From Caldilineaceae bacterium (lineage in GTDB: Bacteria > Chloroflexota > Anaerolineae > Caldilineales > Caldilineaceae): 64,000 nt of DNA. The stretch is from the NCBI GenBank assembly GCA_026989655.1, contig JALSIX010000050.1, positions 1 through 64,000 on the forward strand, written 5' to 3'. Position 1 is the first letter of the stretch; every line of letters begins with the position of its first letter. Below, piece by piece: positions 1 through 64,000 of the stretch. The notes under the pieces are model-generated. The model made no database searches. It was not told where the DNA came from and saw only the letters and a list, made by a program, of their open reading frames with translations. Both the position numbers and the translations under genes were made by a program.

Positions 1-574
1 GTGGTGGTGTTGGCCAGGGTGGTGTCGTCGGCGGAGCCGCAGATGTTGTCGGCTCCTGGGTCGATGAGGGAGACGGTGAGACCTGAGATGCCGTTTTCAC
101 CGGGGTCCTGGATGCCGTTGGCGTTGGTGTCGAGCCAGACGAAGTCTCCCAGGGATGCGGGCTGGAAGAGGCCGGCATCGATGGAGGGGTCATGCTGTCC
201 GGAGGAGAGGGAGACGAGGTGGCTGAGGCCTGTGGAGGGGTTGGCGTCGCTGTCCTTGGCGTCGTCGGTGCCCTGGTTGGGCGGGCTGAAGAGGTAGCCT
301 GTGGGTGCGGAGAACTGGACGCAGTAGTTGCCGGGTTCGAGGTCGCCGAAGATGTAGGTGCCTGCTGGGTCGACGTTGCCATCGTCGTCCACGTCGGTGG
401 AGCCGTCGGAGGTGGTGGTGTTGGCCAGGGTGGTGTCGTCGGCGGAGCCGCAGATGTTGTCGGCTCCTGGGTCGATGAGGGAGACGGTGAGACCTGAGAT
501 GCCGTTTTCACCGGGGTCCTGGATGCCGTTGGCGTTGGCGTCGAGCCAGACGAAGTCTCCCAGGGATGCGGGCT
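1..574. repeat. Direct repeat coding two SdrD-type modules (411-bp period)
   Basis: Bases 1-163 match 412-574 with a single visible difference (T at 129, C at 540). The copies encode the start of consecutive SdrD-B modules, 137 codons apart. Near identity at the DNA level suggests a recent duplication or ongoing gene conversion. More copies may lie beyond the window edge. Confidence 0.9.
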
Positions 575-1673
575 CGATCCAGGTCTTGGTCGCGGTATCC
601 GTGAAGGTCTGGGTGTACGGGTCCGGATAGGCCACGGGCTGGGCACCGGTGCCCGGCGGATCGACCTCCACCAGGTTGACGAAGGTGAAGGAGGTGGTGG
701 CCGTGATGGTGGCGGTACCGGGCGCATTGTATGTGAGGGTTACGGTCACCTGGCCGGTGCTGTCGGTGGTCACCAGGATGGTGCTTCCGCTCTGGCTCTG
801 GCCGCTCAACGTGCCCAGATTCGTGGTCACGGTCACGGGATGGTCCGGCACCGGCTGGCCGCCGTCCAGCACCGTGATGACGAAGTCATGGGGGCTCTCC
901 TGGTAGCCTCCACTTCCGTTGGAGGTCAGGACGTTGGTCGCGGTACTGGGCGCGACGGTGATGCTGGGGCTCGGATCGGCACAGAGGCCGTCCGCGTACT
1001 TGCCTTCGATGTCGGCCACGATCTGCTGGAAGCGCGCGAGGACATTGGCCGTGGTGGGCTGAAAACCGTGGATGTAGTACCAGACCACCGACTGGCGCGC
1101 GGCGGCCTCCACGTCGTCCAGGCTGCTGTTCGGCGGATAGTAGCGTAGGGTACAGCCCAGCTTGGCGTTGTCCTCGGGGGTGGGTGCCGTGCTGGGCGGG
1201 CCCACCTGGCTGTTCTGGACACATTGGCCGGTCAGGAAGGGCTCGTAGATGGAGGTGCAGAAGACCGTCTCTGGGGTGTTGTCCACCTTTGCGTAGAGCA
1301 CGCCGGCCCAGGCACTGCCGGACTGGTTCCCAATGGTCCCTTGGACCGTCATGCCCGGGCCCCGGCCCACGTAGCACAGCTCCGCGGTGGTGTTCGCGGC
1401 GGCCTGGAAGATGTCCGCCAGGATACCGGTCTCGGGCGCGAGACTCTGCCCCAGCGCTTCGGGCAGCCAGGAGGTGGACGACGGGGACGTCCCGTTGGAG
1501 GTCAGGGTGTTCGATTCCGGCGGAGGGAAACCACCCCCCGGATCGGCGGGATCCGGGGCTGCCGCATGGACCGAACAGGTGAACCACAGGCCCATGACCA
1601 GCACGGCCAGGATACTGGCTGTGCCGAGCCGCAAGAACATGTGTCGTGCGAGACCAGATGCATGCGCTTTCAA
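1..1673 (-). CDS. Secreted surface protein: putative thioester domain, Ig-like domain and SdrD-type repeats (3' end outside window)
   Basis: The gene starts at TTG 1673 behind AAGGAGGGG and runs out of the window at base 1, so at least 557 residues are present and the C-terminus is unknown. Residues 12-38 look like a signal peptide ending near VHAAA. Residues about 90-230 contain Cys139 in ETVFCTSIYEP and Gln194 in AARQSVVWYY. The pairing resembles the Cys...Gln-x(1-3)-Ile/Val-Trp pattern of thioester domains, in which the Cys and Gln side chains form an internal thioester that bonds covalently to host or surface molecules. Residues about 240-350 look like an invasin-type Ig domain. From about 367 follow SdrD-B repeats beginning GDFVWLD, with a period of 137 residues. 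The SdrD repeats are clear; the thioester assignment is inference from motif and order. A likely role is adhesion. Confidence 0.8.
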   Translation of the reverse strand, partial: MKAHASGLARHMFLRLGTASILAVLVMGLWFTCSVHAAAPDPADPGGGFPPPESNTLTSNGTSPSSTSWLPEALGQSLAPETGILADIFQAAANTTAELCYVGRGPGMTVQGTIGNQSGSAWAGVLYAKVDNTPETVFCTSIYEPFLTGQCVQNSQVGPPSTAPTPEDNAKLGCTLRYYPPNSSLDDVEAAARQSVVWYYIHGFQPTTANVLARFQQIVADIEGKYADGLCADPSPSITVAPSTATNVLTSNGSGGYQESPHDFVITVLDGGQPVPDHPVTVTTNLGTLSGQSQSGSTILVTTDSTGQVTVTLTYNAPGTATITATTSFTFVNLVEVDPPGTGAQPVAYPDPYTQTFTDTATKTWIEPASLGDFVWLDANANGIQDPGENGISGLTVSLIDPGADNICGSADDTTLANTTTSDGSTDVDDDGNVDPAGTYIFGDLEPGNYCVQFSAPTGYLFSPPNQGTDDAKDSDANPSTGLSHLVSLSSGQHDPSIDAGLFQPASLGDFVWLDTNANGIQDPGENGISGLTVSLIDPGADNICGSADDTTLANTT

Positions 1674-1950
1674 CGTTCCCCTCCTTGCAGATGATTCCTG
1701 GTGGCCAACAGGCATGGCTGGGAGCCCCCTGCACTGCCGGGCTCCATTCCCATTGGCCTCCAGGGAGGCGTGCTCGGCTACAGATCTGTCACCGTTTCTG
1801 TGTCAGAGTTCTGGTCCGGGATCTCGTCTCTGCTCGCTCCAACAGCTCCGGAACATGGAGACGACGCGGGGCCCCATGCTCCGGAGCCGGTATGGTCTGG
1901 TCTCATCATATCAACGCACCATTGCGTCTTGTATTACATGTCAATTACAC

Positions 1951-3306
1951 CTAGGACCGCCGTACCTGAGATCTCGGGGAACGGAGCACATGTCTGGCCA
2001 CCCGGGCCAGGATCTGGGGGGAGAAGAGTGTCCACGGAGAGGCGAGCAGATGGTTGATGGCCACAAAGGTCCGGGCCACCGTCACGTCCTGGGGGATCAG
2101 TTCGCCCACCCGATCCAGATAGGCGTAGAACAATCGCTGTAAGATCCCTGGCCGTTGGTTCAGGGAACCGGCCCAGCGCAGATCCTCGCCGGTGGCCAGT
2201 GTCCATGGTGTGCGGAGGAGACGGGCCAGTCGGCGCTGGAACCGCCGTTCCAGGTCTCGGGAGCCTTGGCCCAGGAGCTGGTCCAGCAGCTCTGCGGCCA
2301 TGGCGGCCACGGTGATTCCCTGGCCGTACACCGGGTTGAACGCGCACACGGCATCGCCCACGGCCAGGAGTCCTCCAGGCCAGTCGGGCATCCGCTCCAG
2401 ATGGCGCCAACGGTTCTCGGTCCTTCGGTAGCCGTACACCGGTGAAAGGGGCTCCGCGTCCACGATGGCCTGGTAGACCTGGGGCCCGATGAGGCTCTGG
2501 GCGAAGGCCACGAACCCCTCGGGGTCTGTGGGCGGGCAGTCGCCCCCGATCCCGGCCAGGGTGACCACCCAACGCTGGCCCTCCACCGGCAGGATGGCCG
2601 CGCCGCGGGGGATGTCCGGGAACCGGGAGGTGAGCAGCACCACCTTCCAGTCCGCGCGCCAGCGAGGCGGGATCCGGTACCAGCGGCTGGCGTAGGCCAG
2701 ATGGGCATTGACCCGGGTCTCCGCTGGCGGGGGATGGCCCAGGGCCTCCAGCCAGGCCGGCAGGGGCGAGCTCCGGCCCGAGGCGTCCACCACCAGGTCC
2801 GCGGAGAAGGTCCGGGTGTCCCCGGTGGGGGCCACGGCCTTCACGCCGATCACCTGCCGACCACCGTCCCGATGGAGCAGCTCCGTCACCCGGTGGCGGT
2901 CCAGGAGGGTAACCCCCGGGAGCGCGGCCACGTAGCGGCGGATCTGCCATTCCAACAGATCGCGGCTGGGGCTGGGCCCCACGATGGAGGAGGGGAAACG
3001 GGGGAACCACCCACCCAGGAGCAGGGCCGCGATGTCCTGGGTCCAGCAGAGGGTGGGCACGCCGGCCTGCGCCAGGTCTGTGTCCAGCTCTGGGAAGAAC
3101 CGTCGCAGGATGCGGTAGCCCCGGGCCAGCAGTACATGGGCATGGCGGGCCTGGGGTACCCCTGTTCGGGGGCCGGGTTCTGCCGGCAAGCGATCCCGCT
3201 CCAACAGGACGACCTGGGGGATGTGGGCAGCCAGGGCACGGGCCGCCAGCAGACCGGCCACACCGCCGCCTATCACCACAGCCCGTCGTAGCGGAGATCC
3301 GTCCAT
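1951..3306 (-). CDS. FAD-dependent monooxygenase/epoxidase-like oxidoreductase
   Basis: A 451-residue flavoprotein. The N-terminus has the dinucleotide-binding fold with VIGGGVAGLLAARAL, followed by a Glu (LLER) at the end of the second strand. A central DLVVDASGRSS and a late GDAVCAFNPVYGQG give the FAD phosphate and ribose contacts of the aromatic hydroxylase (PHBH-like) superfamily. The ARHAHVLLARG stretch after the first motif occurs in LasC-like epoxidases and related polyketide or terpenoid tailoring oxidases. The substrate cannot be read from sequence. ATG 3306 is chosen because it sits just before the Rossmann motif; the upstream extension is low-complexity and has no ribosome site. 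It is upstream of, and co-directional with, the surface-protein gene at 1673, with 277 bp between them. Confidence 0.8.
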   Translation of the reverse strand: MDGSPLRRAVVIGGGVAGLLAARALAAHIPQVVLLERDRLPAEPGPRTGVPQARHAHVLLARGYRILRRFFPELDTDLAQAGVPTLCWTQDIAALLLGGWFPRFPSSIVGPSPSRDLLEWQIRRYVAALPGVTLLDRHRVTELLHRDGGRQVIGVKAVAPTGDTRTFSADLVVDASGRSSPLPAWLEALGHPPPAETRVNAHLAYASRWYRIPPRWRADWKVVLLTSRFPDIPRGAAILPVEGQRWVVTLAGIGGDCPPTDPEGFVAFAQSLIGPQVYQAIVDAEPLSPVYGYRRTENRWRHLERMPDWPGGLLAVGDAVCAFNPVYGQGITVAAMAAELLDQLLGQGSRDLERRFQRRLARLLRTPWTLATGEDLRWAGSLNQRPGILQRLFYAYLDRVGELIPQDVTVARTFVAINHLLASPWTLFSPQILARVARHVLRSPRSQVRRS

Positions 3307-3850
3307 GGTACTGTGCGAGCCGTACGGTGCGAAGCCACCACGCGGATGGCGAGATGGTGGATCGGTGAGGTGGTGGATGACAGATGGTCGATGACGCGTC
3401 GATGGTCGGCGAGGTGGATAGATGTCCTGGAATGGATGCAGCCCGTGCGCCGGGCCAAGCCGCCTGCGTGTTCTCCAGAGGAGTTGCGGCACAGGGCCAT
3501 CCGAGAGTACGTTACCAGGAAATGGACGTCTGTGCAAGGTCCACGGAAGGGAGTTGGAGGACGGGGGTGTTTCTCCATGATGGTCGGACCATGCGGCAGG
3601 CGGTCCTTCTTGTCCTCCTCCCGTCCTGGGCTGCCGGTTTGGGGCCAGAGAGGGCCCCAGGGTACAATCCGGGGGGACAGGGCCTGGAAAGGGGAGACCG
3701 TTCCCCTGTGCGCCCGGGGGCAGGTCCTGGCTCTGGGGTTGGGACCTGCCAGGGGCCTCGTCCTGTCCACTGTGTCCTGTCCACGGCGCTTCGGATTCGC
3801 GTCCGTCCGCTTGCCGTGGATCTGCACACGGACCGAGTCTCGGGCAAACA
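3307..3850. other. Divergent intergenic region with a structured leader before the Mrr-type nuclease
   Basis: No convincing gene in 544 bp. The left part (3350-3430) is built from degenerate GATGG-type words. A candidate plus-strand promoter is TTGGGG (3639-3644), 18-bp spacer, TACAAT (3663-3668). It would give a leader of roughly 175 nt. Within that leader, 3719-3727 (GGCAGGTCC) pairs with 3742-3750, and an 11-bp word GTCCTGTCCAC is repeated at 3760-3770 and 3774-3784. Confidence 0.5.
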
Positions 3851-4582
3851 ATGCGCCTCTCCGCGATGCAACGCATGGAACCGGTGGAGTTCGAGGAGTT
3901 CGTGGCCACCCTGTTCCGGGACATGGGCTATCGGGTGGAGAGCACCCGGGCCTCCGGTGACGAGGGCATCGACCTCTGGCTGCGTCGGGGGCGGCGTACG
4001 GCTGTCGTCCAGTGCAAGCGCTACCGGGGCCGTGTCGGCCAGCCGGTGGTCCGGGATCTCTACGGGACCATGCGACACGTGGGCGCGGACGAGGCCTACC
4101 TGGTGACCACAGGATACATCACCCGGGCGGCCCGTCGTTGGGCCCAGGGCAAGCCCATCCACCTGGTGGACGGGGCCCGGCTGGTGGAGTGGGCCCGGAC
4201 CCGACGGCTGCGGCACGACAGGCCCTCCTCTCTGGCCCAGAGCCGTCGGCAGTGGGTTCACCTGGTGGGACTGGTTCTCCTGGCCGTGCTTGCCGTGACC
4301 TTGGTGCAGCCCCCATCCCTGGACCGCCTGCGGGCCGGTTGGGAAAGGCTGTTCCCCATGGGCACTCCCCCTGTTTCGGGCCCATGGGGGCCCGTGCCCC
4401 AGCCCCCGGTGTCCCCCGTGCCCTCGTCCACGGTGGCCACGCCCTGGCCTTCCCCGACCCCGAGCCTCCGCACCCCTCTGCCCGGACGGCCTGCAGCACC
4501 TCCCATCCCAGGCCCGGAATTCCCGGAGCCCGGTCCCCCGTCTCCCCTGACACCCGTCTCGCCGGGGAATGCCCTGGAATGA
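3851..4582 (+). CDS. Membrane-anchored Mrr-type restriction endonuclease-like protein
   Basis: A 243-residue protein. Residues 10-118 are an Mrr-cat nuclease domain of the PD-(D/E)xK superfamily: Asp41 in GDEGID, then Gln54-x-Lys56 in VVQCKRY. These are the expected metal and catalytic residues and all are present. Residues about 135-153 form one hydrophobic helix, and the last 80 residues are Pro/Ser/Thr-rich. The layout suggests a cytoplasmic nuclease tethered to the membrane with a tail outside. Mrr-type nucleases often cut modified DNA, but no methyltransferase or specificity gene is nearby, so a defence role is only a possibility; DNA-quality-control or domesticated roles are equally open. 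The S9 peptidase follows after 21 bp. Confidence 0.8.
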   Translation: MRLSAMQRMEPVEFEEFVATLFRDMGYRVESTRASGDEGIDLWLRRGRRTAVVQCKRYRGRVGQPVVRDLYGTMRHVGADEAYLVTTGYITRAARRWAQGKPIHLVDGARLVEWARTRRLRHDRPSSLAQSRRQWVHLVGLVLLAVLAVTLVQPPSLDRLRAGWERLFPMGTPPVSGPWGPVPQPPVSPVPSSTVATPWPSPTPSLRTPLPGRPAAPPIPGPEFPEPGPPSPLTPVSPGNALE

Positions 4583-4603
4583 CCCGGCCAAGGAGGACAG
4601 ACC

Positions 4604-6469
4604 GTGTCCACATTCCCGGATTTCGCCCGCTACCTCCACATCCGGAGCGCCGTGGCTCCGGTCCGGTCGCCGGACGGTCGCCGGGTGGCCTTTCTCAGCG
4701 ACATCACCGGCGTGTTCCAGGTCTGGAGCACGGCCGTTCGGCCGGAGCCCCGGGCGTGGCCCCGGCAGCTCACCTTCTTCCAGGAGAAGGTGTGGGCGCT
4801 CCACAGCAGCCCGACCGACCCCTGGCTGATCGCGGTGGGCGACGTGGGGGGCAACGAACGCCACCAGCTCTACCTCGTCCGCGGCTACGGTGGCCATGGG
4901 GACGCGGAGGCCCACGAGCTCCAACGGCTGACCTCGGACGACGCGGCCATCCATCGCTTCGGCGCCTTCAGCCCAGACGGCCGCCGTCTCCTCTACACCA
5001 GCAATGCCCGCAACGGGGTGGACTTCGACCTGTATCTGCTGGAGATGGACACCGGGCAGGCCCATCGGGTGCGGGAGTGCCCGGGCAACCGGGCTGTGCT
5101 GGCCTGGTCCCCCGACGGCAGGACGGCCTTGCTCGGGGATGCGGTGGGCCCTCTGGAGACCCAGATCTACCGGGTGGACCTCACCAACCCCCATGCGCCG
5201 GAGATCTGCATCACCCAGCGCCATCCACCTGCCCGCTACGGCTCGGTGCACTGGACGGCCCGGGGGCTCTACGCGTGGACGGATCGGACCCATGACCGGG
5301 GGGCCATCGGTCGCCTCGACCCCGAGAACGGAGATTTCGTCCCCCTGGTGGACGGCGACAGCCATCCGCCGGAGGGCGAGCTGGAGGGGCTGGCCGTCTC
5401 CCGGGATGGCCGCCGCGCGGCCTATCTCTTCAACCATGAGGGCACCAGCCGTCTCTTCCGATTGGACGTGGAGACCGGCATGGCACAGCCGGTGGCGGGC
5501 ATTCCCCCCGGCGTCATCGGCCACCTGAGCGTCCATCCGGATGGGGGGCTCCTCTTCGATCTCCAGGCACCGGATCGACGCCCGGACGTGTGGCAGGTGA
5601 CCCCGGACGATCGGGTGGAGCGGCTCACCGACAGCGATGGCGCGGGCATCCCCCGCAGCCATTTCGTCGTTCCCGAGCTCATCCGGTACACCAGCTTCGA
5701 CGGCCTGTCCATCCCGGCTCTCTACTATCGCCCCCGGCAGCCCCCTCCTGCCGAGGGCTACCCCTGCATCCTCTACGTCCACGGTGGCCCCACCAGCCAA
5801 CTGCGGCCGGACTTCGACGTCCGCTTCCAGTACTTCCTGAGCCGGGGGTATGCCATCCTGGGCCCCAATGTCCGGGGCAGCACCGGGTACGGCCGCTCCT
5901 ACGCGGCCATGGACGAGGTGGAGAGGCGTATGGACAGCGTCGCAGACCTGAGGCACGCGGTGCTGTGGCTGCGACAACGGCCGGAGATCGACGCCACCCG
6001 GATCGCGATCTACGGCCGCAGCTACGGCGGCTTCATGGTCCTGGCCGCCTTGACCGAATACCCGGAGCTCTTCGCGGCGGGGATCGATGTGGTCGGCATC
6101 GCGAACTGGGTCACCTTCCTGGAGCGGACCAGCTCCTGGCGGCGGGCCCACCGAGAGCGGGAGTATGGGAGCCTGGCCCACCACCGAGAGCTGCTGGAGC
6201 GGATCTCGCCCATCCACAGGGCAGAGCGGATCCGGGTCCCTCTCCTGGTCATCGCCGGGGACAACGACCCTCGGGTGCCCCTGCATGAGAGCGAACAGAT
6301 CGTGGAGCGGGTGCGGGGCGCCGGCGGCACCGTGGAGTTCCTCCACTACCCGGACGAGGGCCACCAGATCAGCAAGCTGGCCAACCGGATCGACAGCTTC
6401 ACCCGGATGGCCGACTTCCTGGAACGCTACCTGAGGCCCTCTTCCCCTCGGGAGGGGAAGGCGACCTGA
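4604..6469 (+). CDS. S9 family prolyl-oligopeptidase-like serine peptidase
   Basis: A 621-residue protein starting at GTG behind AAGGAGGACAGACC. The N-terminal 350 residues carry repeated PDGRR-type blades of a beta-propeller. Residues about 360-615 are an alpha/beta-hydrolase domain with Ser473 in YGRSYGGFM, Asp555 in GDNDPRV and His587 in DEGHQ, a complete triad. This is the acylaminoacyl-peptidase/dipeptidyl-peptidase layout, which cleaves short peptides that enter through the propeller. No signal peptide is seen, so it is probably cytoplasmic and works in peptide turnover. It lies 21 bp after the Mrr-like gene and may be co-transcribed with it. Confidence 0.92.
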   Translation: MSTFPDFARYLHIRSAVAPVRSPDGRRVAFLSDITGVFQVWSTAVRPEPRAWPRQLTFFQEKVWALHSSPTDPWLIAVGDVGGNERHQLYLVRGYGGHGDAEAHELQRLTSDDAAIHRFGAFSPDGRRLLYTSNARNGVDFDLYLLEMDTGQAHRVRECPGNRAVLAWSPDGRTALLGDAVGPLETQIYRVDLTNPHAPEICITQRHPPARYGSVHWTARGLYAWTDRTHDRGAIGRLDPENGDFVPLVDGDSHPPEGELEGLAVSRDGRRAAYLFNHEGTSRLFRLDVETGMAQPVAGIPPGVIGHLSVHPDGGLLFDLQAPDRRPDVWQVTPDDRVERLTDSDGAGIPRSHFVVPELIRYTSFDGLSIPALYYRPRQPPPAEGYPCILYVHGGPTSQLRPDFDVRFQYFLSRGYAILGPNVRGSTGYGRSYAAMDEVERRMDSVADLRHAVLWLRQRPEIDATRIAIYGRSYGGFMVLAALTEYPELFAAGIDVVGIANWVTFLERTSSWRRAHREREYGSLAHHRELLERISPIHRAERIRVPLLVIAGDNDPRVPLHESEQIVERVRGAGGTVEFLHYPDEGHQISKLANRIDSFTRMADFLERYLRPSSPREGKAT

Positions 6470-6646
6470 GCCCCGAGAGGATCGGGAGAAAGGATCAGGC
6501 CGTGCCCCGTGGGCCCGGGGGCGGACGCCTGGACGGTGCCTGGGCTTCTGTGCCTGGGGGCAACTTGCACGTTTCTCGCCATCCGTGATAGGGTGATGGG
6601 CAGCCGTGACGCCCGTGCACCCTCCATCCGACGCATCTGGCCAACC

Positions 6647-7864
6647 ATGCAAGGACACTGTCCCCAGTGCAAAGCCCAAGTGGTGGTCCTGCTTCCGTCG
6701 GTGAGCTGTGCCCGCTGTGGTCACGACCTGGCTCCCCAGGTGCCGGCGGATGAACTGGCCGATGCGCTCTACGATCTGGCCGCGGAGCAGGCCCGGCAAC
6801 ACAACCTGTCCGCGGCCCTCTCCGTGCTGGAACAGGGGCTCACCCAGGTGGAGCGCTCGGATCTCCACCTGCTGGCCGCTCTCCTGTACCGCAAGCGGGG
6901 AGACTACGAGGCCATGCGCCGCCATGTGGCTGCGATCCCGGTGCACGACGCCCTCCGGGGAGAGGCGGAATGGCTGCTTCGAGACCACCAGGAGCGCATG
7001 CGCCGGGAGCGCGAACAGCTCCGGCGGGAACGGCCGCCCAGGCCGGGACGGCAGCCCCGGAATCGGTCCTGGAGACCCACCGTGGGATGGCTGGGGGTTC
7101 CCGCGGTGTTGATCCTGGTGTTCGGGGCCTTCTGGTGGGGACGGCCCTGGCTGGCCCAGTTTGTCGCGGCCCGGCCCCAGACCGCACCTCCTGCGGTCCG
7201 CAGCGTCCAGACCCCGGAGCGGATACCTGCTGAACCCCAGGTGACCGTCGTGGCCCCCACAGCCACCCTGCCCTCTTCCACCTCCACGCCCCAGGCCCTC
7301 CCCACGCCATCGCCGGGGAGCCCGGCCCAGGGGTCTTCGGCGGCCGCGCGCACCTCGGGCTCTGTCCCCTCGGCCACGCCGATGCCCTCTCCATCACCGT
7401 CTCCGTCGCCCACACCGGAACCATCTCCATGGCCGTCTGCGCAGCCCACGGCGACCCCGGATCTGGCGGAGGCGATCCGGGCCACCCTGGCCAGGCCGGT
7501 GGACCTGGCGGCCTATCTGGAGGCCCAGGGGCGCCCGGATCTGGCAGCGCTCCCGGTGGAGGCCGCCCGGCTGGGCAGCAAGATCTGGGTGCAGGGAACC
7601 GTGCCCTTCACCGGCCAGCGGGACGATCTCCTCGGGCTGCTGGCCCAATATCCCGGTGTCCGGGAGATCGACGACACCCTTCTGACGGTCCGCCTGCCCG
7701 AGGTCTACATCGTCCAACCCCAGGACACCCTGTGGACCATCGCCTCTCTCGTGTACGGGGACAGCCAGTTGTGGCGGCTGTTGTGGGAGGCCAACCGGGA
7801 GCAGCTTGCGGAGCCCGGTGACCTGACCCCGGGCATGGAGCTCGTCGTGCCCCCCACCCCATGA
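6647..7864 (+). CDS. Zinc-ribbon, single-pass membrane protein with C-terminal LysM domain
   Basis: A 405-residue protein. Two CxxC pairs (Cys5/Cys8 and Cys21/Cys24) form an N-terminal zinc ribbon. A TPR-like helical stretch follows at about 30-115. One membrane helix lies at about 138-158. A Ser/Thr/Pro linker at about 175-270 leads to a BON-like fold (SKIWVQGTVPF) and a C-terminal LysM motif (VYIVQPQDTLWTIA). The ribbon should be cytoplasmic and the LysM part outside, where such domains bind peptidoglycan or related glycans. ATG 6647 is preferred because it starts right at the ribbon; an ATG at 6596 is also open and neither has a strong ribosome site. Function unknown. Confidence 0.75.
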   Translation: MQGHCPQCKAQVVVLLPSVSCARCGHDLAPQVPADELADALYDLAAEQARQHNLSAALSVLEQGLTQVERSDLHLLAALLYRKRGDYEAMRRHVAAIPVHDALRGEAEWLLRDHQERMRREREQLRRERPPRPGRQPRNRSWRPTVGWLGVPAVLILVFGAFWWGRPWLAQFVAARPQTAPPAVRSVQTPERIPAEPQVTVVAPTATLPSSTSTPQALPTPSPGSPAQGSSAAARTSGSVPSATPMPSPSPSPSPTPEPSPWPSAQPTATPDLAEAIRATLARPVDLAAYLEAQGRPDLAALPVEAARLGSKIWVQGTVPFTGQRDDLLGLLAQYPGVREIDDTLLTVRLPEVYIVQPQDTLWTIASLVYGDSQLWRLLWEANREQLAEPGDLTPGMELVVPPTP

Positions 7865-7877
7865 CCGTCCGGTTCCT

Positions 7878-8102
7878 ATGAGCCCACGCCGCACCTTCCC
7901 CGGGGCCCGTGGTGGCCCCCGCCCTTCCCGAGAGCGGCTGCCTTCCTGGTGGCGTCGGATGGCCCGTCGCCTGGACGTGGGCGGCTACCTGGCCGTTCGC
8001 CTGGAACCCCATTTCCGGCGTTGGTGGGTGGTGGCGGTGGCCCTGGGCATGCCCCTGCTCCTCATCCTCCTGGCCCTGTTGTTCCGTGGCCTGGTGGGCT
8101 AG
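7878..8102 (+). CDS. Small single-pass membrane protein
   Basis: A 74-residue product. It has an Arg-rich N-terminal half and one C-terminal membrane helix (about residues 48-70, ending FRGLVG). The gene begins 13 bp after the LysM protein stop and is probably in the same transcript. No family is recognised. The start at ATG 7878 has no clear Shine-Dalgarno sequence, so translation may be coupled to the upstream gene. Confidence 0.55.
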   Translation: MSPRRTFPGARGGPRPSRERLPSWWRRMARRLDVGGYLAVRLEPHFRRWWVVAVALGMPLLLILLALLFRGLVG

Positions 8103-8236
8103 CTCTTATGTTTCGCTAACCTTCCGATAATGTGGCTCTGACACTGCCGCGCTATGTTTATGGGCGGAAACGGGGAAAGCGGTGCAGAGCACAGCAAGGT
8201 CACGGTTCCAAGCCAAGGGAAAGGAGGTGAGCAACC

Positions 8237-8722
8237 ATGACCAGCCTGACTCGGTGGGATCCTTTCCGGGAGATGATGACCCTTCGCACCCAGATGGATC
8301 GGCTGTTCGAGGATCTCTTCAACCTGCCGGCAGTCTGGCAGGAGGGTGAGACCACGACCTTCTGGCGGTTGCCGGTGGACGTGATCGAGCGGGACGACGC
8401 CTTTGTGGTGAGGGCTTCGCTGCCCGGTGTGAAGCCCGAGGATCTGGACATCAGCTACGTGGACAACACCCTGACCATCAAGGGGGAGATCAAGGAGGAG
8501 GTCCAGCAGGAGGGTGAGCGCTACCACCTGCGGGAGCGGCGGTACGGCCAGTTCATGCGCAGCATCACCCTGCCTGTGGCCATCGAGGCGGACCGGATCG
8601 AGGCCAACTACGAGAACGGCGTCCTGACCTTGGTCCTGCCCAAGGCCGAGGAGGTGAAGCCGCGGAAGATCCAGGTCCATGTGGGCAACGGCCATCAGGT
8701 CGTGGAAGGCCAGAAGGCCTAA
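8237..8722 (+). CDS. Hsp20/alpha-crystallin family small heat-shock protein
   Basis: A 161-residue protein starting at ATG behind the strong site AAGGAGGTGAGCAACC. The alpha-crystallin domain spans about residues 45-140. It contains the family signature LPGVKPEDLDI and the late ENGVLTLVLPK strand. A C-terminal tail with PRKIQVHV resembles the I-x-I/V motif used in oligomer assembly. The protein is an ATP-independent holdase that keeps unfolding proteins soluble. A rho-independent terminator follows at 8768, so the gene is probably transcribed alone. It opens the stress-gene island that includes grpE, dnaJ and a second hsp20. Confidence 0.95.
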   Translation: MTSLTRWDPFREMMTLRTQMDRLFEDLFNLPAVWQEGETTTFWRLPVDVIERDDAFVVRASLPGVKPEDLDISYVDNTLTIKGEIKEEVQQEGERYHLRERRYGQFMRSITLPVAIEADRIEANYENGVLTLVLPKAEEVKPRKIQVHVGNGHQVVEGQKA

Positions 8723-8767
8723 TTGCCCGTAGGGCTGGCTCGGGAGAGCCGGCCCGGGAGACGACAT

Positions 8768-8805
8768 GAGCGGAGCGGCCCAAGGCTGCTCCGCTCGTCT
8801 TTTTT
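8768..8805 (+). terminator. Rho-independent terminator of hsp20
   Basis: A 13-bp stem (8768-8780 with 8784-8796, one G-T pair, loop CAA) is followed by GTC and a run of six T. It lies 45 bp after the hsp20 stop and before the convergent CLC gene. Confidence 0.9.
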
Positions 8806-8876
8806 CGGGAACTTGGGGTTTTCGGGAGCTCCTTGGGAAGCCCTTGTCCTGTTCCCCGCATCCCGCCCACGCCGTT

Positions 8877-11015
8877 TCAGGCCGCGGTGGGATCCTTCGC
8901 CTCTTCTGGGGCGTGCGCAGGCCTCGCCCCGGGATCACACCGCTCGGGCGGGGGCCCCTCCTTGAAGCAGCGCAGGAGGAGGTCCACGTCCTGGCTGCGT
9001 ACAAAGGCGGTGACCACGTCGCCGGGCTGGAAGACGGTGTTGCCGTGGGGGATGAGCACCCGGCCGTGGCGCCGGATGGAGATCAGGATCGCGTCCTGGG
9101 GCATGGACGGGGCCATCTCCAACACGGAGCGGCCTACTGCGGTGTCCCCTTCCTCCAGCACCATGTCCACGAACTCGGTGCCGTCCAGGTTGTGCAGCCG
9201 GGCCCGGGCCGCCCGGTGTTGGAGCTCCGCGCGGCGGGTCAGCGCGATGTTGTAGGCCCGGATGATGTCGGAGCGGCGGATCAGGCCCAGGAGCTGCCGG
9301 CGATCCTCCCGGGAGACCACCGGCAGCCGGCCGAAGCCCCGGATGCCCATTCGGGTCAGGGCATCGCCGATGGTCTCGTCCGGGTAGGCCACCACCAGCT
9401 TTTCCAGGGGGGTGGCGATCTCCCCGACCCGGGTGTTTCGGGGCAGCCCCTGGGCGATGGCCCGGTCCAGGTCTGTGATGGTGACGATGCCCCACAGCCG
9501 GCCCTCTGGGTCCACCACCGGCAGGCCGTGGTGGTGGGTCGCGGTGAGGATGTCGGACAGCTCGGTCAGGGTGGCGTCCACGGAGATGGTGTCCACGTTC
9601 CGGGTCATCACCTCCTCCACGGTCACCGCCTGCATCACATCGATGTCCCGCCCCCCCACCAGCCGGATCCCCTTCAGCCGCAGCTTCAGGGTGTAGATGG
9701 ACTCCCGGTGCAGGGCCTCGGCCAGGAAGGTGGCGATGACCGTGGCCAGCATCAGCGGCAGGATGAGCTTGTAGTCGTTGGACATCTCGAACACGATGAG
9801 CACCGCGGTGATGGGGGCCCGGGCCGCGCCGGCGAAGACCGAGGCCATACCCACGATGGCATAGGCCCCCGGGTTCACCGCGACCGTGGGCCAGAGGCCG
9901 TGGGCCACGCGGCCCACCATGCCCCCCAGCACCGCGCCCATGAACAGGCTGGGGGCGAACACGCCGCCGGAGTTGCCGGAGCCCAGGGTGAAGCCGGTGG
10001 CCAACAGCTTGAGGGCCAACAGGGCCGCCATCATCCCCAGGGAGAGGTCGAAGTTCTCCGCGATGGTCTCGCCGATGAGGTGCAGGCCCGAGCCCAGGAC
10101 CTCCCGACCCGGCAGGGCCAGCCCCACCAGCCCGGTGAGGAGCATCCCCGTGGCCGTGCGCACCGGCAGGGGCACCTGCCAGCCGTCGAAGAGGGTCTCG
10201 AAGGTGTAGAGGACCTTGATGAAGGCCACGGCCATGAAGGAGGCCAGGACGCCCAGGACCACGTAGATGGGGAACTCGCCCAGATGGCTGACCGGGTAGG
10301 CCGGCACGGCAAAGGCCGGATTGGGCGAGAGGAAGATCCGACTCACCACGCCCGCGGCCACCGAGCTGATCACCACCATGCCGAAGTAGCGCACGGTGAA
10401 GTTGTTCAGGATCACCTCCAACGCGAAGATGGCCCCCGCAATGGGCGCGTTGAAGGTCGCGGAGATGCCGGCCGCGGCACCGCAGGCCACCAGGGTCCGG
10501 ATGCGTTCGCCGGAGAGGTGCAGCACCTGGCCCATGGTGGAGCCCAGGGCCGCGCCCGTCTGCACGATGGGGCCCTCCCGGCCCGCGGAGCCCCCGGTGC
10601 CGATGGTCAGGGACGAGGCCAGCACCTTCAGGAAGGCCACCTGGGGGCGGATGATGCCGCCCCGGATGGCCACCGCCTCCATGACCTCGGGCACCCCATG
10701 GCCCTTGGCCTCCGGGGCCCAACGCTGGATCACGTATCCCACTCCCAGCCCGGCCCCCACCATGGCCAGGAGGAGGCCGACCGCCTGGCCGAGCTGGAGC
10801 TGGAGCCACGCGGCAGCCTGCCCCACCGCGTCCAACAGCTCGATGAAGGCCACCGCGCCCAGCCCGGTGCCCACGCCCACCACCGTGGCCGTGCCCACCA
10901 GGATCAGCTCCTCAGGCACATACCAGGAGGTCCGCTCGGCCAGGTATCCCAGCAGACGATCCAGGGACGGGGAGGTAGGGGAGAGGGGGGATCTGCGGGT
11001 CGCACGTCGATCCAT
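8877..11015 (-). CDS. CLC-family chloride channel/transporter with CBS pair and TrkA-C domain
   Basis: A 712-residue membrane protein. Residues about 35-450 are the CLC pore domain with GHGVP (105-109), GREGP (145-149, gating Glu147) and GNSGGVFAP. The position of the internal proton glutamate of E. coli CLC (second Glu of the EE pair) is Val201 (ALEV), as in channel-type CLCs. Two cytoplasmic CBS domains follow (VMTRNVDTIS... and VGEIATPLEK...), then a TrkA-C domain (DTAVGRSVLEM...) at the C-terminus; these usually bind nucleotides or ions and gate transport. Start ATG 11015 has a GGAG site and a strong promoter at 11076-11104. Convergent with hsp20. Confidence 0.93.
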   Translation of the reverse strand: MDRRATRRSPLSPTSPSLDRLLGYLAERTSWYVPEELILVGTATVVGVGTGLGAVAFIELLDAVGQAAAWLQLQLGQAVGLLLAMVGAGLGVGYVIQRWAPEAKGHGVPEVMEAVAIRGGIIRPQVAFLKVLASSLTIGTGGSAGREGPIVQTGAALGSTMGQVLHLSGERIRTLVACGAAAGISATFNAPIAGAIFALEVILNNFTVRYFGMVVISSVAAGVVSRIFLSPNPAFAVPAYPVSHLGEFPIYVVLGVLASFMAVAFIKVLYTFETLFDGWQVPLPVRTATGMLLTGLVGLALPGREVLGSGLHLIGETIAENFDLSLGMMAALLALKLLATGFTLGSGNSGGVFAPSLFMGAVLGGMVGRVAHGLWPTVAVNPGAYAIVGMASVFAGAARAPITAVLIVFEMSNDYKLILPLMLATVIATFLAEALHRESIYTLKLRLKGIRLVGGRDIDVMQAVTVEEVMTRNVDTISVDATLTELSDILTATHHHGLPVVDPEGRLWGIVTITDLDRAIAQGLPRNTRVGEIATPLEKLVVAYPDETIGDALTRMGIRGFGRLPVVSREDRRQLLGLIRRSDIIRAYNIALTRRAELQHRAARARLHNLDGTEFVDMVLEEGDTAVGRSVLEMAPSMPQDAILISIRRHGRVLIPHGNTVFQPGDVVTAFVRSQDVDLLLRCFKEGPPPERCDPGARPAHAPEEAKDPTAA

Positions 11016-11075
11016 GAGACGGCTCCATGTGGCTCGACAGGCTCGATCTCCGCGGGACAAAGGGCGGACCTCCTG

Positions 11076-11104
11076 ATTATAGCCCTGGCCCAGTTGTCTG
11101 ACAA
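11076..11104 (-). promoter_or_regulatory. Promoter of the CLC gene
   Basis: On the minus strand: TTGTCA (11104-11099), 17-bp spacer, perfect TATAAT (11081-11076). The predicted transcript starts near 11069, about 54 nt before the ATG at 11015. Confidence 0.85.
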
Positions 11105-11447
11105 GCAGGCCGGCCCCTGGAACTCGAGGGGACACCCTCTTCCGGCGTCCCGGCCTCTCCCCTTCCCTCCCCATGCCCCCCTGGAACCTCAGTGCGGTCC
11201 GCAGGGCCTCAGGCGGACCGCTTCTCGGGCATGTCCTGGCCCCGAGAGCCTTGTCCCCGCTCCGTTCCCATGCGGGGCAGGGGGCGTCGGCCCCCTGACA
11301 GCCTGTCGACCCGGAAACGGGCCGAGGCACAAACAGAGATCTAACACTGGGCAGATGGAAGATTTACATCCACCTGTTACCATGGGAACGGATAGAGGCC
11401 ATGTCGGGGCGACATGCCGATCCAGAAGTGCCGGGAGAGCAAGGACC
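11105..11447. other. Intergenic region between CLC and grpE
   Basis: No gene seen. An 8-bp perfect GC-rich hairpin lies at 11278-11297 (CAGGGGGC, loop GTCG, GCCCCCTG) without a T run. An A/T-richer stretch at 11330-11395 is the likely place for the grpE promoter, but I cannot define convincing -35/-10 boxes or a CIRCE/HrcA operator. Confidence 0.5.
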
Positions 11448-12206
11448 ATGGGGCCATTCGATCCGCGGAACCCGTACTTTCGGCGAAGGGCCGGTGGGCG
11501 GGCCCAGGGCACGCCCACGTTGGAGGACTACCGCAGGCTGTCGGAGGCCTATCGCAGCCTGCAGACAGAGCACGCGGAGATGGCCCGAGAGCTTGCCGCG
11601 GCCCAGGAAGCCCTGCGCCAGCAGGCTCAACGGGCCGCGGAGCTGGAGGAGGCCCTCCACGCGGCCCAGCAGAAGGTGGCCGAGCTGGAGGAGTGGCTCG
11701 CGGAGGCTCGAAACCGGCCGGAAACGGCCGAGGAGGCCGCATGGCGCGAACGGTATCTTCGGCTCCAGGCGGAACTGGACACCTATCGGCGCCGCCTGGA
11801 GGAGCGCAGCCAGGCACAGATCGCCGAACAACAGGAGCGGGTGCTCCAGGACATGCTCTCCCTGGCCGATCATCTGGAGATGGCCTTGCAGCACCTGGAA
11901 CAGGTGCCGGATACGCCGGCCCTGGAGAGCTATCGGGCCAACCTGGAGGCCACCTTGCGGGCCTTTCTGGAGACCCTGCGTCGGTACGGGGTGGAACCCC
12001 TGTCGCCCCAGGGCGAGCCCTTCGATCCCACCCTCCACGAGGCGGTGGGGCAGGTGGCCAGCGACCGGGTGCCCCCGGACCACGTGGCCCACGTGGTCCG
12101 CACCGGATATCGGATCCACGACCGGCTTCTGCGCCCGGCCCGGGTCCTGGTCAGCCGGGGGCCGGTGGCGGACCCGGGCGGAGAGGAGCCGAGCGGGGCC
12201 CGATGA
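11448..12206 (+). CDS. grpE: GrpE nucleotide-exchange factor
   Basis: A 252-residue protein. A long coiled coil (about residues 25-130, repeated Glu/Ala/Gln heptads) precedes the GrpE core, in which LADHLEMALQH and the beta-wing end FDPTLHEAVGQV are the recognisable family signatures. GrpE releases ADP from DnaK. It is longer than the usual 180-200 residues because of the extended N-terminal coil. Start ATG 11448 follows GAGCAAGGACC. dnaJ follows on the same strand after about 110 bp. dnaK is not next to it and not in this window. Confidence 0.9.
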   Translation: MGPFDPRNPYFRRRAGGRAQGTPTLEDYRRLSEAYRSLQTEHAEMARELAAAQEALRQQAQRAAELEEALHAAQQKVAELEEWLAEARNRPETAEEAAWRERYLRLQAELDTYRRRLEERSQAQIAEQQERVLQDMLSLADHLEMALQHLEQVPDTPALESYRANLEATLRAFLETLRRYGVEPLSPQGEPFDPTLHEAVGQVASDRVPPDHVAHVVRTGYRIHDRLLRPARVLVSRGPVADPGGEEPSGAR

Positions 12207-12314
12207 CCTGGAGGCGTATCCGTCTGTACAGGCCCTGGTGACCTCGGTGGAGCGACCGGTTCGTGGCCGGGCCGGTTCCCGAGGTCCAGCCAGGCGCCAG
12301 TGATGGGGGCGACT

Positions 12315-13313
12315 ATGGTGGAATACAAGGACTACTATGCCATCCTGGGGGTGCCCCGGGATGCGGACGAACAGACCATCAAGAAGGCCTACCGGAAGCT
12401 GGCCCGCCAGTACCATCCGGACGTGAACCCGGGCGACGCGGAGGCCGAACGGAAGTTCAAGGAGATCAACGAGGCCTACGCGGTCCTGTCGGACCCGGAG
12501 AAGCGCCGGAAGTACGACCGCTTCGGCGCGCAGTGGGAGCAGTACGAACGGGCTGGGGTGAACCCGGAGGACGTGATCTGGCAGGACTTCGGGGTCGGCC
12601 CGGGGGGGGGCCGCACCTATACCCGAACCGTCACGCCGGAGGAGTTGGACGAGCTGTTGGGGGGCCTGGGCGGTTTCGCCGGCGGGGGCTTCTCCGATTT
12701 CTTCGAGAACCTCTTCGGTGGCGGCATCGGAGGAGCCCGCCCGCGGGCTCGACGGCCCCACTCCGCGGATTTCCGCGGGCGCCCGGCCCAGGGTCAGGAC
12801 GTGGAGGTCCCGGTGGAGGTCACCCTGGAGGAGGCCTACCGGGGTGCGACACGCACGCTGCAGATGGAGGATGGGCGCCGTATCGAGGTGCGGATCCCTC
12901 CGGGTGTGCGCACCGGTTCCCGCATCCGGATCGCGGGCGAAGGCGCGCCCGGCCCGGATGGCCGCCGGGGTGATCTCTACCTGCGGGTGCGGGTGGCCCC
13001 CCACCCGCGGTTCCGCCCGGAAGGGGACGACCTGCACACCTCGGCCCAGGTGGATCTGTACACCGCGGTGCTGGGCGGGGAGATCCAGGTCCCCACCCTG
13101 GACCGACCGGTCATGCTCCGGATTCCGCCAGGGACCCAGCCTGGCAAGCGTTTCCGGCTGCGGGGCCTGGGCATGCCCAGCCTGAAGGACCCCAGCAAAC
13201 GGGGCGACCTCTTCGTGGAGGTCCGGGTGGCGATTCCCACCGACCTCAGCCCCGAGGAGCGGCGGCTCTTCCAGGAGCTGCGGCGCCTGCGTGAGGGACA
13301 GCGGGTCTCCTGA
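12315..13313 (+). CDS. dnaJ: DnaJ/CbpA-type co-chaperone without zinc domain
   Basis: About 332 residues. The J domain (1-70) starts [12 protein letters not shown] and carries the HPD motif (YHPDVNPGD). A Gly/Phe-rich linker follows (about 100-145). Two C-terminal substrate-binding beta domains run from about 155 to 325 ([16 protein letters not shown] and [11 protein letters not shown]). The four CxxCxGxG zinc repeats of classical DnaJ are absent, which makes it a CbpA-type (class B) protein. It stimulates DnaK ATPase and delivers substrates. ATG 12315 is chosen because J domains normally begin within a few residues; GTG 12300 and ATG 12303 are also in frame. Confidence 0.93.
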
Positions 13314-13353
13314 GGCCCGGAGCAACCACACCACAGGGGGAGGTGATGGGGCT

Positions 13354-14436
13354 ATGGAGATGGACCTGCGCATCGGAGCCCAGGTGCACTTCCAGGACGG
13401 TCGAGGCGGCAAGCTGGTCAAGGTGGTGGTGGACCCGACCACCCGGCGGGTGACCCATCTGGTGGTGGAGAAGGGTTTCCTCCAGAAGGAGGACCGGGTC
13501 CTGCCTGTGAGCCTGGTGGAACGGACCACCCCGGAGGCCATCCACCTGGCGCTGGCGAGCCGGGAGCTCCGGCGGTATCCCATCTACCGAGAGCTGGAGT
13601 TCGTGGAGCCGGCACCGGACTGGGAGTACAACCGCTATCGTCGGAACCAGGTGGTCCACTGGGCCACCTACTACGGCATCGTGACCGTCGATCCCATCAT
13701 CCCCTATGTGCGTTACAGGATCCATGAAGGGGTGCCGGCCACCCAGGAGGTCATCGGGCGCGGCACCCCGGTCCGGACCTTGGACGGGATGGTGGGGCGG
13801 CTGGACCACGTGTTGGTCCACCGGGAGACCGGGGAGATCACCCACCTGGTCCTCCGCCGGGGCGTCTTCAACCGGCGGCTGGTGGTGCCCATGTCCCTGG
13901 TGAAGGAGATCGACGATGAGGGCATCTTCCTGGACCTGACCAACCAGGAGCTCCGGGGGCTGCCCCAGTACACACCTCGGGCCGGGGTGGACATCCTGGA
14001 GGACCTGCGGCGGCGGCTGGCGTCCTCTCGGTTCGACTTCCGGGATGTCCAGGCCCGGGTGGTGGACCAGGTGGTCCACCTCACCGGTGTGGTCCAGGAC
14101 ATCGAGGCCAAGCGGGAGGCCGAGGAGATCGCCCGCTCTGTGCCCGGCGTGGTGGATGTGGCGAACCAGTTGGACACGGACACGGCCATCATGGCCCGGG
14201 TGGTGGCGGCTCTGGCCGACGATCCGCGGACCGCGAACGCGGTCATCGAGGTGGCCAGCGACCGAGGGGTGGTCACCCTGAGCGGCACGGTGGACAGCCC
14301 AGAGGTCCGAGGGGCCGCCCAGGAGATCGCGGCCAGGCAGCCAGGGGTGGTCGCGGTGGTCAACGCCCTGGAGGTGCAGCCCCGGGAACCCGCCTGGGAG
14401 ATCCCGGTGGTCACGCCGCCTCCGCAGCCCCAGTGA
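13354..14436 (+). CDS. PRC-barrel and double BON domain protein
   Basis: A 360-residue protein with start ATG 13354 behind GGGGGAGGTGAT. Residues 1-75 and about 120-195 are two PRC-barrel-like units (RIGAQVHF...GKLVKVVVD and GTPVRTLDGMVGRLDHV). Residues about 225-280 and 285-345 are two BON domains (VVHLTGVVQDIEAKREAEEIA and GVVTLSGTVDSPEVRG). No signal peptide is evident. BON domains bind membranes or lipids and PRC barrels often bind RNA or partner proteins. In this setting between dnaJ and hsp20 it is likely a stress-related protein, but the exact function is unknown. Confidence 0.8.
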   Translation: MEMDLRIGAQVHFQDGRGGKLVKVVVDPTTRRVTHLVVEKGFLQKEDRVLPVSLVERTTPEAIHLALASRELRRYPIYRELEFVEPAPDWEYNRYRRNQVVHWATYYGIVTVDPIIPYVRYRIHEGVPATQEVIGRGTPVRTLDGMVGRLDHVLVHRETGEITHLVLRRGVFNRRLVVPMSLVKEIDDEGIFLDLTNQELRGLPQYTPRAGVDILEDLRRRLASSRFDFRDVQARVVDQVVHLTGVVQDIEAKREAEEIARSVPGVVDVANQLDTDTAIMARVVAALADDPRTANAVIEVASDRGVVTLSGTVDSPEVRGAAQEIAARQPGVVAVVNALEVQPREPAWEIPVVTPPPQPQ

Positions 14437-14514
14437 TGGGGATCGCGCCGGCGCGCAGAGCGGGCATTCGGCGTGGAGCGAGCGTGGGAGACCGAACGAG
14501 AAGGAGGTGTGACC

Positions 14515-15075
14515 ATGATCACGAGACATCGTCTGCCGGCCCTGTGGGAGCCCTTCGAGTCCCCCAGCCTGGGGCCTGGGTGGCGCGAGCTGTGGGACTG
14601 GTGGGTCCAGGACCCCTTCCTGGTCTCGCCTCGGGCCTTCGAGAGGTTGCCGGCCTGGGTGCACCAGACCATGACCATGGACATCGCGGAGACGGACGAG
14701 GCCCTGGTGATCCGGGTGACCCTGCCCGGTGTGCGTCCGGGGGATATCCAGGTGGAGGAACAGGGCGGTGTCCTGCTGATCCGGGCCGAACAGCGGGAGG
14801 AGCAGGACCTGCAACGAGGTCGCTGGCTGGTTCGAGAGCGACGTTATGGCCACTGGGAGCGGGCCATTCGGCTGCCCGACAACGTGGCCGTGGACCGGAT
14901 CCGGGCCCACTACGCCAACGGGGTGCTGGCCATCACCGTGCCCAAGCGGACCCGGGGCCAGTCCTTCCTGAAGCGTATCGGCGTGAGCCTGCCTCGTTTT
15001 CGGCTGCCACGGCCCCGTCGACCCCGGGACGAGGCCGGGCAGAAGCCGGTGAAGGTCAAGGTGAAGGTGAAGTAG
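14515..15075 (+). CDS. Second Hsp20/alpha-crystallin family protein
   Basis: A 186-residue protein starting at ATG behind GAAGGAGGTGTGACC. The N-terminal 50 residues are Trp-rich, typical of the variable arm. The alpha-crystallin domain is at about 55-150 (LPGVRPGDIQV, ANGVLAITVPK). Unlike the first Hsp20 it has a strongly basic C-terminal tail, ending in a Val-Lys repeat, in place of a clear I-x-I motif. Such a tail could mediate nucleic-acid or membrane contact (inference). It closes the stress island and faces ald with only 37 bp between stops. Confidence 0.93.
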   Translation: MITRHRLPALWEPFESPSLGPGWRELWDWWVQDPFLVSPRAFERLPAWVHQTMTMDIAETDEALVIRVTLPGVRPGDIQVEEQGGVLLIRAEQREEQDLQRGRWLVRERRYGHWERAIRLPDNVAVDRIRAHYANGVLAITVPKRTRGQSFLKRIGVSLPRFRLPRPRRPRDEAGQKPVKVKVKVK

Positions 15076-15112
15076 GGGCGGGGCGGCCTGGGAGCACACC
15101 TCGGCCCGGTCT

Positions 15113-16231
15113 CTATGGCCTTGGGCCCAGGGCCGCGAGCGGCTCGCGGTAGGGCATGTGGAAGGAGTCGGCCACCGCGGCGTGGGTCAGATGGCCGCGA
15201 TGGGTGTTCAGCCCATGCTGGAGGGCTGGGTCTTCCCGGATGGCGTCCAGTCCCTGGGCAGCCAATTTGAGGATGTAGGGCTGGGTCTGGTTGGTCAGGG
15301 CAAAGGTGCTGGTGCGGGGCACCGCGCCGGGCATGTTGGCCACCCCGTAGTGGACGATGCCGTCCACGATGAAGGTGGGGTCGCTGTGGGTGGTGGGGCG
15401 GCTGGTCTCCACGCAGCCGCCCTGGTCCACGGAGACATCCACGATGACGGCCCCTCTCTTCATGTGTTGGAGCATGGGTCGGGTGACCAGCCAGGGGGCT
15501 CGGTGTCCGGGGATCAGCACGGCGCCCACCACCAGGTCCGCGGTGTAGACAGCCTCCTCGATGTTGTGCTCGTTGCTGGTGCGGGTCTGCAGCCGGCCGT
15601 GGTAGATGTCGTCCAGGTACTGGAGCCGGCTGTGGTCGATGTCCAGCACGATGACCTGGGCGCCCAGGCCCACCGCGATCCGGGCGGCATTGGTTCCCAC
15701 CGTGCCGCCCCCCAGGATGACCACGGTGCCGGGCTCCACGCCCGGCACCCCTCCCAGCAGCACCCCTCGTCCCTGCATGTGTTTCTCCAGATAGGCCGCA
15801 CCCACCTGGACGGCCATGCGGCCGGCCACCTCGCTCATGGGGATCAACAGGGGCAGTCGACCGTCTGAGGTCTGGACGGTCTCGTAGGCGATCGCGGTGG
15901 TCCCGCTCTCCAGCAGCCGTTCCGTGAGGGCTCGGTCCGCGGCCAGGTGGAGGTAGGTGAAGAGGATCAGCCCCTCCCGCAGGTAGGGGTATTCCGGCTC
16001 GATGGGCTCCTTCACCTTCACCACCATCTCCGCGGACCAGGCCTCCTCGGCCGAGTCCACGAGGGTGGCCCCTGCGGCCTCGTATTCCGCGTCGGGCAGC
16101 GCGCTGCCCTCCCCGGCGCCCCGTTCCACCAGCACCCGGTGTCCCTGGCGGACCAGGGCGCGCACGGTGCCGGGGACCATGCCGACCCGATACTCGTCGG
16201 GCTTGATCTCCTTGGGCAGGCCGATGATCAT
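15113..16231 (-). CDS. ald: Alanine dehydrogenase
   Basis: A 372-residue protein, the usual family length. It catalyses the NAD-dependent interconversion of L-alanine with pyruvate and ammonia. The N-terminus [17 protein letters not shown] is diagnostic. The substrate Lys lies in VVKVKEP and the catalytic His in TYLHLAAD; the NAD-binding Rossmann motif is [13 protein letters not shown]. Start ATG 16231 has AAAGGAGAAGACCC upstream. It is followed after 64 bp upstream on the map by the enoyl-CoA hydratase gene but has its own ribosome site. Confidence 0.96.
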
Positions 16232-16295
16232 GGGTCTTCTCCTTTGAAGAGGGTGGGCGACGCTCTCCGATGGAGGGCGATCCGTGTCCAGACCA

Positions 16296-17087
16296 TCAGA
16301 GGTGGGAGAAATCCGGGCGGCGTTTCTCGAAGAAGGCCTGGAGGGCCTCGGCCGCCTCGGGCCCCTGGAGCTGGGCCGCGAAGTGGTACATCTCCACGGC
16401 CATGGTCTCCTCCAGCGTGTCCAGCACGGCCCGACGCATGAGCTGCTTGGTCAGGCGCAGGGCCATGGGGGCCTTTCGGGCCAGGGCGTGGGCTCGTTCC
16501 CGGGCCACCGGCTCCACCTGTTCAGGTGGCAGGACCTGGTTGACGAGTCCAAGCTCCTGGGCCTGGGCAGCCCCGAAGGGCTCGGCCAGGAGGAGGAGCT
16601 CCGCGGCCCGTCGTTGGCCCAGGGCGGTGGGCAGCAGGTAGGAGGAGCCGGCCTCTGGCACCAGGCCCAGGTCCACGAAGGGGAGGTGGAAACGAGCGGT
16701 CTCCCCCGCGTAGACCAGGTCGCAGTGGAGGAGCATGGTGGTGCCGATGCCCACAGCCACCCCGTTCACCGCGGCCACCAGGGGTTTGGGGAAATGGACC
16801 AGGGCGTGGAGGAAGCGGGCCACCGGGCTCTCCTCGGGGGCTCCGGGCTGGGGGTCCAATGGGTGGGCCAGGAAGTCGCCCAGGTCGTTGCCCGCGGTGA
16901 AGGCCTCGGGGGTGCCGGCGAGCAGGGCCACCCGGACCCCGTCGTCCTGGGCCGCGCTCGTCAGGGCCTGGGCCAGGGCCCGGTACATGGGCTGGGTCAG
17001 GGCGTTGCGCTTCTCCGGGCGGTGGATGCGGATGAGCTGCACCCGGCCATCCCGTTCGAGCTGGATGTGTGGTGTCGTGCTGGACAT
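16296..17087 (-). CDS. Enoyl-CoA hydratase/isomerase family protein
   Basis: A 263-residue crotonase-fold protein. The oxyanion-hole segments are [11 protein letters not shown] and [11 protein letters not shown]. Of the two catalytic glutamates of hydratases only the second position is kept, in GLVPEAGSS. The AGNDL and PEAGSS pattern is typical of delta3-delta2-enoyl-CoA isomerases and PaaG-like enzymes rather than true hydratases. It probably acts in fatty-acid or aromatic-CoA breakdown. Start ATG 17087 with CCGGAGCGGAGC upstream lies only 17 bp after the stop of the ABC exporter gene, so the two are likely co-transcribed. Confidence 0.88.
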
Positions 17088-17104
17088 GCTCCGCTCCGGA
17101 GTGG

Positions 17105-18895
17105 CTAGGCGCGGGCGAAGATCGCCCGGTAGGCCGGCGAGGTGCGCATGAGCTCCTGGTGGGTGCCCACGGCCACCACCTGGCCCTTGCGAAGGACCAC
17201 GATGAGGTCGGCCCAGCGGATCTGGGACAGGCGATGGGTGATGAGGATGGTGGTGCGCCCACGGGTTGCGGCCTCGATGGCCCGTTGGATCTTGTCCTCG
17301 GTGGCGCTGTCGATGGCGCTGGTGGAGTCGTCCAGGATCAGGATCGCGGGGTCGGTGAGGAAGGCCCGGGCCAGGGCAATGCGCTGGCGCTGGCCTCCGG
17401 AGAGCATGACCCCCCGTTCTCCCACCACCGTGTCGTATCCGTCGGGGAAGCGTTGGATGAACTCGTGGGCCTGGGCCGCTCGGGCCGCGGCCTCGATCTC
17501 CTCCTGGGTGGCGTCGGGGCGACCGAACGCGATGTTCTCGCGGATGGTGCGGCTGAAGAGGAAGACATCCTGTTCGATGATGCTGATCTGGCGGCGGAGG
17601 GCCTCCAGATCCCACTCCCGCACGTCGACCCCGTCGATGAGGACCCGTCCCTGGTCCACATCGTAGATCCGGTTGATGAGCTTGGCCACCGTGCTCTTGC
17701 CCGATCCGGTCTGGCCGACCAGGGCCAGGGTCTGGCCGGGGCGTACATGGAAGGAGACATCGGTCAGCGCGGGCCGGGGCCGGTGGCCGTGGAGCTGCTC
17801 CACCAGGGGGTCCGGCGGACGGTAGTGGAAGGTCACGTGCTCGAAGCGGATATCGCCCCGGATGGCCCCTCGGTGGCCGCCCACGTTCCGGTCCAACTCC
17901 GTCTCCGCGCGGATCAGCTCCAGGATCCGGCGGGCACTGGAAAGGCCGGACGAGACCTGGGAGTAGGCGAAGAGGGAGACGAAGACCGGAAAGCCGAAGA
18001 GGGTGAGGAGGCCCACGTAGGCGATCACATCGCCCACGGCCAGGGCTCCGCTCCGGTAGAGGAAGAGGCTGTGTCCCAGGCCCGCTCCCTGGGCGACGCC
18101 CAGAAGCAGCAGGGGGATGAAACGGGCCTCGATCCGGCCCTGGTGGACGAAGGCCTCGCGGACGGCCTCCGCGTAGCGGTTGAAGCGGGCGATCTCCCGC
18201 TCCTCCTGCGCGGAGCCCTTGACGGTCTCGATGCCCTCGATGGCCTCGGTCAGGACCGCGTTCATCTGCCCGAACCGAGCCCGCACCGCGTGGGTGGCCG
18301 GGGCCAGGGTCTTCAGGTAGTGGGCCAGGGAGAGGAGGTAGAGCCCGGTGAAGGCCAGGGGGATCCAGACCAGGGTCGGGTGGATGGAGGGGGCCACCAG
18401 GATCGGGAGCAGGAGGAAGTTGCCCGAACCGATGACCAGGTTGATGCCCGGCGCGATCATGAGGGCCAATTCCCGCACATCGTTGGTGGCCCGGGCCATC
18501 ATCTCGCCGGTGGGGTAGGCGTCGTGGAAGCGCATGCTCTTGCCCAGGAGTTCGGCGTAGAGCTCGCGGCGGGCATCCCGTTCCAGCCGTTGGGCCACGA
18601 TCTCCGCGCCGGCGTTCCGGGTGAACTGGAGGAGGCTACGAACGGCCTGGCTGCCCACCAGCAGGAGGGAGGTCCACAGCAGGGCCCGGGTGTTGACCGG
18701 TTGCTGGGTGACCGCGTTGAAGGCCTGGCCGGTGTAGATGGGCACCGCGGTGGCCAGGGCCGCGTTGCCAAAGGCCCCACTGGCCAGGAGGGCCAGCAAC
18801 CAGAGGTGGCGGCGCAGGGAGGAGAGCAGCCAGCGGATGGGCCCCCGACGGTCTGTCCGGGGGAGGTCCTCGACGGCAAATTCGCTTTTGAGCAT
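17105..18895 (-). CDS. ABC exporter half-transporter with degenerate catalytic site
   Basis: A 596-residue protein. Six membrane helices (about 30-325) of an exporter-type transmembrane domain are followed by the ATPase domain with Walker [11 protein letters not shown]-loop IEQDVF, signature LSGGQRQR, Walker [13 protein letters not shown] and H-loop ITHR. The residue after the Walker B Asp is Asp instead of the catalytic Glu. That substitution marks the degenerate half of heterodimeric exporters such as TM287/288 and BmrCD, whose partner is normally the adjacent gene; none is adjacent here. Exported substrate unknown (drugs, lipids or peptides). ATG 18895 is used; ATG 18949 is also open and neither has a strong ribosome site. 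Confidence 0.92.
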
Positions 18896-19019
18896 AGATA
18901 GCCAGGCGGAACTGGGCTTGGGACTGGGCCATGGATGCCCGGTCATCATAGCCCAAAGTGATGGGGAAAGGCAAACCGTTCGGCGGAGATTCCCAGAGGC
19001 TCAGGGAGGGGAAGGCCTG

Positions 19020-19060
19020 GGAAAGCAAGGGGGCCGCTGGTTGCGGCCCCCTTGCTTTCC
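19020..19060. terminator. Strong 18-bp perfect hairpin, possible bidirectional terminator or leader element
   Basis: Bases 19020-19037 pair perfectly with 19043-19060 around the loop TGGTT. The arms end in GGAAAGC and GCTTTCC, so neither strand has a long T run. It lies in the 596-bp gap between the ABC gene and the npdG gene, 28 bp before the small ORF at 19089. Confidence 0.65.
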
Positions 19061-19088
19061 CACACCAACCACAGAAAGGAGGAAACGC

Positions 19089-19190
19089 ATGCAAACCCCG
19101 TCTCGTGGATCGGCTTTCGCCGCAGGTCCGATGCTGGTTCCCTACCCTACCCATCTCGATTGTAGATCGCTCGGGGGGGTCTGGGAATAG
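19089..19190 (+). CDS. Possible 33-codon small ORF with a strong ribosome site
   Basis: ATG 19089 is preceded by AAAGGAGGAAACGC, one of the best Shine-Dalgarno sequences in the window. The ORF closes at TAG 19188 and encodes 33 residues (MQTPSRGSAFAAG...). No family is recognised and there is no clear promoter before it. It could be a real small protein, a leader peptide whose downstream gene has been lost, or chance. It sits right after the strong hairpin at 19020-19060. Confidence 0.3.
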   Translation: MQTPSRGSAFAAGPMLVPYPTHLDCRSLGGVWE

Positions 19191-19215
19191 TACATATGGC
19201 GCAAACCGCCGATCT

Positions 19216-19245
19216 TTGACCCCATCTCGGGGTCTGTGCTACATT
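19216..19245 (+). promoter_or_regulatory. Promoter of tRNA-Arg
   Basis: TTGACC (19216-19221), 18-bp spacer, TACATT (19240-19245). Initiation near 19252 would leave a leader of about 48 nt before the tRNA 5' end. Confidence 0.75.
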
Positions 19246-19299
19246 ATTGAGGCATATTGGCTTGAAGCGTACTGGGCGATGTGCGGTCGCCCGAGACGG

Positions 19300-19372
19300 G
19301 CCCCCTTAGCTCAGAGGACAGAGCAGAGGTTTCCTAAACCTTTGGTCCCAGGTTCGAATCCTGGAGGGGGCG
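19300..19372 (+). tRNA. tRNA-Arg (anticodon CCU)
   Basis: A 73-nt cloverleaf: acceptor GCCCCCT pairs with AGGGGGC, the D-stem is GCTC/GAGC, the anticodon stem GAGGT/ACCTT holds loop TTCCTAA, and the T-arm is CCAGG-TTCGAAT-CCTGG. The anticodon CCT reads AGG. CCA is not encoded. Confidence 0.96.
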
Positions 19373-19390
19373 CCTGGAGATATGGGACGA

Positions 19391-19430
19391 GGGGCTTCCG
19401 CCACACACGGGCGGAAGCCCCTTGCTTTCT
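19391..19430 (+). terminator. Terminator after tRNA-Arg
   Basis: A 12-bp perfect stem GGGGCTTCCGCC (19391-19402) pairs with 19410-19421 around a 7-nt loop, followed by TTGCTTTCT. Confidence 0.8.
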
Positions 19431-19491
19431 CTGTCCTGGGCGCGGCGGCCCGGGAGAATGCCCCAAGGTGTTCGGGCCCCGCTGGAGGCCG

Positions 19492-20166
19492 CTAGCTCTC
19501 TCGGGGGATGCCGGTGATCCGGATGCCACTGCCCCGGACCCGGTACTGCCGGTTGATGCCGATGAGGACCGCGGTGAGCCCCTCGGGAACGCTGGCATTG
19601 GCCAGTGGGCCTGCGTCCACCGGAAACATCCCCGCGGCCCGGGCCAACTCCATGGCCACGGCCTTGGCCTCTGGGTCGTCCCCGGCCACCAGGATGTCGC
19701 AGTCCACCGGGTGGTCCAGCTCCTTCAGGTGCGCCGCGCTGACGTTCTGGAAGGCCGCCACCACCCGTACGTTCGGCCCCAACTGGGCCTGGGCCTCCTC
19801 CGCTGCAGAGCCGGCCGGTGGCCGCCATACCTGGGCGACCTTGGGCGGTTTCAGGGGCACCACCACCGTGACCAGCACCTTTCCCTGGCAGCCGGGCCGG
19901 ATCTGGTGGAGGGTGGCCTCCTGGGCGCTGTAGGGCACGCTGAGGACCACGACCTGGCCGGCCTCCGCGGCCGGCCCATTGGCGTCCCCGGTGATGGGAG
20001 CGCTGTGCGGGGGCAACAGCTCCCGGAGCTCCTGGGCCACCCGCTGGGCCTTTTCCGGGCTGCGGCTGCCGATGATGATCGGGTATCCCGCGGCGGCCCA
20101 GCGGACACAGAGTCCCGAGCCCTCGGCCCCGGTACCGCCGATGACCGCGATGGAGAAACGCGCCAT
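19492..20166 (-). CDS. npdG: F420H2:NADP oxidoreductase-like protein
   Basis: A 224-residue protein that begins directly with a Rossmann motif (SIAVIGGTGAEGSGL). An NADP-type phosphate-binding segment follows (GSRSPEKAQ). The middle strand VVVLSVPYSA and the C-terminal GLTAVLIGINR are typical of the NPD family, which moves hydride between coenzyme F420 and NADP. ATG 20166 has AGGAGTCGTTCC upstream. This implies F420 metabolism in the organism, as known for several Chloroflexota. The amidohydrolase gene lies 75 bp upstream on the same strand and may be co-transcribed. Confidence 0.88.
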   Translation of the reverse strand: MARFSIAVIGGTGAEGSGLCVRWAAAGYPIIIGSRSPEKAQRVAQELRELLPPHSAPITGDANGPAAEAGQVVVLSVPYSAQEATLHQIRPGCQGKVLVTVVVPLKPPKVAQVWRPPAGSAAEEAQAQLGPNVRVVAAFQNVSAAHLKELDHPVDCDILVAGDDPEAKAVAMELARAAGMFPVDAGPLANASVPEGLTAVLIGINRQYRVRGSGIRITGIPRES

Positions 20167-20241
20167 GGAACGACTCCTGTGGTGGGAAGACGGGTTGGAA
20201 AGAGGTGGAACGGACGGCGTCGGCATCTGCCAGGCCTGGGC

Positions 20242-21600
<1,359 letters not shown>

Positions 21601-21705
21601 GGGAACCTCCGCAGGACACGGAACACGGGTGGAGGGCCGGAGGAAGGCCTTGAGACAGTCGCCCCCTTGACCCGAGAAGGAACCACCGCCCCCCGGGTCA
21701 CCCCA

Positions 21706-21746
21706 GCCCAAAGGGAGCGGACGGACGGCTCCGATGCCCTTTGGGC
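21706..21746 (-). terminator. Hairpin after the CoA-disulfide-reductase-like gene
   Basis: Bases 21706-21715 (GCCCAAAGGG) pair with 21737-21746. The enclosed bases can form an inner GGAGC/GCTCC stem. It lies 26 bp after the stop at 21772 on the minus strand. No T run follows, so termination strength is uncertain. Confidence 0.55.
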
Positions 21747-21771
21747 GGCCCGAGCCGCCGGGGGCCGGGGA

Positions 21772-23172
21772 TCAGCCAGGGACCGGCTGGACGTGGCGCG
21801 CGGCCACGTTCGCGGCCACCAACACCGGATCGTAGACCGGCGCGAAGGGCGGCGCGTAGGTGAGGTCCAGGAGACCGAACTCCGCCACCGTCATGCCCGC
21901 GGTGATGGCCGTGGCGAAGATGTCCGCGCGCTTGGAGACATCCGAGCGGCTGACCAACTGGGCGCCCAGGATCCGCCCGGTGGCCCGCTCGATGACCACC
22001 TTCACGTGGACCGGCTGCGCGCCGGGGTAGTAGGCCGGCTTGCTGGGCGCGGTGATGGTGCTGGCGGCCACGCCCCCGGCAAAGCGTTCCGCGTGCTCCT
22101 GGGCCTGCCCTTCGGTGAGCCCGGTGACGGCCAGGGAGTAGTCGAAGACCTTCACCACCGCGGTGCCCAGGATGCCCGGAAAGATCGCGTGGCCGCCGGC
22201 CATGTTCTCCCCCGCGACCCGGCCGCTCTTGTTGGCCGAGGGGGCCAGGGGGATCCACACCTCCCGGTCCAACACCCGGTGGCGATAGGCCACGCAGTCC
22301 CCGGCCGCGTAGATGTCCGGCGCGCTGGTCCGCATCCGCTCGTCCACCTGGATGGCGTTGGCCACGGTGAGGGCCAGGCCCGCTTCCGCGGCCAGCCGGC
22401 TGTTGGGCCGGATGCCCGTGGAGACCAGCACCATGTCCGCGGCCACGGTGAGGGAACGGCCGTCCTCCTGGAGGGCGACGACCTGGAGGGCCCCATTGGC
22501 CTGCCGGACCCCGGTGACCCGGGTGGACGTGTGGAGATGTACCCCCTGTTCGACCAGGTGGTCCACCACCGGCGCGAGGAGGTCTGGGTCCATCTGGGGC
22601 AGGATCTGGGGCAACAGCTCCAGGACCCAGGTCTCCATGCCCCGGCTGCGAAAGGCCTCGGCCATCTCCAGGCCGATGTAGCCTGCGCCGATGATCACGC
22701 CTCGCCGGGGCCGCCGGCTCTCCAGGTACCGGTGGATGCGCCGGCCATCCTCCAGGGTGCGCAGGGTGAAGACCCCGGGGAGGTCCAGCCCCGGGATCGG
22801 GGGGACCACCGGGGAGGCTCCTGTCGCGATGAGGAGCTTGCTGTAGGGCTGGATGAAGGTCCTATCGCGCTCCAGGTCCTGGACCTCCACCGTGTGGGCC
22901 TCTGGGTGGATGGCGGTCACCCGGTGGTGGATGCGGACATCGATGCCCCGTTTCCTCCGGGCGTCCTCCAGGTGGAGGGCCCGGAGCATCTCGTCCGACT
23001 GCACCAGGCCCTCGAACCAGTAGGGCATGCCGCAGGCCGCGTAGCTGATGTCCGGTCCCTGTTCGAAGACGATCACGGGGAGAGAGGGGTCCTCTCGCCT
23101 GGCCTTGCTGGCCGCGCTCATGCCCGCGGCGTCGCCGCCGATGATGACCACGGGGGCTGTGGGGGAAGCCAT
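21772..23172 (-). CDS. CoA-disulfide reductase / NADH oxidase-type flavoprotein
   Basis: A 466-residue two-dinucleotide-binding flavoprotein. The FAD motif is VIIGGDAAGMSAA at the N-terminus, and Cys47 in YAACGMPYW is the single redox Cys of CoA-disulfide reductases and related NADH oxidases and persulfide reductases. The NAD(P) motif is VIIGAGYIGLEMAEA, a second FAD motif is IYAAGDCV, and the C-terminal dimerisation domain includes the Tyr-rich YAPPFAPVYDP used for CoA binding. Likely roles are thiol or sulfur-redox balance and oxygen defence. ATG 23172 has a GAGGAGATCGCGCC ribosome site. Confidence 0.92.
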   Translation of the reverse strand: MASPTAPVVIIGGDAAGMSAASKARREDPSLPVIVFEQGPDISYAACGMPYWFEGLVQSDEMLRALHLEDARRKRGIDVRIHHRVTAIHPEAHTVEVQDLERDRTFIQPYSKLLIATGASPVVPPIPGLDLPGVFTLRTLEDGRRIHRYLESRRPRRGVIIGAGYIGLEMAEAFRSRGMETWVLELLPQILPQMDPDLLAPVVDHLVEQGVHLHTSTRVTGVRQANGALQVVALQEDGRSLTVAADMVLVSTGIRPNSRLAAEAGLALTVANAIQVDERMRTSAPDIYAAGDCVAYRHRVLDREVWIPLAPSANKSGRVAGENMAGGHAIFPGILGTAVVKVFDYSLAVTGLTEGQAQEHAERFAGGVAASTITAPSKPAYYPGAQPVHVKVVIERATGRILGAQLVSRSDVSKRADIFATAITAGMTVAEFGLLDLTYAPPFAPVYDPVLVAANVAARHVQPVPG

Positions 23173-23369
23173 GGCGCGATCTCCTCGCTGGCTGGAATGG
23201 ACGGTTCGGTGGGCATGGGCGGTCCCGTCCTTGCCCGCTTAAGGGCGCCCCATGCCCTGTTCAGGTCCAACGACGATGGGGAGGGGACCCCTGGAGAGCT
23301 GCCGGGGACGCGCCAGGCCCTGGACCGGCAGGGGCCCGGGGAGCCCGGCAGCGGTCGGCCCAGGCTCCC

Positions 23370-24477
23370 CTAGGCGTGGATCTCCTCCTGGCCCACCTGT
23401 TGCTTGAGCCAGGCCTGGATGAAGATGTCGATCTCGCCGTCCAGCACGGCCTGGGGGTTGCCCGTCTCCACCCCGGTCCGCAGGTCCTTGACCATCTGGT
23501 AGGGGTGCAGGACGTAGCTGCGGATCTGGGTGCCGAAGTCCGCCTGGACGTTCTCGCCCTTCAGCCGGGCCTTCTCCTCCGCGATGCGTTGCTGCTCCAG
23601 CTCGTAGAGCTTGCCCCGGAGGATCTTCATGGCCATCTCCCGGTTCTGGGTCTGGCTGCGCTCGTTCTGACAGGTGACCACGATCCCGGTGGGGATATGG
23701 TACAGGCGCACCGCGGTGGCGTTCTTCTGGACGTTCTGGCCGCCGGCGCCGCTGCTCAGGAAGACGTCGATCCGGATGTCGTTGGGGTGGATCTCCACCT
23801 CGATGTCCTCGTCGATGACCGGCATGACCTCCACCTTGGCGAAGCTGGTGTGCCGGCGGCGGTTCGCGTCGAAGGGGCTGATCCGCACCAGGCGGTGGGT
23901 GCCCTTCTCGGCCTTGAGGTAGCCGTAGGCGTACTCGCCGTCCACCTCCACGGTCACGCTCTTGATGCCGGCCTCTTCGCCCTCGGTCATGTCGGTGATG
24001 GCGGTGCGGTAGCCCTTCTTCTCGGCCCAACGCAGGTACATGCGCAGGAGCATCTGGGCCCAGTCCTGGGCCTCGGTGCCCCCCGCGCCCGCGTGGATGC
24101 TCAGGATGGCCGCGCCACGGTCGTACTTGCCCGACAGGGCCAGCTCGAACTCCCGGCGTTCCAATTCCTGTTCCAGGGAGTGGGCCTCCTGCTCCAGCTC
24201 CGCGAGCATCTCGGGATCGTCCTCGGCCATCTCCAGAAGCTCCAGCCCGTCCACGATCCGCTGGCGCAGGGTGTCCCAGGCTCGGATCTGTTCCTGCAGG
24301 CCGCTCAGCTCCTGCATCTTCCTCTGGGCCTCCTGGGAGTTGTCCCAGAAGTCGGGGGCCAGGCTCTCCTGTTGGAGCCGGGCCACCCGTTCCTGTTTGC
24401 CCGGCAGGTCAAAGACGCCCCCTGATGACGTCCACCCGCTCCAACAGGCTCTGCAGACGTTCACGCAGCTCCTTCAT
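23370..24477 (-). CDS. prfB: Peptide chain release factor 2 with programmed +1 frameshift
   Basis: RF2 ends translation at UGA and UAA. The first 22 codons run from ATG 24477 (ribosome site GGTGAGGAGAGAAG) to CTT at 24412. An in-frame TGA follows at 24411-24409. A +1 shift at CTT-TGA-C joins this to the main frame at GAC 24410, giving 368 residues in all. After the shift the protein has the RF2 tripeptide SPF (200-202) that reads UGA and the universal GGQ (245-247) that triggers peptide release. The shift makes RF2 control its own level. A single-frame annotation would misplace the N-terminus. ftsY lies upstream on the same strand. Confidence 0.96.
24408..24423 (-). promoter_or_regulatory. 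RF2 programmed frameshift site
   Basis: Reading minus: AGGGGG (24423-24418, internal Shine-Dalgarno-like), three bases CGT, slippery CTT (24414-24412), TGA and C. This is the classic arrangement; when RF2 is scarce, ribosomes pause at TGA and slip +1. Confidence 0.95.
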
Positions 24478-24581
24478 CGTCACTTCTCTCCTCACCTCTC
24501 CTCTTCTCGGTCTATCCGGCTCTCGGTCTTCCGGGGTCGACGATCTGGGCCCTGGGGAGATGTCCGGCTACCCTCTCCGAC

Positions 24582-24623
24582 CCCGTACCCTTACTCCCGT
24601 ACTCTTACTCCCGTACTCTTACT
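24582..24623. repeat. Three tandem 14-bp units between prfB and ftsY
   Basis: CCCGTACCCTTACT at 24582-24595 is followed by two identical copies of CCCGTACTCTTACT (24596-24609 and 24610-24623). Only one base differs in the first copy. No gene overlaps it. Confidence 0.9.
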
Positions 24624-24674
24624 AAAGACGTCGCGGTCCTCCTCCAGGCTCCCCGCTCCCCATGGGGCCGGGGG

Positions 24675-25625
24675 CTACTCCCCCAGGAGCCCTTCCACAA
24701 AGGCCACGGGATCGAACTCGGCCAGATCGTCGATCCCCTCGCCGGTGCCCACGAAGCGGACCGGCACCCCCAGCTCCTTCTTGATGTTGAGCACCGCGCC
24801 GCCCTTGGCCGTGCCGTCCAGCTTGGTGAGCACGATGCCGGTGACCCCTGCGGCCTGGCCGAAGCCCTTGGCCTGGAGGATGGCGTTCTGGCCCGTGGAC
24901 GCGTCCAGCACCAGGAGGACCTCGTGCGGGGCCCGGTGGACCAGCCGCCCCGCGACCCGGCGCATCTTCTCCAGCTCCTGCATCAGGTTGTACTTGGTCT
25001 GCAGCCGGCCGGCGGTGTCCACCAGGAGGAGGTCGGCCCGGCGGCTCTCCTGGCTGGCCCGGATGGCATCGTAGAGCACCGCAGCCGGATCCGAGCCCGG
25101 GGCCTGGGCGATGAGATCCACCCCGGCCCGCTCGGCCCAGACCCGGAGCTGATCGATGGCCGCGGCCCGGAAGGTGTCTGCCGCGGCCACCACCACCTTC
25201 TTGCCCATCTGGCGGTAGCGATGGGCCAGCTTGCCGATGGTGGTGGTCTTGCCCGAACCGTTCACCCCCACCACCAGGACCACCGTCAGCAGCCGAGGTT
25301 GGTCCATGGCCAGGGGCTCCTCGGCCTGCAGGAGCCCCACCATCTCCTGTTTCAGCACCAGGTAGGCGTCCTGGGTGGACTTGATGCCCTCTCGCTCCAC
25401 CCGGTTCCGGGTCCGTTCCACCAGGTCCAGCGCGGTGTCCACCCCCACATCGGCCCGGATCAGGGTCTCCTCCAGCTCGTCCCACAGCTCGGGGGTGATC
25501 TCGTTGGCCTGGAAGAGGGAGCCGATGCGCCGGAAGAAGCCAGAACGGGTCTTCTCCAGGCTCTGCTCCAGCTTGACCTCGTCCTGGGTTCGGGTCTCGT
25601 CCCGTCCGAAAAGTCGTCTCAGCAC
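24675..25625 (-). CDS. ftsY: Signal-recognition-particle receptor FtsY
   Basis: A 316-residue GTPase that docks SRP-ribosome complexes at the membrane. The N-domain helical bundle (about 20-105) precedes the G domain with G1 GVNGSGKTT (120-128), [16 protein letters not shown] and [10 protein letters not shown]. The acidic A-domain of E. coli FtsY is missing, as in many short bacterial versions. GTG 25625 after ACGGAGG is preferred; an ATG at 25685 would add 20 residues but its GGAGG abuts the codon. A perfect extended -10 at 25717-25709 marks the promoter. Confidence 0.95.
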
Positions 25626-25708
25626 CGTGGAAGTTGCCTCCGTGTATCTCTGCAGCGGTCTCGCCCCCCGGAGAGGGTGCCACATCTCCTCCAGGGGTGT
25701 TGTTCTCC

Positions 25709-25717
25709 ATTATACCA
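25709..25717 (-). promoter_or_regulatory. Extended -10 promoter of ftsY
   Basis: TGGTATAAT on the minus strand (25717-25709), a TGN-TATAAT box. No good -35 at normal spacing. Initiation near 25702 gives a leader of about 77 nt to GTG 25625. Confidence 0.75.
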
Positions 25718-25771
25718 TGGCCCGAGGAAGGGGCCGTAAAGGGTCTGTTCCCTCGAATTGTCGAATGGGAT

Positions 25772-25800
25772 TTGACCTTCGGCGCGAATTCAGTTACAAA
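25772..25800 (+). promoter_or_regulatory. Promoter of the threonine-synthase-like gene and rnc
   Basis: TTGACC (25772-25777), 17-bp spacer, TACAAA (25795-25800). It lies 55 bp from the opposing ftsY promoter and leaves a leader of about 100 nt. Confidence 0.75.
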
Positions 25801-25908
25801 AAACCCAAGCGTATCGGCTGGGGCGACGCTGCACAATGGGGTGTAGGCAGCCCGAGGAACGAGTGCCCGGCTCGAAATCCTCCCCCCGTGGATCGAGAGG
25901 ACCCGACC

Positions 25909-27030
25909 TTGATCGCCTACTGCCCAAGCAGCCACTTCGCAGCCCCCGCAGAGGAGAGCCCTCTCCGCTGCCCCGTCACCGGCGAGCCCCTGGAGTTCCG
26001 TGGCCATCCCCTGTTCGATCCGGGCGCCATCGATCCCGCCCTGCCGGGACACTGGCGGTATCGGGCCATGTTGCCGGTGGTGCCGGCAGGACGGGCTCCC
26101 ATCACCCTGGGAGAGGGCTGGACCCCCCTCATCGAGGATGTGTGGGAGGGGTTGCCCGTCTCCTGGAAGTTCGACGCGCTCATGCCCTCGGGCAGCTACA
26201 AGGACCGGGGGATCAGCGTCATGATCAACTGGCTGGTACGCCAGGGCGTGCGCACGGTCATGGACGACTCCAGCGGCAACGCGGGCGCCAGCCTGGCCTG
26301 CTACGCGGCTCGGGCGGGGTTGTTGGCCCGGATCTTCGTGCCGGCCTACGCGCCGGAGCCCAAGAAGGCCCAGATCGCGGTCTACGGCGCGGAGCTGATC
26401 GAGGTCAGCGGCACCCGCTCCGCGGCCACCGAGGCCGCGGAGGCCGCCCAGCGCGGCGACGCGGTCTATGCCTCCCACGCCTGGCATCCGGCCTGTCTGA
26501 TGGGTTTCATGACCGCGGCCTGGGAGATCTGGGAGCAGCTACACCGTCGAGTGCCCGACTGGTTCGTGGCCCCGGTGGGCTACGGCGGCATCCTGTTGGG
26601 CGCCTGGCGGGGGTTCCAGCACCTGCGGGCCAGCGGCGTGACCGATGGCCTCCCGCGGCTGGTGGCCGTCCAGGCCCGGCCCATCACGCCCATCGTGGAC
26701 GCATTTCATGCCGGGCTGGACCAGGTGCCCCGCCGCTCCTGGGCACCCCCCAGCCCCTTGGCCGATGGCATCGCGGTGGAGCGGCCGGTCCGCGGTCGGT
26801 CCATCCTCGCGGCCCTGCGCCAGTCGGGCGGCACCGCGGTGGCCGTCACCGACGAGGAGATCCTGACGGCCCAGGAGAAGCTGGCCCGGCGGGGCCTCTT
26901 CGTGGAGCCCACCAGCGCCAGCGTGGCCGCCGCCCTGACCCATCTGCGCGGCACCTTTGCCCGGGGCGAGACGGTGGTCGCGGTGCTCACAGGGCTGGGG
27001 CTGAAGAAGCTGCCGGAGTTCATCGAATGA
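25909..27030 (+). CDS. thrC: Threonine synthase-like PLP enzyme
   Basis: A 373-residue fold-type II PLP enzyme. Family marks are LGEGWTPL, the PLP lysine in [21 protein letters not shown] for phosphate and substrate contacts, and a C-terminal LTGLGLKK. Threonine synthase converts O-phosphohomoserine to threonine. The N-terminal segment contains Cys residues in the short PVTGEPLEF region seen in long threonine synthases. TTG 25909 after GAGAGGACCCGACC is used; GTG 25888 is also in frame. Diaminopropionate- or cysteate-forming relatives cannot be ruled out. rnc starts 10 bp downstream, so the two form an operon. Confidence 0.82.
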
Positions 27031-27040
27031 GGGGGACCTC

Positions 27041-27856
27041 ATGGCGGAACCGCTTCGACCCTTCGCATCCCTGGAGGAGGCCCTGGGTCTCCACTTCCGC
27101 GATCGGGACCTGCTGCGCCAGGCCTTCGTCCACCGCAGCTACCTGAACGAGGCCCGGGAGGACTTTCCCCTGCCGGACAACGAGCGGCTGGAGTTCCTGG
27201 GAGACTCGGTGTTGGGCTTCATCGCCGCGGACCTCCTCTACCACCACTACCCGGAGCTGAGCGAGGGAGAGCTCACCAGCCTCCGGGCCGCGCTGGTCCG
27301 CCGCGAGACCCTGGCCCAACTGGCCCGTCGCTTTCATCTGGGGGACTATCTCTACCTGGGCCACGGCGAGGAGGAGAGCGGTGGCCGTACCCGGCCGGCC
27401 ACCCTGTGCGCGGCCTTCGAGGCCCTGGTGGGTGCCGTCTACCTGGACCGGGGGCTGGAGAGCGTGCGGCGGTTCCTGGAGCCCCTGCTGCTGGCCGAAG
27501 CCCGCCGGGCCGTGGAGAAGGCCCTGGCCAAGGATCCCAAGAGCCGTCTCCAGGAGTGGATGCAGAGCCGCTGGGGCGTGACCCCCCGCTACCGCACCGT
27601 GGCCACAGAGGGGCCGGAACACGCCCGGGTGTTCACCGTCCAGGTCACCGCGAACAAGGTGCCCTATGGGGTGGGGCGCGGTCGAAGCAAACAGGAGGCC
27701 GCCCAGGCCGCGGCCGCCATGGCCCTCCACCGCCTGGGCCAGCCGGCCCCCGAGTACGTGCCTCGGCCGGACCTGGAGGCCCAATACCCTCTGCCGCCGC
27801 TAGCCGAACCCGAGAACGGCCTTCAACCCCCTCCCCAGCCCGAGCCCCCAGCCTAG
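27041..27856 (+). CDS. rnc: Ribonuclease III
   Basis: A 271-residue protein. The endonuclease domain (10-155) has the signature ERLEFLGDS (48-56) with the expected acidic residues. In the second acidic motif, TLCAAFEALVG, Glu127 is present but the position of the conserved Asp (Asp107 in Aquifex, Asp114 in E. coli) is Ala124. The double-stranded-RNA-binding domain spans about 160-230 (DPKSRLQEW... and GRGRSKQEAAQAAA). A Pro-rich tail ends the protein. The enzyme cuts dsRNA in rRNA maturation. Ribosome site GAGGGGGACCTC before ATG 27041. Whether activity is normal with one metal ligand missing is unknown. Confidence 0.94.
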   Translation: MAEPLRPFASLEEALGLHFRDRDLLRQAFVHRSYLNEAREDFPLPDNERLEFLGDSVLGFIAADLLYHHYPELSEGELTSLRAALVRRETLAQLARRFHLGDYLYLGHGEEESGGRTRPATLCAAFEALVGAVYLDRGLESVRRFLEPLLLAEARRAVEKALAKDPKSRLQEWMQSRWGVTPRYRTVATEGPEHARVFTVQVTANKVPYGVGRGRSKQEAAQAAAAMALHRLGQPAPEYVPRPDLEAQYPLPPLAEPENGLQPPPQPEPPA

Positions 27857-27893
27857 AAGGCTCTGGAACGTGCCCACGCCAACCCATGGGAAT

Positions 27894-27927
27894 GGAGGTG
27901 CCCGGGAGATCACCCCCGGGCACCTCC
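27894..27927. terminator. Perfect 13-bp hairpin between convergent genes
   Basis: GGAGGTGCCCGGG (27894-27906) pairs with 27915-27927 around an 8-nt loop. It lies between the rnc stop and the stop of the minus-strand beta-helix gene and could serve both. No long T run. Confidence 0.7.
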
Positions 27928-27992
27928 TGGATCGGGGACATCTTCCCGGATCCTGTGCCGGATCGGGCGAGATCGCCTCTCTCACCGACGCC

Positions 27993-30320
27993 TCAGCGGG
28001 TCACCAGCGGGAGGTACAGCCAGGACGTGTCGTTGTCCTGGATGGTGAGGATGGCCTCTGCAGGATCCCCCAACTCCGCGCCGCCGGAGGGGCCGAAGAG
28101 GAGCAGGCGGACCGTCTCATCGGGCTCCACGTTCTTGTCGTCCAGGATGGGCACGGTGAAACTCTTCAGGGTCTCGCCATCCTGGAAGGTCAGGGTGCCC
28201 TGGGTCTCCTGGTAGTCCTTGCCCGCCTCCGCGGTGCTGCCCAGGGAGAGGGTCTTGTACTGGACGCCGACTTGGCCGCTGCTGCCGTTCACCCGTTCCA
28301 CGGTGATGGTGGCCACACCCACGTCCTCGGTCACGGTGTAGGTGTTGCTGCGGAAACGCAGGGTGCCGGCCGGTGCCACATCGTCGTCCCGGATGGTGAC
28401 CGTGGCCTGAGCCGGGTCGTCCAGGGCGGCCCCGCCGGTGGGGTTGGAGAGCTCCAGGACGAAGGTCTCGTCCGGCTCGTCCACGGTGTCCTGGAGGACG
28501 GTCACGGTGAAGGTCTTGCGGACCTCACCGGGGCCAAAGCTGAGGGTGCCCGAGATGCTTTGGTAGTCCTGTCCGGCCACGGCTGTGCCGTCTCGGGTCC
28601 CGTAGCGGACCGTCACGGCGCCGCCGGTGCCTCCCACCCGTTCCACGGTGACCGTGAGCACCTGCCCCTCGTCCACCCCGTAGGTCCCCTGGCTGAAGCG
28701 CAGGGCGCCCGGGGCTGCGGCCGCGTACTCGTCCGCGCCGATGTCGTAGCCCTGGCCGGCCGGTCGGGCGTCCCCGTCGATGTCCAGGGAGACGCCGGTG
28801 TCCACCCCCGCGTCGATGGCCGCGGAGCCGTCCTGGAGACGCTGGTTCGCGTCCAGTTTGGGATCGCCGGTGACCCGGCCGGCGTTGGTAAAGATGGGGG
28901 TGCCTGCAGCGGCCAGGGTGGGGTTCTGCACGTTGTACAGCAGGCTGTTCACGTCGTGGATGGCCAGGGTCTTTGTGTAGTGGCTGCCCACAAAGGCCGC
29001 GGTGGCGCTGGTCACCAGGGTGTTGGTCAGGGTGGCCCGGAAGGAGATGCCCTGCCAGGACTGGGCCAGGTGGATGGCTCCCGGCGTCTGGTTCTCGGCC
29101 AGGGTGGCATGGCGCACCCGGACGTCCAGCTCACCCAGGGTGCCGCCTCGAACCAGGACGGTGGAGCCCCCGGTGCCGGGCTGCTCCAGGCGGTTTCCGG
29201 CGGCCAGCACGTTCACCATGTCCACCTCCGCCCGGCCGCTCCCCACCTTCCGGATGGACAGGGCGGCCCCGTCCTCGCTGGCTCGGTTGTCCCGGAACTC
29301 CACCCGGTCCAGGAAGAGCTGGTCGGAGAGGTTGGCATGGATGGCGCCCCCGATGGCGTCGTCTCGACCCACCGCGCTGTTGCCCACGAAGCGGCTGTCG
29401 GTGATGGTGATGGGCCCGGATACGGAGATGAGCCGGAGGCCACCCCCGCTGAAGGTGGCGTGGTTGTTGTCGAACTGGCTGTTCCGGATGCTCAGGCTCC
29501 CGGCATAGTGGACCACGATGCCGCCGCCATAGCCTTCCTGGGTGTTGGTGTTGCTGAAGACCTGGACGTTCTCCAGCACCGTCCCCGGTAGGGTCCCCCA
29601 CAGCAGGGCCCCGCCCCCCTGGCTATACAGCCGGGTGCGGCTGGCGGTGTTGTCCCGGATCAGGGTGTTGCGCAGGAAGAGGCGCACCTGATAGGCCAAC
29701 AGCCCGCCGGCACAGTCGCCCCCGGTGGAGGGACAGGCTGCGTTGGCCACCCCGGGAGGATTGCCCAGCTCGGTGTAGTCCCCGTTCACGATCTGGAAGC
29801 CGTCCACGGTGACGGTGACGGGGCGGCTGTCGCTCCCCAACAGGGTGACGCCTCTTCCACCGCCCTGGGCATCGATGACCGAGGGATGCCCCTGGGGATC
29901 TGGCTGGTCCCAGTTCCCTGGCGGGAAGCCTCCGCGCAGGGTCAGGTTCTTGCCGTCCACCAACACCACCTGGGTGTAGGTGTAGCCGGTAGCCGTGGAG
30001 ACCCGGGACTGGACGCCGGTGTAGGTGCCCCCGGCCACCCGGATCTCGTCGCCGTCCCCGGCCTGATCCACCGCGTACTGGATGGTCTGGCAGGGCTGGG
30101 CCGGGTTCGTGCAGTCTCCGGCGTCGGTTCCTGTGGGCGCTACGTAGCGCACGGTTCCACCGGCCTGTCCCACCTGGACGCTTCCCAGGAGAAGGGCCAC
30201 CAACAGGAGAGCCCCGACCCCCATGAGTGGAAGCGACCACAGCCTGGGGAGGGCCCGGACCCTGGACACCGGGGTGGGGGCTGTCGTGGTGTGGGAGAGG
30301 GTGTCGGGGACAGCCATCAT
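27993..30320 (-). CDS. Secreted right-handed beta-helix protein with two Calx-beta domains
   Basis: A 775-residue protein with start ATG 30320 behind AAGGAGTGCCC. A hydrophobic segment (about residues 38-62) acts as signal or anchor. From VRYVAPTGTDAGDC a parallel beta-helix (about 70-530) follows, of the choice-of-anchor/pectate-lyase-like type with many asymmetric Asn/Thr/Asp coils (LRDNTASRTR..., IRNSQFDNNHA). Two Calx-beta domains follow (about 555-660 and 670-765: FSQGTYGVDEGQ and FRSNTYTVTEDVG). The last residues are SWLYLPLVTR, a tail shared in kind with the next gene. Likely an extracellular or surface-bound protein that binds polysaccharide; enzymatic activity is not evident. Confidence 0.85.
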   Translation of the reverse strand: MMAVPDTLSHTTTAPTPVSRVRALPRLWSLPLMGVGALLLVALLLGSVQVGQAGGTVRYVAPTGTDAGDCTNPAQPCQTIQYAVDQAGDGDEIRVAGGTYTGVQSRVSTATGYTYTQVVLVDGKNLTLRGGFPPGNWDQPDPQGHPSVIDAQGGGRGVTLLGSDSRPVTVTVDGFQIVNGDYTELGNPPGVANAACPSTGGDCAGGLLAYQVRLFLRNTLIRDNTASRTRLYSQGGGALLWGTLPGTVLENVQVFSNTNTQEGYGGGIVVHYAGSLSIRNSQFDNNHATFSGGGLRLISVSGPITITDSRFVGNSAVGRDDAIGGAIHANLSDQLFLDRVEFRDNRASEDGAALSIRKVGSGRAEVDMVNVLAAGNRLEQPGTGGSTVLVRGGTLGELDVRVRHATLAENQTPGAIHLAQSWQGISFRATLTNTLVTSATAAFVGSHYTKTLAIHDVNSLLYNVQNPTLAAAGTPIFTNAGRVTGDPKLDANQRLQDGSAAIDAGVDTGVSLDIDGDARPAGQGYDIGADEYAAAAPGALRFSQGTYGVDEGQVLTVTVERVGGTGGAVTVRYGTRDGTAVAGQDYQSISGTLSFGPGEVRKTFTVTVLQDTVDEPDETFVLELSNPTGGAALDDPAQATVTIRDDDVAPAGTLRFRSNTYTVTEDVGVATITVERVNGSSGQVGVQYKTLSLGSTAEAGKDYQETQGTLTFQDGETLKSFTVPILDDKNVEPDETVRLLLFGPSGGAELGDPAEAILTIQDNDTSWLYLPLVTR

Positions 30321-30414
30321 GGGCACTCCTTCGTTGTGTGTTTCGTTGTGTGTTCTCATCGTCAAGGGAACCTCCTCTCTTGCGGATCTGTGGATTCGAT
30401 GCACGGATGGGAGA

Positions 30415-32460
30415 TCACCGCTGGGTGAAGGGCAGGTAGATGCGGGCTCGAGGCGTGGGCGTCGGCGTGCTGCCGGGAGCTGGCGTGGGCGTGGGTGTGG
30501 GCGTCGGGGACGGATCACCCACCTGGGGTGTGCCCAGGAGCCAGTCCGGGTACATGGCCTTGCCGTCCTCCGTCAGGGGCCACAGGTCCATGGGGCGGGT
30601 CAGGTCGATGAGCCACAGATCTCGGCCACCGGGGATATCCGGGCTGTTCCGCTCGAAGACCGCGTACCGCCCTCCCGGGGCCACCCGGATGCGCCGCAGG
30701 GGATCGGCCAGCGGCGGCGTGGCCGAGTAGAGGTCGAAGTCCGCCACCGTGACGATCTTCTGGTCCGCGAAGGTGTAGCGGTAGATGTCCTTCCCATCGG
30801 TGAAGACGATGCCCGAACCGTCGGGAAGGGGAGCCATGGCCGAGGGATACAGATAGGGGGACTGGGCCCCGCCCACCACCAGGGTGCCTTTGCCGCCGCC
30901 CTCGGTGGTGCAGTAGAGCCCCCCGTTGGTGATGTAGGCCAGCGGGCAGTCGTTGCGGGAGGTCCACGTGAAGTTGTACAGCCCGCCCTCCGGGGAGAAG
31001 AGGCTGGTGTTCAGGTTGCCGGCCATGTCCACGGCCCCGGGCACGCCGTCCACCACGAACCCCACCTGGGAGCCGTCCGGCTTCCAGGTGGGCTCTGCCG
31101 CCTCCCAGGCCGGGCAACTGTTGTCGCCGTTGAAGTTCACCGTGCCGATGTCCACGGTGCCCCCGGCCTGCACATCGATCAGGGTGCCCAGGGCCGGAGT
31201 GATGGACGTGGCGCAGTTTCTGTCGGGGATGCCGTCGCCGTTGCTGTCCACCTGGCCGCTCCAGAGGAAGGCCATGTATTGGCCCTTTCCCGGTCCTAGG
31301 TCGGCCACGTTGGGAACGGTGAAGGAGGTGACGTCTCCGTTCCCACCTGGGGAGAGAACCAAGGGCGCGTCGGCCCCCTGGATGTAGACGCTGAAGGTGG
31401 CCACCGGTCCGAAGTTGTTCCGGATCTTCCCGGTGACCGTGCCCTTGCCGTAGCCACCGGCCTGGATCTCGCTGTGGGCCGGGGGATTGGTCAGCCGACG
31501 CAGGCGACCATCCGCCAGGCGGACGCTGTAGATGTCGGTCTGGAAGTTGGAGTAGCCGAACTCGTGGGCACTGGCAAACGCGATCTCCGAGCCGTCGGGC
31601 TTCCAGGCCAGGCCGAAGAACTTCTTGATCGGGGCCGAGGCCGGATAGGTCCACAGGGTTCGGCGCTGGCTGCCATCTGGACGCATCCAGTTGACGGTGA
31701 TGTTGCCCTGGGTGTCCACGCTGGCGAACGCGATGGCACCTCCGGGATCCGGATAGCTCCACTGGCCGTCCAGCTTCAGGGAGACGTTGTCCAGGTAGAG
31801 GTCGAAGGCGGTGGGATCGCCCAGGCCCAGGAGGAAGATCAGGTAGACATGTTGGCCCTGCTGGTGGGCACGTTGCAGCTTCTGGACCTGTTCCTGGGTG
31901 AGCGGCTGTTGGAACCGCTGCCAACCCGTGTCCTGGGTGATCCAGTTGGGGCCGGTGACCTGCCACTGGCCGATGAGCTCGAGCTGGTTGGTCGCGGGAT
32001 CGAACCCCACCAGGCGTGCGAGCAACTGCCCCCCGGCCCCGGGGTTGGTGTCCACGGCCAGGCGGTAGTCCACCCCCAGGGTGCCTGCCGTGACGGTGTT
32101 GGGCAGGAAGATCTCCTGGCGGACCCAGTTCCAGTAGACGTTGGTCCCGGGATCGTAGCCCTCGCTGGTGCCCTGCAGGGAGAGGACGGGGTTCGCGTCG
32201 TACCCTTCCAGGCTACCGAAATTGACGGTGAGGATGTTCATCCACGCCCAATCGTTCCACTGGATGTTGAACCGGCCGTTGCGCACGAACTCCTTGCCGG
32301 TGAAGGCAACGGTGCGTCCGGGGGCCTGGGACCGGGCCGTCCGGGCTCGGCGCAGAGCGCCCTGGACGTCCCCCGATCCGGCAAGCAAGGAGAGGAGAAG
32401 GGCCAGGACGCTGCCCAGGAGTGTGGCCCGGTTCGTTGCCCATCGATGAGAGCGCGCCAT
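30415..32460 (-). CDS. Secreted beta-propeller protein with jelly-roll N-domain and YLPF tail
   Basis: A 681-residue protein with start ATG 32460 behind GGAGGTGTCTCC. Residues 10-35 form a signal peptide. Residues about 55-240 look like a carbohydrate-binding jelly-roll (NGRFNIQWNDW... and FDLYLDNVSLK). From about 245 a TolB-like propeller follows with blades containing WKPDGSEIAF, WKPDGSQVGF and LPDGSGIVF. A Thr/Pro repeat stalk leads to the C-terminal RARIYLPFTQR. The gene precedes the beta-helix gene on the same strand with 94 bp between, so they are probably transcribed together and their products may work together at the cell surface. Confidence 0.82.
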   Translation of the reverse strand: MARSHRWATNRATLLGSVLALLLSLLAGSGDVQGALRRARTARSQAPGRTVAFTGKEFVRNGRFNIQWNDWAWMNILTVNFGSLEGYDANPVLSLQGTSEGYDPGTNVYWNWVRQEIFLPNTVTAGTLGVDYRLAVDTNPGAGGQLLARLVGFDPATNQLELIGQWQVTGPNWITQDTGWQRFQQPLTQEQVQKLQRAHQQGQHVYLIFLLGLGDPTAFDLYLDNVSLKLDGQWSYPDPGGAIAFASVDTQGNITVNWMRPDGSQRRTLWTYPASAPIKKFFGLAWKPDGSEIAFASAHEFGYSNFQTDIYSVRLADGRLRRLTNPPAHSEIQAGGYGKGTVTGKIRNNFGPVATFSVYIQGADAPLVLSPGGNGDVTSFTVPNVADLGPGKGQYMAFLWSGQVDSNGDGIPDRNCATSITPALGTLIDVQAGGTVDIGTVNFNGDNSCPAWEAAEPTWKPDGSQVGFVVDGVPGAVDMAGNLNTSLFSPEGGLYNFTWTSRNDCPLAYITNGGLYCTTEGGGKGTLVVGGAQSPYLYPSAMAPLPDGSGIVFTDGKDIYRYTFADQKIVTVADFDLYSATPPLADPLRRIRVAPGGRYAVFERNSPDIPGGRDLWLIDLTRPMDLWPLTEDGKAMYPDWLLGTPQVGDPSPTPTPTPTPAPGSTPTPTPRARIYLPFTQR

Positions 32461-32566
32461 GGAGACACCTCCGGAGAACTTGAGATAGCTCGGCATGGCC
32501 GACAGGCCCGCTATCCTCAGGGTGACCCAGAAGTATCTCAGGGTTGTCTCAAGCCGAGGCACGGCC

Positions 32567-33373
32567 TCAGTAGGGGCCGGTTTCCGGGCGTGGGGCGGAA
32601 GGCCTTTCGGTATCGGGAGCCCGCATGGCCGCCAACACGGCCCGGGCCGCGTTGGCCAGGAGGCGCCCGTCGCTGAGGAGGGTGACGAAGCGGAAGCCCT
32701 CCGCCACCATGCGACGCGCGTACTGGGGAGAACCGCAGTGGATCCCGGGGATCACGCCCTGGGCCCGGGCCGCCCGGGCCACGGTGCGGATGGCGTCCAA
32801 CATCTCGCTGTCGGTGAAGTCCAGGCCCGGCCGCCCCCGCAGACTCATGCTCAGGTCCGATGGGCCGATGTAGACCGCGTCCAGGCCCGGGGTGGCGACG
32901 ATCTCCTCCACCCGCTCCAGGGCCTCTCGGGTCTCCACCATGGCCATGGCGATGACCGCCTGGTTGGCATGTTCCACGTAGTCGGGTCCCGCGTAGAGGC
33001 CGACCCGGGTGGGCCCCATGCTGCGGTAGCCCTGGGGCGGGTAGCGGCATGCGCCCACGAACCGTTCACACTCCTCCCGGCTGTTGACCAGGGGGCAGAT
33101 GATCCCCATGGCACCGGCATCCAGCACCCGCATGATCCAGCCGGGGTCGTTCCAGGGCACCCGGGCCAGGGGTGTCACCTCGGTGGCGGCCATGGCCTGG
33201 AACATGGCCACACACGGGTCGAACCCCACGGGCCCGTGTTGCAGGTCCACTGTGAGGCTGTCCCAGCCCTGGTGGGCCATGAGCTCCGCGGCCCATCCAC
33301 AGGGGATGTGGAGCCAGCCGTTGACCGCGGGCCGGTCCTGGGACCAGAGACGACGGACTCGGATCTCGCGCAT
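32567..33373 (-). CDS. HpcH/HpaI-type aldolase
   Basis: A 268-residue TIM-barrel protein. The family marks are SLTVDLQHGPV (metal and base region), MGIICPLVNS, a central YRSMGPTR, VYIGPSDLSMSL and a late IHCGSP. These enzymes cleave 2-keto-3-deoxy acids or 2,4-dihydroxy-heptenedioate to pyruvate and an aldehyde; the exact substrate is unknown. ATG 33373 has GGGAGGAGCGTGAACCC upstream and begins 4 bp after the stop of the SDR gene, so the two are co-transcribed and may share a pathway of sugar-acid or aromatic breakdown. Confidence 0.88.
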   Translation of the reverse strand: MREIRVRRLWSQDRPAVNGWLHIPCGWAAELMAHQGWDSLTVDLQHGPVGFDPCVAMFQAMAATEVTPLARVPWNDPGWIMRVLDAGAMGIICPLVNSREECERFVGACRYPPQGYRSMGPTRVGLYAGPDYVEHANQAVIAMAMVETREALERVEEIVATPGLDAVYIGPSDLSMSLRGRPGLDFTDSEMLDAIRTVARAARAQGVIPGIHCGSPQYARRMVAEGFRFVTLLSDGRLLANAARAVLAAMRAPDTERPSAPRPETGPY

Positions 33374-33377
33374 GGGT

Positions 33378-34232
33378 TCACGCTCCTCCCCATTGGGGCA
33401 GTTGGCTGAGGACGATGCGATCGCGCAGGCGGTCGGGAAGCCGCTCCACCCAGTACTGGATGACCGCGTCCCGGCCCACCAGATAGCGGGTTCGGGGTCG
33501 GGCTGCGGTGAGGGCGTGGTGCACCACCCGGGCCACGGCCTCCGGCGGCGTCCCCCGTCCGCCCGCGGCCCGGCGGATCTTGCGGAGGCCCAGCTCCAAC
33601 AGCGGTCCGTAGAGCCGCTGGATCGGGGCCGGTGTTCGGGACAGCTGCTCTTCGGCCTGGGCCAGGGCCTTCTCCCAGATGGGGGTGGCCACGTTTCCGG
33701 GCTCCACCGCGCTGACCTGGATTCCCCAGGGGTGGAGCTCGATGCGCAGGGCATCGGTCAGGGCCTCCAGCGCGTGCTTGGAGGCCGCGTACGCGCCCAC
33801 CAGGGGGGTGGCGCTGCGCCCGGCGATGGAGCTCATCATCACGATCCGACCCCGGGCCCGGCGCAGCAGGGGGATGAGGGGCTGGGTGACCGCCAGGGCC
33901 CCCACCACGTTGACCTCCATCATCTGGCGCACGGCGTCCAGGTCCATGAACTCCAGCACACCCCCCACCGCGATGCCCGCGTTGTTGACCACCCCCTGGA
34001 GGCCGGCCTCCCCCACCGCGCGCTCCACGGTCTCCACCATGGCCGCGATGGCGTCCGGGTCGGTCACGTCCAGGGAGAGGGGGATGAGCCGTTCGGAGCC
34101 GGCCGCCCGGAGCGCGTCGGCCGCGGCCGGGCTCCGCACCCCGGCGAACACCTGCCACCCTTCCCGGTCCAGGTGCAGGGCACAGGCTCGGCCGATGCCG
34201 GTGGATGCGCCGGTGATCACCACGGTAGGCAT
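33378..34232 (-). CDS. Short-chain dehydrogenase/reductase
   Basis: A 284-residue SDR of the classical type. It has the cofactor motif TGASTGIGRA, NNAG, active Ser in MMSSIAG, and the catalytic YAASK (Tyr and Lys). The GVRS segment after the second strand suggests NADP preference. The product is likely a membrane-associated or soluble retinol-dehydrogenase-like reductase of unknown substrate. ATG 34232 follows AAGGAGTGGCCCC. It stands between the quinone oxidoreductase (upstream) and the aldolase (downstream), all on the minus strand. Confidence 0.9.
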   Translation of the reverse strand: MPTVVITGASTGIGRACALHLDREGWQVFAGVRSPAAADALRAAGSERLIPLSLDVTDPDAIAAMVETVERAVGEAGLQGVVNNAGIAVGGVLEFMDLDAVRQMMEVNVVGALAVTQPLIPLLRRARGRIVMMSSIAGRSATPLVGAYAASKHALEALTDALRIELHPWGIQVSAVEPGNVATPIWEKALAQAEEQLSRTPAPIQRLYGPLLELGLRKIRRAAGGRGTPPEAVARVVHHALTAARPRTRYLVGRDAVIQYWVERLPDRLRDRIVLSQLPQWGGA

Positions 34233-34282
34233 GGGGCCACTCCTTGTCCTCCGGTGCGGATTTTCGGTCCAGGTGCTGGAGC

Positions 34283-35260
34283 TCAAGATGGCCGGACCAC
34301 GATCCGGCCCATGGCCTGGCGTCTCTGCAGGGCCTGCAGGGCCTCCCGGGCCTTCTCCAAGGGGTAGATGGCCGAGACATGGGGCCGAAGCCGTCCCTCT
34401 GAGTACCAGCGGAAGAGGTGTTCCAGGGAGTCTGCCAGGACCTGGGGGGCCTGTTCCACGTAGGAGCCCCAGTAGAGGCCCAGGATGGAGATGTTCTTGA
34501 CCAGGACCAGGCCGGCCGGCACCGCGGGGATGCTCCCGCTGGCAAAGCCGATGACCAACAGCCGCCCCTCCCAGGCCAGGCAACGCAGTGAGGGCTCGAA
34601 GACCGGTCCGCCCACTGGGTCGAAGACCACATCCACGCCTCGGCCCTGGGTGATCTCGTTCATCCGCTGACGGAAGTCCTCTTCCCGGTAGGGGAGGGTG
34701 TGGTCCGCGCCGTGTTCCCGGGCCAGGGTCCGTTTCTCGGGGGTGCTGGCCGTGGCGATGACCTGGGCCCCCATGGCCTTGGCCACCTCCACCGCGGCCA
34801 GGCCCACGCCGCCGGCCGCGCCGTGGACCAACACCGTCTCGCCCGGCAGGAGGCGTGCGCGGCGGTCCAGGGCAACGTGCGCGGTGCCGTACGCGATCAG
34901 GAAGCCCGCGGCCACCTCGTAGGGCATGGTATCCGGGAGGGGCACCACCCGGTCCGCGGGCACCACCACCTGTTCGGCCAGGCCCCCGATGGCGGTCAGG
35001 GCCGCCACCCGCTGCCCAGGTCGGAGATGGGCCACCCCTTCGCCCAGGGCCAGCACGTCGCCGCTCACCTCCATACCCGGGACGAAGGGTAGAGGGGGTC
35101 TCTCCTGGTACTTGCCCAGGGTGAGCAACACGTCCGCGAAGTTGAGGCCACAGCTTCGGACCTGCACCGAGACCTGCCCCGGGCCCGGCGCAGGCTCGGG
35201 CACCTCCTGGATCTGGAGTCCATCCGGTCCAATGGGTTCCGTCAACACCGCTGCCCGCAC
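34283..35260 (-). CDS. Zinc-independent NADPH:quinone oxidoreductase (MDR family)
   Basis: A 325-residue medium-chain dehydrogenase/reductase. It lacks the zinc-binding residues of alcohol dehydrogenases, and the NFADVLLTLGKY stretch and the NADPH motif VHGAAGGVGLAAVEVA are those of quinone oxidoreductase (QOR/zeta-crystallin). GTG 35260 follows AAGGAGGTGACCCC. Probably reduces quinones or other electrophilic carbonyls. First gene of the QOR-SDR-aldolase run; a hairpin at 35282-35314 separates it from the cyclase gene upstream. Confidence 0.93.
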   Translation of the reverse strand: MRAAVLTEPIGPDGLQIQEVPEPAPGPGQVSVQVRSCGLNFADVLLTLGKYQERPPLPFVPGMEVSGDVLALGEGVAHLRPGQRVAALTAIGGLAEQVVVPADRVVPLPDTMPYEVAAGFLIAYGTAHVALDRRARLLPGETVLVHGAAGGVGLAAVEVAKAMGAQVIATASTPEKRTLAREHGADHTLPYREEDFRQRMNEITQGRGVDVVFDPVGGPVFEPSLRCLAWEGRLLVIGFASGSIPAVPAGLVLVKNISILGLYWGSYVEQAPQVLADSLEHLFRWYSEGRLRPHVSAIYPLEKAREALQALQRRQAMGRIVVRPS

Positions 35261-35281
35261 GGGGTCACCTCCTTCCATGCC

Positions 35282-35314
35282 GGCCCTGGGGGTGCTGTCC
35301 ATCCTCCCAGGGCC
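35282..35314 (-). terminator. Hairpin between cyclase and quinone oxidoreductase genes
   Basis: GGCCCTGGG (35282-35290) pairs with CCCAGGGCC (35306-35314) around a 15-nt loop. On the minus strand it follows the cyclase stop by about 88 bp. No T run, so it may be a weak terminator. Confidence 0.5.
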
Positions 35315-35401
35315 TGTGGGATGCAGTCCCTCCCTTCTGGGGAGATCCGCGGGGGCCTCGGGCCTGGAGTCCCCCGCTTCGGCCCGGGAGAGGGTCCAGG
35401 G

Positions 35402-36037
35402 TCACCCGTCCAGGGTGCGGAGCACCGCCCGCACCGGCGAGCCGTCGTTGTCCAGCTTCAGGGGCAGGGCGATGAGCTCGTACTCCCCGGGCGGCACGTG
35501 CCGAAGCTGGAGCATTTCCAGGATGGCCACGGGGCCTGTGCCCAGGATGTGGTGCGCGTCCAGGGTCTGGCTCTCCTGGGGATCCACGGACGGGGCATCC
35601 GTGCCGAAGAGCCAGAGGCCTGCCTCCACCAACTTCTGGGCCGTCTCCGGGGCCAGGTAGACGAAATCGGCCTCCCACACGTGGTCTGGGCGCAGGCTGG
35701 CCCGGCTCTTCACCAGGAGACGCTGGATCCGGGCCAGGTCCAAGTGGGCCAGGTGTTCGGGCAGGATGGGGCCGCCGTGGGGCAGGGCCTGGCTCAGGTC
35801 GATGACCGTGGCCGGGCCGATATAGGGCTCCAGAGGCACCTGTCCCATCCGCTTGCCCTGGGGATCCCAGTGGTAGGGAGCGTCCGCGTGGGTGCCGGCA
35901 TGCGCGCTCAGGGTGATGGCGGACACGTTCACCGGCGCGCCCTGGGCCATCTGCAGCACGTACGTCGTCCCGTAGGGCGTGTCCCCGGGCCAGACGGCCA
36001 GATCCGGGGTCACCGGCCGGGTGATGTCGTACAGCAC
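35402..36037 (-). CDS. Cyclase/kynurenine-formamidase-like hydrolase
   Basis: A 211-residue member of the cyclase family (KynB type). The metal-binding signature HAGTHADAPYHW fits HxGTHxDxPxH exactly. GTDAPSVDP is the second conserved loop. Family members hydrolyse N-formylkynurenine or cyclise polyketides; no tryptophan-degradation genes are nearby, so the substrate is open. GTG 36037 with GGGAGGAGGTACTGGCATC upstream lies inside the 3' end of the lipoprotein gene, overlapping by 28 bp, which suggests translational coupling. Confidence 0.88.
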   Translation of the reverse strand: MLYDITRPVTPDLAVWPGDTPYGTTYVLQMAQGAPVNVSAITLSAHAGTHADAPYHWDPQGKRMGQVPLEPYIGPATVIDLSQALPHGGPILPEHLAHLDLARIQRLLVKSRASLRPDHVWEADFVYLAPETAQKLVEAGLWLFGTDAPSVDPQESQTLDAHHILGTGPVAILEMLQLRHVPPGEYELIALPLKLDNDGSPVRAVLRTLDG

Positions 36038-37392
36038 GATGCCAGTACCTCCTCCCCGATACGCTGGACCTCGGCCAACAGGTCCGCGGGTTCGATGGCC
36101 GCGACGAAGAGCTCCTGCATCCCCCGGTTGAACGCGCGGACCACGGGATCGAAGCCCGGGGGGAACTGCCACACCCAGGCGTGTTCCAGTTCCTGGACAA
36201 AGGGAGCCAGCTCGGGATAGGCAGCCGCCCACCGGGCCTGGGCGGTCTGCTCGGGCGGGAGCCAGCTGGGCCCGCCCAGGATCGCGTCGAAGGCCTCGGG
36301 CGCGGCCAGGGCCCGGAGGAGCGCCCGCGCGGCGGTGGGATGCGGGCTGGCCGCGGCCAGCGCCCAACAGGAGGTGAAGGCCACCGTGCCCGCTCCCCCG
36401 GGGCCCCGGGGGAGCGGGGCCACGCCGTAGGCCAGCTCGGGGAAGGCCTCCGCGAAGTAGGCCGCCACCCAGGGCCCCTCCACGGCCAGGGCTCCCCGGC
36501 CCTGGCCGAGCACCTCCCCAGCCCAACCGCTCAGGGACTCTCCGGGCTCGCCGGCCAGGTTCTCCCGGAAGAGCTCGATGTAGAACTCCAGGGCCTGGAG
36601 GGCCTGAGGCGAGTCCAGCGCCATCCGTCCCCGGTCGTCGATCACCTGGCCTCCTGCCTGGAGGAGAAAGGGCATCCATCGGGAGAGGTCTGGGGCCTCG
36701 ATGAGGCCGAAGGTGCCGGTGTTCAGGTCGCTGGTGGCCTCGGCCACTGCCCGCAGCTCCTCCCATGTGGTGGGGGGGGCACGGTCGGCCTGGGCCAGCA
36801 GGCCTTGGTGGTAGACCAGGGCCAGGGTGCGGACCTCCCGGGGCCGGCAGAAGAGCTGGCCGTCCCAGCGAAAGGGGGCCACCAGCCGGGGATCCAGGTC
36901 GTCCACGTCCAGCTCCGCGACCGGGGCCAGCAGGCCGGCCTGGGCCAGGTCGGGAAAGCGGTACGCGTCCACCAGGACCAGATCCACGGGCTCTGGGGCG
37001 CCTTCGTGGGGCACGTCCGGGCCCCCTGGGGAGGTCTGGGCCAGGCGTCGGGGCGCTGCCAGGGCGTACTCGTCCAGGATCTCCAGCTCCACCCACACCT
37101 GGGGGCGAAGCCGATCGTACCGGAGCAGCCACTCCTCCAGCCGCTCCGTGGCCTCTCCCTCGTTCCAGGCCACGACCCGGAGACGGATGGGCTCTGGTGT
37201 GGGGGTGGGCAGGAACGGGAGCGACAGATCCCGGACTCCGGGCCACCTCTGACATCCCGCCAGAAGGCCGGAGACGGCCAGCCCGAGGACGAGCCCCCGG
37301 AGGACACGGGCGATCCAGGTGGAGGGGAGCCCGGCGCGCGCTTCCGGTGGATTTCGTACGGCGGTGAGCTGGCCTTTCGACAGGTCGTCCAT
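36010..37392 (-). CDS. Extracellular solute-binding lipoprotein (family 1, ABC type)
   Basis: A 460-residue lipoprotein. A basic N-terminus and a hydrophobic helix end in the lipobox LLAGC (Cys at about 47). The mature part is a type-1 sugar-binding protein: LRVVAWNEGEATERLEEWL at the start, VDLVLVDAYRFPDLAQAG, PTTWEELRAVAEA and a gluc-type ALAVEGPWVAAYF. It would capture sugars or oligosaccharides for an ABC importer, but no permease or ATPase gene is next to it. ATG 37392 follows GAGGAAGGCC. The C-terminus LASCCTTSPGR runs into the start of the cyclase gene. Confidence 0.85.
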   Translation of the reverse strand: MDDLSKGQLTAVRNPPEARAGLPSTWIARVLRGLVLGLAVSGLLAGCQRWPGVRDLSLPFLPTPTPEPIRLRVVAWNEGEATERLEEWLLRYDRLRPQVWVELEILDEYALAAPRRLAQTSPGGPDVPHEGAPEPVDLVLVDAYRFPDLAQAGLLAPVAELDVDDLDPRLVAPFRWDGQLFCRPREVRTLALVYHQGLLAQADRAPPTTWEELRAVAEATSDLNTGTFGLIEAPDLSRWMPFLLQAGGQVIDDRGRMALDSPQALQALEFYIELFRENLAGEPGESLSGWAGEVLGQGRGALAVEGPWVAAYFAEAFPELAYGVAPLPRGPGGAGTVAFTSCWALAAASPHPTAARALLRALAAPEAFDAILGGPSWLPPEQTAQARWAAAYPELAPFVQELEHAWVWQFPPGFDPVVRAFNRGMQELFVAAIEPADLLAEVQRIGEEVLASCCTTSPGR

Positions 37393-37458
37393 GGCCTTCC
37401 TCGGCCCGGATGTCGGTCCAGGGGTTCCCCGGACGGTGCCCCGGGTGTCAACGGGGGG

Positions 37459-37467
37459 ATTGTACCA
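37459..37467 (-). promoter_or_regulatory. Extended -10 of the solute-binding lipoprotein gene
   Basis: TGGTACAAT on the minus strand (37467-37459), about 67 bp before ATG 37392. No clear -35. Confidence 0.6.
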
Positions 37468-37578
37468 CCAAATCCCGAGAAGCGAAATCCCCTTGTCGGT
37501 TTGGGTATATGGCCGCATCGTCGGCAAGGTGGGAGCTCCTGCGGACGACCGGGGGGGATGCGCCGGTTTCGCCCCCGC

Positions 37579-37607
37579 TTGCGCGCGGAGGCCCTCCGCC
37601 GTACACT
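37579..37607 (+). promoter_or_regulatory. Candidate promoter of the adenosine-specific-kinase-like gene
   Basis: TTGCGC (37579-37584), 17-bp spacer, TACACT (37602-37607). It leaves a leader of about 60 nt. Confidence 0.5.
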
Positions 37608-37674
37608 GGTCGCGGGGCGATGCCCTGTGGGTCAGAAGATCCCCGATTCGATGAATTCCTCCAGGAGGCGCACC

Positions 37675-38163
37675 ATGGAACTGACCGTTGTACCCATCGA
37701 GAAGCCAGAGACCCTCAACTTCATCCTGGGCCAGAGCCACTTCATCAAGACCGTGGAGGACATCCACGAGGCCCTGGTGACCGCGGTGCCGGGCATCCGC
37801 TTTGGACTGGCCTTCTGCGAGGCCTCGGGCAAGCGGCTGATCCGCTGGACGGGCACGGACGACGCCCTGATCGAGCTGGCCCAGAGGAACGCCCAGGCCA
37901 TCGGCGCAGGCCACTGCTTCATCCTCTTCCTCGCGGAGGGCTTCTATCCCATCAACGTGTTGAAGGCCGTCCAGGCCGTGCCCGAGGTCTGCCGGATCTT
38001 CTGCGCCACCGCGAATCCCACCCAGGTCGTCGTCGGGGAGACAGACCAGGGGCGGGCCATCCTGGGAGTGGTGGACGGGTTCCCGCCGTTGGGGGTGGAG
38101 GGGCCAGAGGAGATCGCCTGGCGCAAGGAGTTCCTGCGCACCATCGGCTACAAGGTGGGCTGA
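37675..38163 (+). CDS. Adenosine-specific kinase-like protein (PF04008)
   Basis: A 162-residue protein matching the PF04008 family in length and features: an N-terminal PETLNFILGQSHFIKTVEDI, a central RFGLAFCEASGKRLIRW and the late GETDQGRAILGVVDG. The family was named from an archaeal crystal structure proposed to be an adenosine-specific kinase; its biological role is poorly tested. ATG 37675 follows CCAGGAGGCGCACC. It is the only plus-strand gene in a long minus block, has its own promoter, and its end overlaps the convergent membrane-protein gene by 16 bp. Confidence 0.85.
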   Translation: MELTVVPIEKPETLNFILGQSHFIKTVEDIHEALVTAVPGIRFGLAFCEASGKRLIRWTGTDDALIELAQRNAQAIGAGHCFILFLAEGFYPINVLKAVQAVPEVCRIFCATANPTQVVVGETDQGRAILGVVDGFPPLGVEGPEEIAWRKEFLRTIGYKVG

Positions 38164-39983
38164 CCGCGACGGCCCCAGAGCCACAGCCCCACCAGGACCA
38201 GCAGGGTGGCGCCGGACACCCCCATGCCCAGGGCCCGGGCCGGCGTCCACCCCATGACCAGCTCGATCCCGTGGCGGCCCGGGGGCACCTCCACCTGGAT
38301 GAGGCCGTAGGGTGGGGAGGTGCGGTGGGGCACCGGCCGGCCGTCGATCCGCACCTGCCAGCCTGGGAAGTCGTACACCCGGATCTGGACCACGCCCGGC
38401 GTGGCCATCTCCACCGTGCCGCCGAAGCGCTGCCCTCGGCTGTACTGGTCCAATATCCGGCCTCGACCTTCCAGGATGGCCAGGCGGGCCAGCCGGTCGG
38501 GATCGAACTCCCCCTGGCGGTCCAGGTACTGCTCGGTCATGGGCGAGGTGGTGAAGGGCTCCTCCACCTGGGAGGTGTAGCCGATCATGTCCGGATAGGT
38601 GGCCTCGAACTCGGCCACGGCCCGGCCGTCCTCTCGCCAGGGTTCGATGGGCTCCAGCTCCCCGGGGCGGGCATAGCTGTAGGACGCGTAGACCACCAGC
38701 AGCGCCATCACCAGCACCCCGGCTCTCCGTTCCCGGGGGGGAGCGGTGGTGCCGAGCAGATCCGCGACCACCAGTCCCCCCAGCAGGGCCAGGGTGAGGG
38801 TGGTCAAGGCCATGAGCCGCCAGGGGAACTGGATCACCGCGAGGACGGGGATCCGCTCCCACAGGAAGGCGGCCCAGGGGGTCATGGACAGGAGCACCGC
38901 GGCGGTGGCCAGGAGCAGGAAACCCAGCAGGCCTCGCCAGGGGGTCCAGGCCTGGGGACGGGCCACCCGGTAGAGGGCCACCAGGGCCAGGATCACCGCC
39001 ACGGCCCCGAGCTGAAACCCCAGGGTATCGTTCGCGCCCGCGGGATCGTCGGAGAAGCCGTAACCCCAATAGGGACTGAGGAACTGGCCCAGATAGACCC
39101 AGTGGCGGCGGAAGTCGTAGGTGTCCCGGACCCAACCCTGCTGGTCCACGAAGGGGCCGTCCACCACCAAGGGAACCAGGAAGGCCGCGGCCAACAGGAT
39201 GCCTGCCAGCCCTGCGGACAGGGCCAGCAGGACATTTCGGGCCAGAGGTCGCCAGGGGCCGGCCCGGCTCTGGCTCCGGCCTTCCCAGGCCGCCAGGAGG
39301 AGGCGGAACCCCACGAAGCCGGCCAGGAGCGGGACGAAGGCCAGGAGGGCGAAGACATGGGTCAGCAGGACCGCGGCCAGGCTCAGGGCGGCTCCCAGGA
39401 GACGGCCCTGCCATCCAGGCGCGGTTCCCTGGGCGATCAGGCGGTCGAAGGCCAGGACGGCCCAGGGGAGCCAGGCCATCATCATGGTCTCCGCGAACGC
39501 GGCCCGGACGTAGATGTCCACCAGGTGGTAGGGGATGAAGACGAAGAGGAGCCCGGCCACCAGGCCGGCTCCGGATGCCCACCGCCGCACGGTGGGCCCT
39601 GGTGCCAGGGTCCACACCCAGCGGCGGACCAGCCGGTACGCGCCCCAGGCGCCCCACAGGAAGCCCAGGGCCCAGGCCACCTTCACCGCGCGGGTGATCC
39701 CCATCCCCAGGAGCACGAAGATCTCCGCCACGTAGAAGGCCAGGGGGGCCTGGAGCACAAAGGTGGGATAGCCGTAGCCCTGGGCATGGTCCATGGCCCA
39801 TCGGGGCCACAGCGCGCCGCTGCGCAGGCTCTCGTCGAACATGGCCACGTAGAAGACGCTGTGGCGGCCGTCGTGGGCGCCGTAGAAGTAGCCCGGCGCG
39901 ACCAGCGGGGTCAGCGCCAGCAGGCTGAGGACCAGGAGCAGGATCGCCCAGGGATCGGGGCCGCGAGCAGACTCAGGGGCCAT
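38148..39983 (-). CDS. Polytopic membrane protein, GT-C glycosyltransferase-like (PTPS-related/YfhO type)
   Basis: A 611-residue protein with about 11-13 hydrophobic helices. The first extracellular loop has [11 protein letters not shown] with Asp/His residues, as in GT-C membrane glycosyltransferases that use lipid-linked sugars. A large soluble C-terminal domain (about 420-580) ends in [17 protein letters not shown] followed by one last helix. The family is often annotated as 6-pyruvoyl-tetrahydropterin-synthase-related or YfhO-like. ATG 39983 with GAGGAGGACC upstream overlaps the pncB stop by 11 bp, so the two are translated together. Acceptor and sugar unknown. Confidence 0.78.
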
Positions 39984-41547
39984 GGTCCTCCTCGTCCAGG
40001 TGGTTGCCCGTCAACGAGCGCACCAGGGTATCCTTCATCTCCCACAGCCGCTGGCTCAGGGAGACGTGGTACTCGTGGGGGTTGATGAGCCGCCGCACGC
40101 CCATGTCCAGCCGCTCCACATCCGCGCGCCGCAGCTCCCGAAGGGCCTCCAGGTCGGGGAAGTCGTAGACCCGTCGGCCCGCGACCAGGACATCCACCAG
40201 CAGGGGCTCCATGCCCTGGATCTGGTCTCGGTCCAGGGCCCGCCACCGGGTTCGGGTGGCGGGATGTCTCAGGATCAGCGGTTCCGCCTGGGTGGGATCT
40301 TCCTCGGCCAGGGCGAGCAGGTCCGCGGTGGCCTTGCCCCGGGCATCGTAGATGCGCCAGACCCGCTTGTTGCCGGGGTTGATGGTCTTCTCCCGAGATT
40401 CGGAGATCTTCAGCGCCGGTCGCCACCGACCTCGGTCCTGGAGGGCCACCAGTTTGTAGACGCCGCCCAGGGAACAGGCCCCGGCCGAGGTGACCAGCCG
40501 GGTGCCCACGCCGTAGACCAGCCGTCGGATGACGGCCTCTGGGTCCAGGCCGTAGCGGGGCGCCTCCTCGCGGATCTGGGTCGCGATCTGCCAGATGACC
40601 AGCTCGTCCAGGTCGCTGGAGAGGACGATGGCCACCTGGGGAAAGCCGGCCTCGTCCAGCATCCGGGCCGCCTGGACGCTGAGATAGGCCAGGTCCCCGG
40701 AATCCAGGCGGATGCCCAAGGGGCGGTGGCCCTTGCGCCGCAGCTCCTCGAAGACCCGGATGGCGTTGGGGATGCCGCTCTCCAGGGTGTCCACCGTGTC
40801 CACCAGGAGGATGCAGTCGTCCGGATAGAGCTCCGCGAAGGCCCGGAACGCGTCCAGCTCGTCCATGCCCAGGGCCATGAAGGCCTGGACCATCGCGTGG
40901 GCATGGGTGCCCTTGGGGGGGTAGCCCAGCACATGGGAGATCCCGGCGTTGGAGGTGAAGTCCGCGCCGCCGATGAGCGCGGCCCGGGTGGCCGCGTTGG
41001 CCCCCCGTTCCGGGGCCCGGCGCAGGCCAAACTCCAACACCAGGCTCTGGCCCGCGCTCTCCCGGACCCGGGCGGCCTTGGTTGCGATGAGGATGGGGTA
41101 GTTCAGGTGGTTGAGGAGGGCGGTCTCCAGGATCTGGGCCATGGCCAAGGGGCCCTCTACCACGGTCAAGGGCACGTTCGGGTGCACCACCCGGCCCTCG
41201 GGAATGGCCCGGAGGGTGATCCCCGAGAAGTCTCCGTGGTGTCGCAGCCAGTCCAGAAAGTCGTCCTGGAAGAGCCTATCGCCGTTTCGGGTCCTCATGG
41301 TCCGGAGGTAGGCCAGCTCCTCCGGGCCGAAACGGGCCCGCTCCATCCAACGCACCAGCCATTCCAGCCCCGCGTTGATGCAGTACCCGGCCTGGTGGGC
41401 GCCGTAGTCGGGGTAGTGGCGGAAGAAATGGTCGAACTGCGCGGGGCGCTCGTGCAGGCCCATACGGAAGTAGACCTGGGCCATGGTGAGCTGGTACTGG
41501 TCCGTGAAGAGGATGCCTTCGGCAATGCGCCGTTGCGCCTGGTCCAT
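39973..41547 (-). CDS. pncB: Nicotinate phosphoribosyltransferase
   Basis: A 524-residue enzyme of NAD salvage that joins nicotinate and PRPP. The N-terminal [13 protein letters not shown] is the substrate-tunnel segment. [11 protein letters not shown] contains the catalytic His that is phosphorylated. [10 protein letters not shown] and [12 protein letters not shown] are the phosphate- and ribose-binding loops. The 60-residue tail after LNLxDPEH-like [19 protein letters not shown] is normal for the PncB-2 type. ATG 41547 follows a GGCAGGAGGCGCGACC ribosome site. It overlaps the downstream GT-C-like gene. Confidence 0.94.
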
Positions 41548-41580
41548 GGTCGCGCCTCCTGCCCTCCTCGGCCCTCTCGC

Positions 41581-42834
41581 TCAGGAACGGCGCGGGGCCA
41601 TCTTCGCGGGAAGAGGAGCCTGGGCCGAGCCCATCTGCCCCATGAGCCGATACACGGCCGGCCGCAGGGCCTGGATCTCTGCCGGATCCCGCCCGTGGAC
41701 CACCCGATTGGTGAGCAACACTCCCACGAGCCCGGACACCGGATCACACCAGAGAGAGGTTCCGGTGAAGCCCGTGTGGCCGAAGCTCTGGATCGAGAAG
41801 GCTCGGCTGCACAAGGGGTCCGAGCCGCTGCGCAGCATCCAGCCCAGACCCCGCCGGACTCCCTCTGGGGTACGCACCTGTTCCGCCACGCTCTCCTGGA
41901 CCAGGGCAGCTCCCAGCAGGCTGCCCCCGCCGGACAGGTAGAGCTGCCCCAGCCGGGCCACGTCCTCCCCGGTGGCGAAGAGCCCGGCATGGCCCGCGAT
42001 GCCGCCCATGCCCGCCGCGTTCTCGTCGTGGACCTGGCCTTGCAGCCGAGCGCCGCGCCAGGCGCAGCGCTCGGTGGGCGCGCAGTCCGGCCACCGCTCC
42101 GGCGGTGGGTTGAAGGTCGGCGCGCATCCCAGAGGCTCGGACACCCACTCCCGGATGGCCCGGTCCAGCCGTTGGCCGGACAGCCGTTCCACCGCGAAGC
42201 CCAACAGCATGAAGCCGATGTCGCTGTACGCGTAGCCCCGGCCCGGCGGATAGACGAAGGGATATGCCACCACCGCTTCCAGGGCCCGAGCCTGCCGTTG
42301 GGCGATGGCCGGGTCCGTCAGGGGGAAGGCCGGTGGCGGCCCACAGCGAAGGTGGACGCTTCGCCACGCAGGCAGGCCCCCGGTGTGGGTGAGGAGATGG
42401 CGGAAGGTGACCGTGCCCGCGTCCACGGTGCGCCCCGCCCAGCGCGGATCCGGCGGGATGGACGTCCTGGCCAGGGGATCCTCCGTCCCGGCAATGGGGC
42501 GGGTTCCGGCGAATTCGGGGATCACCTGGGCCACCGGGGTGTCCAGCTCCACCCGCCCCTGGTCCACCAGCCGGAGGAAGGCCGTGGCCGTGAAGAGCTT
42601 GGTCAGGGAGGCCAGGTCGAAGAGGGTCTCCGGCGTGACCTCTCGGTCCGGCAGGGTGGGGGCCAGGGTGCCCACTGCCCTGCGGTAGAGGGTCTCCACC
42701 CTCTCTGGAGTCACCCGCTGCACCAGGCACACCAGGGCCGGAGCCACCTGGGGCACTGCCCGGGTCAACAGCGCGTCCAGGGCCTCCACGGCAGCCTGGG
42801 CATCGGTGGGGGGTCGCGGCTTGGGGTCCTTCAC
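41581..42834 (-). CDS. Serine beta-lactamase-like hydrolase (class C/PBP family)
   Basis: A 417-residue serine hydrolase of the beta-lactamase-related family. Catalytic Ser-x-x-Lys is in LASLTKLF, the Tyr-x-Asn-like motif is YAYSDIGFM (YSD, as in esterase-like members), and the third motif is HTGFTGTS (HTG). The absence of a signal peptide and the HTG motif favour an esterase or D-aminopeptidase over an antibiotic-degrading lactamase. GTG 42834 after GGGGAGGCGGCT overlaps the stop of the acetyltransferase gene (GTGA), an indication of coupled translation. Confidence 0.88.
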   Translation of the reverse strand: MKDPKPRPPTDAQAAVEALDALLTRAVPQVAPALVCLVQRVTPERVETLYRRAVGTLAPTLPDREVTPETLFDLASLTKLFTATAFLRLVDQGRVELDTPVAQVIPEFAGTRPIAGTEDPLARTSIPPDPRWAGRTVDAGTVTFRHLLTHTGGLPAWRSVHLRCGPPPAFPLTDPAIAQRQARALEAVVAYPFVYPPGRGYAYSDIGFMLLGFAVERLSGQRLDRAIREWVSEPLGCAPTFNPPPERWPDCAPTERCAWRGARLQGQVHDENAAGMGGIAGHAGLFATGEDVARLGQLYLSGGGSLLGAALVQESVAEQVRTPEGVRRGLGWMLRSGSDPLCSRAFSIQSFGHTGFTGTSLWCDPVSGLVGVLLTNRVVHGRDPAEIQALRPAVYRLMGQMGSAQAPLPAKMAPRRS

Positions 42835-43799
42835 AGCCGCCTCCCCAACACACGATAGGTGTGGTAGGGCCGAAAGCCTGCCCGGGCGTAGAAGTCCAGC
42901 AGGGTGGTCCAGTCGATGACACAGCCCCGCACCCCACAGTCCCGGAGCCGACGCAGTCCTGCGTCCAACAGGGCCAGGCCCAGCCCCTGGCCCCGGCGGC
43001 TCGCGGCGATGCCGATGGAGCCGAGCTGACCCCAGGGGCGGGGCAGCCCGTGGGGATGGAAGCGCGCCAGCGGCCAGGCCGAGTCCTCGAAGGTGAGGCG
43101 GCAGGCGCCCTGGAGCCCCTCCTCGGTCCACAGGAGCATGTAGTCGGAGATCCGGCCGCCGTCCTGGAGGAACATCCCGGCCTCGTAGGTCCAGCGGCCG
43201 GGGAACTCCCGGGCCAGGAAGGCCAGCAGAGCCTTCTCCTCACCGGGCCGGGCGGGCCGGATCTGTGCGGCCACGGGGCGGAGACCCGTGACACCGGTGT
43301 AGCCGCTCAGATCCCGAGCCACGTCCCACACCCGCTCCAGGCCTGGCGGTGCGCGGTAGCCCTGGGCCACGAAGAAGTCGATGGCGCTCTGCTGCTCCTC
43401 GGGCACGCCGGGGACGAAGGGGCGCAGGCTGCTCCCTACCTGCACGGCCTGGACACCTTGGTCCTGGAGCCACTCCTCGGCCCAGGAGAGGAGCTGGGTG
43501 CCGATGCCCCGGTGTTGGTGGGCCGGGTCCACGGCCAGCGCGTCGAGCCAGCCCAGGGTGGGGTCCATGCCCGGGACGGGCTCTGTCAGCCCACTGGCCA
43601 GCACGAACCCTACCGGCACCCCGTTCCGGAGGGCCAATCGCCCTTCCTGGACGCCGCCCGGGCAGGGGCGCAGGTTAAAGGACACGAACGCGAGATGGAT
43701 GGGAAACCGCGGGGAGCAGGCACGGTTCCAGAGGGTCACGACGGCTTCCCGGTGGGGGGCATGGGCCGGGTCCAGGGGATGCAGGGTCACCCGTGCCAT
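42831..43799 (-). CDS. Double GNAT-domain N-acetyltransferase
   Basis: A 322-residue protein with two acetyltransferase folds. The first (1-165) has VDPAHQHRGIGTQLL, the acetyl-CoA motif Q/RxxGxG/A. The second (180-322) has IAASRRGQGLGLALL. The first copy might bind and the second catalyse, or both be active; the substrate is unknown. ATG 43799 with GGAGGTGCCCCTGTGAC upstream lies one base after the stop of the ornithine-cyclodeaminase-like gene and its own stop overlaps the next start, so the three genes are a tight operon. Confidence 0.88.
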   Translation of the reverse strand: MARVTLHPLDPAHAPHREAVVTLWNRACSPRFPIHLAFVSFNLRPCPGGVQEGRLALRNGVPVGFVLASGLTEPVPGMDPTLGWLDALAVDPAHQHRGIGTQLLSWAEEWLQDQGVQAVQVGSSLRPFVPGVPEEQQSAIDFFVAQGYRAPPGLERVWDVARDLSGYTGVTGLRPVAAQIRPARPGEEKALLAFLAREFPGRWTYEAGMFLQDGGRISDYMLLWTEEGLQGACRLTFEDSAWPLARFHPHGLPRPWGQLGSIGIAASRRGQGLGLALLDAGLRRLRDCGVRGCVIDWTTLLDFYARAGFRPYHTYRVLGRRL

Positions 43800-43800
43800 G

Positions 43801-44790
43801 TCACAGGGGCACCTCCTGGCCCCGTCCACGGATCCGGGCCATCCGCACCACCTCCGCGGCCACGGCCACATCCTGGATGGCCAGTCCCACGGACTTGAAG
43901 AGGGTGATCTCCTTCGGGTGGGTGCGGCCCGGCTTCTGGCCGGCCACGATCTCCCCCAGCTCCGCCGAGATGTGGTCCGGCCGGATGCTCCCCGCGCGGA
44001 GGGGGACGACCAGATCGCCGGCCTCGGCCAGGCAGGCCTGCCGCTGGTCCACCACCACCCGGGCCCGTTGGACCGTCACCGTGTCCACCTCCCGGGCATG
44101 GGGCAGGTGTGCACCGATGGCGTTGATGTGGGTGCCGGGGCGGATCCAGCGGCCGTCGAAGAGGGGATCTGTGGCCGAGGTGGCGGTGACGAGGATGTCC
44201 GCGTCCCGGACAGCCTGCTCCACCGTCTCGGGGACCCGGACCTCCAGGCCGAAGCGGGTCTCCATGGCCTGGGCAAAGGCATGGGCTCGGGCTGGATCCC
44301 GGGAGACGATCCACACCCGCTCGATGAGGCGCTCGCAGAGGGCGGCCTCCAGCTGATAGGGAGCCTGGGTGCCGGTGCCGAACAGCACCAGGGAGAGGGC
44401 ATCCTCCCGGGCCAGGTGGCGGATGGCCACGCCGCCGGCCGCGCCGGTCCGCATACCGGTCAGGTGTCCGGCCTCCATGACGGCCACCAGGGCCCCTGTC
44501 TCGGCCTGGAACAGGGCCAGGATGCCCTGGATGGCGGGCAGGCCGTGGCGTTCTGGGTTCTCCAGGTAGACGGTGATCAGCTTGACCCCGAGGGCATCCA
44601 TGGAGCTGCCTCCCACATAGGCAGGCATGGTCAGCAGGCTCCCGGCGTGGGGTGGCACCGGCATGTTGGTGCGCAGGGGGAGCTCCGCGTGGCCCAGGCT
44701 GAGCCGTCGCAGCGCATCCTCCACCGCGTTGATGGCCGCGGGCATGGTCAACAGGGCCCGGACGTCCTCCTGGGTGAGCCAGAGGGGCAT
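43801..44790 (-). CDS. Ornithine cyclodeaminase/mu-crystallin family dehydrogenase
   Basis: A 329-residue NAD(P)-dependent protein. Substrate-binding residues lie in LPLRTNMPVP and ALGVKLITVY. The Rossmann motif is LVLFGTGTQAPYQLEA, a slightly altered GxGxQA, and the active Asp is expected in the VVVDQRQACLAEAGDL region. Members make proline from ornithine, reduce imines or oxidise alanine, so the annotation is at family level. ATG 44790 follows GGGAGAGCACACC. First gene of the operon that continues with the acetyltransferase and serine hydrolase. Confidence 0.9.
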   Translation of the reverse strand: MPLWLTQEDVRALLTMPAAINAVEDALRRLSLGHAELPLRTNMPVPPHAGSLLTMPAYVGGSSMDALGVKLITVYLENPERHGLPAIQGILALFQAETGALVAVMEAGHLTGMRTGAAGGVAIRHLAREDALSLVLFGTGTQAPYQLEAALCERLIERVWIVSRDPARAHAFAQAMETRFGLEVRVPETVEQAVRDADILVTATSATDPLFDGRWIRPGTHINAIGAHLPHAREVDTVTVQRARVVVDQRQACLAEAGDLVVPLRAGSIRPDHISAELGEIVAGQKPGRTHPKEITLFKSVGLAIQDVAVAAEVVRMARIRGRGQEVPL

Positions 44791-44881
44791 GGTGTGCTCT
44801 CCCGTGAGCGGGTTCCATGGAAACGCCGACGCGGGGAACAGGATAGCACAGGGCCGGGTTTCGGAGCAATGCTGCAAAGAG

Positions 44882-44911
44882 AAGGCCGAGAGCGACGGCG
44901 CTCCCGGCCTT
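44882..44911 (-). terminator. Terminator of tRNA-Val
   Basis: On the minus strand a 13-bp stem with one G-T pair (44911-44899 with 44894-44882, loop of 4) is followed by CTCTTT. It begins 9 bp after the tRNA 3' end. Confidence 0.85.
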
Positions 44912-44920
44912 GGTGCTTGG

Positions 44921-44994
<74 letters not shown>

Positions 44995-45010
44995 GCTCTC
45001 CTTTGCCCCC

Positions 45011-45039
45011 AGTATACTCGGAAACCGTCCATCTGGCAA
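45011..45039 (-). promoter_or_regulatory. Promoter of tRNA-Val
   Basis: TTGCCA (45039-45034), 17-bp spacer, TATACT (45016-45011) on the minus strand. Start near 45004 leaves about 10 nt before the tRNA. Confidence 0.85.
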
Positions 45040-45186
45040 ATTCGACGGCCCCGGAGGAACACCCATGGCCATGGCTCCCCGGTGTCGACCCGTCCTCTGT
45101 CCGGGAAGTGGTCTGGTGTTGGGGGGCGGAGCTCGAATGGGGACGGATCCGTCGGCCCATTCGGTGCAACTTTTCCCCGGCACCCG

Positions 45187-45195
45187 TGTTATACT
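45187..45195 (+). promoter_or_regulatory. Extended -10 of fabF-fabH
   Basis: TGTTATACT (TGN plus TATACT at 45190-45195). No good -35 at 17 bp. The leader to ATG 45302 would be about 100 nt. Confidence 0.7.
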
Positions 45196-45301
45196 AGGGA
45201 GAAACTCCGTGCCGAGGACGGGAGTGGCCGTCCGCCGGGCGCCATGCGGTGAGACGCCCTGGCGCCGTTGTCCAGCCACCCGAAGACGAGGACCGGGATC
45301 G

Positions 45302-46594
45302 ATGCGTTCCAAGCCTCCTGCCGCCAATGGAGCGACCCCCCAACGGGTCGTGATCACCGGGGTCGGTGCCCTGACCCCTCTGGGGCTCTCGGTCGACGAG
45401 ACCTGGGCGAACCTGCTGGCCGGCCGTTCGGGCATCGACCATGTGCGGAAGTTCGACACCACAGGTCTGCGTACCACCTTCGCCGGCGAGCTGAAGGGGT
45501 TCGATCCCAAGGAGTTCATGGACAGACGGGAGGCCCGGCGTCTGGACCCGTACATCCAGTACGCGCTGGTGGCCACCCAGCAGGCGGTCCAGGACGCGGG
45601 CATCGACTTCGCGGAGGAGGTCCCGCAGCGGGTGGGGGTGATCATCGGCAGCGGCATCGGGGGCGCGCACTCCCTGGTGGAGAACCTGCAGATCATCGAT
45701 CGGCGGGGCCTGCTGCGGGTGAGCCCCTTCTTCATCCCCAACATGTTGGTGGACAGCGCCGCGGGCAAGATCGCGATCCAGTACGGCGTCTACGGGCCGA
45801 ACTTCGCGGTGGTGAACGCCTGTGCCACCGGCACGGCCACCATCGGCGAGGCCTTCGAGCTCATCCGGCGGGGGGACGCGGACGTGATGATCGCGGGCGG
45901 CGCCGAGGCCGGGCTTCTCCCCTTCACCATGGCCGGCTTCGATGTCATGGGGGCCCTGAGCCAGCGCAACGACGACCCGGCCGCGGCCTGCCGCCCCTTC
46001 GACCGGGATCGGGATGGCTTTGTCATGAGCGAGGGGAGCGCGGTGGTCATCCTGGAGACCCTGGAGCATGCCCGGGCCCGGGGCGCGCACATCTACGCGG
46101 AGATCGTGGGCTACGGCAACAGCGCCGACGGCTACCACATGGCCGCCCCCCACTTCGAGGGCCGGGGCGCGGTGGACGCCATGCGCATGGCCCTGCGCAA
46201 GGCCGCGGACTATGGCATCCAGCCCACGGACGTGGACTACATCAACGCCCACGGCACCGCCACCCGCCTGAACGACCCCGGCGAGACCCTGGCCATCAAG
46301 ACGGTGCTGGGAGAGCATGCCTACAACGTGGCCATCAGCTCCACCAAGAGCATGTTGGGCCATCTCCTGGGGGCGGCCGGCGCCATCGAGTGCATCATCT
46401 GTGCCAAGGCCATCCAGGAGGGCGTCATCCCGCCCACCATCAACCTGGAGAACCCGGATCCGGCGTGCGACCTGGACTACGTGCCCAACCAGCCCCGACA
46501 GGCCCAGGTCCGGGTCGCCATGAGCAACAGCTTCGGCTTTGGGGGACACAACTCCACCCTGGTCCTGCGGCGCTACGAGGAGGCAGCGGCATGA
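45302..46594 (+). CDS. fabF: Beta-ketoacyl-ACP synthase II
   Basis: A 430-residue condensing enzyme of fatty-acid elongation. The active Cys174 is in VNACATGT. The two catalytic His residues are in NAHGTATRLND and SMLGHLLGAAG, and FGFGGHN closes the active site. The first 15 residues are an extra tail before the first strand VVITGVGALTP. ATG 45302 follows GAGGACCGGGATCG. The stop overlaps the fabH start as ATGA, so translation is coupled. No acpP, fabD or fabG is next to it. Confidence 0.96.
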   Translation: MRSKPPAANGATPQRVVITGVGALTPLGLSVDETWANLLAGRSGIDHVRKFDTTGLRTTFAGELKGFDPKEFMDRREARRLDPYIQYALVATQQAVQDAGIDFAEEVPQRVGVIIGSGIGGAHSLVENLQIIDRRGLLRVSPFFIPNMLVDSAAGKIAIQYGVYGPNFAVVNACATGTATIGEAFELIRRGDADVMIAGGAEAGLLPFTMAGFDVMGALSQRNDDPAAACRPFDRDRDGFVMSEGSAVVILETLEHARARGAHIYAEIVGYGNSADGYHMAAPHFEGRGAVDAMRMALRKAADYGIQPTDVDYINAHGTATRLNDPGETLAIKTVLGEHAYNVAISSTKSMLGHLLGAAGAIECIICAKAIQEGVIPPTINLENPDPACDLDYVPNQPRQAQVRVAMSNSFGFGGHNSTLVLRRYEEAAA

Positions 46595-47835
46595 ACACGT
46601 CCCACCACCCTGAACAGCCTTCCCCCAATGGCCAGCCCAACCCCAACGGGGCCCATCCGGCGGAGCCCCATGGCCTAGGGTCCTTCCCCGAGCCAGGGGG
46701 CGAGCGGCGTTATGCCCAGATCGTCGGGTGGGGCTACCACGTGCCCGAGAAGGTGATCACCAACCGGGATCTGGAGCAGATCGTGGACACCAAGGACGAG
46801 TGGATCCGGACCCGGACCGGGATCGAGGCGCGCCATATCGCGGCCTCTCCCCGGGAGACCACGGCCACCCTGGGCATGAAGGCCGCCCGCAAGGCCCTGG
46901 AGGTGGCCGACATCCACCCCCACCAGGTGGACCTGATCATCTGTGCCACCAGCTCGCCGGAGCACATCTTCCCCAGCACCGCGAGCATCATCCAGGACGG
47001 CATCGGCGCGGTGAACGCAGGGGCCTTCGACCTGAGCGCGGCCTGTTCCGGCTTCGTCTACGGGCTGGCCATGGCCCGAGGACAGATCCTGGCCGGGGAC
47101 GCGGAGTACGTGTTGGTCATCGGCTCCGAGACCCTGAGCCGGATCGTGGACTGGACGGACCGGAACACCTGCGTCCTCTTCGGCGACGGGGCCGGCGCGG
47201 TGTTGGTGGCTGCCAGCGACGTCCCCGGGGGCATCATGGCCACCGAGCTGGGCAGCGACGGCTCCGGCGCGGACCTCCTCACCCTGCCGGCCGGCGGCAG
47301 CGCCATCCCCGCCAGCCTGGAGACGGTGAGCAGCGGGGCCCACTACATCAAGATGGACGGGCGCGCGGTCTTTCGCTTTGCCACCCGGGTCATGGCCGAG
47401 GCCACCCGCAAGGTCCTGGACCGGGCAGGCGTCTCGGTGGACGACGTGGACCTGATCATCCCCCACCAGGCCAACATCCGCATCATCCAGAGCAGCGTGG
47501 TCAAACAGCTGCGGATCCCCGAGGACAAGGTCTTCATCAACCTGCAGAAATACGGCAACACCAGCACGGCCAGCATCCCCATCGCCCTGTGCGAGGCCAT
47601 CGAGGCCGGCAAGGTCCAGCCCGGCGACAACCTGGTCTTCGTGGGCTTCGGGGCAGGGCTCACCTGGGCCGCGGCCGCGATCAAGTGGAGCACGCCCATC
47701 GAGAAGCCCGAGGCCACCTGGTGGCGGAACACGCAACGCCAGGCCGCATACCAGGCCGCGGCCGCCCGCAGCATGTGGAAGCGGGCCGTGCGACGGGTGT
47801 ACAGCCAGGTCCTGGCCGGCCGCGAGGGCGAGTAG
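46591..47835 (+). CDS. fabH: Beta-ketoacyl-ACP synthase III with N- and C-terminal extensions
   Basis: A 414-residue FabH, about 85 longer than usual. The catalytic triad is present: Cys152 in SAACSGF, His in IPHQANIR, Asn in YGNTSTAS. It starts fatty-acid synthesis from acetyl-CoA or branched acyl-CoA and malonyl-ACP. The first 38 residues are Pro/Asn/His-rich and look disordered. About 40 extra residues follow the normal end (FGAGLTWAAA) with many Arg and Ala, possibly a helical tail. ATG 46591 shares bases with the fabF stop and follows GAGGAGGCAGCGGC. A hairpin terminator lies 49 bp after the stop. Confidence 0.94.
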   Translation: MNTSHHPEQPSPNGQPNPNGAHPAEPHGLGSFPEPGGERRYAQIVGWGYHVPEKVITNRDLEQIVDTKDEWIRTRTGIEARHIAASPRETTATLGMKAARKALEVADIHPHQVDLIICATSSPEHIFPSTASIIQDGIGAVNAGAFDLSAACSGFVYGLAMARGQILAGDAEYVLVIGSETLSRIVDWTDRNTCVLFGDGAGAVLVAASDVPGGIMATELGSDGSGADLLTLPAGGSAIPASLETVSSGAHYIKMDGRAVFRFATRVMAEATRKVLDRAGVSVDDVDLIIPHQANIRIIQSSVVKQLRIPEDKVFINLQKYGNTSTASIPIALCEAIEAGKVQPGDNLVFVGFGAGLTWAAAAIKWSTPIEKPEATWWRNTQRQAAYQAAAARSMWKRAVRRVYSQVLAGREGE

Positions 47836-47884
47836 CGGGCCGTGCCCAGGCCGGGAAAAGAAAACTGGAGGCCGATGGGAAAGT

Positions 47885-47914
47885 GAGGAGGCGGGGTCCG
47901 AACCCCGCCTCCTC
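47885..47914 (+). terminator. Hairpin after fabH
   Basis: A 13-bp perfect stem GAGGAGGCGGGGT (47885-47897) pairs with 47902-47914 around CCGA. No T run follows on either strand, so it may block readthrough from both directions only in part. Confidence 0.7.
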
Positions 47915-47977
47915 GGTGGTTCTGGGTCTATGGCCTATGACGGGCCGCCGGTCTCCACGGCCCCAGAGCAGGAGCCA

Positions 47978-48523
47978 TCATTTGCGGAAGGAGAACTTGC
48001 CCTTCACGTCCGGCGGGATCCGGTCCACGCTCTGGAGAGGCTGGCCCCGGTCCGCGGGCTTGAGGCCGGCCCGCTCCACCACCAGGTGGGCCAGCTCCGG
48101 GATGTAGAGCACGTCCTCCCGGTAGATCACCGCGGAACCCTCCGGCTGGTAGTAGATCTGGATGACCACATCCTCCTCCTTGGCCTCCAGCCGATCCACC
48201 ACCACGTCCACCCGGAAGATGTGTTCCCAATCCCACACCCGCCGGGGAGCCCAGAAACGCATGGGGGAGCGGATGATCAGGGCCTCGTCGGTCACCTCGA
48301 AGGTGGTGGTCCAGTCGATGATGTGGCCGTACATCAGCAGAGCACCCCATAGGACGAAGGTCCATGCGGTGGCCCGCACGAAGAAGACGTCGCCCAGGCC
48401 CATGGTGAAGGTCAACAGCCCGGCCACCAGCAGCGCCATGGCCGCCACCACGGAACGTCCCCGGGCCGGGAAGATGAGCCGGGTCTCCTGGGATGTCGCC
48501 TGAGCCTGTGCCGCCTCTGCCAT
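47978..48523 (-). CDS. Bacterial PH-domain membrane protein
   Basis: A 181-residue protein. Two adjacent membrane helices (about 22-42 and 50-70) are followed by a bacterial PH-like domain (about 72-155, TTFEVTDEALIIRSP and VWDWEHIFRVDV), which in this family faces the cytoplasm. The tail ends KGKFSFRK. Function unknown; PH-like membrane proteins of this kind often serve in envelope stress. ATG 48523 follows GAGGACCATC and the promoter at 48641-48669 is clear, which supports a separate transcript. Confidence 0.78.
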   Translation of the reverse strand: MAEAAQAQATSQETRLIFPARGRSVVAAMALLVAGLLTFTMGLGDVFFVRATAWTFVLWGALLMYGHIIDWTTTFEVTDEALIIRSPMRFWAPRRVWDWEHIFRVDVVVDRLEAKEEDVVIQIYYQPEGSAVIYREDVLYIPELAHLVVERAGLKPADRGQPLQSVDRIPPDVKGKFSFRK

Positions 48524-48640
48524 GATGGTCCTCGCCCTCCTGTGCCGCTGGATGGTTGCTCAGGGCCGCGTACCGGGTGGGCCGGACCGGAGCGCCCAAC
48601 GGAGAGCGGCCCGAACGCGGTACACGGTCGAAACACAAGG

Positions 48641-48669
48641 AGTATAGCGAAAAGGGATGGATTTCACAA
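48641..48669 (-). promoter_or_regulatory. Promoter of the PH-domain gene
   Basis: TTGTGA (48669-48664), 17-bp spacer, TATACT (48646-48641) on the minus strand. Leader of about 110 nt. Confidence 0.75.
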
Positions 48670-48743
48670 ATTCCTGCCGTCGGCCATGGCCACGGTGGGG
48701 TGGAGGCCGGACCGGACGCAGGGTATCCGGCGAACGGGTGTGC

Positions 48744-49775
48744 TCAGGCCCGGCGGGTGTACAGGGGCGGCCGCTCCGGCACCGTCACCCGCTCCGGCCC
48801 ACCCGAGCGGATGGAGCGGATGCAGGCCTCCGCGGCCAGGAGGGTCATGTATCCGTCCCATGCGTCCGGGCCGGACAGATCCCCCCGGCTCAGGGAGGCC
48901 ACCCAGTCTCGGAGCTCGGCCACGTAGGCCGTCTGAAAGCGGGCCAGCCAGTCCGAGCCGATGGGCCGGCTACAGGTCCCCTCCCGACGGATCCAGGGGG
49001 CATGGCCGTTGCCGGTGGTCGCGGTTCCCCGCTCCCCCACCACCTCGGCCACCACCTCGTAGCCGTAGTGGGCACTCACGTAGACCTCGATGCTGGCCAG
49101 CCCCCCTCCCTGGAAGCGGATCTGCACCACCTGGAGATCCCATACCTCTGGGCCGAACTCCGGGGTTGTGGCCGTACCGGACACGTAGACCTCCACGGCC
49201 TCCTGGCCCAACAGCCAGCGGGCGGATTCCAGGTCGTGGGTCAGGGAGCTGAGCACCACGAAGTCGCTGGTCAGGTCGAAACCTGGGGCCACCTGGGCAT
49301 TGCGGTGGATCCCCTTGAACAGGAGGGGCCGTCCGATCTGGCCGGAGTCCACCGCGGTCTTGACAGCCTGGTGGGCCGGATCGTAGTGGCGCATGAACCC
49401 CACCTGGACCATCCGCCGGCCCAGCGTCAGCTCCGCGTCCACCACCCGGCGGGCATCCGCGGCCGTGGTGGCCAGGGGTTTCTCGCACAGCACGGGCTTC
49501 CCGGCCTCCAGACAGGCCAGGGTCAGCTCCGCGTGGAGGGGATCGGGCGCGGCGATGACCACCGCGTCCACCTCGGGACAGTGGATGAGGGCATGGGCGT
49601 TGTCGAAGGGTTGGGCACCGCTCTCCTCGGCGGCGTGGGCGGCTCGGCTGTGGTCCACGTCCATCACCGCGGCCACGTGGGCTCCCTTGATATAGCGGTG
49701 GATGTTCTCCACGTGGCGGGTGCCCATGCCCCCGGTGCCGATGACGCCGATGCCCCAGGAGGATCTGGATCGCAT
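48744..49775 (-). CDS. Gfo/Idh/MocA family oxidoreductase
   Basis: A 343-residue NAD(P)-dependent sugar or inositol dehydrogenase. The Rossmann motif is GVIGTGGMGTRHVENI, with Asp in AVMDVD suggesting NAD use. The catalytic Lys is in CEKPLA, and the SSLTHDLESARWLLG helix carries the conserved His and Asp of the active site. The family includes inositol 2-dehydrogenase (IolG), and the pattern is close to it, but no inositol genes flank it. ATG 49775 follows GAGGAGAAGCATCCT. It is divergent from the sortase-like gene, so it may share regulation with the surface locus. Confidence 0.9.
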   Translation of the reverse strand: MRSRSSWGIGVIGTGGMGTRHVENIHRYIKGAHVAAVMDVDHSRAAHAAEESGAQPFDNAHALIHCPEVDAVVIAAPDPLHAELTLACLEAGKPVLCEKPLATTAADARRVVDAELTLGRRMVQVGFMRHYDPAHQAVKTAVDSGQIGRPLLFKGIHRNAQVAPGFDLTSDFVVLSSLTHDLESARWLLGQEAVEVYVSGTATTPEFGPEVWDLQVVQIRFQGGGLASIEVYVSAHYGYEVVAEVVGERGTATTGNGHAPWIRREGTCSRPIGSDWLARFQTAYVAELRDWVASLSRGDLSGPDAWDGYMTLLAAEACIRSIRSGGPERVTVPERPPLYTRRA

Positions 49776-49890
49776 AGGATGCTTCTCCTCGATCCCATGG
49801 ACGGGTGTGTCGGATCTCCCGGGCTGCGGAAACAGCCGGGACACTGCTGCCAGAAATACTACCATCGAACGTCCGGCTTTGCCACTCGAT

Positions 49891-49920
49891 TTGTCCAAGG
49901 CCACGACCTGCCCGTACAAT
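49891..49920 (+). promoter_or_regulatory. Promoter of the surface locus starting with the sortase-like gene
   Basis: TTGTCC (49891-49896), 18-bp spacer, TACAAT (49915-49920). Initiation near 49927 gives a leader of about 92 nt. Confidence 0.75.
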
Positions 49921-50018
49921 GGGGGCCAGGCAATCGGGATCCAGGACCGGACCCCACGGCATGGGAACCCGTGCCGACCGAGGTGCGTTCCTCCGGTGCC
50001 GCTTCCTAGGGCGATGCC

Positions 50019-50825
50019 ATGGCCATCCGACACCTACCTGGAGATCCGGCCCAGCACCCAGCCAACGCTTCGCCCTCCGGGCACCCTTCGCCCTGGGCTC
50101 TCCGTCGCCGTGCCCTGAAGGGTCCTCTCCTGGCCTTCGGGCTCGTCCTCCTGCTGGGGGGGCTGCTGGTGGGTTGTCGCGGCGACGTCGGTGACAGGGG
50201 ACCGGTGGCCGGGCCATCCCTGTCGACCCCTTCCCTCCCCTCCCCGACTCCAGAAGGCCCTGGGGAGGCTCTCGGCAAGGAGGCCGGCGGGGAACCGGAC
50301 AGGAGGCCGCTGGGATGGATCGAGGCCCAGCCCCTTTCCCCCGCGGAGGCCTTGCCGCCGGCCCGGCTCCAGATCCCGGACATCGGCCTGGACGTTCCGG
50401 TGGTTCCCATGGGCTGGCGCATCGCCGTGATCGGGGGTGTGCGCACCACGGAGTGGATCGTGCCCGAGGACGCGGCCGGCTGGCATGTGAACAGCGCGAA
50501 GGCCGGCGCCCGGGGCAATGTGGTCATCTCCGGCCATCAGCTTCTGGGCACCGCGGTCTTCCAGCCCATCGCCCTGGGCGATGTCCAGGAGGGCCAGGAG
50601 ATCCGCCTGACCGATGCCTCCGGTCGGACCTTCATCTACCAGGTCCAACAGGTGAGCGAGCCGATCCCCATCGGGGTGGATCTGGTCCAGGAACGGACCA
50701 TCGCGGCCCAGTACACCGGCCCGACCGCGGAGGCCCGTTTGACCCTGGTCACCGGCTGGCCGGACTACGCGTCCACCCACCGGGTGTTCGTGGTGGCCAC
50801 ATGGAGGGGCCGAGCCGGCCCCTGA
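50019..50825 (+). CDS. Sortase-like lipoprotein lacking the catalytic cysteine
   Basis: A 268-residue protein. The hydrophobic helix 36-52 ends in lipobox LLVGC (Cys53). A Pro/Glu linker (60-110) leads to a sortase beta-barrel (115-262) with LQIPDIGLDVPV, the catalytic His173 in VVISGHQ and Arg255 in STHRVFVVA. The strand that should read TLVTC reads TLVTG: Gly246 (codon GGC at 50754-50756) stands where the nucleophilic Cys belongs. Active transpeptidases need that Cys, so this is either a pseudo-enzyme (binding or scaffold) or a different chemistry. The spacing to the Arg (9 residues) is otherwise normal. First gene of a plus-strand run of envelope genes. Confidence 0.85.
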   Translation: MAIRHLPGDPAQHPANASPSGHPSPWALRRRALKGPLLAFGLVLLLGGLLVGCRGDVGDRGPVAGPSLSTPSLPSPTPEGPGEALGKEAGGEPDRRPLGWIEAQPLSPAEALPPARLQIPDIGLDVPVVPMGWRIAVIGGVRTTEWIVPEDAAGWHVNSAKAGARGNVVISGHQLLGTAVFQPIALGDVQEGQEIRLTDASGRTFIYQVQQVSEPIPIGVDLVQERTIAAQYTGPTAEARLTLVTGWPDYASTHRVFVVATWRGRAGP

Positions 50826-50936
50826 CCATCCCATCCGGAGCGCGGCCACCCCGGCACGGCCGCGGGGCTCGGTCGCACCCTCCGGGACGGCGGCGCAGGC
50901 CCCAGAGGAGGACCCCGCAGCGAGCGCCGAACACAC

Positions 50937-52673
50937 ATGCACACCCAATCCCGAACATCGGACATGGCCCCTCAAGAGCGCTCCCCATCCCAGGGGCTGG
51001 ACGCCACGCCGGTCGCCCAGCTCCAGGGCGCCCAGCCCCTGCGCTGTTCCATCGTGGTGCCTGTCTACAACGGCGGGCACACCATCCAGGCCTGCCTGGA
51101 TGCCCTGGCTCGACAGACTCTGGACGCGGGCACGTATGAGATCCTGGTGGTGGACGACGGCTCCACCGACGATACAGGGACCCGGGTACGGGCCTGGATG
51201 GAGCGCCACCCCCAGGTGGCGGCCCGTCTGATCCAGCAGGCGAACGCCGGCCCTGCCGCGGCCCGCAATCGGGGGGTGGAAGCCGCCCGGGCCCCTGTGG
51301 TGCTCTTCACCGACGCGGACTGCGCGCCCATGCCCCACTGGGCCGAGGCCATGCTGGCCGCGTTCGAGTCGCCCGACGTGGCCGGGGCCAAGGGCACGTA
51401 CCTGACGGACCAGACAGGTCTGGTGCCCCGGTTCGTGCAGGCGGAGTACGAGGACCGATACGACCGGATGCGGCACCTGGACCGGATCGACTTCGTGGAC
51501 ACCTATTCCGCGGCCTATCGCCGGGATGTCTTCCTGGAGAACGGCGGCTTCGATCCCACCTTCACCACGGCCAGCGTGGAGGACCAGGAGTTCAGCTTCC
51601 GTCTGGCCGCGAAGGGGTATCGGCTGGTCTTCGTGCCCCGGGCCCAGGTCAAGCACCTGCACGACAGGAACGTCTGGGAGTATGCCCGGCGCAAGTATGC
51701 CATCGGCTTCTGGAAGGCCCTGCTCATCGCCTGGCACCCCGAACGGGCCATCCAGGACAGCCACACCCCCCAGGTGCTCAAGCTCCAGATGGCCCTCTGG
51801 GCCGGAATTCTGGGCGCGCTGCCCCTGGCCCTCCTGGGGGCCTTTTGGCCGGGGCTGCGTTGGCTCTGGGCCCTGATCGGCGGGCTGGGGATCGTCTTCC
51901 TGGCCACCGCCGTGCCCTTCCAGCGGAAGGTGGCCAGACGTTCCCTGGGGTTGGCCCTGGTGAGCCCCGGTCTGTTGGCCGTTCGGGCCGTGGCCCTGGG
52001 ACTGGGCTACGTGGTGGGCACCATCCACTTCACGGGCACGCCACCGGGGACCGATCACCCGGTGATCCCGGGCTGGAAACGGCTGGTGAAGCGGGCCATG
52101 GACATCGTCGGCGCGTTGCTGGGCCTGGCCGCTTCGGCCCCCCTGATCCTGGTGGCCGGGCTGGCCATCAAGCTGGACTCGCCCGGCCCTATCTTCTTCG
52201 TCCAGACCCGCATCGGCGAACACGGCCGCCCCTTCCGGATGGTGAAGCTCCGTACCATGACCCCCCAGGCCGAGGAACGCCTCGCGGAGCTCCTGGACCT
52301 CACCCAGCTCCAGGAGCCTGCCTACAAGCTGCGCCGGGATCCCCGGGTCACTCGGGTGGGGCGATGGCTCCGCCGCTTCAGCCTGGACGAGCTCCCCCAG
52401 TTCTGGAACGTGCTCCGGGGGGAGATGAGCCTGGTGGGGCCCCGCCCCGAGGAGGCCCGGATCGTGGCCCTGTACACCGACCACCAGCGTCGCCGTCTGA
52501 CCGTGAAGCCCGGCATGACCGGCCCCATGCAGGTGAACGGCCGCGGCGATCTCTCCTTCGAGGAGCGGTTGCGTCTGGAGATCGACTACATCGAGCACTA
52601 CAGCCTCCTGCGCGACGTCCAGATCCTGTTGCAGACCGTGCCCGCCGTGCTGCGAGGCCGCGGCGCGTACTGA
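50937..52673 (+). CDS. Fusion of GT2 glycosyltransferase and phosphoglycosyl transferase
   Basis: A 578-residue protein. Residues about 37-260 are a GT2 glycosyltransferase with [20 protein letters not shown] and FTDADCAP (DxD), and an acceptor-side [11 protein letters not shown] (ED). Two or three hydrophobic helices follow (about 280-355). Residues about 360-577 are a bacterial sugar transferase (WbaP/PglC type) with [30 protein letters not shown] (catalytic Asp-Glu) and VGPRP. The second half places a sugar phosphate on a lipid carrier; the first may add the next sugar. Joining both steps in one chain is unusual. ATG 50937 lies 111 bp after the sortase-like gene. Confidence 0.88.
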
Positions 52674-52726
52674 GGGCGCCGCGGCCGTCTGCCCCGGTCC
52701 CTTCCATCTCCGTTCGGTGAGATCCG

Positions 52727-53521
52727 ATGCGCCAGCCCACCTCCGCTGTCGACCATGCTCCGCCGGAAGCGAGACGCCTTTGGCGCCCCTCTCGTCTGTG
52801 GCGCTGGTGGGTGGTCGGAGTGGTCCTGCTGCTGCTGAGCGCGCCGACCGCGGGGGCCCGTCCCTTGTCCTCCCGGCCGGGCCAGACCCTGCCGCCCTTC
52901 ACGCCCACCTTCACGCCCACACCTCTGCCCACCGCGACCCCCACCTTCACGCCCCGGCCCACGGACACCCCCCCACCGCCCACCCCCACGAACACCCCGA
53001 CCCTTCCACCTCCTCGGCCCACCCCGACACGGCCTCCTCTCCGGCCTACTCCCACGTCCACCCCCACCCCGACATCCACCCCGACGGCCACACCGGAGCC
53101 CTCTCCGACCCCGACGCCGGCCGCGAGCCTGGAGCTCCGCCTGAGCGTTCGGCCGGACCCGGTGCGCCAGGGGGAACGCTTCCAGATCACCTTCTACCTG
53201 CTCAACCGGGGACCCGAGGACGCGGTGGATGTGGCCCTGCGGGATCGCTTTCCACCGGACCTGGTTCCGGGCGCCGTGGAGTCCGGTGGAGGTGCGGTCA
53301 CCTGGACGGCCGAGGACGGCACCGCGGTGCTCCAGGTGACCTGGCCCATGCTTCCCGCCAACAGCTCCACCCAGGTCACCGTGGAGGCCACCGTGGCGAC
53401 GGACGTTCCGGACGGCGCGGTGATCGACAACCTGGCTGTGGTCCAGGCCGGGAACAGCGAGCCGGTGACTGCGGGCATCAGCCTGGGGATGCCGCCGTTC
53501 CTGTTGCCCACGTTCCGCTGA
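52727..53521 (+). CDS. Secreted DUF11-type protein with long Pro/Thr stalk
   Basis: A 264-residue protein. A hydrophobic helix at about 24-43 is the signal or anchor. Residues 55-135 are a Pro/Thr/Ser stalk of TPTPTFTP-type units. Residues 140-255 form one DUF11/CARDB-like Ig fold (LELRLSVRPDPVRQGERFQITFYL split by NRGPEDAVDV, a typical paired-glycine start). The end is GMPPFLLPTFR, without an LPxTG-like sorting signal. It could be a glycosylated surface protein for the neighbouring transferases (inference). Ribosome site GGTGAGATCCG; 53 bp after the fusion gene. Confidence 0.75.
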   Translation: MRQPTSAVDHAPPEARRLWRPSRLWRWWVVGVVLLLLSAPTAGARPLSSRPGQTLPPFTPTFTPTPLPTATPTFTPRPTDTPPPPTPTNTPTLPPPRPTPTRPPLRPTPTSTPTPTSTPTATPEPSPTPTPAASLELRLSVRPDPVRQGERFQITFYLLNRGPEDAVDVALRDRFPPDLVPGAVESGGGAVTWTAEDGTAVLQVTWPMLPANSSTQVTVEATVATDVPDGAVIDNLAVVQAGNSEPVTAGISLGMPPFLLPTFR

Positions 53522-53530
53522 GCGGAAGCC

Positions 53531-55063
53531 ATGGGCCGTCGCGGGTGGTGGACCTTGGGCTCCGGCCTCCTGGCCGGGCTCCTCTACGGGGTCAGCGGGG
53601 CACCTGGCTACACCTGGGCCCATTTCGGGGCCGACGGCGGGGACTTTCTGGCCGCTGCAGTGACCAACGGGGTGCCCCATCCACCCGGGTATCCCCTCTA
53701 CACCCTGCTCCTGCAGGGCTGGCTGGCCCTGTCCGGCTGGGTGAGCCCGGACAGCTCCCCGGCCTGGCGGGGCAACCTCTTCAGTGGGCTCTGCGCGGCC
53801 CTGTCCGTCTCCCTCACCGGGTGGCTGCTCCCTCGCCTGCGCCTTCCTCTCCGGGCGGTCCGCTCCTCGAGCATGGTGGCCCTGGTGGCGGTGGCCTGGG
53901 CGGTGGCGCCGCTCCTCTGGGACCAGGCCACCATCACCGAGGTGTACGCGCTCCACAGCCTGTTGGTGGTGGGCCTGGTGGGGCTGGCCCTGGGCCATCG
54001 TCCCGCGGATCCTCGGCGGCGGGCCCAGCTCTTCGGCCTGGTGCTTGGGCTGGGCCTCGCCCATCACATGACGGTGGTGTTGGTGTTGCCGGCCCTGGCC
54101 TATGGGCTCTGGCACGTGGAGCCGGGGGCTCGACGGCTCTCCTTCTGGGGGTGGGTTGCGGCGGGCACCCTCCCGGGCCTGGCCCTCTACCTGCGTATCC
54201 CCTGGGCTGCCCAGCTCCAGCCCCCCTCGCCGGTCAACTGGGGGTGGCCCACCACCTGGGAGGGGTTCTGGTGGTTGGTCAGCGGCGCGGCCTATCGGGA
54301 CTACCTGTTCGCCTTCACGTCGCCCTGGAGCCTGGTCCGCCTCAGCCGTTGGGCCCAGATCTTGGCCGACCAGTACACGCCGGTGGGGCTGGCCTTGGTC
54401 CTGGCCGGCCTCTACCGCTGGGACCGGGACATGCCCTGGCTGCGGAACCTGGTTCTGCTCTGGACGTTGCCCATCACCGCCTACATGGTGAGCTACAACA
54501 CCGTGGACAGCGAGGTCTACCTGTTGCCCGTGGTCTGGTGGATGGCTCTCCTTCTGGCCGAGGGGCTGGTCGAGGTGCGGGCCTGGCTGGTGGCCCGTTT
54601 CCCCCGCGGCACGGGCTCCTGGTCGGTCTGGGCGGGAGCGGGCCTGGCCGCGCTGCTCCTGCTCACGGCTCTGCGCTGGCCCCAGCACAGTCTCCGAGGA
54701 GACCGGGAGGCCGAGGACTTCATCGCCCAGGTCGCGGCGGTGTTGGAGCCCAACAGCATCCTCTTCAGCCAGTCGGACCAGGAGACCTTCGCGCTCTGGT
54801 ATGGGGCCTGGGCCCGGGGCGACCTGCTGGACACGGCCCCGGGGACCGTGCTCCTGAACGTCTCCCTGTTCCAGTTCTCCTGGTATCCGGAGCTGATGGC
54901 CGCCCTCTATCCCCAGGTGCCGGGGATTCGCTCGGGATCGGCCGGAGCCGTGTTGTCGGCCAACGCGGGGGTGCGGCCCATCTACTTCGCGGAGCCTCTG
55001 GACCTGGTTCCCGGGGATCGGCTGGAGCCCGTGGGGCCCATCTGGCGGTATCGCCCCCCTTGA
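53531..55063 (+). CDS. DUF2723 protein O-mannosyltransferase-like membrane protein
   Basis: A 510-residue protein with about 10 membrane helices. The N-terminal GADGGDFLAAAVTNGVPHPPGYPLYTLLLQ segment is the DUF2723 signature (ASD-E-like acidic loop then HPPGYP), the place of the catalytic Asp in GT-C enzymes. A soluble C-terminal stretch (about 400-500) follows. DUF2723 proteins are related to protein O-mannosyltransferases that move a sugar from a lipid donor to a secreted protein, for which the Thr/Pro-rich protein just upstream would be a natural acceptor (inference). ATG 53531 is 9 bp after the DUF11 gene. Confidence 0.85.
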   Translation: MGRRGWWTLGSGLLAGLLYGVSGAPGYTWAHFGADGGDFLAAAVTNGVPHPPGYPLYTLLLQGWLALSGWVSPDSSPAWRGNLFSGLCAALSVSLTGWLLPRLRLPLRAVRSSSMVALVAVAWAVAPLLWDQATITEVYALHSLLVVGLVGLALGHRPADPRRRAQLFGLVLGLGLAHHMTVVLVLPALAYGLWHVEPGARRLSFWGWVAAGTLPGLALYLRIPWAAQLQPPSPVNWGWPTTWEGFWWLVSGAAYRDYLFAFTSPWSLVRLSRWAQILADQYTPVGLALVLAGLYRWDRDMPWLRNLVLLWTLPITAYMVSYNTVDSEVYLLPVVWWMALLLAEGLVEVRAWLVARFPRGTGSWSVWAGAGLAALLLLTALRWPQHSLRGDREAEDFIAQVAAVLEPNSILFSQSDQETFALWYGAWARGDLLDTAPGTVLLNVSLFQFSWYPELMAALYPQVPGIRSGSAGAVLSANAGVRPIYFAEPLDLVPGDRLEPVGPIWRYRPP

Positions 55064-55177
55064 GCGGTGCTCGGGGCCTGGTGCTCCGAGCGATCTCCCG
55101 GGCATCGCCTGGGGGAGGTTCGGGCCCTCTCCGGGCCTGGCCCGGGAGAATCCTGGATCCGGGAGAGGCCTGCCCCG

Positions 55178-55186
55178 TGGTACAAT
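55178..55186 (+). promoter_or_regulatory. Extended -10 of the DUF4012 gene
   Basis: TGGTACAAT (TGN plus TACAAT at 55181-55186), 46 bp before ATG 55232. No good -35. Confidence 0.6.
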
Positions 55187-55231
55187 GCACGAGCGGAGCC
55201 ATCGGACCATCGAAGCGTCTGCCTGCGAACC

Positions 55232-57145
55232 ATGGATGACTTCCCCCGGACCGCCCAGCCATCCGACGTCCAGCCCTCCAGAGCTGCTCGCGCCCGCCGG
55301 CGCCCGATCCGGCTGGGGCTCCTGCTGCTGGCGTTCCTGCTCGGTGCCCTCATCCTCTACAAGGCGGGCCGCGTCGGCTACTACGCCTGGCAGCTCTATC
55401 GCCAGGTGGATGGGCTGCGGATGTGGGCCCAGGAGCTGCGCGAGGGGTCGGATCCCCTGGACACCCTGGCCGAACAGGAGGAGCGTCTTCGGGACACGGC
55501 CCAGGCCTTGGCCGGGCTGGAGAGAGAGCTCCGTTTTCTGGCCCCTGCCCTGGCTGGGCTGGAGGGCCTGGGCCCCCGGGGCGCGTGGGTGGCCGCGGCT
55601 CCGAAGCTTCTGGTGGTGGCCGCGGAGATGGGCCAGGTGGGCAGCCAGGCCCTGGCCCTGGTGGCACCGGCCCTCCACAGCCCGGACCCCGATGGGTGGG
55701 TGCCTGGGCTCCTGGCCGAGCTGGCCGGCCAGGAGATCGCCTTCCAGGCCATGGCCGCGCGGACAGAACGGGCCGTCCGGGCCCTGGAGACCCTGGAGCC
55801 GGCATCGTTGCCCCCGGCTCTCCAGGAACCGGTGGCCCAGGCCCAGGAGGTGCTCCCCTTGGTCGCCCGGCTCCTTCCCCTGGGCCCTTCCCTGCCCCGG
55901 CTGATGGGCCTGGAGCGTCCTGCCACCTACCTGCTTCTGGTCCAGAACAACCACGAGCTCCGGGGAACCGGCGGGTTCATCAGCGCGGTGGGCCAGGTGG
56001 TGGTGGAACAGGGTCGCCTGGTGGACCTGACCATCGTGGACAGCTACGCGGTGGACAACCTCCAGGTTCCCCATCCCCCCGCGCCGCCCCCTCTCCAACG
56101 CTACATGCAGGCCACCATCCTGGCCCTCCGGGACGCGAACTGGTCGCCAGACCTGCCCACCAGTGCCCGGACGGTACAGGCCCTCTATCGCCAGGACCAG
56201 GGCATCCAGGTGGACGGGGTGATCACCGTGGACCTCCGGGCTGTGGAGCTCCTTCTGGACGGGGTGGGGGGAGTCCAGCTTCCCGGTGTGGAGGGGCCCG
56301 TCACCGGGGAGAACGTGGTGGCGATCCTGACGGAGCTGTGGGGGGACCCTCGCCAGGCCCAGGAACAGGGACAGACATTCCAGGAGTGGTGGCGTCGACG
56401 AAAGGCCTTCATCCCGGCCCTGGCCCAGGCCCTGCTGGCCAAGCTCCGGGGCCGGGAGGTGGATCCCTGGGCCCTCTATCGGGCGGCCCGCCAGGCCCTG
56501 GAGGAGCGGGCCATCCAGATCTGGGTGGAGGAGCCGTCGACCCAGGCCGTGCTCGCGGCCCTGGGGTGGGACGGCGGCCTTCAGCCCCAGGCGGGCGCGG
56601 ACTACCTGGCCCTGGTGGACAGCAATGTGGGCTTCAACAAGGTGGACGGGGTGGTGGAGCGTCGCCTGGCCTATCGGGTGGAATGGCCGGACGACGATCC
56701 CGACGGTCGGGCCCTGGCCAGAGCCACCATCACCTATCGCCACACCTTGCCCGTTCCCGGCCATACCTGTCTCCACACGGCCCGGTACGGTGGCGAATAT
56801 GGGGAGATGATGCGTCGCTGCTATTTCGACTACGTGCGCCTCTACGTGCCCCGGGGGAGCGAGCTCCTCTCCGTCCAGGGGGTGGAGCCCGACTCGGTGG
56901 CCAGCTATCCCGGCGAGAGGCGAACCCAGGTCCTGGCGGGTTTCTTCGTGCTGGAGCCCGGACAGACCCATACGGTGGTCTTCACCTACCGACTGCCGCC
57001 CTCCATCCGTCCCGGCAGCTATCGACTGGTGATCCAGCGCCAGGCCGGCAGCGGCCCCCTGCCGGTGGCCTGGTCCCTGGAGGAGGATCTTCGAGGCCAG
57101 ACCGTCCTCTCGGGCAACCTCCTGGTCTGGTCGCCCCCGCCCTGA
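55232..57145 (+). CDS. DUF4012 membrane-anchored surface protein
   Basis: A 637-residue protein. An Arg-rich N-terminus and one membrane helix (about 27-47) are followed by a helical region (60-225) and the DUF4012 domain, whose hallmark is the NNHELRGTGGFISAVG segment at about 243-258. A further outer domain (about 445-635) has the conserved TYRHTLPVPGH and FVLEPGQTHTVVFTYRLP. The family occurs in envelopes of Chloroflexota and Actinomycetota and resembles LytR-CpsA-Psr associated polymer-attachment proteins in setting, but its biochemistry is unknown. It continues the plus-strand surface locus, and the MFS gene is 15 bp downstream. Confidence 0.88.
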   Translation: MDDFPRTAQPSDVQPSRAARARRRPIRLGLLLLAFLLGALILYKAGRVGYYAWQLYRQVDGLRMWAQELREGSDPLDTLAEQEERLRDTAQALAGLERELRFLAPALAGLEGLGPRGAWVAAAPKLLVVAAEMGQVGSQALALVAPALHSPDPDGWVPGLLAELAGQEIAFQAMAARTERAVRALETLEPASLPPALQEPVAQAQEVLPLVARLLPLGPSLPRLMGLERPATYLLLVQNNHELRGTGGFISAVGQVVVEQGRLVDLTIVDSYAVDNLQVPHPPAPPPLQRYMQATILALRDANWSPDLPTSARTVQALYRQDQGIQVDGVITVDLRAVELLLDGVGGVQLPGVEGPVTGENVVAILTELWGDPRQAQEQGQTFQEWWRRRKAFIPALAQALLAKLRGREVDPWALYRAARQALEERAIQIWVEEPSTQAVLAALGWDGGLQPQAGADYLALVDSNVGFNKVDGVVERRLAYRVEWPDDDPDGRALARATITYRHTLPVPGHTCLHTARYGGEYGEMMRRCYFDYVRLYVPRGSELLSVQGVEPDSVASYPGERRTQVLAGFFVLEPGQTHTVVFTYRLPPSIRPGSYRLVIQRQAGSGPLPVAWSLEEDLRGQTVLSGNLLVWSPPP

Positions 57146-57160
57146 TCTGGGAGGAGCCCA

Positions 57161-58435
57161 GTGGCGCAGGCTGTACGATGGAAGCCCCACAACCGATATC
57201 TGGACCTGCTCCGGCGCAATCCCGACTACCGCCACCTCTGGCTGGGCCAGGTGGTCAGCCTGCTGGGCGACTGGTTCAACCTGATCGGCTCCGCGGCCCT
57301 GGTGGTGGAGCTCACCCGTTCGGGGTTTGCCATCGGTGGGCTCTTCATCATCCGGATGCTGGCGCCCTTCCTGGTCGGCCCATTGGCCGGGGTGGTGGCC
57401 GACCGATACGATCGACGCCAGATCCTGGTGGCCACGGATCTCCTCCGGGCCCTGGTGGTGTTGGGCTTTCTGCTGGTCCGCAGACCGGACCAGGTGTGGC
57501 TGCTCTACACCCTCACCGCGCTGCAGCTGGGCATCAGTGGTTTCTTCTTCCCCACCCGCAACGCGATCCTGGGCGATCTGGTGGACGAGGAGGACCTGGG
57601 CACGGCCAACGCGCTCAGCTCGGCCACCTGGTCGGTGATGCTCTCCGTGGGCGCGGCCGTGGGCGGCCTGGTGGCCGGCTGGTGGGGGGTCTACACGGCC
57701 TTCCTCATCGACGCGCTGACCTTCCTCCTCTCCGCCGGGTTCATCTACCGCATCCGCTACCGGATGCCCGAGGCCCTGCAGCGGACGGAGGGCACCGTGG
57801 CAGCCGCACTCCACCAGTACGTGGAAGGGCTGCGCTACCTCCACCGCCAACGGGATGTGCTCCACGTGGCCGCGCAGAAGGCGGCCCTCTCCCTGACCTC
57901 CGCGGGCCCTTTCCAGGTGCTCATGGTGGTCACCGCCCGGGTGTTCTTCCCCCTGGGGGAGAGCGGGGGCCTCAGCCTGGGGATGCTCTACATGGGCCTG
58001 GGCATCGGGACCGGCCTGGGCCCCATCGCGGCCCGCCACTTCACCGGCGATCGGCCGTGGAGCCTGCGTCGGGCCATCCTGGTGGGCTATCTCCTCACCG
58101 GAGTGGGCCTGGCCCTCTACGCGCCGTTGTTCAACTTTCCCCTGGTGCTCCTGGCCACGGTGGTTCGGGGCATCGGCGGCGGCATCGTCTGGGTCTTCAC
58201 CACCCAGCTCCTCCTCCAGACCGTGCCCACGGAGATGCGGGGCCGGGTCTTTGCCTCGGAGTTCATGGCCTTTACCCTGGCCAGCGCGGCCGCCGCGGCC
58301 TGGGGCGGTGCAGCCCTGGACGTGGGGCTCTCCCTGGGCCAGGCTGTGTGGCTGATGTGTGGGCTGAACCTGATCCCCACCGGCCTGTGGGCCTGGCATC
58401 TTCGCCGTCGGGAGGCTGAAGCCCTGTGCACGTGA
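57161..58435 (+). CDS. MFS transporter (EntS/macrolide-efflux type)
   Basis: A 424-residue protein with 12 predicted helices. The loop after helix 2 has GVVADRYDRRQIL, the major-facilitator motif A (G-x-x-x-D-R-x-x-R). N-terminal RHLWLGQVVSLLGDWFNLIG is the usual start of the EntS/MefA group. A substrate is not readable; in this setting it may export a lipid or peptidoglycan-related compound. GTG 57161 follows GGGAGGAGCCCA. Its last codons overlap the start of the LysM gene, so the two are translated together. Confidence 0.92.
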   Translation: MAQAVRWKPHNRYLDLLRRNPDYRHLWLGQVVSLLGDWFNLIGSAALVVELTRSGFAIGGLFIIRMLAPFLVGPLAGVVADRYDRRQILVATDLLRALVVLGFLLVRRPDQVWLLYTLTALQLGISGFFFPTRNAILGDLVDEEDLGTANALSSATWSVMLSVGAAVGGLVAGWWGVYTAFLIDALTFLLSAGFIYRIRYRMPEALQRTEGTVAAALHQYVEGLRYLHRQRDVLHVAAQKAALSLTSAGPFQVLMVVTARVFFPLGESGGLSLGMLYMGLGIGTGLGPIAARHFTGDRPWSLRRAILVGYLLTGVGLALYAPLFNFPLVLLATVVRGIGGGIVWVFTTQLLLQTVPTEMRGRVFASEFMAFTLASAAAAAWGGAALDVGLSLGQAVWLMCGLNLIPTGLWAWHLRRREAEALCT

Positions 58436-59730
58436 GAGGACACCTACGCTGTGGGACCGGAATCGATCTCCTCCGGCGCGGACTCCTGGGGCTGGTGGTC
58501 GTCCTGGGATGGGCCTTCCCCGCTGGGGGGTGGGCCGATCGCCCCGCCCCAGAGCCCTTCCCGCCCCTTTCCCAGGGCGTGGTTCGCTCCACGGCTGTGG
58601 TGGGCACCTTGCCCGGCCCAGGCAACCGACACGTCTTGACCGTGGTCCCCTTCAGCGGAGACCAGCCCTTGGTCCTCACCATGGACTACGTCCCCCAGGG
58701 ACAATGGCAGGTGGACGATCGGGCCGGCTTTTTCCTCTTCGATCTCCGGGGCTACGCGGCCTACCGGGCCGGCACGCCTGCCGGCAGTGTGGCCGTTGCC
58801 GCGGGCGCTCCTCTGCCGGGCCGAGAGCGTCGTCTCCTGGCCCAGATCCGGCCTCCCGTGCCCCAGGAGCTGATCCTGGTGGTGTACAGCCATGGCCGGG
58901 CGGGGATCGGCTACCGGATCCAGGCCCAGAACGGCGAGATGATCGACCACGGGGCCCAGGTGGCCAGCGCCTGGTCCACCGTGCCCCCGGGCCAGCCGCC
59001 TGGCTATCAGGGCTCGGTTCCGGTGCTGGTGCCTCCGGGGCCTACACCCACTCCGTTTCCGACCCCCGAGCCGCTCCCTCGACAGACCCGTTCCCTGCAG
59101 GGCACCCTCCCCAACCGCTACATCCGCCACTATTTCCCGCTCCAGACCGAGGACATCCACCGCCCTCTGCGGCTGACCTTGCGCCTGGATCCGCCTCAAC
59201 AGCTCCGCCTGGACACGGGGTTGAACCTCTACGTCTTTGACCAGGACCAGTTCCAGGCCATGTTGAGCCGGGGGCTGGACCCCACCCGAGCGCCCAACAC
59301 CGCGGCGGGCACCCCTCGAGTGGTGGATGGAGTGCCGGTCTGGGAGGCGGAGATCGCCCGGCCGTTTCCCCGCTACACGGTGGTGGTGGCCCACCTGGCC
59401 TCCCATGTGGCCGTGAGCTATCGCCTGGATGTGGAGAACGGCCTCCTGTTCGATCCGGGCGGCGTGGCCCAGCTCCGGGAGCCTGTCATGCCGACCTTGG
59501 CCGGCGAGACGGTTGGCATGCGTGGGGAGCCGGGCGAGCCGCTCTACACCCTCTACACCGTGGGGCCCGGGGACACCCTGAGCCGCATCGCGGAGGCCGT
59601 ATACGGGGACCGGCGCCTGTGGGAGGCCCTGTGCCGGTACAATGGCCTGGCCGACTGCGATCGGCTCCATGTGGGCCAGGTGCTCCGTCTGCCGGGATGG
59701 CGCGGGGATGCCTTCTCCGCATCGGAGTGA
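58426..59730 (+). CDS. Secreted LysM-domain protein
   Basis: A 434-residue protein starting at GTG 58426 within the end of the MFS gene, with GGGAGGCTGAAGCCCT upstream. A hydrophobic segment (about 16-37) acts as a signal peptide, ending AGGWA. Two related all-beta domains follow (about 55-175 and 225-360), separated by a short Pro/Thr linker. The C-terminal LysM (about 378-425) reads YTVGPGDTLSRIAEAVYG with a partner YNGLADCDRLHVGQVLRLP. LysM binds glycan chains with N-acetylglucosamine, so the protein is likely held on the wall. It resembles the LysM end of the 6647 protein. Confidence 0.85.
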   Translation: MHVRGHLRCGTGIDLLRRGLLGLVVVLGWAFPAGGWADRPAPEPFPPLSQGVVRSTAVVGTLPGPGNRHVLTVVPFSGDQPLVLTMDYVPQGQWQVDDRAGFFLFDLRGYAAYRAGTPAGSVAVAAGAPLPGRERRLLAQIRPPVPQELILVVYSHGRAGIGYRIQAQNGEMIDHGAQVASAWSTVPPGQPPGYQGSVPVLVPPGPTPTPFPTPEPLPRQTRSLQGTLPNRYIRHYFPLQTEDIHRPLRLTLRLDPPQQLRLDTGLNLYVFDQDQFQAMLSRGLDPTRAPNTAAGTPRVVDGVPVWEAEIARPFPRYTVVVAHLASHVAVSYRLDVENGLLFDPGGVAQLREPVMPTLAGETVGMRGEPGEPLYTLYTVGPGDTLSRIAEAVYGDRRLWEALCRYNGLADCDRLHVGQVLRLPGWRGDAFSASE

Positions 59731-59767
59731 ACGGCTCACCCCAGAGCCGGACATCCCGCCCGCGGGC

Positions 59768-60682
59768 TCACGCCTCCCTGCCGTTTCCGGCCAGGCGGTA
59801 GCTCATGGCCTTGTAGAGCAGCTTGGCCACCGCGTAGTCCGCCATGTTCAGGCCGGGCACCGGGGCCAGCTCCACGCAGTCCATGGCCACCACGTGGGCG
59901 TGTCGGAAGAGCAGGCGCAGGATGGCCAGGGTCTCGTTCCAGGTGAGGCCGTCGGGCTCGGGCGTGCCCGTGGCCGGCACCACGGAAGGGTCCAAGCCGT
60001 CCACGTCCAGGGTCAGGTAGACGGTTCGACCCTGGATTCGGGAGCGCAGCCAATCGGCCCAGCCTCCGGCGTGGATCTGCTCCGCGAAGCGGAGGGCCAC
60101 CCGATGGCTGTGCGCGCGGAGGAAGTCCACCTCCTCCTGGCAGATGGAGCGGATGCCGAGCTGGATCACCTGCTCCACCCTGGGGTCCTCCAACAGACGG
60201 CGCAGGACGCAGGCGTGGCTGTAGGGCGTGCCCTCGAACACGTCCCGGAGGTCGCAGTGGGCGTCGATCTGGACGATGGTGATGGGGCCCTCCAATGCCC
60301 GCAGCAGGCCCCGGCCGAAGCCCACGCTCACCGTGTGTTCGCCGCCCAGCCCCACCACGAACTTGCCCGTGGCCACGGCCTGTTGGGTCGCATCGGCGAT
60401 GGCCTCCACGGCCGCCTCCAGATCGTCCGGCAGGGCCAGGGCCGGCAGGGTATGGACCCCGTACTCCCGGGCCGGCTCTCGGTCGAACTCCCGGTCGTAC
60501 AGCTCCACATGGTGGCTGGCCCAGAGGATGGCCTCGGGGCCTCGGGCCGTGCCCGTGCCGTAGGAGACGGTCCGCTCCAGGGGGATGGGCAGCACCAACA
60601 CCTGGGCCCGGTGGAACTCGGTCAGCTCGGACGGCAGCAGGTCCAGGAACTGCCTCTGTACAGGTGGGACCGGGGGGGACAC
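59768..60682 (-). CDS. speB: Agmatinase/arginase family ureohydrolase
   Basis: A 304-residue ureohydrolase. The manganese ligands are present: His116 in GLGGEHTVS, Asp140/His142/Asp144 in DAHCDLRD and the DVDGLDPS pair near residue 225. Agmatinase turns agmatine to putrescine and urea. The short GTGTARGPEAIL segment near the N-terminus is typical of bacterial agmatinases. GTG 60682 follows CAGGAGGTCTCGC. Convergent with the LysM gene and divergent from the DUF1499 gene. Arginase or formimidoglutamase activity cannot be ruled out from sequence. Confidence 0.9.
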   Translation of the reverse strand: MSPPVPPVQRQFLDLLPSELTEFHRAQVLVLPIPLERTVSYGTGTARGPEAILWASHHVELYDREFDREPAREYGVHTLPALALPDDLEAAVEAIADATQQAVATGKFVVGLGGEHTVSVGFGRGLLRALEGPITIVQIDAHCDLRDVFEGTPYSHACVLRRLLEDPRVEQVIQLGIRSICQEEVDFLRAHSHRVALRFAEQIHAGGWADWLRSRIQGRTVYLTLDVDGLDPSVVPATGTPEPDGLTWNETLAILRLLFRHAHVVAMDCVELAPVPGLNMADYAVAKLLYKAMSYRLAGNGREA

Positions 60683-60810
60683 GCGAGACCTCCTGAACGG
60701 ATGGTGGATCGGTCGGATCCATGGGATGGGCTCCAGGGCCATCCTGGCCCTGGGCAGCCCGGCTCCACGTGGCCTGGTGCCGGGCTGGACAAAGCGGCGA
60801 GGATGGGGGT

Positions 60811-60819
60811 AGTATAGCA
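60811..60819 (-). promoter_or_regulatory. Extended -10 upstream of the agmatinase gene
   Basis: TGCTATACT on the minus strand (60819-60811), leader of about 120 nt to GTG 60682. No good -35. Confidence 0.6.
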
Positions 60820-60871
60820 CAGCGTCCCCAGCGGCATCCATGTATCCACCCGGTCCCGAAGGAGGCTGCCC

Positions 60872-61339
60872 ATGCGCCGTTCGTCCTGGCTCTCCCTGGT
60901 CCTGTGCCTTCTGACCCTGGGCATGGCCGGCTGCAGCGGTTCTCCCCCGGACAACCTGGGCGTGGTGAACGGCCGCCTGGCCCCCTGCCCGGACACGCCC
61001 AACTGTGTCTCCAGCCAGGAGGACGACGACGTCCACGGCATGGAGCCCATCGAGCACGACGGCTCTATGGAGGAGGCCCAGGCCCTCATCCGGGAGATCC
61101 TGGAGGAGATGCCCCGGGTCACCGTCGTCCACGAACAACCGGGCTACATTCGGGCAGAGGCCCGTTCCCGGATCTTTCGCTTCGTGGACGACCTGGAGTT
61201 CTACTTCGACCCAGAGGCCGGCCAGATCCACTACCGCTCCGCGGCTCGGCTGGGCCGCAGCGATCTGGGCGTGAACCGGGATCGGATGGTCCGGATCCTG
61301 GACGAGTTCTACCGTCGGGCCCCGTCCCTCCAGGAGTGA
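60872..61339 (+). CDS. DUF1499 lipoprotein
   Basis: A 155-residue lipoprotein with start ATG 60872 behind GAAGGAGGCTGCCC. The signal peptide ends with lipobox LGMAGC (Cys21). The mature part matches DUF1499: CPDTPNCVSSQ near the N-terminus, VVHEQPGYIRAEARSRIFRF split over a strand, then FVDDLEFYFD and YRSAARLGRSDLG. Function unknown; family members occur in envelopes and plant chloroplasts. The gene stands alone on plus, divergent from agmatinase. Confidence 0.92.
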   Translation: MRRSSWLSLVLCLLTLGMAGCSGSPPDNLGVVNGRLAPCPDTPNCVSSQEDDDVHGMEPIEHDGSMEEAQALIREILEEMPRVTVVHEQPGYIRAEARSRIFRFVDDLEFYFDPEAGQIHYRSAARLGRSDLGVNRDRMVRILDEFYRRAPSLQE

Positions 61340-61422
61340 GCACCCGGGGGCGGCCCGGGGCCGCTCTCCGGTACCGCGCCACGTCTTCACCGCAACCCAT
61401 CCGCCTCCAGGGGTAGTGCGGA

Positions 61423-62331
61423 GTGTTCCTCCAGCTCCTGCGCATCTTCGTCGACATCATCGCGCCGGTCTTCGGGCTGGCGCTCCTGGGCTACCTCGCG
61501 GGCCCTCGGCTGGGGCTGGAAGCGCGTACCCTGACCCGCTACGCGTACTACCTGTTGGTGCCGGCCTTTGTCTTCGATCTCCTGGCCTCGGCCCGGCTGG
61601 AGGCCGGCCTGGCCTTCCGCATGGTGGCCTTCATCGTCCTGGTGGAGCTGGGCTGTGCCCTGTTGGGGTTCCTGGTGGCCCGGGGCCTGGGGCGGCCTCC
61701 GAAGATGGTGGGGGCCTATGTCCTGGTCGCGGTCTTCGGCAACGTGGGGAACTTCGGGCTGCCCATCGTGGAGTTCAGCCAGGGGCAGGCCGGGCTGGTG
61801 GCGGCTACCCTCTATTTCCTGGCCATCAGCACCGTGAGCTTTCTCATCGGGGTGACCGCGGCCGGATGGGCATCGGGCGGCCGTCGGGATGCGGTGTGGA
61901 CCGCGTTCCGTACGCCCGGGGTGTTGGCCATCTTCCCGGCCCTCCTGGTCAACGGGAGCGGCATGGAGCTTCCGCTGACCGTGGAGCGAGCCCTGGGCCT
62001 CCTGTCCGGTGCCATGGTGCCCACCATGTTGGTGGCCCTGGGTGTCCAGCTTGCGGGGATCCGGTCCCTGCGGTTCACCTGGGACATGGTATGGGCCAGT
62101 GGAATTCGGCTGTTGGGAGGGCCCCTGTGGGCCCTGGGGCTGGCCGGGATCTTGGGCCTGGAGGGGGTGGCCCGGGTCGCGGGCGTGCTGCAGGCCGGGA
62201 TGCCCGCGGCCGTGCTCACCGCGATCATCGCCCTGGAGCACGATCTGGTGCCCGATTTCGTCACTCCCACCGTCCTCCTCTCCACCTTGCTCAGCTTGGT
62301 GACCCTGACGCTCCTGCTGGCCATGTTGTAG
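61423..62331 (+). CDS. AEC-family auxin-efflux-carrier-like transporter
   Basis: A 302-residue membrane protein with about 10 helices and the short loop pattern of the AEC family (FGNVGNFGLPIVEFS is the conserved crossing segment of bacterial members). The family includes malonate, malate and auxin carriers; substrate unknown. GTG 61423 has only a weak GGGGTAG-type ribosome site 84 bp after the DUF1499 stop. Ends 20 bp before the convergent ZnuA-like gene. Confidence 0.9.
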   Translation: MFLQLLRIFVDIIAPVFGLALLGYLAGPRLGLEARTLTRYAYYLLVPAFVFDLLASARLEAGLAFRMVAFIVLVELGCALLGFLVARGLGRPPKMVGAYVLVAVFGNVGNFGLPIVEFSQGQAGLVAATLYFLAISTVSFLIGVTAAGWASGGRRDAVWTAFRTPGVLAIFPALLVNGSGMELPLTVERALGLLSGAMVPTMLVALGVQLAGIRSLRFTWDMVWASGIRLLGGPLWALGLAGILGLEGVARVAGVLQAGMPAAVLTAIIALEHDLVPDFVTPTVLLSTLLSLVTLTLLLAML

Positions 62332-62351
62332 GTGAGGCGAAGGAGCGCCGG

Positions 62352-63422
62352 CTACCGGAGGGCTGCCACGACGCGGGTGACGTTGACCCGCATGTAGTCC
62401 ACATAGGTGGGTGCCGGCCCCTCGGGGCCGGTGAGGGAGCCCGTGTACACCGTCACCACCTGGATGCCCAGGTCCGCGGCCAGTTGTTCCACCAGCCTGG
62501 GGCTGGTGGTGTCTCCCACCACGATCGCCGGGACCCCTAGCTCTTCCATCTGCTCCTGCAGCCGGGCCAGTTGGCGGGCCGAGGGTTCTGCCAAGGTGCT
62601 CACCGAAGGGATCACCGTGCCCACGATCCGGAAGCCGTACTCCTGCGCGAAGTAGCCGAACACATCGTGATCCGTCACCAGGATCCGACGCTCGGGGGGC
62701 ACAGTGGCCACCAGCGCCCGGATCTCCCGGTCCAACCGGTCCAGGGCCTGCCGGTACTGCTCCGCGTTGGCCCGGTACGTGGGGGCCCTGGGCGGATCCA
62801 GGGCGGCCAGGGCCTGGGCGATGTTGGGGACCCAGTGGTCCCGCACCAGGGGCACGCTGAACCAGACATGGGGGTCCACCGGACCCTCTGCATCGGCCTC
62901 TCGGTCTTCCCACAGCCGGGGGGTGATCCCCGCGGAGACCGCGATGGTCGGCACCTGTTCGGGCGCGTTCTGGAGCACCCGTTCCAGGAAAGTCTCCAGG
63001 CCCAGACCGTTGACGAAGATGGCATGGGCCTGGGACACGGCCTGGAGGTCCTGGGGCGTGGGCCGGTAGCTGTGGGGGTCGATCCCGGGGGGAAGGAGCA
63101 CGTCCAGTTGGATGGCCTCCCCTCCTACCTGGGCCACCACGTCGCCCACGATGGTGGTGGTGGCCACCACCCGTAGCCGTTCTCCTGGGGCCAGCGTCAC
63201 CGGTGGCAGCTTTTCCAGGAGCTCTGGGCGGTCGATCACGGGGCGGCTCGACGGGGAGGCGCATCCGGCCAGCCACAGGAGGCCCAGGAGGACGAGTCCC
63301 CAAGGGCCCAGGTGGCCTTTCCGGCGGGGCGGGCCGGTGGGGGAGGGGCCCGCGGCAGGCCAGGTGGGCGGAGGGTACGGTCTCCTCAGGAGGAGGCGGT
63401 GCAGGGCAGGTCTGGGATGCAT
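62352..63422 (-). CDS. znuA: Zinc/manganese ABC substrate-binding lipoprotein (ZnuA-like)
   Basis: A 356-residue lipoprotein. A long Pro-rich basic leader precedes a hydrophobic helix and lipobox LWLAGC. Metal ligands of the cluster A-I (TroA/ZnuA) family are present: His in GIDPHSYRPTP, His in DPHVWFSV, His in TDHDVFGYF and Asp in VVGDTTSP. The His-rich loop of gamma-proteobacterial ZnuA is absent. It would bring zinc or manganese to an ABC importer, but no permease or ATPase gene lies within the window. ATG 63422 is used; TTG 63443 is also open. Confidence 0.9.
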   Translation of the reverse strand: MHPRPALHRLLLRRPYPPPTWPAAGPSPTGPPRRKGHLGPWGLVLLGLLWLAGCASPSSRPVIDRPELLEKLPPVTLAPGERLRVVATTTIVGDVVAQVGGEAIQLDVLLPPGIDPHSYRPTPQDLQAVSQAHAIFVNGLGLETFLERVLQNAPEQVPTIAVSAGITPRLWEDREADAEGPVDPHVWFSVPLVRDHWVPNIAQALAALDPPRAPTYRANAEQYRQALDRLDREIRALVATVPPERRILVTDHDVFGYFAQEYGFRIVGTVIPSVSTLAEPSARQLARLQEQMEELGVPAIVVGDTTSPRLVEQLAADLGIQVVTVYTGSLTGPEGPAPTYVDYMRVNVTRVVAALR

Positions 63423-63471
63423 GGCGGAACCGGGGGTGGACAAGGGGTGGCGGTCGTGTTGCCTGGAGGGT

Positions 63472-64000
63472 TCAGTAGCGGGTCAGCGCGCCGATCTTGC
63501 CGTGCTTCTCCAGCTCGGGGTGCTCTCGGAGCACGGTGACGCCGATGCCCTGGAGAAGGGCCCGGCGGAGCACGCTGTCCACCGCGTCGGGCAGGGCCTC
63601 CAGCTCCGTTCCCTCGCCGGCCTCCTGTTCCGAGAGGAAGACGAAGCCGGTGTGGCGGTCGCGGAAGGCCGGCTGGGAGAAGCCCTGGAGCAGCACCACG
63701 TGTTGGGCCCGGCCGCTCTGCACCGCGTGGAGCACCTGGGGCAAGCCCAGGACCGCGTTGCCGCCCTTGTGGGCCAGGGTGATGACCTGGTCGGCCAGGG
63801 CCTGGCCCGCGGCCTGGGCCTGTTCATGGGCCAGCTCCACGGCCTTCTCCTGGATCTCCTTGGGGCCGGCGTTGGCGTCCACGCTGAAGGTGCCGATGAC
63901 CATGGAGCGCAGGCGGTGGCTGAGGAGTTCTCGGAAGCGGGCGACGTTGGGCTCGGTGCCGACCAGGATCAGGCGATTCACGCGGTAGTCCCGGAAGAAC
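63472..64000 (-). CDS. Bacterial eRF1-like (baeRF/VLRF1-type) protein, N-terminus outside window
   Basis: The gene enters from beyond base 64000; the visible part is the C-terminal 176 residues. FFRDYRVNRLILVGTEPNVARFRELLSHRL is the central-domain strand and helix of the bacterial archaeo-eukaryotic release-factor family (read across positions 63999-63910). KGGNAVLGLPQVLHAVQSGR and VVLLQGF match the C-terminal eRF1-like domain. These proteins are linked to ribosome rescue or quality control; whether this one has a GGQ loop lies outside the window. GTG 63981 could be mistaken for a start but the frame stays open upstream. Confidence 0.8.
   Translation of the reverse strand, partial: FFRDYRVNRLILVGTEPNVARFRELLSHRLRSMVIGTFSVDANAGPKEIQEKAVELAHEQAQAAGQALADQVITLAHKGGNAVLGLPQVLHAVQSGRAQHVVLLQGFSQPAFRDRHTGFVFLSEQEAGEGTELEALPDAVDSVLRRALLQGIGVTVLREHPELEKHGKIGALTRY

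Follow-up and report, generated by a model that had tools for sequence, protein, structure and literature searches.

A lipid-anchored protein with a sortase fold, found in the Caldilineaceae, has glycine in place of the catalytic cysteine, and the DUF11 protein encoded in the same operon ends in LPxFx-stop instead of LPxTG. This change of the partner's tail, matching the Cys to Gly change of the sortase, is what is new here. In our reading, which we give a probability of roughly 55%, a dead sortase, whose ancestor was an active Cys sortase in this operon, docks the DUF11 protein by its LPxFx-COOH end. If true, this would be a route from a covalent sorting enzyme to a non-covalent receptor, and possibly a small natural pair of C-terminal tag and binder. 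A literature search of partial coverage on pseudo-sortases and naturally inactive sortases returned nothing on point.

Table 1. Features of the pseudo-sortase operon in the window, the 64,000-nucleotide stretch of DNA that was analysed.
Feature	Position	Strand	Basis or remark
Pseudo-sortase lipoprotein	50019..50825	+	Translation, Pfam Sortase, AlphaFold2 model and fold match, 23 orthologues
Lipobox Cys53 of pseudo-sortase, after signal	50175-50177	+	Translation
Sortase domain of pseudo-sortase, residues ~114-261			
His173 of pseudo-sortase	50535-50537	+	Translation
Gly246 of pseudo-sortase	50754-50756	+	Translation
Arg255 of pseudo-sortase	50781-50783	+	Translation
Glycosyltransferase family 2 fused to bacterial sugar transferase (initiating phosphoglycosyl transferase type)	50937..52673	+	PF00535 1.1e-29, PF02397 1.4e-64; syntenic in relatives
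Exported DUF11 protein, Thr/Pro-rich linker	52727..53521	+	Pfam DUF11 6.1e-8; tail comparison
DUF11 tail MPPFLLPTFR-COOH; LPTFR	53504-53518	+	Proposed client signal of pseudo-sortase
TMEM260-like protein O-mannosyltransferase, membrane GT-C	53531..55063	+	PF11028 3.8e-22
DUF4012 protein, start probably internal (Met56)	55067..57145	+	PF13196 1e-31

The translation of the gene, 268 residues long, agreed with the original prediction in every residue named. A GGC codon gives Gly246 within TLVTGWP, at the end of strand beta-7 where sortases have their catalytic Cys; His173 (within SGH) and Arg255 (within THR) are both retained; and the lipobox LLVGC ends at Cys53. No Cys other than that of the lipobox occurs in the whole protein, hence none in the sortase domain, which rules out a nearby Cys as a substitute nucleophile. 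The sortase fold was likewise borne out. The Pfam profile PF04203 (Sortase) matched with E = 1.6e-17 and 63.9 bits (cut-off 26.6), and the AlphaFold2 model of residues 97-268 reached a mean pLDDT of 92.7 and a pTM of 0.89. By VIA-align, the model superimposed on Streptomyces avermitilis sortase E (5go5) with Z 16.2 and an rmsd of 2.0 A over 128 residues, and its top Foldseek matches were chains of Thermobifida fusca SrtE. Profile match and beta-barrel fold thus place the protein in the sortase superfamily; of the marks of an active sortase, it has the active-site Arg and lacks the catalytic Cys. It shares with these class E sortases the fold, the Arg and a TLxTxWP-type strand, but it has Gly for Cys and a lipoprotein anchor, and it scored below the NCBIfam cut-offs for class E (NF033747, 41.9 of 160 bits) and class F (NF033748, 45.1 of 166 bits), as did its Cys relatives from Anaerolineae.

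A search of 100 relatives, mostly metagenome-assembled genomes (MAGs) whose genes were predicted with a simple purpose-written caller, returned 22 further orthologues in 12 further genera, for a total of 23 from 13 Caldilineaceae genera. Those with named records are Caldilineaceae and Litorilinea MAGs (Chloroflexota). A profile search with the alignment gave 19 relatives, on contigs matching family members already found. All orthologues found read [ST]GWP at the Gly site. The occurrence of Gly in homologues, which the original prediction had named as a check, was therefore universal among them (23/23), whereas Cys was present in 34/34 compared Anaerolineae sortases; Arg was found in all 57 aligned rows. 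In 9 of the 23 Gly orthologues the catalytic His, which the window protein retains, has given way to R, S, V or G. When 298 genomes of the class were scanned, six family matches scored 273-312 bits and the remainder at most 180 bits, with Cys in each one read among the latter.

In a maximum-likelihood tree, a single change parts the Gly from the Cys rows (support 86/67; 100% of 200 bootstrap trees), and omega on close pairs of Gly proteins was 0.13-0.28, indicating purifying selection. The Gly substitution is thus real and old, and its fixation in one clade under purifying selection marks the protein as a fixed pseudo-sortase rather than an error. As the original prediction of a pseudo-sortase would have it, catalysis is almost certainly lost in the Gly proteins, judging from the clade-wide loss of Cys and the further losses of His. 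Compared with the Cys sortases, the Gly clade strongly favours new residues at several sites, W155, A162, Q174, A182, A185, P215, F250 and F257, and is without N175, N229 and N252. Q174 adjoins the His, F250 is near the Arg, and W155, Q174, A185 and F250 lie around the groove. The domain is thus under a new kind of constraint.

The original prediction also had the gene opening an envelope locus, and that locus turned out to form an operon that is conserved from genus to genus, in which the pseudo-sortase is followed by the GT2/sugar transferase, the DUF11 protein (which we take to be Ig-like), the TMEM260-like enzyme and the DUF4012 protein. Among 46 genomes of the family, the Gly sortase and DUF4012 were both present in 22 and both absent in 22; the two discordant genomes (G002 and G017) are incomplete assemblies. 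In other Anaerolineae families the same locus holds a Cys sortase (L107, L108, L110, L111, L121, L194, L195, L197). In the Caldilineaceae, the locus thus stayed in place as its sortase gave up the nucleophile. These Cys sortases (e.g., those of L110, L111 and L194) are the top-scoring relatives outside the Gly clade. They share the locus and domain with the pseudo-sortase, and several also a lipobox-type N-terminus, but differ in their intact Cys and His, in a DUF11 neighbour with LPxTG and, at some loci, in two additional genes between the sortase and GT2, one Wzz/kinase-like and one LPG_synthase_TM. At a further locus (L196, in the f32 genome G204), a Cys sortase and the TMEM260-like gene are immediate neighbours, not separated by a DUF11 gene.

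We compared the C-terminal ends of the DUF11 proteins between the two kinds of operon. LPxTG was found near the C-terminus in 14 of 16 Cys-type genomes from other Anaerolineae families (12/14 in a first comparison, plus G106 and G154), the sortase not being seen on the same stretch as the DUF11 gene in five genomes (G129, G152, G172, G073 and G106). It was found in none of the 23 Gly operons. Examples of the LPxTG tails are PPAWLPPTGR, PPAYLPPTGR, PPAELPPTGARFPDSD and PPSELPATGGCAEP; two Cys-type genomes deviate, G076 with LPAVG and G075, which has frame breaks, with LPRGRG. The LPxTG tails have no clear hydrophobic segment and charged end, and in a classical sorting signal LPxTG is followed by a hydrophobic tail, so that we regard these proteins as presumptive sortase substrates.

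In the Gly operons, PPxxLPxF plus one residue and then the stop stands at the place of LPxTG, as in MPPFLLPTFR of the window, TPPVLLPTFD, LPPAILPYFN and LPPASLPDFQ. The DUF11 protein of the window therefore ends in LPTFR-stop instead of a classical LPxTG signal. F occupies position -2 in 22/23 tails and P position -4 in 23/23; the tail of G013 reads LPFAP, and five tails are without the Leu of LP. The tail columns are conserved at 94-100%, whereas the average for the final 130 DUF11 residues is 53%. When the tails were aligned on LP, Phe replaced the P1 Thr and the last residue replaced Gly. Among 539 gene calls, a C-terminal LPx[FYW] occurred in DUF11 proteins only. The other DUF11 proteins of the window's genome have no LPxFx end, the two readable ends being FLPAVSR and FLPSVER.

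Sortase type and tail type were associated with a Fisher p value of 4.9e-8, which is too strong because the change arose once on the tree, so that tip counts overstate what is a single event. The loss of Cys and the change of the tail each occurred once, which is not repeated coevolution. An apparent link between loss of His173 and loss of the tail Leu (Fisher p = 0.0037) was given no weight, as it comes mostly from one subclade. In one Caldilineaceae genome (G002, locus L204), a DUF11-TMEM260 pair was present, the Gly sortase was not found, and the DUF11 protein had a long Pro/Ala-rich end without LPxF. This pattern fits the pairing of sortase and tail, but the genome was left out of the count because its assembly is fragmented.

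Ends of the type [FY]LP[LVA][VIL]xR or similar were seen on several large or exported proteins (window 27993-30518 on the reverse strand, L178, L182, L048 and L111), including YLPLVTR, FLPAVSR, FLPSVER, YLPVLSR and FLPLIIRM. They may represent a wider C-terminal signal of Chloroflexota.

We propose that the ancestor would have been an active Cys sortase in the same glycosylation/envelope operon, presumably reading LPxTG near the C-terminus of the adjacent DUF11 protein. In the Caldilineaceae, the nucleophile would have become Gly and the signal LPxFx-COOH, and cutting would thereby have ended. The sortase groove most likely grips the DUF11 protein through its C-terminal peptide, with Phe at the former place of the P1 Thr, perhaps filling space that the change from Cys to Gly may have freed, and with the conserved Arg255 probably opposite the terminal carboxylate. 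That the tail keeps a fixed distance to the C-terminus and that the Arg never varies suggests recognition of the free carboxylate. Scissile chemistry would have been lost jointly from enzyme and signal, while Arg255, the TLxTxWP frame, LP and the fixed C-terminal distance, by which a peptide would be bound, have been kept or sharpened. A lipid-anchored receptor of this kind would be the simplest mechanism. The pseudo-sortase may then dock the DUF11 protein to the membrane, serving as a lasting tether or presenting it for glycosylation to the operon's O-mannosyltransferase (TMEM260-like) and DUF4012 protein (LCP-like). Thus far we infer peptide binding, the fit of the pocket and the purpose of the protein. 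The original prediction had guessed at a receptor or chaperone for surface proteins; the evidence points more narrowly to one probable client, the tail of the DUF11 protein. We hold somewhat more tentatively, at a little under even odds, that enzyme and signal changed together into a sortase-fold receptor reading a C-terminus, a natural bump-and-hole pair of a surface glycoprotein operon. Laboratory Cys-to-Ala sortases are reported to have been crystallised with LPxT-type peptides bound (7s51, 7s4o, 8t8g), a dead sortase thus retaining its sorting peptide uncut as we propose here. Those losses are man-made, however, whereas the pseudo-sortase lost its Cys naturally and long ago, and a changed tail goes with the loss.

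It is less probable, and on balance unlikely, that the pseudo-sortase serves as a scaffold or chaperone of a glycosylation complex and leaves the tail unread, LPxF being kept for another reader such as the TMEM260-like enzyme. A scaffold role is common to many pseudoenzymes, and the tightly kept operon would agree with it, but the tail is altered precisely where sortases read and cut, and the Arg on the peptide side is invariant. The protein could also bind something else, e.g., a lipid-linked sugar. A role in regulating or assisting some active Cys sortase from another part of the genome seems very improbable. The genome of the window does have two Cys sortases and most Gly genomes at least one further sortase match, but these other sortases lie outside the operon, and in G038, a single contig of 5.06 Mb rated 99% complete, the Gly protein is the only sortase, indicating that an active partner is unnecessary. 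We give slightly less credence still to an enzyme in which a bound metal, or another nucleophile such as Thr245 (in some members Ser), does the work. The fold and Arg are intact and Thr or Ser directly precedes Gly in all members, yet the same Thr/Ser is equally present in Cys sortases, His is lost from more than a third of the orthologues (9/23), and the operon client no longer has the scissile pair of LPxTG. Finally, a sequencing error or decaying pseudogene, suggested by a single missing Cys in one contig, is ruled out by Gly in 23 independent assemblies, which excludes a base error, and by the open frame, the omega values and the conserved operon.

The docking that we favour would bring the DUF11 protein to two further products of the operon. 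LCP (LytR-Cps2A-Psr) enzymes attach glycopolymers to cell walls, and the DUF4012 protein resembles them in its model (pLDDT 85.0, pTM 0.83), while no sequence match to the LCP family was found. In the model, a helical part resembling a coiled coil is combined with an LCP-like domain (protein residues ~283-499) and, at the C-terminus, a beta domain. Many LCP chains matched model residues ~184-400 with Z 7.6-9.1 and 11-15% identity; over the C-terminal domain other folds scored about as high, and this domain looks like beta domains of the kind found in ribophorin I/Ost1. DUF4012 is also listed in a capsule locus of B. longum (PMC5412050). Mammalian TMEM260 O-mannosylates Ig-like IPT domains (PMC11292533), and in the operon a TMEM260-like enzyme is likewise accompanied by an exported DUF11 protein, but this enzyme is bacterial, with putative client and activity. 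An operon in which such an O-mannosyltransferase occurs with a DUF4012 protein that is LCP-like also makes the little-known cell envelope of Chloroflexota more amenable to study. Upstream of the pseudo-sortase in eight Gly loci, L035 among them, a divergently oriented gene beside or near it encodes a caspase-domain protein of ~630-1265 aa (Peptidase_C14, 2.1e-27).
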